DNA of 63,581 bases from assembly GCA_021647905.1 (NCBI GenBank), contig JAKITW010000007.1:1-63581 (forward strand), written 5' to 3'. The translations under genes were made by a program, and so were the position numbers. A model generated the notes under the pieces. The model was not told where the DNA came from. It did not search any database and saw only the letters and a program-made list of their open reading frames with translations. Position 1 is the stretch's first letter; the number at the start of each line of letters is the position of its first letter. Positions 1 to 63,581 of the stretch are shown here, piece by piece. The DNA comes from Desulfobacterales bacterium (GTDB taxonomy: Bacteria; Desulfobacterota; Desulfobulbia; Desulfobulbales; BM004).

Positions 1-44
1 GACAAGCTATGGAGCGCTGGTCGTTGCCCGGAATAGAATATTTT

Positions 45-132
45 CTGACCCCTGACCCCTGACCCCTGACCCCTGACCCCTGACCCCTGACCCCTGACCC
101 CTGACCCCTGACCCCTGACCCCTGACCCCTGA
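45..132. repeat. Heptanucleotide tandem array (CTGACCC)n
   Basis: About 12.6 uninterrupted copies of the 7-bp unit CTGACCC, ending 11 bases before the ATG of the DHH-CBS-nucleotidyltransferase gene. The array occupies the place where the leader and ribosome binding site should be, and no good Shine-Dalgarno sequence is left between array and ATG. Seven is not a multiple of three, but the array is outside the reading frame. Copy-number change would therefore alter promoter or leader spacing, not the protein. This effect is inferred. Confidence 0.95.
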
Positions 133-143
133 AACAATACGCC

Positions 144-2801
144 ATGCAGGTAATCACCACCCATTTGAATGCCGACTTCGATGCCCTGGCCGCGATGGTG
201 GCGGCCAAGCAACTCTATCCAGAGGCGCATCTTGTTTTTTCCGGGTCCCAGGAAAGGAATCTGCGTGAATTTCTGGGCCAGGCCCTTCCCTATACTTACG
301 AATTCAAGCGGGTCCGCCAGATCGATCTGACCAAGGTAACCCGGCTGATCGTGGTCGACACCCGCCAGGCCCGCCGGTTGGGCAACCTGGCCCAATGCCT
401 GGACAACCCAGGAATCGAAATTCATATCTATGACCATCATCCGGACATGCCCGGCGATCTGCACGGCAGCGTGGAAGTGGTCCGGCCGCTGGGGTCCACC
501 TCGACCATCTTCTGCCAGCTTTTTCAGGAGCGAAAGATCGCCCTGAGCCGTGAGGATGCCTCGCTGCTGCTGCTGGGCATCTACGAGGATACCGGCTCCT
601 TCACCTTTTCCACCACCACTCCCGATGATCTGCGGGCCGCGGCCTGGCTCCTTGCCCAGGGGGCTGACCTGCAACTGGTATCCCAGTTCGTGTCCCGGGA
701 ATTGACTTCCAGTCAGGTGGCCCTGCTCAACGACCTGATCAGGCAGGCCACCAGTTATTCGATTCAGGGGATCGACATCGTGGTGGCCAAGCTCACCATG
801 CCCGAATATGTGGACGAGTTTTCCCTGATTGTCCGCCAGTTCATGGTCATGGACAACCTTGACTGCCTGTTCGCCCTGGCCGGCATGGGCGACCGGATTT
901 ATCTCATTGTCCGGAGCCGGATTCCCGAGGTCAATGCCGGCGAGATCGCCCGCGAGTTCGGCGGCGGCGGCCATGCCTCCGCCGCCTCGGCCACGGTCAA
1001 GGATCTGACCATGATCGAGGCCGAGGAGAAGCTGGTGCGGCTGCTGCACAAGCATGTCCGCCCCCAGAGCGTGGCCAGCGAACTGATGTCCGCGCCGGTG
1101 ATCTCGGTGGGCCCGAATATCGCGATCAGGGAGGCCAACGAGATCCTTACCCGCTACAACATCACGGTGCTGCCGGTGATCAAGGGACCGCATAAGATCC
1201 TGGGGATGATCTCCCGCCGGGTGGTGGAAAAGTCAATATTTCACGGGCTCGGCGACCTGCCGGTGAGCGAATACATGACCACCGACGTGGCCACCCTGCC
1301 GCTTTCCGCCACCCTGGCCGATATTCAGGAGATGATCATCGAGCACCGCCAGCGCTTGATTCCGGTGGTGGATGACCAGGGCGGGGTCAAGGGGGTTATC
1401 ACCCGCACCGATCTGCTTAATCTACTGGTCAATGATCCCGGTCATATCCCGGGCGAGCCGCCCGGCGGGGAGGACCGCTCCTATGCCGAACGGCACCGCA
1501 ATCTCAACAGCCTGATGGTGGAGCATCTCGGCCGGGAGATCATCGTGCTGCTCCGCGACATCGGCGAGGTGGCCGAGCAGAACCAGTGGGCCGCCTATGC
1601 AGTGGGCGGGTTTGTCCGCGACCTGCTGCTGCGGATCAAAAATCTTGACCTTGATATCGTGGTCGAGGGGGATGGCATCGCTTTTGCCAAAAAACTGGCG
1701 CAAAGGCTGGGCGGCAAGGTGCGCACCCATGAGAAGTTCAAAACCGCGGTGGTGATTCTGGCCAACGGGTTCAAGATCGACGTGGCCACGGCCCGGCTCG
1801 AATATTACGAGTATCCGGCGGCCCTGCCCACGGTGGAGTTGTCTTCAATCAAGCTTGATCTCTACCGCCGTGATTTCACCATCAACGCCATGGCCATCCA
1901 CCTCAACCCGGACCGGTTCGGGACCCTGGTCGATTTTTTCAACTGCCAGAGCGATCTCAAGGAGAGACGGATCCGGATCCTGCACAACCTGAGCTTTGTC
2001 GAGGACCCCACCCGGATCTTCAGGGCGATCCGTTTCGAGCAGCGCATGGGGTTTCAGATCGGCAAGCATACCGAAAAGATGCTCAAGAACGCGGTGAAAA
2101 TGAACCTGTTCGACCGTTGTCGCGGCCGCCGCTGTTTCGGGGAACTCAAACTGATCATGTCCGAGGAGGACCCGATGCCGGCCCTGCGGCGGATGGCCGG
2201 GTTCGACCTGCTCAAATTCATCCTGCCCGGGCTGAAACTGGACAAACGGCTGGCAGTCACCCTGGCCGAAACCCAGAAGGTACTGGCCTGGCATCGGCTC
2301 CTCTACCTGGATACGCCCTGCCGGTCGTGGATGGTCTACCTGCTGGTGGTGATGGCCCCCTTTTCCATGCGCAAGCTGGTAAATTTCTGTGCCCGTTTCG
2401 AGGTGCCGGAGCGGTACTGTCTCCTGCTGCGCCGGATGAAGGAGAGGGGGGATAAGATCGTCCGGGTCCTGAACCAGGGACGGGTCATGCGGCCCAGCGA
2501 GATCTACTGGCTGCTGCACGGACTTGAACATGAAGGGCTTCTCTACCTGCTGGCCCTGGCTCGGAGGAAAAATGCCAAAAAGGCGGTTTCGATGTACGTC
2601 ACCAAACTGCGCACAGTGACCACCTCGGTGCGGGGCAGTGACCTCAAAAAAATGGGCTATCCGGTGGGCCCGCTCTACCGTACCATCCTCAACCATCTTC
2701 TGGAGGCCCGGCTCGACGGCCTGGTAAGCACCCGGGCCGGGGAGATCGCCTTTGTGAAGAAACATTACCCCCTGGGGCCGGACCAGGGGGGGTATGCCTA
2801 G
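144..2801 (+). CDS. DHH phosphoesterase / CBS pair / tRNA nucleotidyltransferase fusion
   Basis: An 885-residue multidomain protein. The N-terminal DHH phosphoesterase carries DFD (residues 11-13), VDTRQ (71-75) and DHH (97-99), followed by a DHHA1-type GGGGHASAA motif near 274. A CBS pair spans about 306-428. A class II polyA-polymerase-type nucleotidyltransferase head begins near 486 (GGFVRD, then the DLDIVVEG acidic motif), followed by the helical tRNA-binding region. In Desulfobacterota this architecture is the usual CCA- or A-adding tRNA nucleotidyltransferase; the DHH part may act on small nucleotides and the CBS pair may sense adenylates (inferred). ATG 144 is the first start after the heptamer array. 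Its stop overlaps the convergent citrate synthase stop by four bases. Confidence 0.93.
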   Translation: MQVITTHLNADFDALAAMVAAKQLYPEAHLVFSGSQERNLREFLGQALPYTYEFKRVRQIDLTKVTRLIVVDTRQARRLGNLAQCLDNPGIEIHIYDHHPDMPGDLHGSVEVVRPLGSTSTIFCQLFQERKIALSREDASLLLLGIYEDTGSFTFSTTTPDDLRAAAWLLAQGADLQLVSQFVSRELTSSQVALLNDLIRQATSYSIQGIDIVVAKLTMPEYVDEFSLIVRQFMVMDNLDCLFALAGMGDRIYLIVRSRIPEVNAGEIAREFGGGGHASAASATVKDLTMIEAEEKLVRLLHKHVRPQSVASELMSAPVISVGPNIAIREANEILTRYNITVLPVIKGPHKILGMISRRVVEKSIFHGLGDLPVSEYMTTDVATLPLSATLADIQEMIIEHRQRLIPVVDDQGGVKGVITRTDLLNLLVNDPGHIPGEPPGGEDRSYAERHRNLNSLMVEHLGREIIVLLRDIGEVAEQNQWAAYAVGGFVRDLLLRIKNLDLDIVVEGDGIAFAKKLAQRLGGKVRTHEKFKTAVVILANGFKIDVATARLEYYEYPAALPTVELSSIKLDLYRRDFTINAMAIHLNPDRFGTLVDFFNCQSDLKERRIRILHNLSFVEDPTRIFRAIRFEQRMGFQIGKHTEKMLKNAVKMNLFDRCRGRRCFGELKLIMSEEDPMPALRRMAGFDLLKFILPGLKLDKRLAVTLAETQKVLAWHRLLYLDTPCRSWMVYLLVVMAPFSMRKLVNFCARFEVPERYCLLLRRMKERGDKIVRVLNQGRVMRPSEIYWLLHGLEHEGLLYLLALARRKNAKKAVSMYVTKLRTVTTSVRGSDLKKMGYPVGPLYRTILNHLLEARLDGLVSTRAGEIAFVKKHYPLGPDQGGYA

Positions 2802-4126
2802 GCTTCCTGACCGTTGTTTTCCGGTTTTCTTTCCGCCATGGGCACGAAAGGCCGCTGTTTGGGACCGACATAGATCTGGCGCGGCCGGTTGATCCGCGAA
2901 TCGGGATCGTCCCACATCTCCTTCCAGTGGGCGATCCAGCCCGGCAGCCTGCCCAGGGCGAACATCACCGTGAACATGTTGGTGGGGATGCCGATGGCCC
3001 GGTAAACGATGCCGCTGTAGAAATCCACATTGGGATAAAGATTACGTTCGATGAAGTAGTCGTCGCTCAAGGCCGCCTCCTCCAGTTCCTTGGCAATATC
3101 CAGGAGCGGATCGACCACATGCAGGGAATCAAGAACCTGGTCGCAGGCCTTCTTGATGATCCGGGCCCGGGGGTCGTAATTTTTGTACACCCGGTGACCG
3201 AAGCCCACCAGCCGGAAGGGGTCGTCAGGGTCCTTGGCCCGGTCGAGATATTTGATATAGTCGCCGCCTTCTTCGTAGATCCGCTCCAGCATCTCCACCA
3301 CCGCCTGGTTGGCGCCACCGTGCAGCGGTCCCCACAGGGCGCTGATTCCGGCCGAAATCGACGCATAGAGATTGACCCGGGCGCTGCCCACCAGCCGGAC
3401 CGCCGAGGTCGAACAGTTCTGTTCATGGTCGGCATGGAGGATGAGAATCTTGTTCAGGGCCTTGACCACCACCTCGTTGATCGTATAGGGCTTGACCGGC
3501 GAATCGAACATCATGTTCAGGAAGTTGGCGCAGTAGGTCAGGTCGTGCCGGGGATAGATCAAGGGCTGGCCGATGGATTTTTTATAGGAAAAAGCGGCAA
3601 TGGTCCGCACCTTGGAGAGGAGCCGGGCCGCCATCCGGTCGATATCCTCGGCCGGGTTGTCGATCATCTCCGGATAATAATTGCTCAGGGTGTTGACCAT
3701 TGAGGAGAGGATGGCCATGGGCTGCGCATTGGGCGGAAAGCCGTCAAAGAAGTGGATCATATCCTCGTGGAGCATGGCAAACCGGCCCAGCAGGGTACTG
3801 AATTTTTTGAGTTGCTTTTCAGTGGGCAGGCTGCCGTGGAGCAGCAGGTAGGCCACCTCGACAAAGGTACAGTTCTCCGCCAGTTCGGCAATGGGATAGC
3901 CGCGGTAGTTGAGCACACCCCGGGCCCCTTCGAGAAAGGTGATTTCGCTGGTGCAGGAGCCGGTGTTCATGAAGCCGCTGTCCAGGGTGATATGCCCGGT
4001 TTCAGCCCGCAGCCTCCTGATATCGATGGCCTTTTCTCCTTCAGTGCCGATGATGACCGGCAGATGGTAGGTCTTTCCGTCCAGGATCAGAGTTGCCTGC
4101 TCCCGGGTGTTTTTTTCTTTCGACAT
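2798..4126 (-). CDS. gltA: Citrate synthase
   Basis: A 442-residue type II citrate synthase that condenses oxaloacetate and acetyl-CoA at the entry to the TCA cycle. The catalytic regions are all visible: HADHEQNCST, PLHGGANQ, GFGHRVYKNYDPR and a late YPNVDFYSG containing the catalytic aspartate. The N-terminal small beta domain typical of the hexameric Gram-negative form is present. The gene converges on the DHH-CBS fusion gene, and both stop codons share CTAG. Upstream it is divergent from thiE across a 196-bp spacer. Length and motifs are complete, so an active enzyme is expected. Confidence 0.97.
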   Translation of the reverse strand: MSKEKNTREQATLILDGKTYHLPVIIGTEGEKAIDIRRLRAETGHITLDSGFMNTGSCTSEITFLEGARGVLNYRGYPIAELAENCTFVEVAYLLLHGSLPTEKQLKKFSTLLGRFAMLHEDMIHFFDGFPPNAQPMAILSSMVNTLSNYYPEMIDNPAEDIDRMAARLLSKVRTIAAFSYKKSIGQPLIYPRHDLTYCANFLNMMFDSPVKPYTINEVVVKALNKILILHADHEQNCSTSAVRLVGSARVNLYASISAGISALWGPLHGGANQAVVEMLERIYEEGGDYIKYLDRAKDPDDPFRLVGFGHRVYKNYDPRARIIKKACDQVLDSLHVVDPLLDIAKELEEAALSDDYFIERNLYPNVDFYSGIVYRAIGIPTNMFTVMFALGRLPGWIAHWKEMWDDPDSRINRPRQIYVGPKQRPFVPMAERKPENNGQEA

Positions 4127-4322
4127 ATCCAGATTTCCTTGTATTCTGTCGTGCCGGCCGTAAGGGACACGATGATTGCGGTTTCGCGAGCATTACCGTT
4201 GTGGCGGTTCAGCCCGGAGGATGTTGCAGCCTGTATTCGGGATAAGTTGAGGCTTATCTCGTGAAGTCCACCCAAAAAAAATTAGTATAGAAGAAATTTG
4301 ATAACGATTCAAGAGGCAGGCC

Positions 4323-5024
4323 ATGAAGACGATGGAAGCGGATCATAACCACACCCCTGTCCATGGCAGGCGGATGCGGATTTTTCGAGACGAGGTCACG
4401 GTATACCCGGTGTCCTGCGAACGGCTGGCCAGCGGCCGCACCGACCGCGAGTGGCTGGCCGCGGTATTGGCCGGCGGCGCCCGCATCGTTCAACTCCGGG
4501 ACAAGGATGCGGATGACCGCACCCTGTACGAAAAAGCGGTTTTCTTCCGGCAACTGACCCGGGCGGCCGGGGCGTTGCTGATCATCAACGACCGGGTGGA
4601 TATCGCCCTGCTGGTCGACGCCGACGGGGTGCATCTGGGCAACTCTGATCTACCGGTCCGGGAGGTCCGGCGACTGGCGCCGGAACTGATCATCGGCGTG
4701 TCCGCCAATACCGTCGAGCAGGCCGCCACGGTGGATGAACGCGGGGCCTCCTATTTCAACATCGGGCCGCTCTATCCCACCAGGACCAAGGAGGGACTCT
4801 CAACCTTTATCGGCCTGGAGGCGGTGGCTCGATTTTCCGCCTGTTCCGCGTTGCCCTTTACGGTGATGGGCGGGATCAAGCCGGACCATGTCCCGGACCT
4901 GGTGGCGGCCGGCGCGGCCCGGATCGCGGTGGTCACCGCCCTGACCCGGGCCGGGAATATCGAGGCGGAAACCAGACGCTGGGTGGAGGCAATCCGCCGG
5001 GCCCGGGATAATAAAAGGGAATGA
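4323..5024 (+). CDS. thiE: Thiamine-phosphate synthase
   Basis: A 233-residue TIM-barrel protein of the ThiE family, which joins HMP-pyrophosphate and thiazole phosphate to give thiamine phosphate. Visible family motifs are QLRDKD (pyrimidine binding), NDRVDIALLVDADGVHLG (phosphate and magnesium binding), GPLYPTRTKEG and the C-terminal MGGIKPDHV. An AGAGG-like ribosome binding site precedes ATG 4323. The first ~20 residues look like a poorly conserved extension, so a later start is possible. No other thiamine genes are nearby. The next gene begins 37 bases downstream. Confidence 0.93.
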   Translation: MKTMEADHNHTPVHGRRMRIFRDEVTVYPVSCERLASGRTDREWLAAVLAGGARIVQLRDKDADDRTLYEKAVFFRQLTRAAGALLIINDRVDIALLVDADGVHLGNSDLPVREVRRLAPELIIGVSANTVEQAATVDERGASYFNIGPLYPTRTKEGLSTFIGLEAVARFSACSALPFTVMGGIKPDHVPDLVAAGAARIAVVTALTRAGNIEAETRRWVEAIRRARDNKRE

Positions 5025-5061
5025 TGAATGTCGAATATCGAATATCGAATGGGAAAAGACT

Positions 5062-5724
5062 ATGAAGACCCTTGCTGAACAGACCGCGGAGATCCGGCTG
5101 CTGATGGAGTACGGTGTGCCCGGACAGCACCGGGATGCGGCCATCGAACTGCTGACCCGGCACGGGGAGGACAGTATCGCCCTGAACCTTTTTCAGGAGT
5201 TCTACAGCTTTCTGCCCGAGGCCCGGGAGGACGCGATCACCGTGCTGCGATTACTGGCGCGGCGGCAGGGGATTTTTCTGATCTGCGCCACCACCCTGGT
5301 TGCCGATTACCTGTACACGGTGGGCGGCCAGGGGGCCACTTTTCTCGGGCCTCTCGCCGAGGGGATCTGGGAAAAGGAGGTGCTTGATTTTTTCGGTTTC
5401 AAGGACCGGGAGGAATCTGTGGCCGCGCACCGGGAGCTGGACCGGTTTCCGGTCTATGTTCCGGTCCATCTTAACGACCAACTCTGTCATTTCTGCGCGG
5501 TTTCCAGCGGCGAGGAGCATGTCTTCGGCTGTCCGGCCGAGATCTGCCCCTGGTGCGGCGGTCAGTTGATCGGCTGCAACTGCCGGTTCGAGCAACTGGA
5601 GCGCGACCGGCTGGAGCGGGAAAAGCAGATCAACACCCTGCACGCCATGGTCAATGAAAAAGGGCGGGTCCCCTTTGAACCCGGCCAGGGACCCGCCTAT
5701 CCGGCAATGGATGAGGATGAGTAG
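5062..5724 (+). CDS. Uncharacterised protein with C-terminal zinc-binding cysteine cluster
   Basis: A 220-residue protein that I do not recognise. The first ~130 residues are helical-looking and mixed in charge. A cysteine cluster follows: C142-x2-C145, C157, C162-x2-C165 (CPWCGG) and C172-x-C174, a typical zinc-ribbon or treble-clef arrangement. A charged helix and an acidic tail (DEDE) close the protein. There is no signal peptide or membrane segment, so it is probably cytoplasmic. It lies 37 bp after thiE on the same strand, perhaps co-transcribed, and is convergent with hflC. The ribosome binding site is weak. A metal or nucleic-acid binding role is possible but not shown. Confidence 0.8.
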   Translation: MKTLAEQTAEIRLLMEYGVPGQHRDAAIELLTRHGEDSIALNLFQEFYSFLPEAREDAITVLRLLARRQGIFLICATTLVADYLYTVGGQGATFLGPLAEGIWEKEVLDFFGFKDREESVAAHRELDRFPVYVPVHLNDQLCHFCAVSSGEEHVFGCPAEICPWCGGQLIGCNCRFEQLERDRLEREKQINTLHAMVNEKGRVPFEPGQGPAYPAMDEDE

Positions 5725-5736
5725 AGCGCCCCGCCC

Positions 5737-6666
5737 TTATTTTATCGACTGCAGATACTTATAAAACTCGGAGTCCGAGGAGATGATCAGCCGGGTGTTA
5801 TCGCCCAGGGTCTTGCGATAGGTCTCCAGGCTCTTGGAAAAGGCGTAGAACTCCGGGTCCTGATTATAGGCATCGGCAAATATCCTGGCTGCCGTTGCAT
5901 CGGCCTTACCCTTGATTTCCTGGGCCTCACGGTTGGCCTTGGAGGTGATCTCTTTTAACTCCCGCTGCACCTTGCCCATGATCTCCGCCTTCTGGCCTTC
6001 ACCCTGGGAACGCTTCTCCGCGGCAATCCGTTTCCGCTCCGAGATCATCCGGTCATATACCTTGCGTTGCACCGATTCGATATAGTTGACCCGCTTGAAC
6101 ATCACGTCCACCAATTCGATCCCGTACTTGGGGGTGATCTTGGAGGCGGTCTTGTGGACCAGGGCGGCAATGTTGTCCCGGCCGTAGCGGATCGGTCCGT
6201 CTTCGGCCTGGGCCCCGGAGATGACCATGATTTCCGGCGACCAGTCCGAACTGCGGATGATCTCCACCAGGTTGTTTTTATTGACCAGGTCGCGGACCGT
6301 GCCGTCGATGATGTCGTCGAGAACGGTCATGGCCCGGGTCTGGGTCTTGACCGCCTGCATGAACACCAGGGCATCGGCGATACGCCAGCGGGCGGTGACG
6401 TCCAGGTAGACGAATGTTTTGTCATTGGTCGGGATCTGGTTGGGATCGCCGTCCCAGATCAGGATCCGTTTTTCAAAAAAGGTGGCCTCCTGGATAAAAG
6501 GGGTCTTGTAATGGAGGCCGGCCTCGGTGATCGGGGTGCCCACCGGGCGGCCGAACTGGGTAATCACCGCCTGTTTGCCTTCTGGCAGAATATAGAAACC
6601 CTGCCAGACGGTAACGCCGACGACCAGTACCAGGCCGATCACTATATATCGGATAATCGCATTCAC
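5737..6666 (-). CDS. hflC: HflC, SPFH-domain modulator of FtsH protease
   Basis: A 309-residue membrane-anchored SPFH/band 7 protein. One N-terminal transmembrane helix (about residues 5-25) is followed by the SPFH domain (ILPEGKQAVITQFGRPVG, then GLHYKTPFI) and a coiled-coil segment rich in K, E, A and R. HflC pairs with HflK, encoded 18 bp upstream in the same operon; the known HflKC complex encloses the FtsH protease in the inner membrane. Length and domain order are standard. The gene is convergent with the zinc-cluster gene at 5062, with a 12-bp gap. Confidence 0.95.
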   Translation of the reverse strand: MNAIIRYIVIGLVLVVGVTVWQGFYILPEGKQAVITQFGRPVGTPITEAGLHYKTPFIQEATFFEKRILIWDGDPNQIPTNDKTFVYLDVTARWRIADALVFMQAVKTQTRAMTVLDDIIDGTVRDLVNKNNLVEIIRSSDWSPEIMVISGAQAEDGPIRYGRDNIAALVHKTASKITPKYGIELVDVMFKRVNYIESVQRKVYDRMISERKRIAAEKRSQGEGQKAEIMGKVQRELKEITSKANREAQEIKGKADATAARIFADAYNQDPEFYAFSKSLETYRKTLGDNTRLIISSDSEFYKYLQSIK

Positions 6667-6684
6667 AACATCTCCTCCTGGAGT

Positions 6685-7797
6685 TTAGGGTTTTGTAGCC
6701 GCGGGAGACCCGCCGGTGAGGTTGAGAAAGGGCAGGATCGAACGTTGGTCGCGGTCCAGCACATAGATGTCAGCCAGGGAGGGCAGGACATCCTGCATGG
6801 TCTCAAGGTACAGGCGCTGCCGGGTGACCTCCTTGGCGCTCCGGTATTCCTTGAGCACCGCCAGGAAGCGGGAGGTGTCGCCCTTGGACAGGTTTATCCG
6901 TTCCACTGCGTAACCGTGGGCCTCTTCCAACTGCTCCAGGGCCTGGCCCCGGGCCTTGGGGATCACCCGGTTGTAGGCCTCTTCCGCCTCGTTGACCAGC
7001 CGTTTCATGTCCTGGTCCGCCTCGTTGACCTCGTTAAAGGCCGGCTTGACCGCATCCGGCGGATTGACGTCCTGGAGTTGGACGGTCATGATGTCCACCC
7101 CGCTTTCATAGTTGTTAAGGACGGACTGCAGTTCCTTGGCCGTGGCCGCGGCCAGGATGTCGCGGTTGGAAAGAAGGTAGTCGAAGTCCATATTGCCGAC
7201 GATCCGGCGGATGGCGGTTTCCGACAGGTCGCGCACCGCCTGGCTGATGTCGACCACCTTGAAAATGAAGTCAAAAGGGTCCTGCACCTTGTACTGGACG
7301 ATCCACTCCACGTCGATCACGTTTTTATCCGCGGTGAGCATCAGTGATTCCGAATCATAGCCGGTTCTCTGGTACACGGTCTGACGGGCCGGAGTCTTGG
7401 TCCTGAAACCGAATTCCTCCTTCCGCACCGTTTCCACATCGACCTTCACCACTTCGTCGATCAGCGGTATCTTGAAGTTGAGACCGGGCTGGGCGGTCTT
7501 GCTGTACTTGCCGAAACGGAGCACCACCCCCTGTTCTCCCGGTTCAATGGTGTAGAAAGAGGAATAGACCACCTGGAAGAGGAAGATCAGGGCGATGATT
7601 CCGATGATGCGGCTGACCCCGCCAAAAGGGAAGCCGCCTTTGCCAGCGCCCTGGCCGTGCTTTGGCGGTTCACCGCCGCCGGACTGCTTGCCGGCAAAGG
7701 CGGCCTTGATTTTTTTGACGATCTCCAAAATGAAGTCCTCCGGGGATGGCGGACGGTTGCCCGGACCCCGGGGCGATTGCTGGTCTTGCCAAGCCAT
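6685..7797 (-). CDS. hflK: HflK, SPFH-domain modulator of FtsH protease
   Basis: A 370-residue partner of HflC. It begins with a glycine- and proline-rich cytoplasmic segment (about residues 1-60), followed by a transmembrane helix (about 65-85). The SPFH domain includes TIEPGEQGVVLRFGKY and the LTADKNVIDVEWIVQYKV strand. A conserved VQLQDVNPP precedes the coiled coil, where family members have the same turn. It is the first gene of the hflK-hflC pair. The ~360 bp upstream contain no gene and hold the (CCCTGCA)n array at 8091. Confidence 0.95.
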   Translation of the reverse strand: MAWQDQQSPRGPGNRPPSPEDFILEIVKKIKAAFAGKQSGGGEPPKHGQGAGKGGFPFGGVSRIIGIIALIFLFQVVYSSFYTIEPGEQGVVLRFGKYSKTAQPGLNFKIPLIDEVVKVDVETVRKEEFGFRTKTPARQTVYQRTGYDSESLMLTADKNVIDVEWIVQYKVQDPFDFIFKVVDISQAVRDLSETAIRRIVGNMDFDYLLSNRDILAAATAKELQSVLNNYESGVDIMTVQLQDVNPPDAVKPAFNEVNEADQDMKRLVNEAEEAYNRVIPKARGQALEQLEEAHGYAVERINLSKGDTSRFLAVLKEYRSAKEVTRQRLYLETMQDVLPSLADIYVLDRDQRSILPFLNLTGGSPAATKP

Positions 7798-8090
7798 GAT
7801 CAGCCTCTTTTAGTTGGCCGCTACAGATGAGACCACCGGCCAAGAGGCCGGGGCAGAGTCAAACGCAACGGTGATTGGGATGGGATTTTCCGATTTTTTA
7901 CGAGGTTGTTGCACGTAGTTCGGATTGGATGATCTGACATCATCGCAGAATAACCTTCCGTTTACAAGGATTATTTGTTTCTCATCCGGAAGAATCGCCC
8001 TGCGAAGGGCAGAGGACCCTCCTTCGCCTGATGGCTACGGCGGGCAGGCAGAAAAATATGGGGCAGTGATCGTGGTTCGGATATGATATT

Positions 8091-8155
8091 CCCTGCACCC
8101 TGCACCCTGCACCCTGCACCCTGCACCCTGCACCCTGCACCCTGCACCCTGCACC
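8091..8155. repeat. Heptanucleotide tandem array (CCCTGCA)n
   Basis: About 9.3 perfect copies of a 7-bp unit, immediately after the stop of the rhomboid gene (minus strand) and about 290 bp upstream of hflK. The unit resembles, but differs from, the CTGACCC array at 45-132. The rest of 7798-8160 shows no gene. Confidence 0.95.
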
Positions 8156-8160
8156 GTTAT

Positions 8161-9051
8161 TTATCCCCATGCCGCCAGCCAGGCGAGAACCACGGAAAAC
8201 ATCGTGCCTGCCAGGAGCAGGTTCTGGAACAATGCCCTTTCAAGAATACGGGCGGGAATTGTCCAGGCCAGGCCCCCCAGGATCATGCCGACGATCAATC
8301 CGAAGAAGTGGGCTCCCAGATCGGTATGCTCGCCGCTGCTGCCCAGCAGAGCCAGAAGCGCGACTCCGGCCGCCAGGGGCGCCAGGATCGCCCTGAGTGC
8401 CTGGGTCCGTTTGGTAATGGCCTGATACCCCACCAACAGACCGATGGCCCCGAACACGGCGGTGGAAAAACCCACCGAGTTATGGCTGGGACCGTGCAGA
8501 ACGATATTAAGGTAGTTGCCGAGAACACCGGACAGCAACAGCAGCATCCAGCCCAGGCCGCTGCCCAGGACCCGGCAGAGATAGTGGACCGGAAATCCGC
8601 CGATGATCAGGTTGCCCATGAGATGAGCCGGATCGGCGTGAAGGGTCAGCGCGGTGAGCAGGCGCCACCATTCGCCATTAACAAGGATGGCCTTGCCAAT
8701 GGCCGCCCCGCGGCTGAACCACGGGGCATTGGGACTCCAAGACCCGGTGATTGCGAAAAATACGGCAAGTGCGCCGAGCAGGAGAATCGTGGGCGGCGAA
8801 GAAAACAGTTCAGCACTTTGTCGCGGCGCCGGTGGAACCGGGGGCCAGTTGGCGTTTTCCTGCTCAAAGGCCGCAAGTTCGGCCCGGGCCCGTTCCTGAT
8901 CCTCGGCCGCCACCCGGATAATCCAGTCGGCCGGGGTCTGCTCGACCCGGTGTCCAATGCCCACGGCCGACAGGACCAGGGACCAGAGTTCAATCCGTAG
9001 TCTGTCCGGGGTCGTTGCGGCGATTTCGGTCTGGAGTCGAGAGCGGGGCAT
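8161..9051 (-). CDS. Rhomboid-family intramembrane serine protease
   Basis: A 296-residue polytopic membrane protein. Residues 1-~90 form a soluble domain. The rhomboid fold follows, with about six hydrophobic segments. Key motifs are HADPAHLMGN (His and Asn of the oxyanion region), GFSTAVFG (serine in the GxSx position) and AHFFGL near the C-terminus (catalytic histidine). Ser and His of the dyad are therefore present. Rhomboids cleave transmembrane helices inside the membrane; the substrate here is unknown. The gene ends directly at the (CCCTGCA)n array, and its start lies 62 bp from the att-like tRNA-Glu fragment. Confidence 0.9.
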   Translation of the reverse strand: MPRSRLQTEIAATTPDRLRIELWSLVLSAVGIGHRVEQTPADWIIRVAAEDQERARAELAAFEQENANWPPVPPAPRQSAELFSSPPTILLLGALAVFFAITGSWSPNAPWFSRGAAIGKAILVNGEWWRLLTALTLHADPAHLMGNLIIGGFPVHYLCRVLGSGLGWMLLLLSGVLGNYLNIVLHGPSHNSVGFSTAVFGAIGLLVGYQAITKRTQALRAILAPLAAGVALLALLGSSGEHTDLGAHFFGLIVGMILGGLAWTIPARILERALFQNLLLAGTMFSVVLAWLAAWG

Positions 9052-9112
9052 ACATTACCGGAGGTCAGAGATCAAAGGATGATGCCAAAGAAGGCGGGAT
9101 GCCGGGTATATG

Positions 9113-9159
<47 letters not shown>

Positions 9160-9386
9160 ATACTCAAAGCACACCTCTTCATGATTTCAGTTGGTTATAA
9201 ATGACAAAAGTGGCTCAAAACGGCTAAAACGGACAAGAGAAGCCCTCAAAAAAGCCACCAGCTTTCTTCCGTTTTTTATTCAATGGAGCTTGCATAAAGT
9301 AAAGGTTTTTCTCTTGACAGAGGATGATTATATTATGTAGAGAGTGTAAATAAGTTTACTACCCCTATGGTTTCGACCTAGGGTGC

Positions 9387-9416
9387 GGGGTCGCTTCGGC
9401 GGCCCCTGCTTTTTTC
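9387..9416 (+). terminator. TTCG-loop hairpin with U-run just before the NYN gene
   Basis: GGGGTCGC, a TTCG tetraloop and GCGGCCCC form an eight-pair stem (one T-G wobble) followed by six T at 9410-9415, only 12 bases before the ATG at 9428. It has the form of an intrinsic terminator inside the leader, so it could attenuate the NYN gene or end a short upstream RNA. A TTGACA at 9314 has no well-spaced -10 partner. The remainder of 9160-9386 shows no gene. Confidence 0.55.
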
Positions 9417-9427
9417 TGGGGTTATAA

Positions 9428-10051
9428 ATGCGAACATCGATCTATGTTGATGGTTTTAATCTCTACTACCGAGCCCTCAAGGGTTCTCCCTACAAGTGGT
9501 TGGACTTAAAAGCGTTAACAGCCAACCTCTTGCAGCCCCACCATATTATCGCTGAAATTAAATACTTCACTGCCATTGTTTCCGGGAATATCGATCCCGG
9601 ACAACCGATCCGTCAGAAGACGTACATACGGGCACTTGAGAAATATGTGCCCGAGGCTTCCGTGTACTATGGCCACTTTTTGAGCCATCCGGTCTCGGCG
9701 CCGCAATACCCTTTAACCAATCCGCTTCAGTTCGCTAAGGTTATGAAGACGGAGGAAAAGGGCTCTGATGTCAACATGGCGGTTCATATCCTGAATGATG
9801 CCTGGCTTGACAGGTATGATTGTGCCGTGATCATATCGAATGATAGTGATCTGGCAGAGTCGTTGCGCCTGGTTCGTGAACAGCACAACAAAGTGATCGG
9901 CCTGCTTTCTCCGTTGATCAACGGGCATCCCTCCCGGGAACTCCAGAAGCATGCCCATTTTGTCAAAAGAATCAGAAAAGGGGTTTTGAAAATTTCACAG
10001 TTGCCTTCCCCCATCCCTGGATCTACCATTCGCAAGCCGCAAGGCTGGTAA
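9428..10051 (+). CDS. NYN-domain (PIN-like) putative RNase
   Basis: A 207-residue protein of the NYN/LabA-like PIN superfamily. Acidic metal-binding residues are at the expected places: YVDGFNLYY (Asp8), the EKGSDVNMA segment and ISNDSDLAE. These proteins are generally small metal-dependent ribonucleases; the target is unknown. It is the only gene between the two tRNA-Glu-derived repeats and is lower in GC than its neighbours, which suggests acquisition. A terminator hairpin precedes the ATG, and a strong bidirectional terminator follows the stop. NYN genes are common in defence and mobile contexts, but a defence role here is only inferred. Confidence 0.88.
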   Translation: MRTSIYVDGFNLYYRALKGSPYKWLDLKALTANLLQPHHIIAEIKYFTAIVSGNIDPGQPIRQKTYIRALEKYVPEASVYYGHFLSHPVSAPQYPLTNPLQFAKVMKTEEKGSDVNMAVHILNDAWLDRYDCAVIISNDSDLAESLRLVREQHNKVIGLLSPLINGHPSRELQKHAHFVKRIRKGVLKISQLPSPIPGSTIRKPQGW

Positions 10052-10092
10052 GAGTCGAGATAGATTTACCCCAACCATTTATCCGAAAACAA

Positions 10093-10129
10093 GAAAAGGG
10101 GTTAGCCATTCACGGCTAACCCCTTTTTA
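10093..10129. terminator. Bidirectional intrinsic terminator between NYN gene and tRNA-Glu
   Basis: A perfect stem, GGGGTTAGCC / GGCTAACCCC, is flanked by A-rich and T-rich tracts on the two sides. It can terminate the NYN transcript rightward and the tRNA-Lys/tRNA-Glu transcript leftward. It begins six bases beyond the tRNA-Glu CCA. Confidence 0.9.
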
Positions 10130-10134
10130 TTACT

Positions 10135-10212
<78 letters not shown>

Positions 10213-10228
10213 AGGTCTTTGTTTAAGA

Positions 10229-10304
10229 TGGTGGGTCGTGCGCGACTCGAACGCGCGACTCTCTGCTTAAAAGGCAGATACTCTACCAGCTGAGTTAACG
10301 ACCC
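10229..10304 (-). tRNA. tRNA-Lys (anticodon TTT)
   Basis: The minus-strand sequence starts GGGTCGT and pairs with ACGACCC, then A and an encoded CCA. The anticodon arm TCTGC-CTTTTAA-GCAGA gives anticodon TTT. The T arm GCGCG-TTCGAGT-CGCGC is complete. Total length is 76 nt. Confidence 0.97.
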
Positions 10305-10589
10305 ACTTGGAAGAAGGGTTACATACAATAGCCCGGGGGCGATGTCAAGAGCTTGGGTGTGGGTTTGTATATTTTCTTCTCCCGGTCTACGGCGTTGCAG
10401 CTTGGTGGTAGCAGGGTTTTCCGGCCGGGCGCCGTATTTTTCCGAATACCCGGCCAAGCGCCATCCCCCTGACATCAAATTCCTTGTGGAGTGCTGCCAG
10501 GTTTGCTATTCTCGGATGAGTTTCAATGGTCGTCGCCTTTACCCTGTGATTTCGTTACAAACGGGTGAATAAGGCTGCTTGTGGGCGCT

Positions 10590-10619
10590 GCCGTGCCGGT
10601 CGGCACGGCTCTTTTTTTT
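10590..10619 (+). terminator. Intrinsic terminator upstream of rdgC-like gene
   Basis: GCCGTGCC-GGTC-GGCACGGC is a perfect eight-pair stem followed by TC and eight T. It lies 26 bp before the rdgC-like ATG. No protein gene precedes it on the plus strand, so it either ends a small unannotated RNA from about 10310-10610 or attenuates the rdgC-like transcript. Confidence 0.8.
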
Positions 10620-10644
10620 CATGGATTAATCAGGAGGTGTTCCC

Positions 10645-11250
10645 ATGGGATTTCTTTCCGGGTCAGCCAGTTACGTACGCTACGCGGTTGAGGGCGACCT
10701 GCCGGAAAAATTTTTTGAATTCGTGGCCGAGCGTGTCGCCGGGTTCAGTTTCCGGGACATCGACGATACCCTGGATGAGTATTCCATCGGCTGGGTGTCG
10801 GTTGGAAACATGTTCGACAGCCGCTTCGCCTTTGGTTCCTACACCGTGGCAGATTATATCGTCCTGGCCATGCGCATCGATGAGCGCAAGGTGCCGGCGG
10901 CGATCTTGAACAAGTTCGCCAAAAAGGAAGAGGAACGGGTCAAGAAGGAACGTGAACTCCCCAAGCTGAGCCGGGCCCATCGCCAGGAGATCAAGGAACG
11001 GGTCCGTCAGCAGCTCGCCAGCCGGGCCGTACCCGCCCCATCGGTCTATGAGCTGTGCTGGAACCTGGCTGACAACACCGTGCTTTTCTTCAGCAATAAT
11101 AAAAAGGCCCAGGCGGTGCTGGAAGATTTTTTCAAGGATTGTTTCGAGGTCCACCTGGTGATGCAGGTACCCTATCTCGCGGCCGGCCACCTGCTCGGCC
11201 CAGACGGCGAGGAAGCTCTGGCCCAATTGCGGCCAACAATTTTTGTCTAA
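10645..11250 (+). CDS. RdgC-like recombination-associated protein (N-terminal half type)
   Basis: A 201-residue protein that resembles the N-terminal part of RdgC: an early conserved segment, a KVPAAILNKF segment, a charged helix of the ExxRVKKE type and a later WNLADNTVLFFSNNKKAQAV strand-helix unit that matches the RdgC pattern. RdgC of enterobacteria (~300 residues) forms a DNA-encircling dimer that modulates RecA. This protein is shorter, and the next gene may supply a partner. AGGAGG precedes ATG 10645. A family-1 mobile element is inserted six bases after its stop, splitting this gene from the next. Confidence 0.8.
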   Translation: MGFLSGSASYVRYAVEGDLPEKFFEFVAERVAGFSFRDIDDTLDEYSIGWVSVGNMFDSRFAFGSYTVADYIVLAMRIDERKVPAAILNKFAKKEEERVKKERELPKLSRAHRQEIKERVRQQLASRAVPAPSVYELCWNLADNTVLFFSNNKKAQAVLEDFFKDCFEVHLVMQVPYLAAGHLLGPDGEEALAQLRPTIFV

Positions 11251-11256
11251 TTCCGG

Positions 11257-11531
11257 GTAAGGTTTCGGTAAACCGCGTACGTTTGAGGTTGGACCGGGAA
11301 AGGGGTTTTCTTATACCGAACGGTGTAGCGGACCCTGAGCCGCAGCCGTGACGGCAAAAGCGGAATTTGAAACAACTTCGGCATGATATGGTTATGGGTT
11401 CCGAATCGCCGCCGCGGCGAAGCGAGTTCCTGCTTGATAGCCTGTTTATGAACAGCCGACCCTTCTCAATGGAGCGGCCGTTGGTAGAAGAAGACCCCTT
11501 TCCCGACAGGAGGGGTTTACTGAATGTTTAC
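11257..11531 (+). mobile_element. Family-1 IS66-like MITE, copy 1
   Basis: A 275-bp element flanked by a perfect 8-bp duplication AATTCCGG (11249-11256 and 11532-11539). It begins GTAAGGTTTCGGTAAACC and its reverse complement begins GTAAACATTCAGTAAACCCC. A second inverted block, GGGAAAGGGGTTTTCTT against GGGAAAGGGGTCTTCTT, extends the inverted ends to about 60 bp. GTAA ends with 8-bp duplications are typical of the IS66 family. No transposase is encoded. It lies between the rdgC-like gene and its neighbour, leaving the downstream ribosome binding site intact. A promoter-like TTGGAC, 17 bases, TATACC lies at 11289-11317. Confidence 0.93.
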
Positions 11532-11553
11532 AATTCCGGTCAGGGAAAAAATA

Positions 11554-12096
11554 ATGGATCTTGTTGATATCATAATTGAAAAAAAATTTCTGGGCCAGGA
11601 GTTCCTCACCTGGCTCTGGTATAAGAGCAACCAGCGCGGCGGCACGGTGTTTCTGGCCGAAACAGGCGATATCCAACTGGTCTTTGAAAAGCATATGCTG
11701 CTGGAGTTTGGCGAGGGCGAGGCCCACGAAAGGCTTATCTGTCAGGGGCTGCAGACCGAACTCCAGGAGGCCCGGATCGGCCTGTTGATGGGTAAAAAAC
11801 TGGAGCAGGCCCGGATCCGGCTGGCATACGGCGACCATGAGTGGTATTTTACCCTGTCCGCCACCCTGTTCGAGTTCCGCAGCGTCAAGGTGCCCAGAAC
11901 CATGGGCGCGGACGAGGAAAGAGACGATTCCCTGGCCTTTGAGGCCCGGGTGCTGGAGCGGGTGGGGATGATCGAGCAGGTCAACCGGATCATTGACGAG
12001 CTGTTCCGGATGTTCCTTGCCCTGCGCATTGGTCCGGACTGGGAGCAGGAACTGGCCGGGCTCAGGGCCTGGGTCCACAGCGCCGCGGAGAAATAA
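11554..12096 (+). CDS. Conserved protein downstream of rdgC-like gene
   Basis: A 180-residue acidic cytoplasmic protein that I cannot name with certainty. It begins DLVDIIIEKKFLGQEFLTWLWYKS; the GQEFLTWLW segment resembles a segment of some RdgC-family proteins, and with the gene before it the locus could be a two-gene RdgC. The start at 11554 is preferred: AGGGA lies ten bases upstream, while the longer frame from 11524 begins inside the mobile element. It abuts gatB with a 3-bp gap, so translation is probably coupled. The family-1 element now separates it from its likely operon partner. Confidence 0.8.
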   Translation: MDLVDIIIEKKFLGQEFLTWLWYKSNQRGGTVFLAETGDIQLVFEKHMLLEFGEGEAHERLICQGLQTELQEARIGLLMGKKLEQARIRLAYGDHEWYFTLSATLFEFRSVKVPRTMGADEERDDSLAFEARVLERVGMIEQVNRIIDELFRMFLALRIGPDWEQELAGLRAWVHSAAEK

Positions 12097-12099
12097 ATA

Positions 12100-13536
12100 A
12101 TGGAGTTTGAGACTGTAATCGGGCTGGAGATCCATGCCCAGTTAAAGACATTGAGCAAGATTTTCTGCGGTTGTTCCACTGCCTTCGGTGCGCCGGCCAA
12201 CACCCATACCTGCCCGGTCTGCCTGGGCATGCCCGGGGTGCTGCCGGTCTTGAACCACCAGGTGGTGGAGTATGCCATCCGGATGGCCCTGGCCACCAAC
12301 TGCGAGATCGGCGCAACCAACGTCTTTGCCCGCAAGAACTATTTTTATCCGGACCTGCCCAAGGGATATCAGATCTCCCAGTTCGAGCGTCCCCTTGCCG
12401 AGCATGGCTGGGTCGAAATCGAGGCGGCGGGCAGACATCGCCGCATCGGGCTCACCCGGATCCACATGGAGGAGGATGCCGGCAAGTTGATCCATGACGA
12501 GCATGAGTCCAAAAGCTACGTGGACCTCAACCGGACCGGGGTGCCGTTGATCGAGATCGTCAGCGAGCCGGATATCCGCTCGCCCGAGGAGGCGGCCGCC
12601 TATCTGAAAAAACTGCACGCCATTCTCCGCTACCTGGATATCTGCGACGGCAATATGCAGGAAGGCAGCTTCCGTTGCGATGCCAATATCTCGCTTCGGC
12701 CCAAGGGGCAAGAGGAACTCGGCACCCGCACCGAGCTGAAGAACATGAACTCCTTCCGTAACGTGCAGAGGGCCCTGGAATATGAAGAGAGGCGGCAGCG
12801 GGACCTGCTCCTGGACAACGGCGAGGTGGTGCAGGAGACCCTGCTCTGGGATGCGGATAAAAACGTGACCACCTCCATGCGCGGCAAGGAGGAGGCCCAT
12901 GATTATCGCTATTTCCCGGACCCGGATCTGGTGCCGGTGGTGATTGACCGGCAGTGGATCGAGCGGGTCCGGGCCACCATGCCCGAGCTGCCCGATGAGC
13001 GCAAGTCCCGGTTTATTACCGAGTTTGAGCTGCCGGAATACGATGCCGGGGTGTTGACCGCGGATCGGGAGCTGGCCGATTATTTCGAAAGCGCCCACGC
13101 CCTCTATCCCCGGGCCAAAAAACTCAGCAACTGGATCATGACCGAACTGATGCGGGAACTGCGCAACGAGGATGCTGGTATCACTGCCTGCGCGGTGGGT
13201 CCGGAGAATCTGGCCGCGCTCCTGAAGATGATCGAGGCCGGTACCATCAGCGGCAAGATCGCCAAGACGGTGTTTGCGGAGATGATGGCCAGCGGCAAGG
13301 ATGCCGGGACCATTGTCAAGGAGAAGAACCTTGTCCAGGTAAGCGATGCGGACGAGTTGCTCGGGATGGTCCGCGAGATTCTCGCGGCCAACCCCCGGCA
13401 GGTGGCGGATTTCAGGGGCGGCAAGACCAAGCTGATCGGCTTTTTTGTCGGCCAGTTGATGCAGAAGACCAGGGGCAAGGCCAACCCCAGGCTGGCCAAT
13501 CAACTCTTTGCCAGGGAGTTGGCCAAGGATAAATGA
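12100..13536 (+). CDS. gatB: Asp/Glu-tRNA(Asn/Gln) amidotransferase subunit B
   Basis: A 478-residue GatB. Signature regions are the start [14 protein letters not shown], the zinc-type cysteines CGCSTAF and [25 protein letters not shown] and a [10 protein letters not shown] block. The C-terminal YqeY/GatB tail domain ends near FARELAKDK. With GatA and GatC it converts misacylated Glu-tRNA(Gln) or Asp-tRNA(Asn); the other subunits are not in this window. Length is normal. It is followed by a family-2 element and radC. Confidence 0.97.
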
Positions 13537-13558
13537 TCACCTGCAACCACCGTGGTTC

Positions 13559-13710
13559 GTAACCGTTCACCGGGGGTACGGAATTACGGTAACCTCATGC
13601 CCGTAAGCGTTTACCAGTGGTTTAGATTCGTTCATTTGGGACAGCGAAGCATACTGGTGCTATTCGAGCAGGCCCAAATGGGCGAAGATGAGGTGCTGGT
13701 GAACGCTTGC
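13559..13710 (+). mobile_element. Family-2 IS66-like MITE, copy A
   Basis: A 152-bp element beginning GTAACCGTTCACC and ending GGTGAACGCTTGC, between 8-bp flanks CGTGGTTC and CTTGGTTC (7 of 8 match). A second internal GTAAGCGTTTACCAGTGG is inverted relative to the right end, so the left side carries two terminus-like motifs. It is nearly identical to 30177-30328 in opposite orientation. It lies between gatB and radC, 28 bp from the radC ATG. Confidence 0.9.
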
Positions 13711-13738
13711 CTTGGTTCCAATCGGCAAGGAGGGATTC

Positions 13739-14485
13739 ATGGAAAAGGGCGATTGGCGAAAAAAAGGCGCCGGCCACCGGCAGCGGTTGCGGGACAAGTT
13801 CCTCGCCCGCGGCATCAAGGCCTTTAACGACGATGAACTGCTCGAACTGCTGCTCAGTTTCGGCACCCCGCGGATCGACTGCAAGGACACGGCCCGGGCC
13901 GTGCTGGCCCATTTCAACAACTCCCTGGCCGCGGTGCTGGACGCCCCGGCCGAGGAGTTGATCAAGATAAAGGGCATGGGCCGGAAGAACATCTTTGCCC
14001 TTCATTTTGTCCAGGGAACGGCCCGGCGTTATCTCAAGCAGCGGGTACTCGGCAAGCAGTACATCCATTCCTCCCGCGAGGTGGGCGACTACCTTGTCCA
14101 CCTGCTGCGGGGCCGGGAGCGGGAGGTGTTCATCGCTGTTTTTCTCGATGGTGCCCATGCGGTGATTGCCACCGAGACCGTGGCCGAGGGTACTATTTCA
14201 GTGAACACCATCTATCCGCGCGAATTAATCAAGCAGGCCCTGAAGTACAATGCCGCCGCGCTGATCGTGGCCCACAACCACCCCTCCGGCAGCCTGACCC
14301 CGTCGGCCCAGGATATCAACCTGACCCGGACCCTGTTCATGGCCTGTTCCCTGATGAACATCACCCTGCTCGACCATCTCCTGGTCGGCGCGGCGCAAGA
14401 GGTATACAGCTTTGCCGATCACGGCCTGATGACCGATATCAGCTCCCGATGCGCCCAACTCCTCAACCAGCCGGACCGGGGCTGA
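13739..14485 (+). CDS. radC: RadC/JAB-domain protein
   Basis: A 248-residue RadC-family protein. A helix-hairpin-helix region (LIKIKGMGRKNIFAL) is followed by an MPN/JAB domain with the metal motif HNHPSGSLTPSAQD. The family is widely annotated as DNA repair, but its real function is uncertain. Start 13739 (MEKGDW) is chosen because AAGGAGGG precedes it at good spacing; the longer frame to 13712 begins in the flank of the family-2 element. The stop is one base before the hemW ATG. Confidence 0.93.
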   Translation: MEKGDWRKKGAGHRQRLRDKFLARGIKAFNDDELLELLLSFGTPRIDCKDTARAVLAHFNNSLAAVLDAPAEELIKIKGMGRKNIFALHFVQGTARRYLKQRVLGKQYIHSSREVGDYLVHLLRGREREVFIAVFLDGAHAVIATETVAEGTISVNTIYPRELIKQALKYNAAALIVAHNHPSGSLTPSAQDINLTRTLFMACSLMNITLLDHLLVGAAQEVYSFADHGLMTDISSRCAQLLNQPDRG

Positions 14486-14486
14486 G

Positions 14487-15671
14487 ATGGAGGTGTACGA
14501 CCTGCCGGGCCCGGGCCAGGGCGAGGAGATTGCCACCATTTATGTGCATGTCCCCTTCTGCCGGAGCAGATGTCCTTACTGCTCCTTTGTCTCCTTTGTT
14601 GTTGACCGGGACGGGCAGGTCGTTGACTACGGCCGGGCGTTGATCGACCAGGCCAAGGCCATGGCTGAAAATCCCTGGGTCCGGGCGCGTCAATTTACCT
14701 CGCTGTTTTTCGGGGGCGGCACCCCTGCCCGGCTGTCCGTTGACCAACTGGCGGCCCTGTGCGATATTTTTTTGCGCCGCTACCCCTTTTCCACGGAAGT
14801 TGAACCCGAGGTAAGCCTTGAGACCAACCCCAACACGGTATCCCGGCAGATGCTTGCTGGTCTGCGCCAGGCCGGAATCAACCGGCTCAGCATCGGGGTC
14901 CAGTCCCTTTCCGACCGGCTGTTAAAGAAACTGGGCCGCACCCATTCCGCGGCCGATGCCCGCCGGGCCGTGCGCCTGGCCCGGCAGGCCGGGTTTGCCA
15001 ATCTCAACCTGGACCTGATGTATGGCCTGCCGAGGCAGTCAACGGCCGACTGGCAAGAGACCCTGGCCAGGGCCCTTGAGCTTGGGCCCGAGCATCTGGC
15101 GATCTATGAGCTGACCGTTGAGCCGGGCACCCCTTTTGCCGGACGGCTGGCGGCCGGCGACCTGCACCTGCCGGATGAGGAGACCCTGCTGGCCATGGCG
15201 GAGGTAACCGCGACGCTGTTGAACCAGGCCGGGTTTACGCGCTACGAGATCTCCAACTACGGCCGGCCCGGTTATTATTGCCGCCACAATATCAATTACT
15301 GGGAAAACGGCCCCTATCTCGGCATCGGCGCCGGGGCGGTCTCCTGTTTTTCCGGGGTGCGGATCCGCAACGTCGAGGATCCTGGGGAATTTGTCCGGAT
15401 GGTGGCGGCCGGCCGGCCCCCTTTTCTAGACGCGGAATGCCTGGACCACCAATCCCGGTTCCGGGAGACGGTGATCATGGGGCTGCGAATGCTGGACGGG
15501 ATCTCCTGCAGCCGGCTTGAAGAACGGTTCGGGCTCGAGCCGCGCCAGTATTATGGGCCGCTGCTGGAGCGGCTGATAAAAGAGGGCTGGCTGGCTGGCA
15601 GCGGAGACCGGCTCCGCCTTACCGGCCCGGGGCTTGGTGTGGCCGATTCAGTGTTGAGCCAGCTGGTATAA
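14487..15671 (+). CDS. hemW: HemW-like radical SAM protein (coproporphyrinogen oxidase-like)
   Basis: A 394-residue radical SAM protein. YVHVPFCRSRCPYCSF holds the CX3CX2C iron-sulfur motif, GGGTPARL binds SAM, and LSIGVQSLSD is the usual HemN/HemW signature. The C-terminal HemN domain has YEISNYGRPGYYCRHN. HemW is now regarded as a haem chaperone, not the anaerobic coproporphyrinogen oxidase; the two are hard to separate by sequence alone. It follows radC directly and precedes radA by 18 bp, forming a likely operon. Confidence 0.9.
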   Translation: MEVYDLPGPGQGEEIATIYVHVPFCRSRCPYCSFVSFVVDRDGQVVDYGRALIDQAKAMAENPWVRARQFTSLFFGGGTPARLSVDQLAALCDIFLRRYPFSTEVEPEVSLETNPNTVSRQMLAGLRQAGINRLSIGVQSLSDRLLKKLGRTHSAADARRAVRLARQAGFANLNLDLMYGLPRQSTADWQETLARALELGPEHLAIYELTVEPGTPFAGRLAAGDLHLPDEETLLAMAEVTATLLNQAGFTRYEISNYGRPGYYCRHNINYWENGPYLGIGAGAVSCFSGVRIRNVEDPGEFVRMVAAGRPPFLDAECLDHQSRFRETVIMGLRMLDGISCSRLEERFGLEPRQYYGPLLERLIKEGWLAGSGDRLRLTGPGLGVADSVLSQLV

Positions 15672-15689
15672 GGGAAAAAGAGATAAGAG

Positions 15690-17072
15690 ATGACCATGAA
15701 GGCAAAGAAACCGGAAGTTGTTTATATCTGCCAGGGCTGCGGCTATCAGAGCCGTAAATGGCTGGGCCGCTGCCCTGACTGCCGGGAGTGGCAGAGCCTG
15801 GTTGAAGAACGGGTCACTGCCTCCCGCGGCGGCGGGACCGGAACTAAAACCGCGACCGCCATCCCGGTCCCGCTGGTGTCGGCGCCCGAGGATGACGATC
15901 AGCGCTCCACCACTGGAATCGCGGAGCTGGACCGGGTCCTGGGCAACGGGGTGGTGCCGGGCTCGATGATCCTCATCGGCGGCGACCCCGGGATCGGCAA
16001 ATCCACCCTGATGCTCCACATGCTGGCCGGGATGGCGGCCCAGGGGTGCCGGGTTCTCTATGTAAGCGGCGAGGAATCGGTGCAGCAGATCAAGATGCGG
16101 GCCAGACGGCTCAATGCCTTGCACCCTGACTTGTTCCTGGCCATGGAGAGCAATGTTGAGGCGATTATCGGTATGGCCGACCATATGCAGCCCGGCCTGC
16201 TGGTGGTGGATTCGATCCAGACCCTGTTTACCGAGGAGTTTCCCTCGGCCCCGGGCAGCGTCACCCAGGTGCGCGAATCCGCGGCCCGGCTGATGACCCT
16301 GGCCAAGACCAGCCGGATCCCGGTGGTGCTGGTGGGTCATGTGACCAAGGACGGGGCCATTGCCGGCCCCCGGGTGCTGGAGCATATGGTGGATTGCGTT
16401 CTCTATTTTGAGGGGGATCGCGGCCATGCCTTCCGGATCCTGCGCACGGTCAAGAACCGCTATGGCTCCACCAACGAGATCGGGGTGTTTGAGATGAAGG
16501 AAGAGGGGCTGGTCCAGGTGGACAACCCCTCGGAGATATTTCTGGCCGAGCGTTCGGTCGATGTGCCCGGCTCGGTGGTGATGCCGAGCATTGAGGGCAG
16601 CCGGCCGATCCTGGTGGAGGTCCAGGCCCTGGTCAGCTCCACCAACTTCGGCACCCCGCGGCGGACCGCCATCGGCGCCGACCCCCAGCGGCTGGCCCTG
16701 TTGACCGCGGTGCTGGAGAAAAAGGCCGGCCTCTCCCTGGTGGCCAATGATATCTTTTTAAATATCGCCGGCGGGATCAGGATCGACGAGCCGGCCCTGG
16801 ACCTGGGCGTGATCAGCGCGATTGCCTCCGGCTTCCTCGAACGGCCGATTCCGGCCGCCACCGTGGTCTGCGGCGAGGTCGGCCTGGCCGGCGAGGTGCG
16901 CGCCGTCGGCCAGATCGAGATGCGACTCAAGGAGGCCTACCGGCTGGGTTTCACCCGGTTTATCCTGCCGCGCAGCAATGCGGCGCGACTGGGGGCCAAG
17001 GTCCGCAAACAGACCCCGCTGGAGTTGATCGGGGTGGCCACGGTAACGGAACTTCTGGACAGGGTTTTTTGA
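15690..17072 (+). CDS. radA: DNA repair protein RadA
   Basis: A 460-residue RadA (Sms). An N-terminal four-cysteine zinc finger (CQGCGYQS, then CPDC) is followed by the RecA-like ATPase with Walker A GGDPGIGKST and the KNRYGSTNEIGVFEM motif, then a Lon-like C-terminal domain (about residues 290-460). RadA is a branch-migration helicase that helps RecA-dependent recombination. It ends the plus-strand gatB-radC-hemW-radA run and is convergent with a DUF167 gene 20 bp away. Confidence 0.97.
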   Translation: MTMKAKKPEVVYICQGCGYQSRKWLGRCPDCREWQSLVEERVTASRGGGTGTKTATAIPVPLVSAPEDDDQRSTTGIAELDRVLGNGVVPGSMILIGGDPGIGKSTLMLHMLAGMAAQGCRVLYVSGEESVQQIKMRARRLNALHPDLFLAMESNVEAIIGMADHMQPGLLVVDSIQTLFTEEFPSAPGSVTQVRESAARLMTLAKTSRIPVVLVGHVTKDGAIAGPRVLEHMVDCVLYFEGDRGHAFRILRTVKNRYGSTNEIGVFEMKEEGLVQVDNPSEIFLAERSVDVPGSVVMPSIEGSRPILVEVQALVSSTNFGTPRRTAIGADPQRLALLTAVLEKKAGLSLVANDIFLNIAGGIRIDEPALDLGVISAIASGFLERPIPAATVVCGEVGLAGEVRAVGQIEMRLKEAYRLGFTRFILPRSNAARLGAKVRKQTPLELIGVATVTELLDRVF

Positions 17073-17092
17073 CCGGGGTTCAAGCCTTTGGT

Positions 17093-17392
17093 TCAGCGGG
17101 CCAGATCCCGGTCAAGCACGGCCCGGACCTCGGCCGGGGAAAGGCGGGCCAGTTGCACCTGTTTGGTCCGGCTTTGCAGGCCTGACTTGATGGTGACAGC
17201 GGATTTGGGCAGACAAAAGAATTTGGCCAGATAGTCGATCACCATGGCGTTGGCCCTGTTGTCCACCGGCGGGGCGGTGACGGCCAGCTTGAGCGCATCG
17301 CCATGTCGGCCCTGGAATCTGGTGCGCGAGGCCCGCGGCTGGATGTAGAGGGTAAGAAGAACGCCGTTGTCATCGGAGCGGAGATAGGACAT
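17093..17392 (-). CDS. DUF167 (YggU-type) family protein
   Basis: A 99-residue protein of the small YggU/DUF167 family. Typical segments are LYIQPRASRTRFQGRHGD, LKLAVTAPPVDNRAN and the final LSPAEVRAVL region. Function is unknown across the family. It lies 3 bp after the DivIVA-domain gene, and these two with yggT form the common cell-division-linked neighbourhood, here interrupted by a mobile element. Confidence 0.92.
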   Translation of the reverse strand: MSYLRSDDNGVLLTLYIQPRASRTRFQGRHGDALKLAVTAPPVDNRANAMVIDYLAKFFCLPKSAVTIKSGLQSRTKQVQLARLSPAEVRAVLDRDLAR

Positions 17393-17395
17393 GGA

Positions 17396-17980
17396 TCAAC
17401 GGTCCTGCTTGTCCTCGATCCCGCCAAAGGTGATCGCTGGTTCCGGAGTATCGTCATCCAGGGTTTCAGGCCCGAACAGGGGGTCGATATGTTCTGCCGT
17501 GGCCACCGGCGCTTCCGGTTTTTTCGGCTCGGGCGGCGGCTCAGGGTCGGGCCCTGGAGGCTCTGCCGCCTTCCGGGGGGCGGGTTCAAGCCCGGGCATC
17601 TCCATCTTTTGAAAAAGTTCATCACGGTCCGGCAAAGCTGCCGGTTCCTGGCCGGGAGTGGCTGCGACAGGTTGCGAAACCGCGGGATCCAACTGCTCCA
17701 GGTACCAGTTCAGGGTGGCGCGCAATTCGTCCCGGACCCGCTCTTGCAGGGCAATCAGTTTTTCCTCGGTCGCAGCCTTTTCCAGAGCCTGGCCGGCCGT
17801 TCTGTCCCCCCGGCCCTGCTCCAACTCACGGATCCGTTCCCGCAGTTGGTCATTTTCCCGGAGCAGGGCGTACAACTCCTCGGCCACCTGTTCGAGGAAG
17901 GTATCCACCTCGTCCATATCAAAGCCGCGCAACCGGACCTGAAACTCCTGGTGCTGGATATCTTCCGGGGTGATGGCCAT
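17396..17980 (-). CDS. DivIVA-domain protein
   Basis: A 194-residue protein. The N-terminal DivIVA membrane-binding domain (PEDIQHQEFQVRLRGFD, then DEVDTFLEQVAEEL) is followed by a coiled coil (about residues 45-110) and a long proline-, glutamate- and aspartate-rich tail that looks disordered. DivIVA proteins mark curved membranes at poles or division sites; the exact role outside Gram-positives is uncertain. It lies between yggT and the DUF167 gene on the minus strand. A family-1 element is inserted 32 bp upstream of its ATG, so its former promoter or operon link to yggT is probably changed. Confidence 0.9.
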   Translation of the reverse strand: MAITPEDIQHQEFQVRLRGFDMDEVDTFLEQVAEELYALLRENDQLRERIRELEQGRGDRTAGQALEKAATEEKLIALQERVRDELRATLNWYLEQLDPAVSQPVAATPGQEPAALPDRDELFQKMEMPGLEPAPRKAAEPPGPDPEPPPEPKKPEAPVATAEHIDPLFGPETLDDDTPEPAITFGGIEDKQDR

Positions 17981-18012
17981 CTGTTACGGTTCCTGGAAAT
18001 TGTAAAATTGTT

Positions 18013-18288
18013 GTAAACATTCAGTACCCCCCCTCCTGTCGGGAAAGGGGTCTTCTTCTACCAACGGCCGCTCCATTGAGAAGGGCCGGCTGTTCATAAA
18101 CAGGCTATCAAGCAGGAACTCGCTTCGCCGCGGCGGCGATTCGGAAGCCATAAGCATATCCTGCCGAAGTTGTTTCAAATTCCGCTTTTGCCGTCACGGC
18201 TGCGGCTCAGGGTCCGCTACACCGTTCGGTATAAGAAAACCCCTTTCCCGATTCAACCTCAAACGTACGGGGTTTACCGAAACCTTAC
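18013..18288 (-). mobile_element. Family-1 IS66-like MITE, copy 2
   Basis: A 276-bp element in the orientation opposite to copy 1, flanked by a perfect 8-bp duplication AAATTGTT (18005-18012 and 18289-18296). The ends are GTAAACATTCAGTA on the left and GGTTTACCGAAACCTTAC on the right. It separates yggT from the DivIVA-domain gene. A short CT-rich degenerate repeat (18330-18366) lies between the element and yggT. Confidence 0.93.
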
Positions 18289-18369
18289 AAATTGTTTTTC
18301 GCGAGGTATGGGTATCGTCTTTTCAGGTTTCTGATCTCTGACTTCCGGCCTCTGGCTTCCGGCTTCCGA

Positions 18370-18672
18370 TTAATGGCCGATGGACCGGGCGATCCCGGTA
18401 ATGGTCGGCACCAGAAAACTGCGGAGAAAGAGAAGGGCCAGGATGAGGATCATGGGTGAAAAATCGATCCCCCCGGCAAATGCGGGGATCAGCCGCCGGA
18501 TCCGGGAAAGGACCGGTTCGGTCACCTCGTTGAGAAAACGGACAATGGGGTTGTAGGGATCGGGACTCACCCAGGAGATAATCGCCCGGCCGATAACAAC
18601 CCAGATATAGGCGCTGATCACGATACTGATGATATTGGCCAAGGACATCAGAAAATTACTGAGAACGAACAT
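18370..18672 (-). CDS. YggT family membrane protein
   Basis: A 100-residue protein with two hydrophobic helices (about residues 5-30 and 70-95) separated by ISWVSPDPYNPIVRFLNEVTEP, the family signature. YggT proteins are inner-membrane proteins linked to envelope or division functions in several phyla, with no firm biochemistry. It lies 18 bp after metG and was presumably co-transcribed with the DivIVA-domain gene before the family-1 insertion. Confidence 0.93.
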   Translation of the reverse strand: MFVLSNFLMSLANIISIVISAYIWVVIGRAIISWVSPDPYNPIVRFLNEVTEPVLSRIRRLIPAFAGGIDFSPMILILALLFLRSFLVPTITGIARSIGH

Positions 18673-18690
18673 GTTGGATACTCCTCTGGT

Positions 18691-20604
18691 TTAAGAAATT
18701 TTGCTGCCCGCGGCCACTGGTCCGGACACGGTGGCAAGCACCAGCTTGCCATCGCTTTTTGCCGCCAGGACCATGCCCTGGGAGGCGACCCCCATCAGCT
18801 TTACCGGTTTGAGGTTGACCACCATGATCACCTGCCGGCCGATCAGTTCTTCCGGCTGGTAGAACTCGGCAATCCCGGCAACCACGGTCCGTTCTTCCGG
18901 GACCTTGACCGTGAGCTTCAGGAGCCGGTCCGATTTTTTGATCTTCTCCGCCGCCACCACCTCGGCCACCCGCAGATCGAGTTTTTTGAAGTGGTCAAAG
19001 GAGATCAATGAAGCCTCATCCACGCCTTTCCCGGCCCGATCCGGTTGTTTGGCAGCCTCGGCCCTGGTCGGTTTGCTTTCTCCTTCCTTGTCCAGCCGCG
19101 GAAAAAGCGACGGCACGGTGGTGATGGCGGTGCCCGGTATGCTGAGCCCCCAGCTTCCCTGGGAGCAGAGATCAGCCGCGGTTTTGATACCCAGGGCCTT
19201 GCTCATCCTGGTTGCGGTTTCCGGCATCACCGGCTGCAGGACCAGGGCGAGCAGTCGCAGGGTTTCGGCCAGGTGGAAGAGGACCGTGGCCAACCGCTCC
19301 TGTCTGGCCGGATCCTTGGCCAGTTCCCACGGCGCATTGACCACGATATACTTGTTGGCCAGGGCAATTACCTCCCAGACCGTTCGCAGGGCCCGGTTAA
19401 AGGCAAAATCGTTCATCAGACCGGTATACTCCGCAACCATCCTGGTCGCAGCCGCGGCCAGTTCCCGGTCAATATCCTCGCCGGCCCCGGGCGCCGGCAC
19501 CCGGCTGTCGGCAAATTTGGCCAGCATGGTCAGCGAGCGGCTGAAGAGATTGCCCAGGTCATTGGCCAGGTCCGAGTTCCGGCGGGCGATTATCCCCTCG
19601 CTGCTGAAGGATGAATCCAGGCCGAATGACATCTCGCGCAGGAGGAAGTAGCGGACCGTGTCCACCCCGTACCGCTCGACCAGTTCGCCGGGCCGGACCA
19701 CGTTGCCCAGGCTCTTGGACATCTTGGTCTCGTTGATATTCCAGTAGCCGTGGACATGGAGTTTTTTGTAGGGCTTCAGGCCGATGGCCTTGAGCATGGT
19801 GGGCCAGTAGATGGCGTGCGGCTTGAGGATATCCTTGGCAATAACGTGCTCGGCGCCTTCCCAGTAGCGGGCAAAATCCGGCCCGCCGGGAAAACCGATG
19901 CCGGTGAGATAGTTGATCAGGGCGTCGAACCAGACATAGGTGACAAACTCCTGGTCAAAGGGCAGGGGAATGCCCCAGGTCAGCCGGCTGGTGGGCCGGG
20001 AGATGCAGAGATCCTCCAGCGGATCCTCAAGAAAAGAGAGTACCTCGTTGCGGTACCGTTCCGGGGTGATGAACCCGGGGTTGTTCCTGATATGGTCGAT
20101 GAGCCATTCCTGGTACCGGTGCATCCGGAAGAAGTAGTTCTGTTCGGTGATCTTTTTGGGCGGCGCCAGGTGGTCCGGGCAGTTGCCGTCAACCAGCTCC
20201 TTTTCAGTGAGAAATCGCTCGCAGCCCTTGCAGTAGAGCCCGGAGTAGTTGCCCCGGTAGATGTCGCCCCGGTCAAAGACCTGCTGGAGAATGGCCTGGA
20301 CCGTCTCGATGTGTTCCGGGTCGGTGGTGCGGATAAAATTGTCCGGCTCAATGGCCAGCAACGGCCAGGCCCGGCGGAACATTCCGCTGATCCGGTCGGT
20401 GTACTCCCTGGGCTCCTCGCCGGCCTTTTCCGCGGCCTCCACCACCTTGTCGCCGTGTTCGTCGGTACCGGTCTGAAAGCGGACATCCTCGCCGCAGAGC
20501 CGCTTGAACCGGCAGATGGTGTCGGCAACAATGGTCGAATAGGCATGGCCGAGATGGGGCTGGGCATTGACATAGTATATAGGGGTGGTGATGTAGAAAC
20601 TCAT
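18691..20604 (-). CDS. metG: Methionyl-tRNA synthetase
   Basis: A 637-residue class I synthetase. The HIGH motif appears as PHLGHAYST, KMSKS as ETKMSKSLGN, and a zinc knuckle (CKGCERF, then CPDH) sits in the connective peptide. A C-terminal tRNA-binding OB fold (about residues 535-637, beginning ISFDHFKKLDLRVAEV) is fused. The start MSFYITTPIYY at 20604 is chosen over a 31-residue upstream extension because it has AAGGA upstream and overlaps the ricT stop by four bases (ATGA), typical of translational coupling. Confidence 0.97.
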   Translation of the reverse strand: MSFYITTPIYYVNAQPHLGHAYSTIVADTICRFKRLCGEDVRFQTGTDEHGDKVVEAAEKAGEEPREYTDRISGMFRRAWPLLAIEPDNFIRTTDPEHIETVQAILQQVFDRGDIYRGNYSGLYCKGCERFLTEKELVDGNCPDHLAPPKKITEQNYFFRMHRYQEWLIDHIRNNPGFITPERYRNEVLSFLEDPLEDLCISRPTSRLTWGIPLPFDQEFVTYVWFDALINYLTGIGFPGGPDFARYWEGAEHVIAKDILKPHAIYWPTMLKAIGLKPYKKLHVHGYWNINETKMSKSLGNVVRPGELVERYGVDTVRYFLLREMSFGLDSSFSSEGIIARRNSDLANDLGNLFSRSLTMLAKFADSRVPAPGAGEDIDRELAAAATRMVAEYTGLMNDFAFNRALRTVWEVIALANKYIVVNAPWELAKDPARQERLATVLFHLAETLRLLALVLQPVMPETATRMSKALGIKTAADLCSQGSWGLSIPGTAITTVPSLFPRLDKEGESKPTRAEAAKQPDRAGKGVDEASLISFDHFKKLDLRVAEVVAAEKIKKSDRLLKLTVKVPEERTVVAGIAEFYQPEELIGRQVIMVVNLKPVKLMGVASQGMVLAAKSDGKLVLATVSGPVAAGSKIS

Positions 20605-21545
20605 GCTTTTTCCTTGCGGGAATTTTGCGTTGTCCGCTTCGGCTGCGGGTCGTTTGCTGCTTTCTTGACCCCTGGCGCGGGCTTGACCGTCCGCCACTCC
20701 TCCTTGGTAAGTATCCTGTCCTTGCCGTCCTGACCGAGAAGGGTGATCGTTTCGCTCATCACGTTATGACGGATGACCTTATAGTTCTGGTTGTCATAGG
20801 ATATCCGTTTGCCGACCTTGGGCATCTTCCTGCGGATCGACTTATAGGTGGCGAATTCGTAGTTGAGACAGCAGAGCAGCCGGTTGCAGGCCCCGGAGAT
20901 CTTGACCGGGTTAAGCGGCAGGTTCTGCTCCTTGGCCATTTTGATGGATACCGACTCGAACTTCTTGATAAACGAGGAGCAGCACAACTCCCGGCCGCAG
21001 CAGCCGACCCCGCCCAGCATCATGGTCTCGTGGCGGACCCCGATCTGGCGCATTTCCACCCGGGTGCGGAACTCCTGGACCAGAATTTTGACCAGTTCCC
21101 GAAAATCCACCCGGTTTTCGGCGGTAAAGTAAAAGATGATCTTGCTGCCGCTGAAAAACCGCTCCACCTTGACCAGCCGCATGGGCAGTTTGTTCTTTTT
21201 GATCTGACCCGCGCAAAAGGAAAAGGCCCGGTCTTCCATGCCCTTGAGCTTGGCATACTTGGCCTCCTCGTCCCGGGTGGCCCGGCGGATAATGGTATGG
21301 TTCATCTTCTTGGTCCGCTCCTGGTTGTCCGGCCAGTTGGGGGTGGAGCCGACAATCCGGCCCGGCTCCAGGCCGTGATCGGTCTGGACCATGACCACAA
21401 TTCCCTTGGACAGCCGGGACAGCCGGGACGGCGCCGAGAATACCTGCTCCTCCTCCCGGAACTGGATCCGGTAGAGGACCGTCAATCTCTCGCCGGGCTC
21501 CGGGGCCGGGTCCCGGTCAATCTGCGGTTCGCTTTTGTTCGTCAA
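20601..21545 (-). CDS. ricT: RicT/PSP1-domain protein (YaaT-like)
   Basis: A 314-residue PSP1-domain protein. The conserved cysteine block GCCGRELCCSSF followed by CNRLLCCLNYE is clear. In Bacillus, RicT acts with RicA and RicF in an iron-sulfur complex that affects RNA processing; those partners are not seen here. Position between holB and metG is a conserved bacterial gene order. A basic C-terminal tail (PKRTTQNSRKEKA) ends with a stop overlapping the metG start. Confidence 0.93.
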   Translation of the reverse strand: MTNKSEPQIDRDPAPEPGERLTVLYRIQFREEEQVFSAPSRLSRLSKGIVVMVQTDHGLEPGRIVGSTPNWPDNQERTKKMNHTIIRRATRDEEAKYAKLKGMEDRAFSFCAGQIKKNKLPMRLVKVERFFSGSKIIFYFTAENRVDFRELVKILVQEFRTRVEMRQIGVRHETMMLGGVGCCGRELCCSSFIKKFESVSIKMAKEQNLPLNPVKISGACNRLLCCLNYEFATYKSIRRKMPKVGKRISYDNQNYKVIRHNVMSETITLLGQDGKDRILTKEEWRTVKPAPGVKKAANDPQPKRTTQNSRKEKA

Positions 21546-21608
21546 TGCCGTGGTTCCTGGTAAAAGGGATCGGATGATATCTGTTTACACGAATTTATCA
21601 TATTAACC

Positions 21609-22601
21609 CTATAAGAGCCCCCAGAAAAGGACCTCGCACACCAGGGTGCGATTACAGTTGCGATGCAACTCCTTTTCAGCCCGTTGGATCATTTTCAGCT
21701 TTGCCTGTAGTTCCGCCATGTTCCAGCGTCTTCCAGCCGTGTCCAGGATGGCGGCCAGGTCCTGGCTGGTGACAAGCTCTTGCGGGCCGCCGCCGGCAAG
21801 GAGCATCAGGTCGCGGAACCAGGTTTTGAGCATGCCCAGCAGTTCGCCCAACTGCTCCTTTAATGCGGCCGCTCTTTCCGCAAGCCGCAGGATCATCCCC
21901 ACTGACTCCGGGTCTGCCGGCGATAGCCGGACCAGGTTCTCGATCAACTCCTGCCGCAGGTCCAGTAACTCCTGGTCCAGCAGCAACCCGGCCCGGCCCA
22001 GGCTGCCCTCGGACAGCGCCGCCAGGGTGGCACCACCGGCCGGGTCCAGATCATGGTCCCGGCACAGGGCCTGGGCGACCAGTTCATAGGGCAGGGCATG
22101 AAAGGGGATCACCTGACAACGGGAGACAATGGTGGGCAGGAGGACCCCGGACTCATCGGCCGTCAGGATCAGCAGATTGTCGGCCGGCGGTTCTTCCAGG
22201 GTCTTGAGCAGGCTGTTGGCCGCCTCGCGGCGCATGGTATGGACATCCTCAAGGATCACCACCCGGGTGCGGGCCTCAAAGGGCGGAAAGGTGAGGGCAT
22301 GCTTCAACTCCCGGATCTGCTTGATTTTGATCCCAGCGCCGTCCGGCCGGATATGGAGCAGGTCCGGGTGGGAGTCGGCATTGAACTTCCGGCAGGAGGA
22401 GCAGTTGCCGCAGACATCAGTTCCCCGGGGGTGGTTACAGTTGATAAAGGCGGCCATGGTCAAGGCCAGCCGTTTCTTGCCCACCCCGTCCGGGCCGCGG
22501 AACAGATAGGCGTGGGCCATCTTTTTCCGGGAAAAGGAGGTGATGAGCAGATTTTTGGCCTTGTCCTGGCCGATGATGTTGGCAAAGGAATAGGGATGCA
22601 T
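21609..22601 (-). CDS. holB: DNA polymerase III delta' subunit
   Basis: A 330-residue clamp-loader subunit. A P-loop region (FRGPDGVGKKRLAL) and a four-cysteine zinc module (CNHP, then CGNCSSC) are followed by the SRC motif in VSRCQVIPF. Delta' is part of the clamp loader that places the beta clamp on DNA. It shares one base with the end of yhaM upstream, and ricT follows 64 bp later. Confidence 0.94.
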   Translation of the reverse strand: MHPYSFANIIGQDKAKNLLITSFSRKKMAHAYLFRGPDGVGKKRLALTMAAFINCNHPRGTDVCGNCSSCRKFNADSHPDLLHIRPDGAGIKIKQIRELKHALTFPPFEARTRVVILEDVHTMRREAANSLLKTLEEPPADNLLILTADESGVLLPTIVSRCQVIPFHALPYELVAQALCRDHDLDPAGGATLAALSEGSLGRAGLLLDQELLDLRQELIENLVRLSPADPESVGMILRLAERAAALKEQLGELLGMLKTWFRDLMLLAGGGPQELVTSQDLAAILDTAGRRWNMAELQAKLKMIQRAEKELHRNCNRTLVCEVLFWGLL

Positions 22602-23662
22602 TACAGGCCAAACAGCTTTTGTTGCCGGGTCTCCTGGGGCGCATTGCCGCTGTCTTCAGGCAGTTCCGCAGCCGTGGTTGACGACGGGTCTTGCTCCTGC
22701 CCGCGGCCGCGGAGAAAGAGAAAACGCTCCAGGATCCGCTGAAAATCAGTCCACTGATACCCGGGCTCGGACAACCGGCCTTCCAGTTGACCGATATAGT
22801 TGAGCTTGGCATCCAGGTCATCGATAAAGTTGAGAACAAATGCCTCGCTGATCATCGGCAGGGTGGGCGAACCGAACTCGTGCTGGCCGTGGTGGCTCAA
22901 GACCAGGTGCTGGACCCGCACCAGCAGTTCCCGGGGAAAGTCGCGGATTTTTATTGCCCTGGCCCCGACCATTTCCGCGCCGAGCACCAGGTGGCCCACC
23001 AGTCGGCCCTGGTCGGTATAGTTGAACGGGTAGACGTCATAGGAGAACTCTTCGACCTTGCCGATATCATGGAGCAGGGCCCCGCTGAGCAAGAGGGAGC
23101 GGTCAAGCCCGGGGTACAGGTCAACGATCCGGCCGGCCAGCCGGGCCACGGCCAGGGTATGCTCCAGCAGGCCGCCGAGATAGGCGTGATGGATGGATTT
23201 GGCGGCCGGCGCCTGCTGGAACCGGTCAAGGAAAGCCGGGTCCTGGAAAAAGGCCTGAAGCAGTTTTTTCAAAAAAGGCTCGGTCACCCCCTTGACCAGG
23301 TCCTGGAGCTCGGCAATCATGGCCGGGATATCCAGGTCAGTGGCCGGGAGAAAGAGCCCCATATCAACGGCGGCCGCATCAACCGCCTCCAGGGTATCGA
23401 TCTTCAGCTGGACTACCCCCTTATAGGCCTGGGCCTGACCATGGATGGCGATGATTCCGCCGGCAGGGCAGGACGGCTGCAACCGGTCAACGTTCTCCCA
23501 GAGCCGGGCCCCGATCTCGCCGCTGGAATCCATCAGGGTGAGAATCAGGTAGGGCTTGCCGTTTTTGGTCTCGGCCCGGCTGACCTCCTTGACCAGAAAT
23601 AGTCCGGTCACCGCCCGGCCGTCCCGGATCTTGTTGATATATGTTCCCTTGTTCGATCTCAT
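22601..23662 (-). CDS. YhaM-like OB-fold/HD-domain 3'-5' exoribonuclease
   Basis: A 353-residue protein. The N-terminal OB fold (about residues 15-100, KPYLILTLMDSSGEI) is followed by an HD domain with HHAYLGGLLEHTL and the metal motif LLHDIGK. This matches the YhaM/CBF1 family of 3'-5' exonucleases acting on RNA and single-stranded DNA. A low-complexity acidic and glutamine-rich tail follows the HD domain. It starts one base after purL ends and overlaps holB, so the three are probably co-transcribed. Confidence 0.9.
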   Translation of the reverse strand: MRSNKGTYINKIRDGRAVTGLFLVKEVSRAETKNGKPYLILTLMDSSGEIGARLWENVDRLQPSCPAGGIIAIHGQAQAYKGVVQLKIDTLEAVDAAAVDMGLFLPATDLDIPAMIAELQDLVKGVTEPFLKKLLQAFFQDPAFLDRFQQAPAAKSIHHAYLGGLLEHTLAVARLAGRIVDLYPGLDRSLLLSGALLHDIGKVEEFSYDVYPFNYTDQGRLVGHLVLGAEMVGARAIKIRDFPRELLVRVQHLVLSHHGQHEFGSPTLPMISEAFVLNFIDDLDAKLNYIGQLEGRLSEPGYQWTDFQRILERFLFLRGRGQEQDPSSTTAAELPEDSGNAPQETRQQKLFGL

Positions 23663-23663
23663 C

Positions 23664-26654
23664 TTAAAAGTTCAGGGTCTGCTGCCAGGCGATCTTCAGG
23701 TCACCAATGGACTGGTTAAGCACCTCTTCGCCGGAAAGCCCGGTGCAGGAGAAATGCGGTTCAGCCACCACCCGGCCGATGCGGGCCCAGCCGGTGGCGG
23801 CCATGGTCTGTTCAAAATCCGGGGCCCGGTCCGGGGCCACGGTGACCACGAACCGGCTCTGGGATTCGGAAAATAAAAGAATGTCGTCCCGGTCAATCTC
23901 CCGGCACGGCACCCTGGCAAGATCAACCTCCATTCCCAGACCGCCGGCAAAGGCGGTTTCAGCCAGGGCCACGCCCAGACCGCCGTCAGAGCAATCGTGA
24001 CAGGATGCCACCAGGCCGGCGGTCATGGCCCGGTTCAGGGCCTGGTAACGGGGCAGGGCCTCTGCTTCGCGAACCCGGGGCACACCCATGCCCACCCCGC
24101 CGTGCCGGGCCGCATATTCCGAGGCCCCGGTCTCATCATAGGTCATGCCCAGGACATAGACCAGGTCGCCTTCCCTTTTGGCATCCATGGTAACCGCCAG
24201 GCGGACATCGTCGATCCGGGCCATTACCGAGAAGAGCAGGGTCGGCGGGATCGAGATCTTGGTACCGCCCACCAGGTAGTCGTTTTTCATGCTGTCCTTG
24301 CCCGAGATGCAGGGCACGCCAAAGGCCTTGGCATAGCGGGCCAGGGCCTGGTTGGCCCGGACCAGCTGGGCCAGCTTGTAGGGTCCGTCCGGGGTCTTTT
24401 CCGAGAGGATCGGGTCGCACCAGCAGAAGTTGTCGAGCCCGGCCATTACCTTGAGGCCGGCGCCCACGCAGAGAGCGTTCCTGATCGCCTCGTCCACGGC
24501 GCAGGCCGCCATGTGATAGGTATCGATATCCGAATAGCGCGGACAGACCCCGTGGGAGATCACCAGCCCCTCAAAGGAATCGAGCAGGGGCCGGATCACG
24601 GCCGCGTCACCGGGGCCGTCGTTGGCGATCCCGGTGAGCGGCTTGACCACGCTGCCGCCCTGCACCTCGTGGTCATACTGGCGGACCACATACTCCTTGC
24701 TGCAGATGTTCAGCCTGGCGAGCATTTTTTTCAATTCCCGGCCCAGGTCGGGCTGGTCGGGGAATTGGGGCTCGCTATGGCTGGGCGGTTCCCAGCGGGC
24801 CACCATCTCCATTGGCGGCAAGCCGCCATGGACGAAATCCATATCCATGTAAGCGATGGTTTTCCCCTCGTACAGGATATGGAATTTGCCGGTATCGGTA
24901 AAGGTGCCGAGCACCGTGGCCTCCACATCCATCTTGTCGCACAGACCGATGAAGGCGTCCAGCTTCTCCGGCGGCACTGCCAGGGTCATCCGTTCCTGGG
25001 CCTCGGAGATGAAGATCTCCCAGGGCTGGAGTCCGGCATATTTCAAGGGCGCCTTTTCAAGGTGCAGTTCAAAGCCGCCGCAGTCCTCGGCCATCTCCCC
25101 CACTGAGGAGGAGAGCCCGCCGGCGCCGTTGTCGGTGATGCAGCGGTAGAGGCCCAGGTCCCGGGCCTTGAGCAGACAGTCGAACATCTTTTTCTGGGTG
25201 ATCGGGTCGCCGATCTGCACCGCGGTGGCCGGCGAGTTCTCATTGAGTTCCTCAGAGGAAAAGGTGGCGCCATGGATGCCGTCCTTACCGATCCGGCCGC
25301 CGGTCATGACGATGATGTCGCCGGCATCGGCCTGCTTGTGCTCCGAGGGCTGGCCATTGACCAGGGCGGGCATGATCCCGACGGTGCCGCAGAAGACCAG
25401 GGGCTTGCCGGCATACCGGTCGTCAAACAGGAGCGAACCGTTGACCGTGGGGATGCCGCTCTTGTTGCCGCCGTGCTCCACCCCTTGCCGCACCCCTTCG
25501 AAGATCCGTTTGGGATGGAGCAATCTGGCCGGCAGGGGCTTATCATAAAAGGGCGAGGCAAAGCAGAACATATTGGTATTGCAGATCAGCTTGGCGCCCA
25601 TGCCGGTGCCGAACGGGTCGCGGTTGACCCCGACGATGCCGGTCAAGGCCCCGCCGTAAGGATCAAGGGCCGAGGGGCTGTTATGGGTCTCCACCTTGAA
25701 GACCATGTTCCAGTCGGGATTGAAGCGGATCACCCCGGCATTGTCCTTGAACACCGACAGACACCAGTCGTCCGCACCCATGTCCCGGCGGATCTCCTTG
25801 GTGACATTGCGGATATAGGTATCAAACAGGCTGGTGATGCGGGAGGAGGTGCCGGTTTCCGCATCCTCATAGCTGATGTTGCCGTTGAATATCTTGTGCT
25901 TGCAGTGTTCGGACCAGGTCTGGGCCAGGACCTCCAGTTCCACGTCGGTGACCTTTTCGCCAAGGCCCCGGGCTCCCCGCTCGGCCTTTACCCCGGGCCG
26001 GGCCAGGTAGTTGCGAATGAGTTTCATTTCCTCCATGGTCAGGGCCAGCACCCCGTGCCTGCTGATCCGGATCAACTCCTCATCGGATACATCCAGGTCG
26101 ATCTCCACTACCTGAATCCGGTTTCCCCCAACCACCTTGGGGGCAAAGGGCTGGATCCCGTTGGCCTGGACAAAACTCGCCCGGTCCATCACCGTGAAAC
26201 GCTGGATCAGCTCGTTGGCCAGGAGCTTGCGGGCAATGGCCTCGGTTTTTTCCTGATCAAGGTTTCCGGAGAGGAGAAACTGGGTCGAGGTGTAGACCGC
26301 CTCGTCCCGGCCCAGCTTACGGCCGAGGAGCAGGCCCAGGGCCTGGGCCGCGGTGCGGCCCTCGTTGTCAGTGACCCCGGGCCGGAAACCGACCTCGATC
26401 AGCCAGTCGAATTCGAACTGGTTCCGCAGGGCCAGGGCAGCCAGGGAATAGTCCTGGGTTACCGGGTCGGAAAAGGGGCCGGCCGCGGCCTTCTCCAGTT
26501 GTTCCGGGGAGATGTCCGCCTCCACCGTAAAGGCCTTGATGGTGCGCACGGTATCAACGGCAAGGTTAAGGTCCGCGGCAATCCGTTTTCGGGTCTGTTC
26601 CCCGAACGAATCATTGAATGCCGGCTTCAGGCCGACCTCGATCCGGGCAAGCAT
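23664..26654 (-). CDS. purL: Phosphoribosylformylglycinamidine synthase, PurS-like regions fused to PurL
   Basis: A 996-residue FGAM synthase lacking the glutaminase domain. Residues 1-~170 carry two PurS-like segments (starting LARIEVGLKPAFND and FDWLIEVGFRPGVTDNEG). The PurL catalytic part follows, with SEHCKHKIFNG, ETHNSPSALDPYGGA, GAGGLSSS and the late SGKDSMKND and CHDCSDGGLGVA. Glutamine amidotransfer must come from a separate PurQ, not in this window. The fused, glutaminase-free form is longer than free-standing PurL (~740) and shorter than the E. coli enzyme (~1295). Confidence 0.93.
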   Translation of the reverse strand: MLARIEVGLKPAFNDSFGEQTRKRIAADLNLAVDTVRTIKAFTVEADISPEQLEKAAAGPFSDPVTQDYSLAALALRNQFEFDWLIEVGFRPGVTDNEGRTAAQALGLLLGRKLGRDEAVYTSTQFLLSGNLDQEKTEAIARKLLANELIQRFTVMDRASFVQANGIQPFAPKVVGGNRIQVVEIDLDVSDEELIRISRHGVLALTMEEMKLIRNYLARPGVKAERGARGLGEKVTDVELEVLAQTWSEHCKHKIFNGNISYEDAETGTSSRITSLFDTYIRNVTKEIRRDMGADDWCLSVFKDNAGVIRFNPDWNMVFKVETHNSPSALDPYGGALTGIVGVNRDPFGTGMGAKLICNTNMFCFASPFYDKPLPARLLHPKRIFEGVRQGVEHGGNKSGIPTVNGSLLFDDRYAGKPLVFCGTVGIMPALVNGQPSEHKQADAGDIIVMTGGRIGKDGIHGATFSSEELNENSPATAVQIGDPITQKKMFDCLLKARDLGLYRCITDNGAGGLSSSVGEMAEDCGGFELHLEKAPLKYAGLQPWEIFISEAQERMTLAVPPEKLDAFIGLCDKMDVEATVLGTFTDTGKFHILYEGKTIAYMDMDFVHGGLPPMEMVARWEPPSHSEPQFPDQPDLGRELKKMLARLNICSKEYVVRQYDHEVQGGSVVKPLTGIANDGPGDAAVIRPLLDSFEGLVISHGVCPRYSDIDTYHMAACAVDEAIRNALCVGAGLKVMAGLDNFCWCDPILSEKTPDGPYKLAQLVRANQALARYAKAFGVPCISGKDSMKNDYLVGGTKISIPPTLLFSVMARIDDVRLAVTMDAKREGDLVYVLGMTYDETGASEYAARHGGVGMGVPRVREAEALPRYQALNRAMTAGLVASCHDCSDGGLGVALAETAFAGGLGMEVDLARVPCREIDRDDILLFSESQSRFVVTVAPDRAPDFEQTMAATGWARIGRVVAEPHFSCTGLSGEEVLNQSIGDLKIAWQQTLNF

Positions 26655-26775
26655 GGCGTTCTCCTTAATTTATGCAAAAAACGCAGGATATGGAGCATGA
26701 TTTGATCTGAAAAAGAAAATCGAGATAATTAGCCGGCAAGTATACCAGATGGAGAGAATTTGGGAATGAAGAATT

Positions 26776-26952
26776 GTAACAGTTCACCAAGGGCGACAAC
26801 CTCGGGGGATACTCAGCCCGTACGAGTTCACCAGTGCCTTGGATTCGTTCGTTTGGGGCTCCGAATCTATCCTTGGCGGATGTGAGGAGGCCAGGTAAGC
26901 GAGCCTGCGAGACTCCGAAACGGGCGAAGATGAGGTGCTGGTGAACTTGTAC
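26776..26952 (+). mobile_element. Family-2 IS66-like MITE, copy C (longer variant)
   Basis: A 177-bp element with a perfect 8-bp duplication GAAGAATT (26768-26775 and 26953-26960). The ends are GTAACAGTTCACC and, inverted, GTACAAGTTCACC. Both share the core of copies A and B (GATTCGTTC and GGGCGAAGATGAGGTGCTGGTGAAC), but the middle is longer. It sits between the start of purL and the end of the membrane/TPR gene; its right duplication overlaps the last codon of that gene. Confidence 0.9.
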
Positions 26953-26958
26953 GAAGAA

Positions 26959-28281
26959 TTACCGTTCCGGTCGGGGTTGGCGGGCCGCCAGTTTTTTCGC
27001 CTTGAAAAGGGCCTTTCGATTCCTGGTGGAGTTGGGCTTGAGCTCCACGGCCCGGGCATAGGATATTGCCGCGGCCCGGAAATCATTGTTAACGGCCTGG
27101 GCCTGGCCCAGCCAGTAGAATGCACTGCCGCTTTCAGGGTTTTTTTCAACCTGCTTTTTTGCCTCGGCAAGGGCGGTATCGAGGTGCTCGCGGGCGCGGA
27201 CCTCATCTCCCTGTAAACGATACGTATGAACCATGTTCAGGTTTGCCGAAACACTTTTCCGGTTTTTTTCCAGACGCTTGAGGCCTGCCCCAAGCGCCCT
27301 TTTCATATAATAAGAGGCCTGTTGCTCGTCTCCCAGTTCCCGGTAGCACAGAACAAGTTGGCGCAGGGTAAAGGTATTGTCAGGGAACTTGCTTTCCTGT
27401 ATATGGTAGAGCCTTGCCGCCAGACGCCATTGGCCGATATTCTTGAACGCGTTTGCGTGTTTCCTGGAAACCTTGTCAAACCGGACCAGCGAACCTATAT
27501 ACAGTCGCGGTGTCTGTTTGACCACATAGGAACTCGCAGCGGCAAGCACTGTTGCGCTCAAGAATATCTGCAGGATGCTGATGGTCAGTTGCCGGACAGG
27601 CACGGGCCGCCAGAAGCGGCTGCCATGGGGGGGAAGATCGAGCCGAAAGGCAACCTCATAATGGCTGGCCATTATGCAGAAAGCAAAAGAAAGAAGAATT
27701 TCCGCGACCTCGGCCTCGTTCATATAATAATATTCAGGCTCAAGCCAGCCCGCGGTTACAAAAAAAGGACTGAGATAAAGAGGTGGAGACGGCAGGCCCT
27801 TTTCTTCCATCCAGATGGCCGGTTGCCAGCGATATCTGAGGGCCAGGGGATAGACCAGGCTGTAAAGGGTCAGGCCGACGGCCAGGCCGTACTCCATGAA
27901 CTGTTTGGTCAAGGTTTCGATGGGCCCGACAAAGATGTTGTGTATATTGGTCTCGTTCTGGATGTTGTGGGCCTTGAAAAATTGAGGCGTGCTAATATTG
28001 AAAATTCTCTGACCCCAGGAAATTTCTTCCATTGCCACGTAAAAGCAGGCCAGGGCAAGAACTCCGAAAAAGAGACGGAACCGTTTATGGCTGAAAGAGA
28101 CCCAGAGAGACAGGACCATGGCCATGGAAAAAAAATAAAACTGCAGCCACTCACCGAACATGTCTTCCATGGTGGCCCAGATATAGAGATCCGGGTATCT
28201 GGTTCCCAGGACCAGGTACCCGGCAAAGATGAGAAGATAGAGAATGAGGGCTGTCAACTGGTGGGATCTAAGTCCGGACAT
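26959..28281 (-). CDS. Polytopic membrane protein with C-terminal TPR-like region
   Basis: A 440-residue protein that I do not recognise as a named family. About seven hydrophobic segments occupy residues 10-270; within them EEISWGQRIFNI is a striking conserved-looking segment. The last ~170 residues are helical repeats of TPR type (for example FRAAAISYARAVELKPNS). The start at 28281 is chosen because GGGGAA precedes it; the longer frame overlaps the upstream regulator. It lies 47 bp after the sigma-54 regulator gene. The C-terminus ends at the target duplication of the family-2 element, so the last residues may have changed. Confidence 0.75.
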   Translation of the reverse strand: MSGLRSHQLTALILYLLIFAGYLVLGTRYPDLYIWATMEDMFGEWLQFYFFSMAMVLSLWVSFSHKRFRLFFGVLALACFYVAMEEISWGQRIFNISTPQFFKAHNIQNETNIHNIFVGPIETLTKQFMEYGLAVGLTLYSLVYPLALRYRWQPAIWMEEKGLPSPPLYLSPFFVTAGWLEPEYYYMNEAEVAEILLSFAFCIMASHYEVAFRLDLPPHGSRFWRPVPVRQLTISILQIFLSATVLAAASSYVVKQTPRLYIGSLVRFDKVSRKHANAFKNIGQWRLAARLYHIQESKFPDNTFTLRQLVLCYRELGDEQQASYYMKRALGAGLKRLEKNRKSVSANLNMVHTYRLQGDEVRAREHLDTALAEAKKQVEKNPESGSAFYWLGQAQAVNNDFRAAAISYARAVELKPNSTRNRKALFKAKKLAARQPRPER

Positions 28282-28328
28282 GATAATTCCCCTGGTTGAG
28301 ATGGCTCTGCAACAAGTGCTGGACAGAC

Positions 28329-29864
28329 TCAAGAACCAAGATTATACCGTTTCATCTTTTTATGCAGCCCCTGGCGGGTAATTCCCAGCAGGGCGGCCGC
28401 TTTCAGCTTGTTGCCCCGTGTCTTTTTCAGGGCCTCTTCCATCAGCCTTATTTCAAGCTGTTTCACCTGATCCGGAATGGCGAGGCTGGTGATTCGTTCC
28501 GCCGGATTTTCCCGCTTGCCTGCCGCTATTTCCTGGGAGCAGGTGGTTGCCTGGATCTTTTCATTTTCAGAGGTAAGGGCAACCAGACGCTCCACCTCGC
28601 TGTGCAGCTGCCGCACATTGCCCGGCCAGTCATACTCCATGAACAGGTGCAGAACCTCGGCCGAGTATCCGCCAAGCTTTTTATGAAAGCGTTCGCAGGT
28701 ATCTTCTAAAAACGCGGTGGCCATGGGGATGATATCCTCTCTTCGCTCCCTGAGCGGCGGGATGGTTATTTTTACGGAAAAGAGCCGGAAAAAGAGATCT
28801 TCACGGAAGCGGCCTGATTCGACCTCGGCATTGAGGTCTTTATTGGTGGCGCTGATCAGCCGGAAGTTATAACGGATGACCTTGCTGCCGCCGAGCCGTG
28901 TCCCTTCTCCCTCCTGAAGGGCGCGAAGAAACTTGGGCTGGATGGCAAGGGGCATATCGGCAATCTCGTCAAGGAGCAGGGTGCCGCCGCCGGCCTCCTC
29001 GAACCGGCCGCTGCGACTCCGGTTGGCTCCGGTGAACGCCCCCTTTTCATACCCGAAAAACTCACTTTCCATGAGCTGTTCAGGTATTGTCGCACAGTTG
29101 ACAGCTATAAAAGCGTTGCTGTGACGGTCGCTTCCCTGGTGAATCGTCCGGGCGACAAGTTCCTTGCCCGTACCATTTTCCCCCTGGATGAGAACATTGA
29201 CCGGGGTGTTGCTTACCAGCCGGGCCATTTCCATCACCTCACGCATGGCCTTGCTTTCAGCAATAAAAAGACGGTCATGAAAATAACCGGTATCCAGCCG
29301 GTCCACCTCCTGGTTGAGCTGGGAGGAAATTTTCAGGATTTCTTCGTTAAGGATGGCGCTTTCAATAGACAGGGAAAGGTAGGAGGCAACTTCGCCGAGC
29401 AGGGCCAGATCCTCCTTGGTAAACCCTCCTTCCTTGTTTATAACCTGAATTGCGCCGGTTATACCGACAATGGTCGCTCCCTTGATGGGAGTACAGACCA
29501 TGTTACGCGAGATATAGCCTGTCTCCTCCTCAACCAGCTTATGGTATCCCTTTCTCTGGTCAAGGTCATTGGCAATGATCCCTTTGCCGGAAGAGATCGT
29601 CCGGCCGGCAATACTTCCCTCCCTGGGGGGCCTGATCTGTTTTTCTGCCAGTCCGGTACCGAACTTCGAACAGATATTTTCCGTGCCGAGTTCGGTAATA
29701 TAGATGGTGCATCGTTCCGCCGACATGAGTCTGGGCAGAATTTTTACATAAAACTCCAGGTAAGACTCATAATTTTCCGCAGACCATGCGGCTGTGACCT
29801 GCTCCATTCTCGTTTTAAGATTGGCAAGGCGCTTTCGGGATATGAGGGCTGGAATCTTATCCAT
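28329..29864 (-). CDS. Sigma-54-dependent regulator with GAF domain
   Basis: A 511-residue enhancer-binding protein. A GAF domain (about residues 30-185) is followed by the AAA+ domain with Walker A GENGTGKE, the sigma-54 loop KGAFTGAN and Walker B LLLDEIADM, and a C-terminal Fis-type helix-turn-helix (LKAAALLGITRQGLHKKM). There is no response-regulator receiver domain, so control probably comes from a ligand or redox signal on the GAF domain (inferred). It lies just upstream of, and divergent from, the minor pilin cluster, where a sigma-54-like site is present. Confidence 0.93.
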   Translation of the reverse strand: MDKIPALISRKRLANLKTRMEQVTAAWSAENYESYLEFYVKILPRLMSAERCTIYITELGTENICSKFGTGLAEKQIRPPREGSIAGRTISSGKGIIANDLDQRKGYHKLVEEETGYISRNMVCTPIKGATIVGITGAIQVINKEGGFTKEDLALLGEVASYLSLSIESAILNEEILKISSQLNQEVDRLDTGYFHDRLFIAESKAMREVMEMARLVSNTPVNVLIQGENGTGKELVARTIHQGSDRHSNAFIAVNCATIPEQLMESEFFGYEKGAFTGANRSRSGRFEEAGGGTLLLDEIADMPLAIQPKFLRALQEGEGTRLGGSKVIRYNFRLISATNKDLNAEVESGRFREDLFFRLFSVKITIPPLRERREDIIPMATAFLEDTCERFHKKLGGYSAEVLHLFMEYDWPGNVRQLHSEVERLVALTSENEKIQATTCSQEIAAGKRENPAERITSLAIPDQVKQLEIRLMEEALKKTRGNKLKAAALLGITRQGLHKKMKRYNLGS

Positions 29865-30159
29865 AACGGGACACACCGTTTACACCGCGTAAACACTGGT
29901 TGCACTCCTGTTTTTTGCAGACGCAGTATGAACTTTTTTAGTTCTTGTGTCAACTATGGTTACATTTTTATTTACTGTTTTGTATATATCCGCGGATAAG
30001 AGTTCGGCCGATTGGCTGCACCACGGCGAGCTTACAGGTCAAGGAGTGTACTCGACAGGTGGTCGCGCCACCCTGTGAGTTACGTTACTTTTTGTTCGCA
30101 TGGGGTTTGATAATGAATAAGGAGGCCTGCCATTGAACCAGCCGGCCCGGGCCCGGACC

Positions 30160-30175
30160 AGGCGTAAAACTTGCA
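30160..30175 (+). promoter_or_regulatory. Candidate sigma-54 (-24/-12) promoter
   Basis: AGGCGTAAAACTTGCA matches the GGC / TTGCA core of the -24/-12 consensus, with exactly ten bases between GG and GC. It points toward the pilin cluster starting at 30500. A family-2 element is inserted two bases beyond it, so one copy of its target duplication (ACTTGCAA) contains the -12 box. No other strong -24/-12 site was seen in 29865-30499. Confidence 0.5.
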
Positions 30176-30176
30176 A

Positions 30177-30328
30177 GTAAGCGTTCACCAGCACCTCATC
30201 TTCGCCCATTCTGGCCTGCTCGAATAGCACCAGTATGCTTCGCAGTCCCGAATGAACGAATCTAAGCCACTGGTAAACGCTTACGGGCATGAGTTTACCG
30301 TAAATCCGTACCCCCGGTGAACGGTTAC
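30177..30328 (-). mobile_element. Family-2 IS66-like MITE, copy B
   Basis: A 152-bp element with a perfect 8-bp duplication ACTTGCAA (30169-30176 and 30329-30336). The ends are GTAAGCGTTCACCAGCACC and, inverted, GTAACCGTTCACCGGGGG. It is in the reverse orientation relative to copy A. The surrounding region 29865-30499 has no protein gene. Confidence 0.93.
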
Positions 30329-30499
30329 ACTTGCAAAAACCATGTCGGGGTTGAAACCGACACACGGCAGGTCACCGGCCAATGGCGTGGGTTCCCCCAA
30401 TATTTCCATAAGCATGTTTAAAGATAACCTGTTATAATTGTGGGATTATAAAAATATTCTTGCTAGACTTGCCAGCTGTTTTCACCAGAAGAGGCAACC

Positions 30500-31198
30500 A
30501 TGATGTTACGGCCCGGATTGCAGCGAAAAACCTCATTCCCACTCTGTTGTTCAATGAAGAGGGATGGATGCCACTGGGAAATATCCGGGTTCACTCTGGT
30601 GGAAGTGCTTGTTGTAATGATTATTTCCGCCATTCTTACGTTGGGGGTCGTCAATATGTTTACCTCGAACAAGGCTAAACTGAAGGCAGCGGCATTTGCC
30701 CTGCGGGGAGATATAAACCTGGCCCGTTCCGAGGCGGTTACCCGCAACAAAGACGTCCTGATCCAATTTGTTTTTAATGTGAGTGAATCCTCTTTTGTTA
30801 ATGGTTCCGGTGACCGGGACGGCTACCGGATCTGTGTGGACGGTGATACCGGCACCGCCAATAACAGTTGCGGTGATGCCGACGATACTTCAATCCGGGA
30901 TATGCGGATGAAACCGGAAGTGCAGTTCTATGATACCACCGGCGGCGCCATAACCGGGGGGCCGACAACGACCTCGGGCGGATCCAGTCTTGTTAACAAG
31001 GATGGTGTTCTTTTTACCTCGAACAAGTTCAAGATGCAGGCTGATGGAACGAGTAATCTCGCGGGAACAGCAGTCATTTATGTACCGGAGACAGGAGACC
31101 CGACAACAATGCTGGTCGAGCCGTTCGCAGTTGTGGTGAACAGCACGGGCCGGGTCCGGTTGGAGCGATGGCGAACCGATGACTGGTATGACAAGTAA
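30500..31198 (+). CDS. GspH/FimT-type minor pseudopilin
   Basis: A 232-residue type IV pilin-like protein. The prepilin peptidase site is G30/F with FTLVEVLVVMIISAILTLGVV as the first part of the N1 helix, including Glu at +5. The 30-residue leader is long; an internal ATG at 30554 would give a 12-residue leader, but AAGAGG before ATG 30500 supports the longer form. The C-terminal part is a variable globular head with a likely disulfide (CVDGDTGTANNSC). FimU/FimT-like minor pilins help start pilus assembly. First gene of the plus-strand pilin cluster. Confidence 0.85.
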   Translation: MMLRPGLQRKTSFPLCCSMKRDGCHWEISGFTLVEVLVVMIISAILTLGVVNMFTSNKAKLKAAAFALRGDINLARSEAVTRNKDVLIQFVFNVSESSFVNGSGDRDGYRICVDGDTGTANNSCGDADDTSIRDMRMKPEVQFYDTTGGAITGGPTTTSGGSSLVNKDGVLFTSNKFKMQADGTSNLAGTAVIYVPETGDPTTMLVEPFAVVVNSTGRVRLERWRTDDWYDK

Positions 31199-31258
31199 TG
31201 CCCGTCCGGAACATGCGAAAAACAATCCTTATTGCCGGACAGACACCAGGTGGCAGGA

Positions 31259-31675
31259 TTATGGTGGGCAGGTTATTTCCTGGGATTCCTGGAGGGTGCT
31301 GGAAATCTGGTAGCACTGGTCGGCCTCAAGCTTGCTCTTGGTCATGGCGGTAAAAACCGTGGTGTCGGCCGCGGTGATGGAGTAGGTGAAGTATTCAGTG
31401 TCCGCCGGGTTGAAGTTGAGCATGCTGGTGAAGGTCGAGGCGGTGATGCTGCCGCCGTAGTAGTTGTTATTCATGGCATAGTACATCTCCTGGGCGGTTT
31501 TCAGATCAAGAAGATTGTTGCGGGCATTTGTAAGGCGGGCCTTTTTTACATGATTGTAGTAGGCAGGGATACTGACCGCGGCCAGAATGCCGATGATCGC
31601 CACCACGGACAAGAGTTCGACAAGAGAAAAGCCTTTGTTTTTTCGTGCAGAAAGAGCTGTGCGAACCATTTCCAT
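31259..31675 (-). CDS. Type IV pilin-like protein
   Basis: A 138-residue pilin on the strand opposite to the other pilin genes. A short basic leader (MEMVRTALSARKNKG) ends at the cleavage site G/FSLVELLSVVAIIGILAAVSIPAYYNH, typical of PilA/PilE-like subunits. The head is small and has two cysteines near the C-terminus (CYQISSTLQESQEITC), the usual D-region disulfide. Its opposite orientation inside the minor pilin run suggests separate regulation. A major-pilin or minor-pilin role cannot be decided from sequence alone. Confidence 0.85.
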   Translation of the reverse strand: MEMVRTALSARKNKGFSLVELLSVVAIIGILAAVSIPAYYNHVKKARLTNARNNLLDLKTAQEMYYAMNNNYYGGSITASTFTSMLNFNPADTEYFTYSITAADTTVFTAMTKSKLEADQCYQISSTLQESQEITCPP

Positions 31676-31804
31676 CCCGCCTCGTGATGTAGTAGTTTAT
31701 GGCCGTCCGGTGGGAACCGATGTCAAGGTAACTTGATTTATTATAGCAGTATTAACAGGGAACAGCATCTTTTTTTGGCTACATTCCGGGGTAAAGGTAA
31801 CATT

Positions 31805-32455
31805 GTGATCGTGAAAATAGAGCAACAGTCAGGATTTACTATTGTTGAGTTGATGATCGCGGTGCTGGTTTCCCTTATTGCCTTGACCGGAATATACCAG
31901 GCCTTTGTCAGCTTTACCAATAATGCCAATGTCCAGGAACAGATTATAGAAATGCAACAGAACCTGCGTATCGGCATGAAAAGGATGGCTGACGAGATTC
32001 GCAAGGCCGGCTACGACCCGACCCTGAGTGGTAATTTCGGCATTACCGATGCCCAGGCAACGACAATCACCTTTACCGGAGATTTTGAGGGTACTGAAAA
32101 CGGCACGATTGATGCTGGAGAGACCATAACCTATTCATATGATTCGGCTGATCTTGAATTGGAGCGCGCAGTTGACAACGGGACACCATCCCCGATAATA
32201 AGTAATGTTGATGTTGTAAATATTGTTTATCTGGACGCCGCCGGCAATGTAACGGCAACACTGAGCGATATTCGCCGGGTGCAGCTGGCGTTGGTGGTTC
32301 GAACAACAAACCCGGATTACTCATATACCGATACGGGTACGTTCAGTAACCTGCAGGGCACCGTAATTTTAAATACAGCATCCCTTTCAGGCGAGGACCT
32401 CAACCACCGCCGCAAGGCAATGACCCTTGAGCTGACCCTGCACAACCTTTATTAA
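31805..32455 (+). CDS. PilW-like minor pilin
   Basis: About 216 residues. The prepilin motif G/FTIVELMIAVLVSLIALTGIY is followed by an NLRIGMKRMADEIRKAGYDP segment characteristic of PilW-type minor pilins. The reading frame opens at 31733, but a long leader is unlikely; GTG 31805 (ten-residue leader) with an AAGG upstream is preferred, and GTG 31811 is possible. Next come PilV- and PilX-like genes, the usual FimU-PilV-PilW-PilX set in altered order. Confidence 0.82.
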   Translation: MIVKIEQQSGFTIVELMIAVLVSLIALTGIYQAFVSFTNNANVQEQIIEMQQNLRIGMKRMADEIRKAGYDPTLSGNFGITDAQATTITFTGDFEGTENGTIDAGETITYSYDSADLELERAVDNGTPSPIISNVDVVNIVYLDAAGNVTATLSDIRRVQLALVVRTTNPDYSYTDTGTFSNLQGTVILNTASLSGEDLNHRRKAMTLELTLHNLY

Positions 32456-32491
32456 CGAGTATCCGGTCCAAAATGGGACCAAGGGTAAGAA

Positions 32492-32947
32492 ATGAAGAAT
32501 AACAAAGGGTTCTCCCTGCTCGAAGTCTTGATCGGAATTTCCATTTTCGCCATCGGCCTGATGGGACTTATGGTCCTGCAGATTTCCGCCATAAAAAATA
32601 TCTCTTTTTCCGGCAAGTTGTCCGAGGCCACCCTGATTGGCGAGACCAAACTTGTTGATCTCAAAAATGTGCTGTCAGACAGTGATCCCCTTCTTGAAGA
32701 TGATGATGGCGACGGCGAGGACGGGCTTGGGGATTTCGGCTGCGGCCCCAGCGACGCCTGCTCCGACAAGGCGGACGGAGTAGACACCTCCCAGGGCCAG
32801 AAGGGCATCTACACCGTATACTGGAATGTTGCCCCAGATTCGCCCGACACAGGTGTTCAGACAATCAACGTTATTGTTACCTGGACCGCCAAAAATATTC
32901 AGCGGTCCATCCAGATTCGATCAATGCGGGATATGCTTTCGTCTTGA
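32492..32947 (+). CDS. PilV-like minor pilin
   Basis: A 151-residue pilin with a six-residue leader MKNNKG and cleavage before FSLLEVLIGISIFAIGLMGLMVLQ, the standard PilV N-terminus. An acidic, glycine-rich loop (DDDGDGEDGLGDFGCGPSD) contains two cysteines and could bind calcium or form a disulfide loop. It starts 36 bp after pilW, and 169 bp separate it from the first PilX-like gene. Confidence 0.87.
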   Translation: MKNNKGFSLLEVLIGISIFAIGLMGLMVLQISAIKNISFSGKLSEATLIGETKLVDLKNVLSDSDPLLEDDDGDGEDGLGDFGCGPSDACSDKADGVDTSQGQKGIYTVYWNVAPDSPDTGVQTINVIVTWTAKNIQRSIQIRSMRDMLSS

Positions 32948-33116
32948 GTCTTTTTTCGGCATAAAATTTGCAACAAAAATAGTCCGGGCAGGGCTTGTCC
33001 GGACTTGAGTGGCCATGAGTTGACGTTGGACCGTTATCAGCCGAACAGTTACATCGAGAAGATAAAAACCCAAAAAGCCTCTGCTGACAGAGGCATGACT
33101 CGACCGGGAGGTTATT

Positions 33117-33749
33117 ATGAAAAGACAACGGGTAAAAACAGTCAAAAAAGAAAAGGGATCAATCATTAATGTGGTTCTGCTGATTCTGGTTATTCTCAGC
33201 CTGGTCGGCATTGTGTTAAAGCAGACCGGCAACATTGACACCAAGATCGCCACAAACGAAAAACTTGCCAGGGTGGCGTATTATGCCGCTGATGCGGGCA
33301 TGGAGCGGGCAATCAACATGGTGACCGCCGGCCTGGACGGCGGTTCTCCGGACACCAGTTGGGTCGGAGTATCCCAGGGGTTCGGCGATGCCTCCTACCA
33401 GGTTGCGGTGGAGGATTACAGTTACATAAGCCCTCCGGCCGGCAGCAGCTCCTCGGGCAGCAGTTCCTCGGGCAGCAGTTCCTCGGGCTGTTCTTCATTA
33501 ATGCCGGCCAGAGGCGCGGATTCCATCTGGCAGAGAATCTCCGGATTTTTTGTCTCCCCAGCCTATGCCATGTGCGGCAGCAGTTCCTCGGGCAGTTCTT
33601 CAAGTTCGTTCACCCTGTTTGATGACAACGATGGTGACCTTGACGGCTATATTCGGATCACCTCCACGGGTACCATAAATAATGTCAGCAAGAGCATTGA
33701 AGTAATATTGAAAAGCGACGGCACGGTGGTGTCCAGGATCGAGCAGTAA
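33117..33749 (+). CDS. PilX-like minor pilin with Ser-Gly repeats (copy 1)
   Basis: A 210-residue protein with the PilX-type N-terminus: EKGSIINVVLLILVILSLVGIV, then the YYAADAGMERAIN segment. Its middle holds GSSSS repeats (about residues 109-123), then a cysteine-bounded loop (C124 to C152) with SGFFVSPAYA, a second GSSSS block and a DDNDGDLDGY motif resembling a calcium-binding loop. A paralogue follows at 33834. PilX normally works with PilY1, which is absent from this cluster. The serine blocks come from a 15-bp in-frame tandem repeat. Confidence 0.83.
   Translation: MKRQRVKTVKKEKGSIINVVLLILVILSLVGIVLKQTGNIDTKIATNEKLARVAYYAADAGMERAINMVTAGLDGGSPDTSWVGVSQGFGDASYQVAVEDYSYISPPAGSSSSGSSSSGSSSSGCSSLMPARGADSIWQRISGFFVSPAYAMCGSSSSGSSSSSFTLFDDNDGDLDGYIRITSTGTINNVSKSIEVILKSDGTVVSRIEQ
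33441..33485 (+). repeat. 15-bp in-frame tandem repeat in PilX-like gene
   Basis: Three copies of GGCAGCAGYTCCTCG encode Gly-Ser-Ser-Ser-Ser; partial copies recur at 33576-33605. Changes in copy number would lengthen or shorten the linker without a frameshift. Confidence 0.9.
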
Positions 33750-33833
33750 CACCGGTTACCCTGCTGCAAACGGAAAATGTACCGGCGCACACCACTGGTG
33801 CTTCGTCGGTACAACTGCGAATGGAGTAAAAAA

Positions 33834-34301
33834 ATGAAAAGAGGTGAAAGGATCGACACGGAGCAGCGCGGATCTATTATCAATATCGTACTGCTGGTGC
33901 TGGTAATCCTGACACTGATAGGATTCGTGCTTATCCGTTCCGCCAGGATCGACACCCGGATCGCAGCCAACGAAAAACAGGAAACAACGGCCTTCCATGC
34001 TGCCGACGCCGGTCTGTCCCGGGCCCTGAACATGCTTGAGGGTAATGGAGACGGCAGTTGGCTGGGAAGCCCCCAGTCCTTTGGTGATGCGACCTACCTG
34101 GTGACGATGACCGACTATACCAGCAGCAGTTCCTCCAGCATCTCCTCGGTCAGCAGCTCAAGCGCGGTATACAGTTATGATATTGATGGTGACGGGTATA
34201 TCCTGATCAGGACGACCGGGACGATCAACAAGGCAACTGTGGCGGTTGAAGCGATTTACCAGGAAGGCACGGGGATGATCTCCTGGAGGGAGGTGGAGTA
34301 A
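33834..34301 (+). CDS. PilX-like minor pilin (copy 2)
   Basis: A 155-residue paralogue of the gene at 33117. It shares QRGSIINIVLLVLVILTLIGFV, the FHAADAGLSRALNMLEG helix and an SFGDATYLV strand. The serine-rich block is shorter (about residues 104-120), and the Cys-bounded loop is missing. A DIDGDGYI loop again resembles a calcium site. The start MKRGER at 33834 is preferred for its GGAG and its match to copy 1. Two adjacent PilX-like genes suggest duplication, perhaps giving alternative pilus tips. Confidence 0.83.
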   Translation: MKRGERIDTEQRGSIINIVLLVLVILTLIGFVLIRSARIDTRIAANEKQETTAFHAADAGLSRALNMLEGNGDGSWLGSPQSFGDATYLVTMTDYTSSSSSSISSVSSSSAVYSYDIDGDGYILIRTTGTINKATVAVEAIYQEGTGMISWREVE

Positions 34302-34314
34302 GAAGCTCTTTATT

Positions 34315-34890
34315 CTATAGCCCGGCCGGAGGTTCCGGGAGGGGCATTTCCAGCCACCAAGCCGGCAATGCCCCTCCATTTGTTTTACGAACATCCTCCT
34401 CAAGCTCTTTCAAATCCATCAGCCCCTCTTTTATTTTGGCAATCCTCTTTTTCAGCTGGAGCCTGTTGCTTTTTGTTATTTCTTCGGTAAAAAGCCGGTA
34501 ATCTCTTTTCAGTTCTTCTATGAGGCCGGCCTTTCTCTCCTGCTGATATTCAGCAGGACTTTTTTCCTGTTCGTTGTCATCCTGTTCCGCGGCAACCTGC
34601 TCTTTTTCATTTTCCCCTTTTTCTTCTTGAACAACCTCATCCAGGGGGGGCGGTTCCGGTTTCGACTTGGTAAAAGCAACTTCCTGGACAGAGAGCACCC
34701 TGTCCACCGGGATGCCGATGGTGCCGCCCAGGGCTTCCAGATAAAGGACAGATCCTTCCATTTTTACGTCCCTGGCCTTGAGTCTGCCGCCGTTTTTAAA
34801 GGTTACCAGGTAGTCGGCAATACCCGGGCCGGGCATGAGAAGCAGAAAGGCAATGAGTAGGAGGATAATTTTTTTCATGGAATTGTTCAT
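34315..34890 (-). CDS. Secreted/periplasmic protein of unknown function
   Basis: A 191-residue protein with a clear signal peptide (KKIILLLIAFLLLMPGPGIA). The mature N-terminus (YLVTFKNGGRLKARDV) resembles a small beta barrel. A glutamate- and glutamine-rich linker (about residues 80-120) and a charged coiled coil (about 120-170) follow. I do not recognise a named family. It is convergent with the second PilX-like gene, with a 13-bp gap. An internal ATG at 34878 is an alternative start. A pilus-related envelope role is only suggested by position. Confidence 0.75.
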   Translation of the reverse strand: MNNSMKKIILLLIAFLLLMPGPGIADYLVTFKNGGRLKARDVKMEGSVLYLEALGGTIGIPVDRVLSVQEVAFTKSKPEPPPLDEVVQEEKGENEKEQVAAEQDDNEQEKSPAEYQQERKAGLIEELKRDYRLFTEEITKSNRLQLKKRIAKIKEGLMDLKELEEDVRKTNGGALPAWWLEMPLPEPPAGL

Positions 34891-35137
34891 CGTCTCGGGG
34901 TCAGGGGGTGAACCTTGTCAGGTTTATCTCCCTGTAGCCATGAAGATGCTAGCCAAAAAAAACAACAAAGTCAATGGACACGGGCTGGAATATCACCTCA
35001 AGCCGTCACGGATCCGGGAGAGAGAAGGCCGGCGGTTATTGAGATGCGCTTCTGAATTATGTAGACTGTCCAGCCAGACCTGGAGGTTCACTGGTCCATG
35101 GCCGGCGTTCCCGAACATGGAGTGAACTCTTACGCCC

Positions 35138-36481
35138 ATGAAATTTCATGATTACATAACCTGCATCGGACCAAGGGCCTTGAACTACATGGCGGCCCGG
35201 CACGGGCTGACAAGGGCGGCCAACCCCCTGACCCTGACCTTTTCGGTGACCGCTGCCTGCCGGAGTCGCTGCCGGACGTGCAATATCGGCAAACGCTATC
35301 TCGCTGATCCCAAAATTATCCGCCAGAATCTGGCCCTGGATGAAATCGAGACAGTTTTTAAATCGCTTGGCCATATATATTTTTTTAATATATCCGGCGG
35401 CGAGCCCTTTATGCGACCGGACCTGGCCGAGATCATCCGCCTGGCCTGCCTGTACCTGAAACCGCGCCTTATCCATATCCCGACCAACGCCCTTGCCCCA
35501 AATACCATTGAAAAGATCACCCGCCGGATTCTGGTTGTGCTGGATGAATACGCACCCCTGTCAGTACCCATTTCCATCAAGCCCTCCATAGACGGCATTG
35601 GCGCGGCACACGACTCGATACGAGGCGTTAAGGGGAATTTTGCCGCCCTGGAGCAGACCATTGATCTTCTTCTTGCCCTTGCCCTGGAAAATCCCCGCCT
35701 GCACGTTGACCTGGGAACGGTGATTTCCAACTATAATATTCACCATCTTGATGAAATAGAAGACTGGGTGCATGGCCGGGGCATTGAATCATACCGGCAC
35801 GAGATCGCTGAACAGCGGGCCGAGTTTGATAACCTGGGCGATCCCATTACCCCGACGGTTGCGAGGTATGAGAAACTGGTCAAGGGGTTTAAGGAGAAAA
35901 TTTTCCAGAACATCCGCGGCAAGGCCTTTCTTACCAGGACCACCGAGGCGGTGCGGCTGGTGTACTATGATGTCGCGGTCCGGATTCTCAAGGAGCGGCG
36001 CCAGGTCACCCCGTGCCTGGCCGGGATTGCCAATATTCACCTGAATTATAACGGCGAGGTCTGGCCCTGCTGCGTTCTCGGCAATGAACAGGCCCTGGGC
36101 AATGTCAGGGAGTCGGGCCTTGACATGCGGGAGGTCCTTGGATCCAAGCAGGCGAAACAGGCCAGGCAGTATATTGCAGACGGAAACTGCGCCTGTCCGC
36201 TGGCCAACCAGTGGCTGAACAATATCCTTCTGACCCCGCGTCATATGGTAAAGGTTCTCTATACCCTTGGCCTGCTTTTTCCTTTCAGGGCCGGAACAGG
36301 GCCGGTCGGCGGCCGGTCCGGGCGAGTCACGGGTGGTGCCGGGGAAAAGAAAGACCGCCCAGCCGGCGGCAGGCACAGGGCCATGGTGCTCAAAAAATTC
36401 GGCACCATACCGGGTGGTGATGAGGAGGTTGAGCTGCCGGCTGAACCGCCTGAGCCGGTAAAGATCGATAACCCGCTTTAG
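35138..36481 (+). CDS. Radical SAM/SPASM-type protein
   Basis: A 447-residue protein. CRSRCRTC (residues 42-49) is the CX3CX2C cluster motif and NISGGEPFMRPD is the SAM-binding GGEP region. A SPASM-like auxiliary cluster region appears near the C-terminus (TPCLAG, WPCCVLGN, then CACPLANQW). The last ~70 residues are basic and proline-rich. Family members modify peptides or act in cofactor and lipid pathways; the substrate cannot be assigned. No obvious small precursor peptide gene is adjacent. It is preceded by 247 bp without a gene. Confidence 0.85.
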   Translation: MKFHDYITCIGPRALNYMAARHGLTRAANPLTLTFSVTAACRSRCRTCNIGKRYLADPKIIRQNLALDEIETVFKSLGHIYFFNISGGEPFMRPDLAEIIRLACLYLKPRLIHIPTNALAPNTIEKITRRILVVLDEYAPLSVPISIKPSIDGIGAAHDSIRGVKGNFAALEQTIDLLLALALENPRLHVDLGTVISNYNIHHLDEIEDWVHGRGIESYRHEIAEQRAEFDNLGDPITPTVARYEKLVKGFKEKIFQNIRGKAFLTRTTEAVRLVYYDVAVRILKERRQVTPCLAGIANIHLNYNGEVWPCCVLGNEQALGNVRESGLDMREVLGSKQAKQARQYIADGNCACPLANQWLNNILLTPRHMVKVLYTLGLLFPFRAGTGPVGGRSGRVTGGAGEKKDRPAGGRHRAMVLKKFGTIPGGDEEVELPAEPPEPVKIDNPL

Positions 36482-36529
36482 GCAAGATCTTGTCTTGATG
36501 GTGTAACCGGCCGGTGACCACTCATAATT

Positions 36530-36612
36530 GATGAACTGGTAACAACCCGAAAGGCTTCAAATGCCACCCAATAAAATCAACAAGTTACAACATGACACAC
36601 GTCCGTCGAGCG
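36530..36612 (+). mobile_element. Family-3 MITE, partial copy
   Basis: The left 83 bp of the 101-bp family-3 element (GATGAACTGGTAACAACCC onward) end exactly where a family-1 element begins. The family-1 copy therefore inserted into an older family-3 copy; the remaining family-3 end has been lost together with the 3' end of the family-1 copy. Confidence 0.85.
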
Positions 36613-36825
36613 GTAAGGTTTCGGTAAACCCCGTACGTTTGAGGTTGGACCGGGAAAGGGGTTTTCTTATACCGAACGGTGTAGCGGACCCTGAGCCGCA
36701 GCCGTGACGGCAAAAACGGAATTTGAAACAACTTCGGCAGGATATGCTTATGGGTTCCGAATCGCCGTTGCGGCGAAGCGAGTTCCTGCTTGATAGCCTG
36801 TTTATGAACAGCCGGCCCTTCTCAA
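36613..36825 (+). mobile_element. Family-1 IS66-like MITE, 3'-truncated copy
   Basis: The first 213 bp of the family-1 element, starting GTAAGGTTTCGGTAAACCCC, are present; the last ~63 bp, including the right terminus, are missing. The matching 8-bp duplication cannot be seen. Together with the family-3 fragment it fills most of the 384-bp gene-free gap between the radical SAM gene and pgeF. Confidence 0.88.
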
Positions 36826-36865
36826 ACATGCTGTTACTAATAACAATTAACCAATAACTAGTAAC

Positions 36866-37654
36866 TTACCCCCTCAACCCGATAACCGAGGCGAATCGTC
36901 CGGTGACCCGGTCCCGGCGGAAGGAGAAATAATCCCGGTTGCAGACCGTGCAGATTTCGGACACAGAGATGCTCCTGGCCGGAATGCCGGCGGCCCGGAG
37001 CTGGCTGCGGCTGATCGCCCGGAAATCAAAATAGGCCGGCCGGACCTGATAACGGTGCAGAGCCCCGGGCAGCTCCGTGGAAAAATTTTTAAACTCGGCG
37101 CAGCAGGGCCCCAGGGAGGGGCTCACCGCAGCGACAAGATCGGCCGGCCGGGTACCGTAATGCTCCTGCATGGCGCTGACGCAGACGCCGATGATCTTGG
37201 CCACCGTACCCCGCCAGCCGGCATGGACAATGCCCACTGCCCGGTGGACCGGATCGTGGAACATCACTGCCTGGCAGTCGGCCTGCTGGACCATCAGGCC
37301 GATCCCGGGCCGGTCGGTGATCAGGCCGTCGCACTGGTCGATATCAAGATCAACGTCCGGGATGGCGGTGATCGCCCGGACCCGGCTGCCATGCACCTGG
37401 TGCATGCCGGCCAACCGTTTGATCCGGATCTCTTTTTTTATCCGCTCCCGGTTGACCCGGACGTTCTCCAGGGTATCGCCGACCTGAAGACCCACGTTCA
37501 GGGAGTCCCACGGCCGGGGGCTTGTTCCGCCATGCCGGGAAAATACCCCATGGAATATCTCCGGCCGGGACAGGGGCGGGAAGAAAAGGGGTTGCAGGGA
37601 GTAGCAGCAACGGCGGGAACGGCGGCAGGAGTGGGAACCGGAGGATGTTGACAT
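36866..37654 (-). CDS. pgeF: PgeF/YfiH-type laccase-domain protein
   Basis: A 262-residue protein of the multicopper-polyphenol oxidase-like (DUF152) family. Metal-site residues appear in GMHQVHGSRV, QQADCQAVMFHD and HAGWRGTV, and near the end in CTVCNRDYFSFRRD. PgeF edits incorrect L-Ser-containing peptidoglycan precursors in E. coli; older annotations call it polyphenol oxidase. The start MSTSSGSHS at 37654 lies 4 bp after the nadB stop, so translation is probably coupled; a longer frame overlaps nadB. Confidence 0.9.
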   Translation of the reverse strand: MSTSSGSHSCRRSRRCCYSLQPLFFPPLSRPEIFHGVFSRHGGTSPRPWDSLNVGLQVGDTLENVRVNRERIKKEIRIKRLAGMHQVHGSRVRAITAIPDVDLDIDQCDGLITDRPGIGLMVQQADCQAVMFHDPVHRAVGIVHAGWRGTVAKIIGVCVSAMQEHYGTRPADLVAAVSPSLGPCCAEFKNFSTELPGALHRYQVRPAYFDFRAISRSQLRAAGIPARSISVSEICTVCNRDYFSFRRDRVTGRFASVIGLRG

Positions 37655-37658
37655 CGGC

Positions 37659-39284
37659 TTACTTATGGGAAGGGTTCCGGCAGAGCACGGTGTCGTGGCG
37701 CCAGTTGCGATCATCACGGTCCGGATAGTCGATGATCGCGTGCAGGCCCCGGGATTCCTTGCGGGCCAAGGCGCATTGCACGATCAGTTCCGCCACCAGG
37801 GCCAGGTTGCGCAGCTCCACCAGATCCGGGGTAAGAAAGTAGTCGCGGAAATGCTGGGCCACCTCCTCCAGGATCGGGGCCAACCGTTTCTGCACCAGCT
37901 TGAGCCGTTTCTCCCGGCGGACGATTCCCACATAATTCCACATCAGCCGCCGGATCTGGTCCCAGTTATGGGTTACCAGCACCCCTTCCTTGATCGGCTC
38001 GGCCCGGCCGGCGCTCCAGGAAAGGACCTCGGGAAAGTCGCGGGCCATGATCATATCCCGGTCCTGTTGGCACTGGACAAAGGCCTGGTGGGCAAAGACC
38101 ACGGCCTCCAGCAGGGAGTTGCTGGCCAGCCGGTTGCCGCCGTGCAGGCCGGTGCAGGCGGTCTCGCCCAGGGCAAAGAGGTTTTCGATTGAGGTCCGGC
38201 CCATGCGGTCGGTGACCACCCCGCCGCACATGTAGTGGGCCGCCGGCACCACTGGCACCGGTTCCCGGGTCATGTCGATGCCATAGGAGAGACAGGTGCT
38301 GTAGATATTCGGGAACCTTTTTTTGATGAATTGGGCCGGCTTGTAGCTGATATCAAGATAAACGCAGTCGTCACCGCTGGTTTTCATCTCAGTGTCAATG
38401 GCCTGGGCCACCATGTCCCGGGTGGCCAGGTCGCCCCGGGGATCGTATTTCTTCATGAACGGCCGGCCCTGTTCGTCGATCAGCCGGCCGCCTTCGCCGC
38501 GCACCGCCTCGGAGATCAGAAAGTTCTTGGCCTTGGGATGATACAGGCAGGTGGGGTGGAACTGGATAAACTCCAGGTTGGCCACCCTGGCCCCGGCCCG
38601 ATAGGCCATGGCCACCCCGTCGCCGGTGGCGATATCCGGGTTGGTGGTATAGAGATACACCTTGCCGCAGCCACCGGTGCAGAGCACGGTGGTCCGGGCG
38701 AGATAGCGGTGCACCGAGTTGTCCTCGCGGTGGAGGACATAGGCGCCCAGGCAGCGATCAATAAAAGGAGATCCGGGACTGTTCAATCCTGCCCTGGAGG
38801 CAATGAGCAGATCCACGGCCAGGTGGTTCTCAAGCACGGTGATCGCCGGGTCGGCCGCTATCCGGTCCAGCAGGGCCCGTTCGATTTCCCGGCCGGTGAG
38901 GTCATGGGCATGGGCGATGCGCCGGGCCGAATGGCCGCCCTCTTTGCCCAGATCAAGATGACCGGGCTGCTGTTCGTTCGGGCTGAAAGAGACCCCGAGG
39001 GTGACCAGCTCGCGGATTCGCTCCGGACCGTTTTCCACCACCAGCCGCACCACCTCTTCCTTGCACAGTCCGGCCCCGGAACGGATGGTGTCCCGGATGT
39101 GCAGGTCAAAGGAGTCATCCTCCGAGAGCACGGCGGCGATCCCGCCCTGGGCCAGATTGGTGGCGCTGTCCACCTTGGCCTTCTTGGTGATAATGGTCAC
39201 CGTGCCCAGGGTGGCGGCCTTCAGGGCAAAGGACAGTCCGGAGATGCCGCTGCCGATTATCAGAAAATCCGTAGTAAATGCCAT
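37659..39284 (-). CDS. nadB: L-aspartate oxidase
   Basis: A 541-residue FAD protein of the succinate dehydrogenase flavoprotein family that converts aspartate to iminoaspartate in NAD synthesis. FLIIGSGISGLSFALKA is the dinucleotide-binding start. ATNLAQGGIAAVL, EFIQFHPTCLYHP and CTGLHGGNRLASNSLLEAVVF are diagnostic of NadB. Length is normal. nadA and nadC are not in the window. It precedes pgeF in a two-gene unit. Confidence 0.96.
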   Translation of the reverse strand: MAFTTDFLIIGSGISGLSFALKAATLGTVTIITKKAKVDSATNLAQGGIAAVLSEDDSFDLHIRDTIRSGAGLCKEEVVRLVVENGPERIRELVTLGVSFSPNEQQPGHLDLGKEGGHSARRIAHAHDLTGREIERALLDRIAADPAITVLENHLAVDLLIASRAGLNSPGSPFIDRCLGAYVLHREDNSVHRYLARTTVLCTGGCGKVYLYTTNPDIATGDGVAMAYRAGARVANLEFIQFHPTCLYHPKAKNFLISEAVRGEGGRLIDEQGRPFMKKYDPRGDLATRDMVAQAIDTEMKTSGDDCVYLDISYKPAQFIKKRFPNIYSTCLSYGIDMTREPVPVVPAAHYMCGGVVTDRMGRTSIENLFALGETACTGLHGGNRLASNSLLEAVVFAHQAFVQCQQDRDMIMARDFPEVLSWSAGRAEPIKEGVLVTHNWDQIRRLMWNYVGIVRREKRLKLVQKRLAPILEEVAQHFRDYFLTPDLVELRNLALVAELIVQCALARKESRGLHAIIDYPDRDDRNWRHDTVLCRNPSHK

Positions 39285-39634
39285 GGCTGCTCAGGTCGCG
39301 AACGGTTGAAACAAGGTTGATCAGTGTTCCCTTCTGTACCACAAGCAGCCGGGGATGAAAAGATGAAAGGGGAGGGAAGAGCAGCGAGTAACGAGCAACG
39401 AGTGCTGAATTCAACATTCAGCATTCAAAATTCACGGTTATTCCTTTAGCCTTTCACCTTGCACCTTCCGGCTTTTTTCAGTAAAAATACCTACTTTATC
39501 CGGAATACAGAAAAATGAAGGCGCAACAACGCGCCACTGTAAAATCTTTCCTCCTGAACCCTGAGCAGGATCTGCCCTTCACCTTGAACGACATGGGGAC
39601 CACGGTTCAAGGGGAGACCGGTGAACTGAAAGAA

Positions 39635-40147
39635 ATGAATCCTGTCCGGTTAGCTGATATTACCGGAAAATCCCGCTGGGTTTTTCCGGTGTTCCTTGTC
39701 TTGGCCTTCCTGATTGCCGCCTCGCCGGTGCGGGCAAAGACGATTTTTAAAAACGGGAGCATGGTGAGCGTGGCCCGGAAGAGGGTGAACATGCGCTCCG
39801 GTCCGGGCAGGCAATACCTGGTCCGCTGGCAGTTGGACCGGGGCGTGCCCCTGCTGGTACGGGGGACCAGGGGCAACTGGGTCAAGGTCCGTGACTTTGA
39901 AAGGGACGAGGGGTGGATCCATGGGAAATTATTGGATCGGCGGCCACATCTGATTGTCAAGAAAACCAGGAACAAAACGCAGCGCATTGATATCCGCAAA
40001 GGTCCCGGATCAGGTTATGAACTCGTGGGCCAGGCCGATTCGGGCACGGTTTTTCAGACCCTGGCCCGAAAAAAAGGCTGGGCCAAGGTGCGCCATAGGT
40101 CGGGCCTCACCGGCTGGGTGCGGCGAGAAAAGGTCTGGGGCTGGTAG
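39635..40147 (+). CDS. Secreted protein with two bacterial SH3 domains
   Basis: About 170 residues. A signal peptide (SRWVFPVFLVLAFLIAASPVRA) is followed by two SH3_3-type domains, each with the RxGPG turn: VNMRSGPGRQY with a following GNWVKV, and IDIRKGPGSGY with GWAKV. Such proteins usually bind cell wall or assist envelope enzymes. The frame opens at 39515, but the start at 39635 gives a normal signal peptide length; neither has a strong ribosome binding site. The gap 39285-39634 otherwise shows only AT-richer repetitive sequence. Confidence 0.82.
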   Translation: MNPVRLADITGKSRWVFPVFLVLAFLIAASPVRAKTIFKNGSMVSVARKRVNMRSGPGRQYLVRWQLDRGVPLLVRGTRGNWVKVRDFERDEGWIHGKLLDRRPHLIVKKTRNKTQRIDIRKGPGSGYELVGQADSGTVFQTLARKKGWAKVRHRSGLTGWVRREKVWGW

Positions 40148-40217
40148 GGTGAAACAACCCGTGCATCTCTGTTCATCCTTGTAAGAAAAATAACAGCAAA
40201 ACAACAGGAAACAATTT

Positions 40218-40832
40218 ATGAACAATAACAACACGGTCTGGCACCGGGCAACGGTGACCCGGGCCCGGCGCGAGCAGGCAAACGGCCATAAAAGCGTCAA
40301 TCTCTGGTTCACCGGCCTGTCCGGCTCCGGCAAATCCACCCTGGCCCATGCCGTTGAAGAAGAACTCCATCAACGCGGCTGCCGCACCTATGTGTTTGAC
40401 GGCGACAATGTCCGGCACGGCCTCTGTTGTGACCTGGGATTCGGCGTTGAGGAGCGCCGGGAGAACATCCGCCGCATCGGTGAGATGGTCAACCTCTTTC
40501 TTGATGCCGGGGTCATCTCCCTTACCGCCTTTATCTCGCCCCTGGAAAAAGACCGGCAAAAGGTAAAAAATCTGCTCGGCCCGGGAAATTTCATCGAGAT
40601 CTTCTGTAACTGTTCCCTGGAGATCTGCGAGGCCCGGGACGTCAAGGGGCTGTACAAGAAGGCCCGGGCCGGTGAGATCAAAAATTATACCGGCATTTCC
40701 TCGCCCTATGAGGCGCCCACCGATCCGGACCTCCGGCTCGACACCGGCCGCCTGCCCCTTGGTGAGTGCGTGGCCGCGGTAATGGGCCTGCTGGAGGAAA
40801 AGGGGATTATCAAGGGTCAAACAGAATTCTAA
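40218..40832 (+). CDS. cysC: Adenylylsulfate kinase
   Basis: A 204-residue APS kinase that phosphorylates APS to PAPS. Walker A is [24 protein letters not shown] binds APS, and [24 protein letters not shown] and [11 protein letters not shown] complete the family pattern. No ATP sulfurylase gene is adjacent. The final conserved block ([15 protein letters not shown]) is intact. It is the last housekeeping gene before the defence island. Confidence 0.96.
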
Positions 40833-40921
40833 ATCGCCATGTTCTGTTCTGCCGGATAGTGGACACACGCCACTGCCCATGCGACGCCGGGAAAAGAAGT
40901 TTCCTTGATAATCCAGAACCC

Positions 40922-41827
40922 GTGGAGTTGTCAGGTTGGAAATTTGGTAAAAAACCTAACGAGATAAAAATACTTTTCGATTTCCTGGGCGCCACCTTGG
41001 CGGAATTGTATCCCGGCTCAGCTGGCGAAGTGAGGGCAATACCGTCAGATCAGTATGAACTATTCGAAAATTTAGCTGATTTGTTACCGAAACTGCCGGG
41101 GCCGCGGAAACTCGAATTGACCAAGCAGGTTTTGCAAGGCCTTGAAGAATCTGACATAAGCGTAGAAGAGTTCGTCGATGCATTCAGCAACTCTACGCCG
41201 GAGGCAGTGAAAAATATAGGGGTGGCGGCAAAGTTCGTTCAATATAAGTCCGCGTTCAACGAATTGAAAAGATTAATTCAAATCGCCGACCCAAGTGAGA
41301 CAAGATATCAAAATCATCTCCAGAGACATCCGTGGATATTCGGTAGCGAATACAGTGAACTTCTGGATCGCAGGAAATGGACCAGGGACGACAATCTGGA
41401 TTTCATGCTCCGCAGAACGGTTGACAACTACCTGGAAATCGTTGAAATAAAAACTCCGGCCACCATGCCTTTGTTTAACCATGATAAGAGCCATGATAGT
41501 TTCTATGCCTCGGCAAAACTCAGCCAGGTAATGGGGCAGGTCAATCGGTACATTGAAGAAGTCGAGCGGCATAGAGACACGATAATTGCCAAGGATCGAA
41601 TCGATCCTCTCAAGATAAGGGCAAGAATTATCATCGGCGTTGACGGCGATGAAGATCAACAAGCTGCGCTGAGGACCTTGAACTCCCATTTGCATCGGGT
41701 GGAGATCTTGACCTTCGATCAACTGCTGCGTGTGGCAAAACGAACCCTGGATATTTTTCAATCACGGATTTCCGAGGGTGAATCACACCCTGAATATGAA
41801 GAATGGGATGATGATGTGCCCTTCTGA
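40922..41827 (+). CDS. Shedu-like (DUF4263) anti-phage nuclease
   Basis: About 302 residues from the GTG at 40922. The C-terminal half matches the Shedu SduA nuclease: HPWIFGSEYSELLDRRKW, then DNLDFMLRR and YLEIVEIKTPA, giving the D...E-x-K catalytic pattern of a PD-(D/E)XK enzyme. Shedu proteins protect against phage through nuclease activity. The N-terminal ~120 residues are helical and variable, as in the family. The open frame continues upstream to 40766 into the cysC end, so the true start is unsure and the N-terminus may be truncated. First gene of the defence island. Confidence 0.8.
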   Translation: MELSGWKFGKKPNEIKILFDFLGATLAELYPGSAGEVRAIPSDQYELFENLADLLPKLPGPRKLELTKQVLQGLEESDISVEEFVDAFSNSTPEAVKNIGVAAKFVQYKSAFNELKRLIQIADPSETRYQNHLQRHPWIFGSEYSELLDRRKWTRDDNLDFMLRRTVDNYLEIVEIKTPATMPLFNHDKSHDSFYASAKLSQVMGQVNRYIEEVERHRDTIIAKDRIDPLKIRARIIIGVDGDEDQQAALRTLNSHLHRVEILTFDQLLRVAKRTLDIFQSRISEGESHPEYEEWDDDVPF

Positions 41828-42167
41828 AGTTTTTCAAGCAACAGAGTCAATCGGAGATTCAGCCCTTTTGTTTTCAAGATACGAAACAGATTGAATCAGC
41901 CTGTGGAGCGTAATTAATGAGCGATCTTCGTTATGATGAGATTGGCTACTGGTCCGAGGTCAAGCTGGACATCTTGCGGGAATACGCAAACGCCTATTCC
42001 CACATTCTTTCATCACAAAGAAATCCGTCTCTATACCACATCTATATAGATGCCTTTGCCGGCGCCGGAAAGCATATTTCAAAAAGCACCGGCGAATTTA
42101 TCCCTGGCAGCCCAGCCAATGCCCTTTTGATTGATCCGCCCTTCCGGGAATACCATTTTATAGATTT

Positions 42168-42268
42168 GTCGGTCTCGCAACAACCCGCTCGACGGACGTG
42201 ATTCGTCTTGTAACTTGTTGATTTTATTGGGTGGCATTTGAAGCCTTTCGGGTTGTTACGAGTTCATC
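42168..42268 (-). mobile_element. Family-3 MITE inserted in tcmP
   Basis: A 101-bp element with a 6-bp duplication AGATTT (42162-42167 and 42269-42274). The ends are GTCGGTCTCGCAACAACCCG and, inverted, GATGAACTCGTAACAACCCG, sharing CTCG-Y-AACAACCCG. Excision with one duplication restores the tcmP frame, confirming the boundaries. Confidence 0.92.
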
Positions 42269-42396
42269 AGATTTGAATATGCAAAAAATTGATGCGCTTG
42301 AGCAATTATCCGGAGCATGTGACGAGGTTTCTGTTTATCCGGTTGACTGCAATAATATCCTGTTGCAAAAGGTTGTTCACCGGGAGCGATACGAAG

Positions 42397-42672
42397 GTAA
42401 ACATTCAGTAAACCCCCTCCTGTCGGGAAAGGGGTCTTCTTCTACCGACGGCCGCTCCATTGAGAAGGGCCGGCTGTTCATAAACAGGCTATCAAGCAGG
42501 AACTCGCTTCGCCGCGGCGGCGATTCGGAAGCCATAAGCATATCCTGCCGAAGTCGTTTCAATTTCCGCTTTTGCCGTCACGGCTGCGGCTCAGGGTCCG
42601 CTACACCGTTCGCTATAAGAAAACCCCTTTCCCGGTCCAACCTCAAACGTACGGGGTTTACCGAAACCTTAC
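42397..42672 (-). mobile_element. Family-1 IS66-like MITE inserted in tcmP
   Basis: A 276-bp element with a perfect 8-bp duplication ATACGAAG (42389-42396 and 42673-42680). The sequence is close to copy 2 (18013-18288). Excision restores the RERYEEYKG reading frame of tcmP. Confidence 0.94.
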
Positions 42673-42881
42673 ATACGAAGAGTATAAAGGGGCTCTATGC
42701 ATTCTTGATCCCCATGGACTTCATCTTGATCGGGAAATCATGTATACTGCCGGAACAATGTGATCTATCGAGATTTTTTTAACCTTTTCGGTTGCCGATA
42801 TGAATCGCAATGTCCTGTGGCATTCGCCGGAGGGTGTTGATTTGAACGACAACACCGCTGAATAAGGAGTGAAAAAAGATC

Positions 42882-43190
42882 ATGATTGAGACCAAGCAGA
42901 ACGTTTTTCAGATGCTCGATCAGAACAGATCGCATCTGAAAGGACTAGGTGTTAAAAAAATAGGGTTGTTCGGTTCCTTTGTGCGAGGGGAACAGCGCCC
43001 GGACAGCGACATTGATTTGCTGGTCGAATTTGAACCAGGTCGAAAGACATTCGATACCTTCATGGAGCTGTCTTTCTTTCTGGAAGATGTTTTGCAGCGT
43101 AAGATTGAACTTGTCACCGTTGAATCACTCAGTCCGTATCTTGGCCCCCACATCCTCAAGGAGGTTGAGTATGCCACCCTTGCCGCTTGA
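42882..43190 (+). CDS. MNT-type nucleotidyltransferase (antitoxin of MNT/HEPN pair)
   Basis: A 102-residue minimal nucleotidyltransferase. [20 protein letters not shown] contains the GS and D-x-D catalytic motif. In known pairs, such proteins neutralise a HEPN RNase toxin, for MntA by adding AMP to it. AAGGAGT-like sequence precedes the ATG. The downstream HEPN gene starts inside its 3' end (20-base overlap), the normal arrangement. Sequence looks intact. Confidence 0.9.
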
Positions 43191-43531
43191 ATATTTTCGC
43201 CACATCCTTGATGAGATCGAATATCTGCTGGCCGAAAGTCAGAGTTTAAGCAATGAGCAGTTCCTGAAGAATGGCACACTCAGACGTGCCTTTGTGAGGA
43301 GCATTGAAATTATCGGAGAAGCTTCCAAGAAAGTGCCCGCTGAATTGAAGAATAAATATCCGACAGTGCAGTGGAAGGCCATGGCGGGCATGAGAGATCG
43401 ACTTATCCATGATTACTTCGGGGTCGACTATGACATCGTCTTGGGATGTTGTGGAAAATAAAATACCATCACTTCGCGAAGCAGTACTGGAGATCCTGGA
43501 AAAAGAATGTAATGAAACTGACGGAAAATGA
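43171..43531 (+). pseudogene. HEPN (DUF86) toxin with C-terminal frameshift
   Basis: Residues 1-90 read as a normal DUF86 HEPN protein: [31 protein letters not shown] and the RNase motif [16 protein letters not shown] (R-x4-H). At 43441 the frame shifts: the current frame ends at 43461 in LGCCGK, whereas the +1 frame from 43442 continues [22 protein letters not shown] to a stop at 43531, the expected family C-terminus. A single extra T explains this. The RNase motif is upstream of the shift, so activity may or may not survive. Confidence 0.82.
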
Positions 43532-43688
43532 AAAAAGGGATGCCATTAAGCTGAGTAAGGCGGGCAAGCCGTTGCCGGACAAGTATCGGTTCCTGTTGTT
43601 TGATGATGACCGGGAAGTGGAGTTGATCTGGAACGGCAAGACCGTTGAGGTCTGCATTTTAAAATCATTAAAAATGATGGACTCGTAA
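43512..43688 (+). pseudogene. 5' fragment of a methyltransferase-like gene
   Basis: The frame MKLTENEKRDAIKLSKAGK, then LPDKYRFLLFDDDREVELIWNGKTVEVC, matches the typical N-terminus of a family of site-specific DNA methyltransferases (from memory, not searched). It is cut off after ~54 codons; the catalytic domain is absent. The stop lies inside a family-3 element. A second degenerate copy of the same 5' end is at 45699. It overlaps the end of the frameshifted HEPN gene. Confidence 0.55.
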
Positions 43689-43776
43689 CAACCCAAAATG
43701 CTTCAAATGCCACCCAATAAAATCAACAAGTTACAACATGACACACGTCCGTCTCGCGGGTTGTTGCGAGACCGAC
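43676..43776 (+). mobile_element. Family-3 MITE upstream of AAA ATPase gene
   Basis: A 101-bp element with a 6-bp duplication AAAAAT (43670-43675 and 43777-43782). The ends are GATGGACTCGTAACAACCC and, inverted, GTCGGTCTCGCAACAACCCG. It lies 35 bp before the start of the AAA ATPase gene, whose ribosome binding site is outside the element. Confidence 0.92.
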
Positions 43777-43811
43777 AAAAATGATCACACAAAATTGATC
43801 AGGAGGTCAAT

Positions 43812-45125
43812 GTGCTCAAAAGGATAAAAATAAAAGGCTATAAGTCCCTCGTTGACCTGGAAGTTCGCCTTTGTCCCCTTTCTGTCCTCTTTGGCCCGAA
43901 TGCGGCGGGAAAAAGCAATTTCCTGGATGTATTACAGCTTTTGTCCGGAATTGTGACCAGCCGCACATTAAAGGAAGCCTTTGAGCCTCCTTATCGGGGA
44001 AAGCCCTTGGAGTCATTCTCTTTTGGACGGGACGGCATCAAGGGACTCCTAAAGAAAGAAAGCGCCTCATTCTCAATCGAAGTGGACATTGAACTCTCTC
44101 AAAGTGTGGTCGATACCGTTAATCGTCAAATACGCGAGATGAAAAGAACTAAAGCTTCTGAAAAAAATGAAGGGAGCAATAAAAATCAATCATTCGTGCG
44201 TGAAAAATCTCTCCGTTATCGTATTGAAGTGGAAATATTGCCAAAGTCAGGCTTCCTGCGTGTTGTGGATGAATATCTTGCAGCATTGAACAAACAGGGG
44301 GAAATCAGCCGGAAAAGAAGCCCGTTTTTAGAAAAAGTCAACAGACGTTTGCATCTCCGCATGGAAGGCCAGGCCCATCCGACTTATTATGACTGCTACT
44401 TGGACCACAGCATTCTATCCATGCCCCATTATCCCCCGCACTATCCTCATCTGGTTGCCGCCCGGCAGGAGCTGGCAAGCTGGTTCTTTTTTTATTTTGA
44501 ACCGCGGGAACGTATGCGGGCTTCCAATGTGGTCAAGGAAGTACGGCACATAGGTCTGATGGGGGAGGAACTGGCTTCATTTCTGAATACGCTCAAGGTG
44601 CTTGATCCCCCTCAGTTCAGGGCGGTTGAGAAGGCCCTGCATCTGGTTATTCCAAACGTCACCGGCATTGAAGTTGATGCAAATGAGTTCGGGGAAGTCG
44701 ATTTAAAGCTCATCGAAGGGGAAACACCTATTCCGGCCCGGGTTCTATCCGAAGGCACATTGCGCGTTCTGGGTTTGCTCGCCGCCATGGGAGGAGCAAA
44801 GGAACCGTCGGCTTTGCTGGGTTTTGAGGAGCCTGAAAACGGCATCCACCCAAGAAGAATCAGGATGATTGCCGATATATTAAAAAACCGTACGCTTTCA
44901 GGTGATACCCAGCTTATTGTCACCACGCATTCACCGATTTTGCCGGACATGATTGATAATGACAGCCTGTTTGTGTGCCGCAAGGAAGAAGATAGAACAA
45001 TAATCGAGTCTTTTATTACCACCTGGGGTCCGTTAGGTAGAAAAACGGACATTGACAAAGTGCTCGACAGGGAGGAGCAACCCTTGGTGTCCGAACGTAT
45101 CTTAAGAGGTGATTTTGATGCGTAG
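43812..45125 (+). CDS. AAA ATPase of the OLD/RecF-like type
   Basis: A 437-residue SMC/ABC-like ATPase. Walker A is LFGPNAAGKSNFLD (residues ~28-41). A charged insertion (about 95-190) precedes the C-terminal half with the signature-like LSEGTLRVLGLLAAM, Walker B ALLGFEEPENGIHP and the TTHSPILPDM switch. The start is GTG 43812, with AGGAGG nine bases upstream. It overlaps the TOPRIM-like gene by eight bases. An ATPase plus separate TOPRIM-like partner recalls OLD nucleases and PARIS-like systems, so an anti-phage role is inferred. Confidence 0.88.
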   Translation: MLKRIKIKGYKSLVDLEVRLCPLSVLFGPNAAGKSNFLDVLQLLSGIVTSRTLKEAFEPPYRGKPLESFSFGRDGIKGLLKKESASFSIEVDIELSQSVVDTVNRQIREMKRTKASEKNEGSNKNQSFVREKSLRYRIEVEILPKSGFLRVVDEYLAALNKQGEISRKRSPFLEKVNRRLHLRMEGQAHPTYYDCYLDHSILSMPHYPPHYPHLVAARQELASWFFFYFEPRERMRASNVVKEVRHIGLMGEELASFLNTLKVLDPPQFRAVEKALHLVIPNVTGIEVDANEFGEVDLKLIEGETPIPARVLSEGTLRVLGLLAAMGGAKEPSALLGFEEPENGIHPRRIRMIADILKNRTLSGDTQLIVTTHSPILPDMIDNDSLFVCRKEEDRTIIESFITTWGPLGRKTDIDKVLDREEQPLVSERILRGDFDA

Positions 45126-45702
45126 GATAATTTTGTTTGTCGAGGATTATGGGCACGAGGCCTTTATTACATCGGTCATTCAAAGGTTCGCAAAAGAACA
45201 AGACAAGGCGGTTAAAATCATTCCTCTTAGCGCTCGCGGAGGACACGGCAAGGCAGTTGCCGAGCTGAAGTCATATTTAAGGGAACTCCGCAATGACAGG
45301 GTTGGCTTTCCTGATCTGCTGGTAGTGGCGACAGATGCTAATTGCAGAGGATATCAGGACCGTAAAAAAGAGATAGATGACGTAACCGCTGATTTGCAGA
45401 ATATTTTAATTTCTGCCATCCCTGACCCCCATATTGAACGGTGGCTGCTTCTGGATTCCGCCGCTTTCAAATCAGTAATGGGTAAAGGGTGCGATGCGCC
45501 GGATCATAAGTGTGAACGGGGGCGCTATAAAAAAATATTAATGGATGCCATGTTGCAGGCCGGGGTCCACCCCTCTTTGGGGGGGATAGAGTTTGCGGAA
45601 GATATTGTTAATGCCATGGATTTTGAACGTATGGAGCAGGCCGATCCATCCTTGGGGCAATTCCTCAAAAGTATACGTAATAAGTTCAAGGAATGGGCAT
45701 GA
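45118..45702 (+). CDS. DUF4276-type TOPRIM-like protein
   Basis: A 194-residue partner of the AAA gene. RIILFVEDYGHEAFI supplies the TOPRIM-type glutamate and VVATDANCRGYQDR the acidic pair. IPDPHIERWLLLD is the conserved DUF4276 segment. ATG 45118 is preferred over GTG 45109 because AGAGGT lies seven bases upstream; it overlaps the ATPase stop. The pair probably acts as one complex, ATPase plus nuclease (inferred). The stop codon overlaps the ATG of the methyltransferase-like fragment. Confidence 0.85.
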   Translation: MRRIILFVEDYGHEAFITSVIQRFAKEQDKAVKIIPLSARGGHGKAVAELKSYLRELRNDRVGFPDLLVVATDANCRGYQDRKKEIDDVTADLQNILISAIPDPHIERWLLLDSAAFKSVMGKGCDAPDHKCERGRYKKILMDAMLQAGVHPSLGGIEFAEDIVNAMDFERMEQADPSLGQFLKSIRNKFKEWA

Positions 45703-45923
45703 AACTGACGAAAAATGAAAAAGGGACGCGATCAAACTGATTGAGGCGGGGAAGCTGCAAAAGAAGGCAACAAGGATGAATGAGATTAAGCATGGTGTCC
45801 CCGGAATTCATGTCCCCGGAATTACCGGATTGTTGAACCGGCAGGAGGAGGGGACATGCCCGCACATTCCACGCGAGGCCGGGACAAGAGAATGGCCTGT
45901 CAACTACTTGAGTTGATGGCCTA
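45699..45923 (+). pseudogene. Second degenerate copy of the methyltransferase-like 5' end
   Basis: ATGAAACTGACGAAAAATGAAAA at 45699 corresponds closely to 43512 onward. A single-base loss shifts the frame; in the corrected frame it reads MKLTKNEKRDAIKLIEAGKLQKK before similarity ends near 45750. The following sequence to 45923 contains two GTCCCCGGAATT direct repeats and no recognisable gene. The two copies bracket the ATPase-TOPRIM pair. Confidence 0.5.
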
Positions 45924-45936
45924 ACTCACCTTGCAT

Positions 45937-46581
45937 ATGCAAAAAAATGTTCATATGAGAACCATGAGAGAATCAAGGGACCGTTCAGTTCGGAATAATG
46001 TCACTAATGATCGAGTAATTCCTCTGGGAACTGGCTTGGCGGCTATTCCCGAACGCCTCCTTCTTGCGCATGCTCGTGGCGAAGTTCTCTTTATCGCTGG
46101 TGCCGGAATCTCGCAATCCGCAGATTTGCCCGACTTCCGTGATCTCGTGCTCAGAGTCTACAAGCAGCTTGACGCGGCCGTGCATGCTATCATCTCCGAC
46201 ATCCCGCGCTCAGGCTGCAATCATCTGGGCACGGACCTCGGATTGACCAATCAACAAGCCGCAGAAGTCAGGAGGTTTGTCCGTGAAGATTATGACGTCG
46301 TCTTGGGAATGCTCGAACGGCGAATAGATGGGCAGTCACATGGCAAAAGCCGCGTCAGGCAGTCAGTAGCTAATGAACTGCGTTTTCATGACGTTCAGCC
46401 AGCCCCAATTCACCGCGCATTGATGCGCCTTGCCGACCGTGGTGGAGCGGTAACGATTGTAACGACAAACTTTGACCTACTTCTTGGGGAAAGAGCCCTA
46501 CATAAAAGGAGAAGCTGCTCCATCATGGCCCCGAGTCATGCGCGGGCAGTCGCGAGGCTGCATGTGAAGCGTTCAAACTGA
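45937..46581 (+). pseudogene. SIR2-like gene, 3'-truncated
   Basis: The N-terminal half of a SIR2 NADase-type domain is clear: LFIAGAGISQSADLPDFRDLV (NAD-binding GAGxS) and VTIVTTNFDLLL (TxNFD). Immediately after, near 46490, similarity ends and the frame runs into an unrelated tail (ALHKRRSCSIM...VKRSN). SIR2 effectors in defence systems (for example Thoeris ThsA, DSR) are much longer, so this is a remnant. The start is uncertain; ATG 45937 or 45955 are both possible. Neighbourhood supports defence origin. Confidence 0.75.
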
Positions 46582-46625
46582 CGTGTAAAAACGGCACGCC
46601 GGTAAACTCTGCGTTGACGGCAATA

Positions 46626-47024
46626 ATGGATATCATGATAGATTTTGACGAACTCTGCGGTAATTTTGAGAATTGGCCGAATAGCTGGAAGGGCCTTGAA
46701 GAAGATGTTCCATACGGTGCCGGAATTCTTGTGGTGTTTCGGCCATTTATTGAACACCTCATTGCCGCAGGCTTAACAAAACGAACATTGAGAAACCATG
46801 TGAACAACCTTTGGCTCCTGGGCGGCGAAACAATACGCAAAGTAAGTCTTTATGAAGAATATGACGTCCCGGCCTTGAAGAAAATATCCGAGTGCGTTGA
46901 TGAAGAAGGAGGACCTTATTGCAAGCATCTCTACACAGAGTCAGAAATCAGGTCTTTCGATGCTACTTGTAAAAAATTGCACAAGTTCCTGAAAAACAGA
47001 AATCCGGAGCCAACAAAGGGCTGA
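46626..47024 (+). CDS. Conserved hypothetical protein
   Basis: About 132 residues, acidic, with many aromatic residues (IDFDELCGNFENWPNSWKGL). The segment FRPFIEHLIAAGLTKRTLRNHVNNLWLLGG resembles the SAM-like core-binding fold of tyrosine recombinases, but there is no catalytic domain. I recall similar ~130-residue hypothetical proteins in other proteobacteria but no function. The frame stays open upstream to about 46510, so the start is uncertain and the gene may be the 3' part of a rearranged frame joined to the SIR2 remnant. Followed by 234 bp without a gene. Confidence 0.6.
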   Translation: MDIMIDFDELCGNFENWPNSWKGLEEDVPYGAGILVVFRPFIEHLIAAGLTKRTLRNHVNNLWLLGGETIRKVSLYEEYDVPALKKISECVDEEGGPYCKHLYTESEIRSFDATCKKLHKFLKNRNPEPTKG

Positions 47025-47258
47025 TAGTGGATCTGGGGTCAGGCAAACGGGTAATTCTGTAGCTGGCACTGAAGCATGGCACGAAAACCATGCACCGCTT
47101 GTCAGGGCGCAGTTTATCATGAAATTATCAGGGGTAACGGTGGGCAGAATATTTTTATCCGGCTGACTCCCTCGCCAAGCCAGGCTGGAGGCTCCCGACA
47201 CCTTGACACACTGCCTCCTTACATGTACATTCAGGTGCGCACATAAGGAGATATTATA

Positions 47259-47492
47259 ATGAAAACGATAACATTTACAGATTTTCGCAAGAAAGCTTCA
47301 GGTTTCATTACAGAAGTGGAACATGGAGAGACACTCGTGCTTTTACGTCGTGGAAAACCAGTGGCCGAAGTAGTTCCATTTTCCGATGGGGCCCGCCGGA
47401 CACCTTCATGGAAGAAACCGGGAATCCAGTTGCAAATCCATGGAAGTGACCTGTCTTCTGCTATTCTGGAAGAACGTGAGGACGGTCAATGA
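47259..47492 (+). CDS. Phd/YefM-type antitoxin
   Basis: A 77-residue antitoxin. The N-terminal TFTDFRKKASGFITEVEHGETLVLLRRGKPVAEVVP unit is the Phd/YefM DNA-binding fold. The C-terminal part (HGSDLSSAILEERED) would wrap the toxin. AAGGAG precedes the ATG. Its ATGA overlap with the PIN toxin gene implies coupled translation and, as usual in this class, autoregulation by the pair. Confidence 0.93.
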   Translation: MKTITFTDFRKKASGFITEVEHGETLVLLRRGKPVAEVVPFSDGARRTPSWKKPGIQLQIHGSDLSSAILEEREDGQ

Positions 47493-47917
47493 GGCTGGCA
47501 GTTGATTCTTCCTCGTTTGCCAAAAGATACATCCAGGAAGTCGGCAGCGATAAGCTTGATGATTTGCTCCAGCATGCTTCCGAATTGGCCCTCTGCGTTA
47601 TTCTGATTCCCGAGATCGTTTCCGGTCTAAACCGGCGATTGCGGGAACACGCCTTGACGGGCAGAGACTATCGCAAGGCCAAGAGGCAATTGCTGGACGA
47701 TATCCGGGATGCGATTGTCCTGCAGCTCACTCCCGCGGTTATTTCACGCGCAGTCAAACTCTTGGAGAGCAATGTGTTACATGCCATGGACGCCTTGCAT
47801 CTTGCCTGTGCCCTGGAGTGGAAGGCAGACCTATTTATCACCTCAGACCAAAGACAGTTGGATGCGGCCATAAATTCAGGACTTCGGAGCGAGTTCCTTG
47901 GCCAACCAACCGGATAG
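47489..47917 (+). CDS. VapC-like PIN-domain toxin
   Basis: A 142-residue PIN RNase. Acidic residues occur at AVDSSSFAKRY (Asp5), IPEIVSGLNR (Glu), HAMDALHLACAL (Asp) and FITSDQRQLDAA (Asp), the four-acid PIN site. It is paired with the Phd-type antitoxin just upstream. The gene is followed by a CCGGGGG/CCCCCGG hairpin at 47918-47938. Targets are unknown; VapC toxins cut tRNA or rRNA in studied cases. Confidence 0.92.
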   Translation: MRLAVDSSSFAKRYIQEVGSDKLDDLLQHASELALCVILIPEIVSGLNRRLREHALTGRDYRKAKRQLLDDIRDAIVLQLTPAVISRAVKLLESNVLHAMDALHLACALEWKADLFITSDQRQLDAAINSGLRSEFLGQPTG

Positions 47918-48001
47918 CCGGGGGTCTTTCTCCCCCGGTCCCCACACCCCCTAGTACAAAATACCCCCCATCCCGTGAAACTCCCTGTTGCAGCGGCAGG
48001 G

Positions 48002-48112
48002 TTACAACAAAACAGCTTCCCGGACCGTCTGACCGTCCTTCCGCCTGACCGTGGTCTCGCCGTGGTGGGCCTGGACGATCGCCTTGACAATGGCCGGTCC
48101 ATTGCAGCCGGC
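48002..48112 (-). pseudogene. Remnant of a histidine kinase C-terminus
   Basis: The minus strand reads GPAIVKAIVQAHHGETTVRR, then KDGQTVREAVLL and a stop, which resembles the last helix and strand of a HATPase_c domain (GLAIVKxIVxAHGG). Nothing upstream in frame continues the domain, so this is a relic of a deleted sensor kinase. The surrounding 47918-48230 has no gene. Confidence 0.5.
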
Positions 48113-48230
48113 GCTACATACCCGCCCGGGACCGGCGGATAGCGGGATTTATGATTTTTTTTACAAAAGGACTTTACAAGGGGGAATTTAAGCATTAAGT
48201 TAAATTGCAAATTACTTGAGCGGGGTACTG

Positions 48231-48518
48231 ATGCGGAAAGAACAGATCGAGACCATGGCCGGTCTCCTGAAATCCATTGCCCACCCGATCCGGTTGCAGA
48301 TCCTCTGTCTGCTCCAGGACCGGGAGTTGACCGTTGCTGATCTTCTCGCCAAGATCAAGACCAGCAACGGTAATATCTCCCAGCACCTGTCGGTGCTGCG
48401 CAACCAGGGGATCATCGGCAGTCGCAAGGATGCAAATTTCATCTACAGCCGGATTATCGACCAGCGGGTGGTGGAGTTGATTAATGCCATGGAGCGGTTG
48501 TTCTGCACCGTTAGGTGA
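48231..48518 (+). CDS. ArsR-family transcriptional regulator
   Basis: A 95-residue winged-helix regulator. LLKSIAHPIRLQILCLLQD and LTVADLLAKIKTSNGNISQHLSVLRNQGII are the ArsR helix-turn-helix signature. No CxC metal site is evident in the recognition region, so the signal is unknown. ATG 48231 is preferred; the upstream TTG at 48216 is less likely. It lies 54 bp before the TolC-HlyD-RND operon and probably controls it (inferred). Confidence 0.9.
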   Translation: MRKEQIETMAGLLKSIAHPIRLQILCLLQDRELTVADLLAKIKTSNGNISQHLSVLRNQGIIGSRKDANFIYSRIIDQRVVELINAMERLFCTVR

Positions 48519-48572
48519 GCCGCACTGACCAGGCCGCGGCTTTTTTAAAAAAGAAAATCAAAGAGGAAGGAT

Positions 48573-49925
48573 ATGGCGCGATACCTCGTATTGACGGTTA
48601 TTTTTCTATTGCTGGGTCTGCAGGCACTACCTGCCGCGGCCGTCAGCCTCAAGGAGGCGGTGGCCCTGGCCATGGCCAATAATCATCGGATTATTGCCGG
48701 CCGGGACCTGCTGGCCGCCACCAATGAAGAGATTGCCATTGCCAGGAGTCATCTCTTGCCCAGCGTACGATTCGAGGAGCGGTTCATGCGCACCTCCAAT
48801 CCCACCTACGGATTCATGGCCAAGCTCAACCAGGAGCGGTTCACGGCCCGGGATTTCGCCATCCCGGCCCTGAATGATCCCCGGCCGATCAATGATTTCC
48901 AGGGCTCCATTACCCTGGAGCAGCCGCTCTATGCCCCGGCCGCCCAACTGGGGCTGGCAATGAGTAAAGAGGCCCATGCCGGCCAACGCCGGGAACTCAA
49001 GCGGACCATGCAGACCGTGGCCATGGATACGGCCCGGGCCTATCTGATGGCGCTCACGGCCCGGGAATATGTAACAGTGGCGGAAAAAGGCCGGCAGGAC
49101 GCGGCCGAGCATCTCCGGATAGCCGAACTTCGTTTTAAGAACGGCCTGGGTCTTTATTCAGATACCCTCCGGGCCGCCACCGCGCTGACCAGGGCTGAGC
49201 AGCAAATGGTCAGCGTTCGCAAGAATCTGGCGGTGGCCCGCCGTTCCCTGGGACTGCTCACCGGCAGCGAAGACTCCCTGGAGGTGACCTCGGCCGGGGT
49301 ATTGGATCTGCCGCTCCGCGAGTTGAGCTTCTACCAGGAGGCAGCCCGCAGCCGGGATGATATCAAGGCCATGGAGCACCAGCGAACCAATGCTGAAAAC
49401 GGGATCAAGCTGGCCAGGACCGGTTTTTTGCCCACAGTGGGAGTGGGTTCTTCCTATCAGATAAACGACCATACCTCCCCGTTTCAGGGCGAGGGCAACA
49501 GCTGGCAGTTGATGGCCCGGCTCAAGTGGAACCTGTTCAGCGGCAATAGAACAACCCATGAACAACAAAAGGCCCACCATCAGCTGGCCGCCACCCGGGA
49601 GTATCTGGCCGGTCTGAAAAAGGCGGCCTCCTTCCAGGTATACGAGGCCTACCTGGCAGTGGAGGAAAGCCGCAAGATACGCGAGATGGCCCGGGCAGCG
49701 TTGGCCTCGGCCGAGGAGGGCAGCCGGCTGGTCGCCATCCGGTACGAGAACTCGCTCTCGCCGATGGTGGATCTCCTTGACGCCCAGGTCAGCCTGGACC
49801 AGGCCCGGGCCAATGCGGTTGCCCGGACCCTGGAGTATGAACTGGCCCGTATCCGGCTGGGATATGAGAGTGGAACGATTTTAGCGGATCTGCAAATAGA
49901 AGAGAATCTGGAGGCGAACAAATGA
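48573..49925 (+). CDS. TolC-family outer membrane efflux protein
   Basis: A 450-residue outer membrane factor. A signal peptide (MARYLVLTVIFLLLGLQALPAAA) is followed by two TolC repeats of long helices, each with the typical start (SLKEAVALAMANNHRI, and a second half beginning near RSRDDIKAMEHQRTNAE). AGGAAGG precedes the ATG. It overlaps the adaptor gene by four bases (ATGA). It should form the exit duct for the RND pump encoded downstream. Confidence 0.92.
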   Translation: MARYLVLTVIFLLLGLQALPAAAVSLKEAVALAMANNHRIIAGRDLLAATNEEIAIARSHLLPSVRFEERFMRTSNPTYGFMAKLNQERFTARDFAIPALNDPRPINDFQGSITLEQPLYAPAAQLGLAMSKEAHAGQRRELKRTMQTVAMDTARAYLMALTAREYVTVAEKGRQDAAEHLRIAELRFKNGLGLYSDTLRAATALTRAEQQMVSVRKNLAVARRSLGLLTGSEDSLEVTSAGVLDLPLRELSFYQEAARSRDDIKAMEHQRTNAENGIKLARTGFLPTVGVGSSYQINDHTSPFQGEGNSWQLMARLKWNLFSGNRTTHEQQKAHHQLAATREYLAGLKKAASFQVYEAYLAVEESRKIREMARAALASAEEGSRLVAIRYENSLSPMVDLLDAQVSLDQARANAVARTLEYELARIRLGYESGTILADLQIEENLEANK

Positions 49926-51035
49926 AGAGAATAGCGGTGCTGGCAACAGCGCTCATGGTTCTGGCCCTGTCCGGCTGCGGCAACGGCAAGGAAGAGGCCC
50001 GGGTGTCGGCGGAACGGCCGGAGATCACCGGGGTCCGGCTGGAGCCGGCGGCCCTGACCGAGGTGGAGGTGATAACCGAGTCCTCGGGAACCGTCAAGGC
50101 AAGGAACACCAGCATGGTGTCCGGCCGGATGATGGGCGCGGTGGTTGCGGTCCATGTCAAGGCCGGCGACCGGGTTGCGTCCGGCCAGCTCCTGGCGGAG
50201 ATCGACAACCGGGAGATGACCCAGAAGGTGGCCCAGGCCCGGGCCGGGCACCGGCAGGCGGTCAAGGGACTGGCCGCGGCCAAGGAGAATATGCACCTGG
50301 CCGAGATCACCTATGACCGCTACCATGCCCTGTTTGTTGAGAAGGCCCTGGCCCAACAGGAACTGGACCAGATGGCCACTGCCAAGCGGGTGGCGGTTCT
50401 GGAATACGAGCGGGTCCTGGAGATGGTGGCCCGGGCCGCGGCCGGGGTCAGGGAGGCTGAGGTCGGTCTTGGTTTCACCCGGGTCATCGCGCCCGTGGCC
50501 GGGCTGGTCACGGCCAGGATGATCGATCCCGGCAGCATGGCCCTGCCCGGAGTACCCCTCTTTACAATCGAGGACACCTCCTTGTTCCGGATCGAAACCG
50601 ATGTGGCCGAGATCCAGGCCGGCAAGATTGTTCCGGGCATGGCCGTGCGGATAAGCATCCCGGAGCAGGATCAAGAGTTGTCCGGCACGGTCAGCGAGGT
50701 GGTATCGGCCATCGACCCGCGTTCCCGTACCTTTCCGGTCAAGATTAAAGTGGATGGAACGGATTTAAAGAGCGGCCGGTTCGTCCGGGTCCGGATTCCG
50801 GTGGCTACCAGAAAGACCCTGCTCCTGCCGGCCGCGGCCGTGGTTGAAAAGGGACAACTCACCGGGGTCTATGTGGTGAACGACAACCAGGTGGTCACCT
50901 ATCGGCTGATCCGTATTGGCCGCCGATATGGCGACCAACTGGAGATTCTCGCCGGGGTGAAGCCCGGCGAGCGGATAATCGTGGACGGGCTGCCCGGGGT
51001 AACCGACGGCGGTATTCTGCGCGAGGATAACAGCC

Positions 51036-51043
<8 letters not shown>
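49922..51043 (+). CDS. RND efflux periplasmic adaptor (HlyD/MFP type)
   Basis: A 373-residue adaptor. The lipobox LALSGC near residue 19 marks a lipoprotein. The biotinyl-lipoyl motif ([24 protein letters not shown]), a helical hairpin (about 100-170), the second half-lipoyl segment [23 protein letters not shown] and the beta-barrel/membrane-proximal domains follow. It bridges the inner-membrane pump and the TolC-family duct. It overlaps the permease gene by eight bases. Confidence 0.93.
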
Positions 51044-54263
<3,220 letters not shown>

Positions 54264-54278
54264 TAAAGGAGAAAACCC

Positions 54279-54473
54279 ATGATTGTAAACGATTGGATCC
54301 ATGTGCTGGCCGGCGTCTTTATCCTGCTCAGCGTGGCCCTGGGCACCTGGCTGAGCCCCTACTGGTTTTTCATGACCGGCTTTGTCGGGCTCAACCTCTT
54401 TCAGTACGGCTTTTCCGGATTCTGTCCGGTGGCTGTTGTCCTGAAAAAGGCCGGAGTGCCGGAGGCGCGCTAG
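54279..54473 (+). CDS. DUF2892 small membrane protein
   Basis: A 64-residue protein with two hydrophobic helices (VLAGVFILLSVALGTWL and WFFMTGFVGLNLFQYGFSGFCPVAVVLKKAG). The FSGFCP segment with a cysteine is characteristic of DUF2892/YgaP-type membrane domains, often linked to rhodanese and sulfur chemistry. AAAGGAG precedes the ATG at 54279, 15 bp after the permease, so it is probably part of the efflux operon. Confidence 0.88.
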   Translation: MIVNDWIHVLAGVFILLSVALGTWLSPYWFFMTGFVGLNLFQYGFSGFCPVAVVLKKAGVPEAR

Positions 54474-54543
54474 CTGCCGCCCCGGACGGAAGGGACAAAA
54501 AAACTTGTTTTTAATATTTGCTGCGGGTAAGTAAATTGCCGAC

Positions 54544-55215
54544 ATGGCAAAACGATTAAAACTGGAGTTATTGATAGTCGGCAGCGGGCTGATTCTCTGC
54601 ACCGCGCTGATCCGGCTGACCGGTGCCGATCTCGGCCTGGCCCGGCTGGTGGTGGGGCCGGACAACCGCTGGCCCGGGGTTGGCAGTGTTTTCTGGAAGG
54701 CGATCTACAATTACGCCAACCTGCCGGCAATCTTTCTGGCCGGGGGTGCGGCCCTCTGTCTGTTGGCCGGTTCTTTTGTTCCCCGGCTGCTGAAGTACCG
54801 GCGCTTCGCCCTGTTCCTTGTTCTGTTGCTGGCCCTGGGGCCGGGCCTGATCGTCAATGTCGTCTTAAAGGACAACTGGGGCCGGGCCCGGCCCGGTGAA
54901 ATTGTCGAATTCGGCGGTCAACACCAGTATACCCATATCCTGCGGCCCGGTGATTCCGGGCCGAACAGCTCCTTCCCCTCGGGCCATGCGGCGGTCGCTT
55001 TTTTCCTGATCGCCCCTTATTTCTATTATCGGACGCGTTCGCGCCGGGTGGCTGTTTCCTTCCTGCTGCTCGGCCTGGGCTGGGGACTGCTGACCGGGGC
55101 GGCCCGTATTCTCCAGGGCGGCCATTTCTTAAGCGATGTCCTGTGGGCCGGCGGCATTGTTTATCTCACCGGGGCCCTGCTTGCCGCCCTGCTCGCCCTT
55201 GACCGCGAACCATGA
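54544..55215 (+). CDS. PAP2-family phosphatase (membrane)
   Basis: A 223-residue polytopic protein. The three phosphatase motifs are intact: KDNWGRARP, PSGHAA and ARILQGGHFLSD. Such proteins remove phosphate from membrane lipids, for example undecaprenyl pyrophosphate, phosphatidylglycerophosphate or lipid A; the substrate cannot be told here. It lies 70 bp after the DUF2892 gene and is followed by a strong terminator at 55279. Confidence 0.9.
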   Translation: MAKRLKLELLIVGSGLILCTALIRLTGADLGLARLVVGPDNRWPGVGSVFWKAIYNYANLPAIFLAGGAALCLLAGSFVPRLLKYRRFALFLVLLLALGPGLIVNVVLKDNWGRARPGEIVEFGGQHQYTHILRPGDSGPNSSFPSGHAAVAFFLIAPYFYYRTRSRRVAVSFLLLGLGWGLLTGAARILQGGHFLSDVLWAGGIVYLTGALLAALLALDREP

Positions 55216-55278
55216 CTCCGTGCCTTAGCAGATGCCGGAATCCCGGTAATCTGGTAAAATAAAAAAAACGCTGACAAC

Positions 55279-55318
55279 GAATCCGCCTGCCGTGGCACTG
55301 CCGCGGGCGGATTTTTTT
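55279..55318 (+). terminator. Intrinsic terminator after PAP2 gene
   Basis: AATCCGCCTGC pairs with GCGGGCGGATT (one wobble) around a 12-base loop and runs into seven T. It probably ends the efflux/PAP2 transcript. Confidence 0.85.
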
Positions 55319-55352
55319 CAATTATGCCACAGCCGGGAGTTCAGGATGGTAC

Positions 55353-55748
55353 TTGAATTGGTAACCGTTCACCAGGGGCTACAGATTTACTGGTCCCAGT
55401 TAAGGTTAAAGCCCCGCCTTCAGGCGGGAAGATTTATCCTTTCCAATGGAATCCGGTTGGAAGGGAAGAGTTTTTTTACTTCGTGCTCGTGAACGTGCTC
55501 GTGAACGTAAACGTGATCCGAGACAAGAAAAAAATAAATATGTTGCGAGCAAGCAGGATGGATTATCAAGGAGAGTCGCTCGATAAATGGACTTGTCGTT
55601 TGCCAAGGGCACTTATGTTCGTGTACGAGTACGTTCACGTTCACGAGCACGAGCACGTCAAAAACGGGTCTTGGACCCGTATCCCGACTTTCAGTCGTTA
55701 AGTTAACCCACCGTCTTCAGACGGTGGTTGTTAAGTTGAATTGGTAAC
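55353..55748. mobile_element. Palindrome-rich mobile element remnant
   Basis: A direct repeat TTGAATTGGTAAC marks both edges (55353 and 55736). Just inside the left edge is a family-2-like terminus, GTAACCGTTCACCAGGGGC, with no matching right end. The interior carries hairpins with TTCA loops (CCCGCC/GGCGGG at 55413-55428; CCACCGTC/GACGGTGG at 55708-55727), as at IS200/IS605 ends, plus ACGGGTC/GACCCGT. Two blocks of GTGCTCGTGAACGT-type repeats lie in inverted order (about 55484-55512 and 55617-55657). There is no transposase. It fills most of the gap 55319-55834. Confidence 0.6.
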
Positions 55749-55834
55749 TCCGGCAACATACACGCTTATGCGTTGATGTTTGCAGCTGGTCTGTTGGAAA
55801 AAAGCGATCCGGTAATGCGACAGGGGAGGAAAAG

Positions 55835-57781
55835 ATGTCGGCAAAGAGCAAGCAGGCCAGGGGCGGGCCTTTGAAAAAGAGTAAACAGACAACCGGCCGG
55901 CAATGGTCCCGGACCCGGATCATCGACGATGTGTTCAGCGATGCGGTGGCCATGGTCAAGCCGCGTTTTGAGGTCGATTACAATGCCTACCTGGAGCGGC
56001 TCTGGCAGGCAAGTCCCGAGATTCACGAGCTGCTCCGCCGGGCCAAAGACCTGGAAACGGCCCGGCAGGCCCTTTTCACCTTTCTCGAACAGGCGGAGCG
56101 GCGGGTATTCGACCTTGACAATGATCTCCATATCCTGGAAAAGGCCACGGTGCGGGAGAGCATCCGGGTCTTTAAGAGCATCATCGGGCCGATCAACGAG
56201 CAGCGTTGCCAGACCTCGGCCCTGGACGCCCTGTGGAAGCTGGCCGGTGATCGGCGTGATGCCCTGAAAAGCGAGGTGTCCGCCGGATTTCTGCTCGAGT
56301 TCATCAATCTTTTCCGGGGGGTGACCGGCCGGGCCAACATCTATCTCGATACCCGGGCGACCAGGAAAGGGGTGCCTGAGTTTCTGCGGCGCCATGGCCG
56401 CGAGGCTGCGGAACCGCGGATGGAACTCCTGGACGGGATCGGTGGCACCGTGTTGAAATATTTCAAGAAATATCCGTCCGGCCTGGAACCGGATGTGCGG
56501 GAGTGGCGGCGGGTGAACCGGGAACGGATCCTGAAATATTTCAAGGGCACGGAAGAGGACTGGAACAACTATCTCTGGCAGATAAAACATGTCATCCGTG
56601 ACGCCCGGCCCCTCCTGGACCTGATCGAGTTGACCGGGGAGCAGCAGGAGGCGGTGGAAAAGGCGGTGGCCAACCGGATACCCTTTGGCATCACCCCCTA
56701 TTACCTGAGCCTGATGGACCAGCACCTGGGCATCGGCTATGATCATGCGGTCCGCGCCCAGGTGATCCCGCCGCCCGACTATGTCAAGATGATGGCCGAG
56801 CACCGGGCCGACCGGGACATCATCTTTGACTTCATGGGCGAGCACGATACCTCGCCGGTTGATCTGGTCACCCGGCGTTATCCCCTGGTCGCCATCCTCA
56901 AGCCCTATAATACCTGCGCCCAGATCTGCGTCTACTGCCAGCGCAACTGGGAGATCGACCAGGTACTCGACCCCCATGCCATGGCCGGCAGGAAGAAGCT
57001 GGAACAGGCCCTGGACTGGTTTGACCGGCACAAGAGCGTGGGCGACGTGCTGATCACCGGCGGCGATCCCTGTATCATCTCCGATAAGACCATGCACAAG
57101 ATTCTCTCCGCCCTGGCGGCCATGGACCATGTCTACCGGATCCGGATCGGCACCAGGACCCCGGTGGTCCTGCCCATGCGCTGGACCGATGAACTGGTGG
57201 CCGTACTGGCCGGGTTCCATGAGCCGGGCCAACGGGAGATCGCCCTGGTCACCCATTTCGAACACCCCTACGAGATCACCCCCGAGGCCATGGGCGCGGT
57301 CCAACGGATCCGCCGGGCCGGGATCTCGGTTTACAACCAGCAGGTGTTTACCATGGAGAACTCCCGCCGTTTCGAGTCAGCCAAGTTCAGGCGGGATTTG
57401 CGCTCAATCGGGGTGGACCCCTATTACACCTTTAATATGAAGGGCAAGGAAGAGACCCGGCGCTACATGGTGCCGATTGCCCGGATTCTCCAGGAACGCA
57501 AGGAGGAGGCCCGCCTGCTGCCCGGCCTGGACCGGACCGACGAGCCGGTGTTCAACGTGCCCCGGCTGGGCAAGAACCATCTGCGGGCCTGGCAGGATCA
57601 CCGGCTGGTGATGATCATGCCCGACGGCTCCCGGGTCTACGAGTTCCATCCCTGGGAAAAGAACATCACCCCGGTGCCGCCCTATAATTATATCGATATC
57701 CCGATCTACGACTATCTGGAAGAACTGGCGGCCCGGGGCGAGGATATCCGCGATTACCGGACCATCTGGTATTATTATTAG
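55835..57781 (+). CDS. KamA-family radical SAM protein with long N-terminal region
   Basis: A 648-residue protein. Residues 1-~350 are helical and unfamiliar to me. The radical SAM domain follows, with CAQICVYC (CX3CX2C, about residues 364-371), DVLITGGDP and TRTPVVLPMRWTDEL, all typical of lysine 2,3-aminomutase (KamA) relatives; HFEHPYEITPEA and YNQQVFT continue the barrel. A C-terminal KamA-like PLP motif is not obvious. True KamA is ~420 residues, so this long form is a distinct subfamily and its substrate is unknown. GGGGAGG precedes the ATG. Confidence 0.85.
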   Translation: MSAKSKQARGGPLKKSKQTTGRQWSRTRIIDDVFSDAVAMVKPRFEVDYNAYLERLWQASPEIHELLRRAKDLETARQALFTFLEQAERRVFDLDNDLHILEKATVRESIRVFKSIIGPINEQRCQTSALDALWKLAGDRRDALKSEVSAGFLLEFINLFRGVTGRANIYLDTRATRKGVPEFLRRHGREAAEPRMELLDGIGGTVLKYFKKYPSGLEPDVREWRRVNRERILKYFKGTEEDWNNYLWQIKHVIRDARPLLDLIELTGEQQEAVEKAVANRIPFGITPYYLSLMDQHLGIGYDHAVRAQVIPPPDYVKMMAEHRADRDIIFDFMGEHDTSPVDLVTRRYPLVAILKPYNTCAQICVYCQRNWEIDQVLDPHAMAGRKKLEQALDWFDRHKSVGDVLITGGDPCIISDKTMHKILSALAAMDHVYRIRIGTRTPVVLPMRWTDELVAVLAGFHEPGQREIALVTHFEHPYEITPEAMGAVQRIRRAGISVYNQQVFTMENSRRFESAKFRRDLRSIGVDPYYTFNMKGKEETRRYMVPIARILQERKEEARLLPGLDRTDEPVFNVPRLGKNHLRAWQDHRLVMIMPDGSRVYEFHPWEKNITPVPPYNYIDIPIYDYLEELAARGEDIRDYRTIWYYY

Positions 57782-58032
57782 CCCCTGCCCCCACCTCTCC
57801 GAGACCCACCCGCCCTTTTCGGGATGTTTTTTCGTAGCCCGGCACCCCGCTTCTTACCGTTCATACTGTTAACTCCTTTCCGCTGTTCATCTCAGTAGCT
57901 GCCGACACACAACTGGTCCTGCTGGTCGTGCACCCAGTGCATTATTTTTTTTTGTGGGCATCCTGCCGCAAACTCTCTCTATCTCCTTTGCCCATGTAGT
58001 TTTCTCGGGATTTTATTCTTTTCTTTTTTTGG

Positions 58033-58068
58033 TTGACAAAGTTTCTTAAGGGAAATATAGTTCACTTT
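58033..58068 (+). promoter_or_regulatory. Sigma-70 promoter with near-palindromic operator, leaderless marR
   Basis: TTGACA (58033-58038), a 17-bp spacer and TATAGT (58056-58061) form a near-consensus promoter. The ATG at 58069 lies only seven bases after the -10 box, so the mRNA should be leaderless or nearly so. TTTCTTAAGGGAAA, an imperfect palindrome, spans the spacer and is a plausible autoregulatory MarR site. The gap 57782-58032 holds no gene. Confidence 0.7.
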
Positions 58069-58572
58069 ATGAACGACACCGAGGGGAATAACGATCCGCA
58101 ATTGATCGAATATCAGACCAATAAACTCCAGGAACTTATTCATGATATGAATAATTGTTGCCAGGAGCGGATCTATCTGGAGGCAAAGCTTTTCGGTCTG
58201 CCCCCGTCCGAACTCAAATGTCTGACCCTGTTTGACGGACACCGGTATCTGGCCGGGGTGGAGATCGCCGCCAAAATGGAGGTGGCCAAGAGCCGGGCCA
58301 CGGTGATCATCGACAGCCTGGCGCGCAAGGGGTTGGTCCAGAGATCGCCGGATCCCAATGACGCCCGGGTCAAGTTGGTCAGCCTTACCCCGGAGGGACA
58401 GCGCAAGGTTCGCCAGATCGAGGATTTTGTTTTTCATCTGCACCGCCAGCTCCTGGGGCGGATCGAGTCGGCCCAGCGGCCGGCGGTGATTTCAGCGCTG
58501 GAACTGGTACGGTCGGCAATGGAATCGGTCAAGGCCAGGATGTGGGAAGGGGCCGCGGAAGTTGATTCATAA
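58069..58572 (+). CDS. MarR-family transcriptional regulator
   Basis: A 167-residue winged-helix regulator. AGVEIAAKMEVAKSRATVIIDSLARKGLVQRSPDPNDARVKLVSLTPEGQ is the MarR helix-turn-helix and wing, with the DxR wing signature. A cysteine pair (NNCCQ, residues 34-35) near the N-terminus could be redox- or sulfane-sulfur-sensitive (inferred). It heads the tusA-fadL-dsrE-DUF302 group and may control it. The start follows the promoter by seven bases, without a Shine-Dalgarno site. Confidence 0.9.
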   Translation: MNDTEGNNDPQLIEYQTNKLQELIHDMNNCCQERIYLEAKLFGLPPSELKCLTLFDGHRYLAGVEIAAKMEVAKSRATVIIDSLARKGLVQRSPDPNDARVKLVSLTPEGQRKVRQIEDFVFHLHRQLLGRIESAQRPAVISALELVRSAMESVKARMWEGAAEVDS

Positions 58573-58627
58573 CATAAAACAAGCCTGGTAAGGCTGACAA
58601 AAGAAACCCGAATAAAGGAGTAAGGAG

Positions 58628-58864
58628 ATGAGTGAGATTACAGTTGATCAGGTCGTTGATTTGCGGGGGTTGAACTGCCCGATGCCGATGTTGAAAACCA
58701 AGAAGGCGCTCCAGGGGATCGACTCCGGCAAGGTCCTGAAGGTTGAAATAACCGATGCCGGTTCCAAATCCGATATGCCCGCCCTGTTGAAACGTTCCGG
58801 CGATGAATTGCTGGAAACCAGCGAGAACGGCGACGTCTATACCTTTATCATCAAGAAGAAGTAA
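58628..58864 (+). CDS. tusA: TusA-family sulfur carrier protein
   Basis: A 78-residue TusA/SirA protein. VDLRGLNCPMPMLKTKKAL contains the CPxP motif with the persulfide-carrying cysteine (residue 18). TusA proteins pass sulfane sulfur to partners such as DsrE-type proteins in tRNA thiolation or dissimilatory sulfur metabolism. AAGGAG precedes the ATG. It is followed by a FadL-type porin gene, a notable pairing. Confidence 0.93.
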   Translation: MSEITVDQVVDLRGLNCPMPMLKTKKALQGIDSGKVLKVEITDAGSKSDMPALLKRSGDELLETSENGDVYTFIIKKK

Positions 58865-58977
58865 GAACAAGGGCCTGGCCGCGGCAAAGGCCGGACCGGG
58901 CCGTATTGGGGAAGGTGAGGGGTTGTACGGCGCCACCTTTCGGCACCTGTTATTTCCAAAGAAAAGGAGAGTTCTGA

Positions 58978-60465
58978 ATGAAGAAGAAAAGCTATCGGAA
59001 GATGTTGGGCCTGACCGGCGCACTGGTCATGACCGCGGCACTCGGCCTGACCGCCGGTGATGCCGGTGCGACCAACGGCATGAACCTGGAAGGGTACGGC
59101 CCCATCGCCCTGGGAATGGGCGGCGCGTCCTTTGCCTATGACAACGGCACGGCGGCGATGATGAACAACCCGGCCACCCTGGGCCTGAGCGACCAGGGGA
59201 ACCGGGTTGACCTGGCCTTTGGTTTCCTGGCCCCCAATGTTGACACCAAACAGACCGGTCAGGCCGATGCCCATTCGGCGGCCGACCTTTTTCTGATGCC
59301 GGCGGTCGGCTGGACAAACAAGAACGGCGGCCTCACCTATGGCTTCGGGGTATTCGGCCAGGGCGGGATGGGCGCCGAGTTTTCCGCCACCTCCTTCCTG
59401 GCCAAGGGCTCCGGCGATGTGGTCCGCTCCGAGGTCGGGGTCGGCCGGGCAATGATCCCGCTAACCTATGATGTCAATGATAAGCTGACCATCGGCGGCA
59501 GCTTTGATTTTGTCTGGGCCGGGATGGACGTCAAAATGGCGATGACCGGCATGGAGTTCGGCGACATGGTGGCGGCGCTGGGCGGCACCCAGTCCCAGGG
59601 CACGGCCACCGGCACCATGGTTAACGGCCTGGTGGCCAGTATCGGCACCTTGTTGGATCCGACCGGTCCGGTCAACTGGGCCCGCTTTGATTTCTCCAAC
59701 AGCAGCGACTTTACCGGCGAGGCCAAGGGCTACGGCGTGGCCGGCAAGATCGGTATGGTCTATAAGGTGAGTCCCACGGTCACCCTGGGCGCCACCTACC
59801 ACAGCAAGACCAGTCTCAGTGACCTGAAGACCGATGACGCCACGGTGACCATGAGCGCCAATGTCGATACCGGGATAGCTGGGGGCGGGGCTCCCAGCGG
59901 CACCTACGCGACGATGCTCATCCCGGTCACCGGCGAGATCGCGGTCAGGAACTTCCAGTGGCCGGAGACCTATGGAGTCGGGGTTGCCTTTCAGGCCACC
60001 AAGGACCTGCTGCTGGCGGTTGATGTGAAGCGGATCATGTGGTCCGACGTGATGGAGGATTTCACCATGGCCTTTACCGCGGACCCGGCAGCGCAGCAGA
60101 GCGGCCTGGCCGCGGGGTTCGGTGGATCGCAGATGACCGCCACCCTGTTTCAGCAATGGGATGACCAGACCGTGATTGCCCTGGGCGCCGCCTACCGGGT
60201 CAACAAGGAACTGATCGTGCGCGCCGGTTATAATCACGCCACCAACCCGGTACCCGACACCTATCTGAACTACCTGTTCCCGGCCATTGAAGAGAGTCAT
60301 GTGACCGCGGGCCTCGGCTACCGCCTCAGCGAGAACTCCGGCATTGATCTTGCCGTGTCCAGGGCCTTGAAAGTCGAGGCGGCCAACCCCAACCCCTTTG
60401 GTGCCCCGGTTGTTTCGGAGCATGAGCAGTGGAGCGGACAGATAATGTATACCCTCCGCTTCTAA
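58978..60465 (+). CDS. OmpP1/FadL-family outer membrane transporter
   Basis: A 495-residue beta-barrel protein. The signal peptide (residues 1-~31) ends at AGDAGA/TNG, and the mature N-terminus (TNGMNLEGYGPIALGMGGASFAYDNGTAAMMNNPA) is the FadL-type hatch with the NPA motif. The C-terminus ends in aromatic MYTLRF, the usual barrel-assembly signal. FadL porins import hydrophobic compounds (fatty acids, aromatics). Between tusA and dsrE, a role in uptake of hydrophobic sulfur species is conceivable but unproven. AAAGGAGA precedes the ATG. Confidence 0.9.
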   Translation: MKKKSYRKMLGLTGALVMTAALGLTAGDAGATNGMNLEGYGPIALGMGGASFAYDNGTAAMMNNPATLGLSDQGNRVDLAFGFLAPNVDTKQTGQADAHSAADLFLMPAVGWTNKNGGLTYGFGVFGQGGMGAEFSATSFLAKGSGDVVRSEVGVGRAMIPLTYDVNDKLTIGGSFDFVWAGMDVKMAMTGMEFGDMVAALGGTQSQGTATGTMVNGLVASIGTLLDPTGPVNWARFDFSNSSDFTGEAKGYGVAGKIGMVYKVSPTVTLGATYHSKTSLSDLKTDDATVTMSANVDTGIAGGGAPSGTYATMLIPVTGEIAVRNFQWPETYGVGVAFQATKDLLLAVDVKRIMWSDVMEDFTMAFTADPAAQQSGLAAGFGGSQMTATLFQQWDDQTVIALGAAYRVNKELIVRAGYNHATNPVPDTYLNYLFPAIEESHVTAGLGYRLSENSGIDLAVSRALKVEAANPNPFGAPVVSEHEQWSGQIMYTLRF

Positions 60466-60684
60466 CCAGTGCCCGTCCAGAAATGGCCCTTTCGTCCAAT
60501 CTCGGCGTCATGCTCAAAAAATAATGCTCGGAATATCACATATATGCCTGCGCTTATTTTTTTCGCGCTCCTTGATCTTGAACGAAATTCCTCATTTCTG
60601 GATAGACACTACCAGCGGATATCCGGATTGCGGGAATCCGGTGCCGGGTTCCCGCAATCACGGCTTTATTTGACCGACAAAATT

Positions 60685-60785
60685 GATAAACTCGTAACAA
60701 CCCGAAAGGCTTCAAATGCCACCCAATAAAATCAACAAGTTACAAGACGAATCACGTCCGTCGAGCAGGTTGTTGCGAGACCGAC
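60685..60785 (+). mobile_element. Family-3 MITE between fadL and dsrE
   Basis: A 101-bp element with a 6-bp duplication AAAATT (60679-60684 and 60786-60791). It differs from the copy at 62675-62775 at only three positions. Just upstream is GACCGACAAAATT, which looks like the right end of another copy plus its duplication. A 10-bp inverted repeat (ATTGCGGGAA/TTCCCGCAAT) lies at about 60627-60658 in the same gene-free gap. Confidence 0.92.
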
Positions 60786-60830
60786 AAAATTGAAACAGAG
60801 AGTCGGGCGGCAAGCCCAGGGAGTTATATC

Positions 60831-61409
60831 ATGGAACAGGAAATTACAACCCAGACCGCCGCGCAACCCGCGGCCATCGATGCGGTGGCCGGGCAGGTCA
60901 AGGAACTGCAGGACAGGATCGCCGCCCTGGAGAGCAAGGAAGACCACCTGACCCTGGTCCTTTTCAGCGGTGATTTCGACAAGGCCATGGCCGCCTTTAT
61001 CATTGCCAACGGGGCCATTGCCATGGGCCGGGAAGTAACCATCTTTGTTACCTTCTGGGGCCTTGACGTGATCAAGAAATCCAATTTCAACACCGCCGGC
61101 CGCGGTTTTTTCGAGAAAATGGTCCTGATGATGCGGCCCAAGGGGGCCGGCAAACTCGGCACCTCGCAGATGAACTTCGGCGGTATCGGCCCCAGGCTGT
61201 TCAAGTTCATGATGAAGCAGCATAACATCGAGCAGCTTGAGTCGCTGGTCGACATGGCCCGGGAGTACGGGGTCAAGATAGTGGCCTGCAAGATGAGCGT
61301 CGACCTGATGGGCATCAAGCAAAGCGACCTGCTGGACGGCGTTGAGTTCGGCGGCGTGGCGGCCATGCTCGGCGATGCCTACGACGGTCAGGTAACCCTG
61401 TTCATCTGA
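60831..61409 (+). CDS. DsrE-family sulfur-relay protein
   Basis: A 192-residue DsrE/DsrF-like protein (DsrE2 type). An N-terminal coiled segment (residues 1-~38) is followed by LTLVLFSGDFDKAMAAFIIANGAIAMGREVTIFVTFWG, the family fold. VKIVACKMSVDLMGIKQSDL holds the likely persulfide cysteine. Members accept sulfur from TusA. GGGAG precedes the ATG. The gene is bordered by family-3 elements together with the following gene. Confidence 0.9.
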   Translation: MEQEITTQTAAQPAAIDAVAGQVKELQDRIAALESKEDHLTLVLFSGDFDKAMAAFIIANGAIAMGREVTIFVTFWGLDVIKKSNFNTAGRGFFEKMVLMMRPKGAGKLGTSQMNFGGIGPRLFKFMMKQHNIEQLESLVDMAREYGVKIVACKMSVDLMGIKQSDLLDGVEFGGVAAMLGDAYDGQVTLFI

Positions 61410-61628
61410 TATTTGCAACACCCTCCCTGCATTGTTCTCCGCTCCCCCGGCGGGAACAATGTTTTTTCCCTCCCCGAGGGGAGGCCCTCGGGTCTCCCCT
61501 CATCTTTTTTCTGCCGGCGGCCGGCGGCCGGGGTTTCAACCGCCCCGTTGCAATCCGCTTCCGCCTGCCGTGGTTTCAGCCCCGGTGCGTGGTTTCAGGA
61601 AAACACAGTCTATAAGGAGTCGTTTGCC

Positions 61629-62552
61629 ATGAAAAAAAGTTCCCGTATCTCTTTTATCCTCATCTCCCTGTTGTATCTTGCATTGGTCTGCGTGCCCATG
61701 GCCCGGGCCGAACTTCTCAAACCGTTTGTCCTCGGCCGGACCTTGACCGGTGATTCGGCCGCAGTGACAGACCAGGTCAAAACCGCCCTGCAGGGCCAGG
61801 GCTTCACCGTGGTCGGCAGCTATGTTCCGTTTGCCGGGGCCACGGTGATCTGCGCCAGCCATCCGGCCTTGATTGCCGCGGCAGCAAAAAAAGTTGCGGA
61901 CAACGGCGGATTCGGCCTGGCCCAGCGGGTGGCGGTCACCGAGGTTGACGGGGTCCTGCAGGTATCGTATGTGAATCCCGCTTACATGGGCGCAGCCTAC
62001 GGGCTCGGCCCGCTGGCCGAGGTGAGTACGGCCCTGACCGCGGCCCTGGGCCGGGAGGAGGAGTTCGGCGCCCAGGGGGTCAAGGAGAAGAAACTGGCCC
62101 CGGGCAGGTATCATTACGCGCCCTTTATGCCCTATTTTGACGATATTTCGGTGCTCAATTCATTTGCCGATTACCAGACCGCAGTGGCCGTGGTGGAGGA
62201 AAATCTGCGTGCCGGCAAGGGCGGCACCAGCATGGTTTACCGGATCGATCTGGACGGGCAGGAGGTCACCCTGTTCGGGGTGGGGATTCCCACGGGCGAC
62301 GGCCCTGATTCAGGCGCCAAGGACACGGATAAGGAACTCCTGGATATCATTGATTACAAGACCCCGCGTTCCATTGCCTACCTGCCCTATGAGATCATGA
62401 TCAAGGGCAACCAGGCCATTGCCCTGCGCGGCAGGTACCGGATTGCGGTTTATTTTCCCGATACCTCCATGGCCGGGACCCACGGATTCACCAGGATCAT
62501 GAGTTCGCCCAAGGGGATCAAGGTTGCCCTGGAAGCAGTGGCCGGCAAGTAG
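61629..62552 (+). CDS. Secreted DUF302-like protein
   Basis: A 307-residue protein. The signal peptide (KKSSRISFILISLLYLALVCVPMARA) is followed by a DUF302-like domain: LTGDSAAVTDQVKTALQGQGFTVV, then the VICASHPALIAAAAKK and QRVAVTEVDGVLQVSYVNP strands. The second half (about 170-307) is less familiar. The start at 61629 with AAGGAGT is chosen over a long upstream frame. Position after dsrE suggests a periplasmic sulfur-handling role, but this is inferred from context. Confidence 0.8.
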   Translation: MKKSSRISFILISLLYLALVCVPMARAELLKPFVLGRTLTGDSAAVTDQVKTALQGQGFTVVGSYVPFAGATVICASHPALIAAAAKKVADNGGFGLAQRVAVTEVDGVLQVSYVNPAYMGAAYGLGPLAEVSTALTAALGREEEFGAQGVKEKKLAPGRYHYAPFMPYFDDISVLNSFADYQTAVAVVEENLRAGKGGTSMVYRIDLDGQEVTLFGVGIPTGDGPDSGAKDTDKELLDIIDYKTPRSIAYLPYEIMIKGNQAIALRGRYRIAVYFPDTSMAGTHGFTRIMSSPKGIKVALEAVAGK

Positions 62553-62674
62553 TCTCGTCAGCGATCACCGGGCAGCGCACCGGAGTCTCGCCTTGGCGCT
62601 AACAAACCGCCACCATCCCCTTCCGGCAGCCGGTGGCTGCTGAATCGACAATGTGACCAGCGACAATTAAAATT

Positions 62675-62775
62675 GATGAACTCGTAACAACCCGGAAGGC
62701 TTCAAATGCCACCCAATAAAATCAACAAGTTACAAGACGAATCACGTCCGTCGAGCGGGTTGTTGCGAGACCGAC
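62675..62775 (+). mobile_element. Family-3 MITE downstream of DUF302 gene
   Basis: A 101-bp element with a 6-bp duplication AAAATT (62669-62674 and 62776-62781), same orientation as the copy at 60685. The ends are GATGAACTCGTAACAACCCG and, inverted, GTCGGTCTCGCAACAACCCG. Confidence 0.93.
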
Positions 62776-62785
62776 AAAATTCCTC

Positions 62786-63316
62786 CCGGAAGAAAAATTG
62801 TCGCTGGTCAACCGATCCCCTGATACCTCTTGCCCTCAAGTGTCAAGATATCAAGCCTGACCCCGACGGGTCGGCCGCAGTACGAAGAGCCGTTCATCAC
62901 GGTGCACTGAGTCTGTTTTTTTGTAAAAATTCGGGCGGGCGGGGATGTATGTCCGTTTGACACGGATTTTTGGCTTTTTGGGGTCTGGTTGCGCGTAGTA
63001 TCTCGTTGGCCTTCTGGATTTATTGTTGACAGTCCGCGCGTAAAGTCATTATAGGTGGTTTATGGGGCAGGAGTCGGGGTGGACCATCATGGCCGCCCTG
63101 TTTTTGGGCGCGGGCCGAAAAGCGATTTCTTATCACCTCACCTCTTATCAACTATCACCTTTTGGCCACTGTGCGCAATCGGTACTCATGCCGATTTAAA
63201 ATATTGGAAATAGTGCGAACAGTCGGTAACGATTTTTCGGGCCATCCTTCAGCAACAAGTGCATTGTATACGGACTGAGCCGTCATGTTCGTATAGAGCA
63301 GTGTCGTCCGTTACAT
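62786..63316. other. Gene-free region with a promoter-like sequence
   Basis: No convincing protein gene is seen. TTGACA (63026), 18 bases and TATAGG (63050) could be a sigma-70 promoter pointing right. A GC-rich hairpin-like stretch lies near 63090-63120. This looks like decayed intergenic sequence. Confidence 0.4.
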
Positions 63317-63448
63317 ACAAAGGGTGGAAAAGTTTCAAGGAAGAAGAAAACGGGGTATACTTCTTTTGAAGAGCTGACGACTTGGAAAAGGTCCATGGCG
63401 GTGACTGTTTATGAGGTGTTGGGAAATTACCGTTTAAATTGTCTTTAG
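63317..63448 (+). pseudogene. Remnant of a four-helix-bundle (23S rRNA IVS-type) protein
   Basis: The frame reads TGYTSFEELTTWKRSMAVTVYEVLGNY and stops at 63446-63448. The FEELxxWKxxxxLxxxVYxxxxxY pattern is the N-terminus of the small four-helix-bundle proteins related to 23S rRNA intervening sequences (~115-130 residues). The remaining two-thirds are missing. A family-1 element begins seven bases after the stop. Confidence 0.4.
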
Positions 63449-63454
63449 GAGTAT

Positions 63455-63581
63455 GTAAGGTTTCGGTAAACCCCGTACGTTTGAGGTTGGACCGGGAAAG
63501 GGGTTTTCTTATACCGAACGGTGTAGCGGACCCTGAGCCGCGGCCGTGACGGCAAAAACGGAATTTGAAACAACTTCGGCA
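63455..63581 (+). mobile_element. Family-1 IS66-like MITE, cut by window end
   Basis: Starts GTAAGGTTTCGGTAAACCCC and follows the family-1 consensus to the last base of the window. The left flank GGAGTAT would be the start of its 8-bp duplication, which cannot be checked here. Confidence 0.9.

Follow-up and report, generated by a model that had tools for sequence, protein, structure and literature searches.

A TcmP-like reading frame with two MITE-like elements inside it in a Desulfobacterales bacterium

Can a broken reading frame be rebuilt precisely enough to fix the boundaries of what broke it, and can the order of the damage be read from the result? The TcmP-like reading frame at positions 41917-42865 of the window (the whole 63,581-nucleotide stretch of DNA analysed here) raises both questions, as two inserts, denoted element A and element B, lie within it. 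We hold with high confidence that this locus is a multiply damaged pseudogene of tcmP, which leads a two-gene operon with DUF5131, and that it was hit by two MITE-like elements. A and B inserted into the tcmP coding sequence, each duplicating its target (5 bp and 8 bp, respectively), and the 3′ end of tcmP together with the partner gene would have been lost through deletion or replacement beside an MNT-HepT pair.

Reconstruction of the tcmP frame

The remnant is divided into the following features, with element coordinates given further below.

41917-42167, forward strand: tcmP pseudogene segment 1, codons 1-83 plus the first two bases of codon 84; its 3′ end is the first copy of the A duplication
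42275-42396, forward strand: tcmP pseudogene segment 2; its 3′ end is the first copy of the B duplication, and it aligns without gaps with 40 relatives
42681-42865, forward strand: tcmP pseudogene segment 3, running to a TAA; homology stops near residue 178-183
42761-42763, forward strand: in-frame TGA, codon 152 of the joined frame
42866-42881, forward strand: end of the tcmP remnant; the 3′ third of tcmP and the entire DUF5131 partner gene are missing, and an MNT antitoxin gene begins at 42882

To join the segments by virtual excision in silico, we removed 42168-42274 (element A and one 5-bp duplication) and 42397-42680 (element B and one 8-bp duplication). The product is 558 nt, or exactly the 186 in-frame codons that the initial annotation had predicted, counting the terminal TAA and including a single internal TGA. 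Both junction peptides quoted there, FIDL-NMQKIDALEQL and RERYE-EYKGALCILDPHGLHLD, are found in the joined translation.

Against the NCBIfam profile for the three-Cys-motif partner TcmP (TIGR04474), the joined protein scores 121.9 bits (E = 4.4e-35), exceeding the curated cut-off of 53 bits, with joined-protein residues 11-171 matching profile positions 1-172 of 263. Segment 1 alone reaches 70.8 bits (E = 1.7e-19) and segment 3 alone 28.1 bits (E = 1.8e-06, profile 130-172 of 263). The match ends at position 172 and does not span the full-length domain; judged from its sequence, the joined tcmP is a pseudogene remnant, not a working member of the family.

A scan of 84,980 genomes yielded 43 tcmP relatives, most of them full-length frames of about 275-283 aa, the closest being 60-68% identical. 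Segment 1 shares 63 of its 83 residues with one of these, L068. When the relatives are aligned together, the 40 usable sequences all run without a break through residues 74-94 and 113-134, the regions that contain the two junctions, and the sequence is thus continuously TcmP-like, as had been proposed. With a profile made from the aligned relatives, we scored alternative joins alongside the exact ones, which came out on top of all tested shifts at 277.2 bits; leaving both duplication copies in place gives 144 bits at A and 190 bits at B, removing nothing gives 143.3 bits, and out-of-frame joins overall fall between 143 and 191 bits. Shifting a breakpoint by 1-9 nt always lowers the score, by 5 to 12 bits where the frame is preserved and by about 87 to 134 bits otherwise. 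From these differences between exact and shifted joins we conclude that the join is beyond chance. A search for an empty site among 145 same-order relatives returned no tcmP except one distant copy (G075), which was rejected for this purpose as too diverged.

One open frame at the locus (42231-42782, 183 codons) is chimeric: it starts inside A, passes through tcmP segment 2 and crosses all of B, which is open over its full length in this frame. Such a frame could mislead gene callers.

Two abundant MITE-like families

The boundaries of both elements were set by their other copies in the same genome.

42163-42167, forward strand: target-site duplication of A, first copy, GATTT; the same five bases recur at 42270-42274
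42168-42269, forward strand: element A (family 3 of the initial annotation), 102 bp, GTCGGTCTCGCAACAACCC...GGGTTGTTACGAGTTCATCA, with imperfect terminal inverted repeats; ends set by 43 same-genome copies
42270-42274, forward strand: target-site duplication of A, second copy, GATTT, repeating 42163-42167
42389-42396, forward strand: target-site duplication of B, first copy, ATACGAAG, repeated exactly at 42673-42680
42397-42672, forward strand: element B (family 1 of the initial annotation), 276 bp, GTAAACATTCAGTAAACC...GGTTTACCGAAACCTTAC; ends set by 30 same-genome copies
42673-42680, forward strand: target-site duplication of B, second copy, ATACGAAG, an exact repeat of 42389-42396

Same-genome copies of A align with identical ends (GTCGGTCTCG...GAGTTCATCA), derived without the tcmP frame. 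Of the 39 full copies, 32 lie between exact 5-bp duplications, nearly all of which end in TT. The inverted repeats of A match at 14 of about 19 positions, as judged by eye. Copies of B likewise share identical ends (GTAAACATTC...GAAACCTTAC, in outline GTAA...TTAC), with an exact 8-bp duplication around 14 of 23 full copies. The insertions add 107 bp (A) and 284 bp (B), each 2 modulo 3, and each therefore shifts the tcmP frame. The claim that two different elements lie in tcmP with exact boundaries is thus borne out by the genome copies as well as by the profile scores. One detail required correction: a 7-bp duplication of A (AGATTTG) was rejected in favor of GATTT, as its extra A is the last base of the element plus a chance flanking match and its extra G is the first base of the element plus another. 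Since the 5-bp and 7-bp readings give an identical empty site, the joined sequence obtained by excising each element with one duplication copy stands, and only the stated length of the A duplication does not.

Searching the 2.7-Mb draft for element ends, we found 219 of the A type and 221 of the B type (0 for reversed control patterns in both cases), or about 110 copies of each. Both elements are short (102 and 276 bp) and multicopy, with defined ends, terminal inverted repeats and a target duplication of fixed length (5 bp and 8 bp). With this copy number, A and B are MITE-like, non-autonomous mobile elements. They share several features with gene-inactivating MITEs of other bacteria, such as Chunjie of Geobacter uraniireducens and MITEAba12 of Acinetobacter (PMC10969869, PMC6382973): they are short and non-coding, have inverted ends, duplicate their targets, reach copy numbers in the tens to hundreds and disrupt coding sequence. 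Unlike those elements, A and B have sequences found in no other place searched, and two families sit in one gene; both families look new. Fixing the exact ends and duplication lengths of two abundant, unannotated MITE families should aid genome annotation.

The two elements would have been mobilised in trans by a transposase, and the search for an autonomous parent covered the IS66 (PF03050) and rve (PF00665) types. The TG...CA-like ends and 5-bp duplications of A point to an integrase-type transposase, of which the genome contains none (rve). A-like ends occur in six other genomes of the class, where the loci examined hold no transposase and the similarity is terminal only; searches of phages and viral contigs found no element A. 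Element B shares an 8-bp duplication and a terminal GTAA with the IS66 family, whose inverted repeats start GTAAGCG and which generates 8-bp repeats (PMC11946415), but its ends are GTAAACATTC and GTAAGGTTTC, not GTAAGCG. As the genome has no IS66 transposase either, we do not file B under IS66. Element B is absent from the 145 relatives, from plasmids (whole-element search) and from viral contigs, and a search for B ends in 257 further genomes of the class found nothing. That each element reached about 110 copies in a genome without an IS66- or rve-type transposase could mean that an undescribed or unexpected transposase mobilises them. It seems to us unlikely, though worth stating, that such an enzyme moves A and B, as two new lineage-restricted MITE families, and that they are a major cause of defence-island erosion in this lineage. 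Gene interruption by MITEs is itself a known, ordinary process.

Because the draft is in 118 contigs, many of which end 95-127 nt inside a copy of B, one might suppose that repeats were wrongly joined into an intact tcmP during assembly. We give this very little weight: the tcmP flanks are in the correct order, the duplications are exact and sized as at other copies, and mis-joins do not generate target-site duplications. The TGA and the truncation, moreover, are independent of the repeats. The insertion of A and B into tcmP remains our preferred reading. Copies of B do fragment the draft assembly, and the family accounts for many of its contig breaks; the contig of the window itself ends 127 nt into a B copy (63455-63581), and many others begin or end within the same 95-127 nt.

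Other arrangements of the two elements were observed. At several loci (L007, L021, L028, L008 and L017), A copies lie in head-to-tail pairs that repeat every 107 bp exactly, the length of the element together with a single duplication of 5 bp. At least three B copies (L010, L026 and L047) have received A at one shared position, an ACATT close to the terminus of B (GTAAACATT), and these A copies differ, with 10, 0 and 0 changes, respectively, which suggests repeated insertion of A at a hot spot. A composite remnant lies at 36529-36825 of the window, in which A without its first 17 bp abuts B without its first 63 bp at 36613.

Further damage and the order of lesions

The insertions are not the only lesions. 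In the alignment column of the TGA at codon 152, relatives have K (17), R (14), G (4), N (2), Q (1) or E (1), thus K or R in 31 of 39. Relatives extend about 100 residues beyond the point at which homology ends, and neither their C-termini nor four of their partner proteins have a significant tblastn match in the window. The internal TGA and the short C-terminus reported initially are both real; to call the C-terminus shortened understates the damage, as some 100 residues are gone along with the partner gene. Among 41 near-invariant columns, the remnant departs from four (R128G, Y136H, W142R and V144I), with Y136H changing the DPYG motif to DPHG; relatives violate 0.77 on average and 6 at most, as L086 does. 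The ratio of codon positions 1+2 to position 3 is 0.65-0.92 in the remnant versus 0.45-0.89 in relatives. Past constraint is still visible in this pattern, indicating that decay of the whole gene is recent. The remnant would no longer yield a functional protein.

Exact removal of each element with one duplication copy restores the frame, as expected of a phase-variable defence gene whose insertions are reversible and in which precise excision switches tcmP back on. This possibility appears remote to us, given that the TGA, the truncation and the missing partner would persist after excision and that the genome has no IS66-type or rve-type transposase.

The sequence of events within the pseudogene can be read only partly, for A versus B. 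The window copy of A is identical to its family consensus, as are 25 other fetched copies, and the window copy of B differs from consensus at 4 of 276 positions (2-12 in other fetched copies). These values suggest that A landed after B, and the A insertion is probably the younger; the fetched copies were chosen for similarity to the window copy, which biases the comparison, and gene conversion could blur it. The locus had been called a dated record of decay. It does hold a relative, if biased, age signal; with no clock and with the TGA and 3′ loss unordered, it gives no calendar date.

A close contender, which we rate at slightly under an even chance, is that tcmP was already dead before the elements arrived, through loss of its 3′ third and partner or through the TGA, and that the insertions were neutral. 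The partner gene and C-terminus are indeed gone, the match of A to its consensus makes that insertion look recent, and substitutions have accumulated at the near-invariant sites R128G, Y136H and W142R. Set against this, the codon-position constraint persists, and no feature of the locus places the 3′ loss before or after B. Had neither element inserted, losing the partner gene would still have been enough to disable the two-gene system.

Damaged tcmP genes were also seen in two Nitrospirota genomes, one with a frameshift near residue 89 (L104:4001-4818) and one with an apparent internal deletion joining residue 67 to 238 (L105:4001-4279).

Partner gene, defence setting and predicted function

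On nearly every relative's contig that continues past tcmP, a partner gene starts about −17 to +36 bp from the tcmP stop and encodes a DUF5131 protein (PF07505, E about 1e-105). PADLOC lists TcmP and DUF5131 as the candidate defence system PDC-M41A/B; L068 matches PDC-M41A (E = 1.4e-74), and the partner in relatives is identified as PDC-M41B. In the Desulfobacterales genome, the MNT-HepT pair follows the remnant in place of the DUF5131 gene, and PF07505 is found neither in the window nor in the rest of the genome (98% complete), an absence that could in principle reflect the missing ~2%. The remnant is like PDC-M41A in its TIGR04474 match and its identity to relatives. It is unlike an intact M41A in its two interruptions, its internal TGA and the loss of its last third, and no M41B is adjacent; the locus is not an intact PDC-M41 system. 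The description of tcmP as a defence gene is weak, because PADLOC lists the TcmP-DUF5131 pair only as a candidate, although the remnant does sit in a defence island. The locus provides a worked case of a candidate two-gene defence system dying by insertions, nonsense mutation and partner loss, and leaves ideas on defence or transposition unchanged.

We found no Pfam model for TcmP, no sequence relative in the PDB and no study of its function among open papers. In Sinorhizobium, a tcmP gene is listed beside the phage-defence gene hna (PMC12445080).

For L068, a relative with intact TcmP, we predicted a structure (mean pLDDT 76.6, pTM 0.78). Its best match is E. coli RlmJ (Foldseek E = 5.8e-07; Z 15.6 over 212 residues, 3.3 Å rmsd, 13% identity), the 23S rRNA A2030 N6-methyltransferase, followed by other methyltransferases at Z 13. 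We therefore predict that intact TcmP is a SAM-dependent methyltransferase of class I whose fold resembles that of RlmJ. Its substrate is possibly nucleic acid, a shared fold being no proof of substrate.

The tcmP remnant lies in a defence island (40766-47024) that also encodes Shedu SduA, MNT/HepT, an AAA_21 ATPase with DUF4276 (best PADLOC matches HEC-01) and a SIR2 fragment. The HepT toxin gene beside MNT (43171-43540) has a frameshift near 43434, where the frame ends GCCGK-stop and the typical HepT C-terminus (26 residues) goes on in another frame. The match of the SIR2-like frame (45931-46581) to Dsr1, a protein of 1275 aa, is confined to the ~130 residues at the N-terminus, and the frame is thus an apparent defence-gene fragment.
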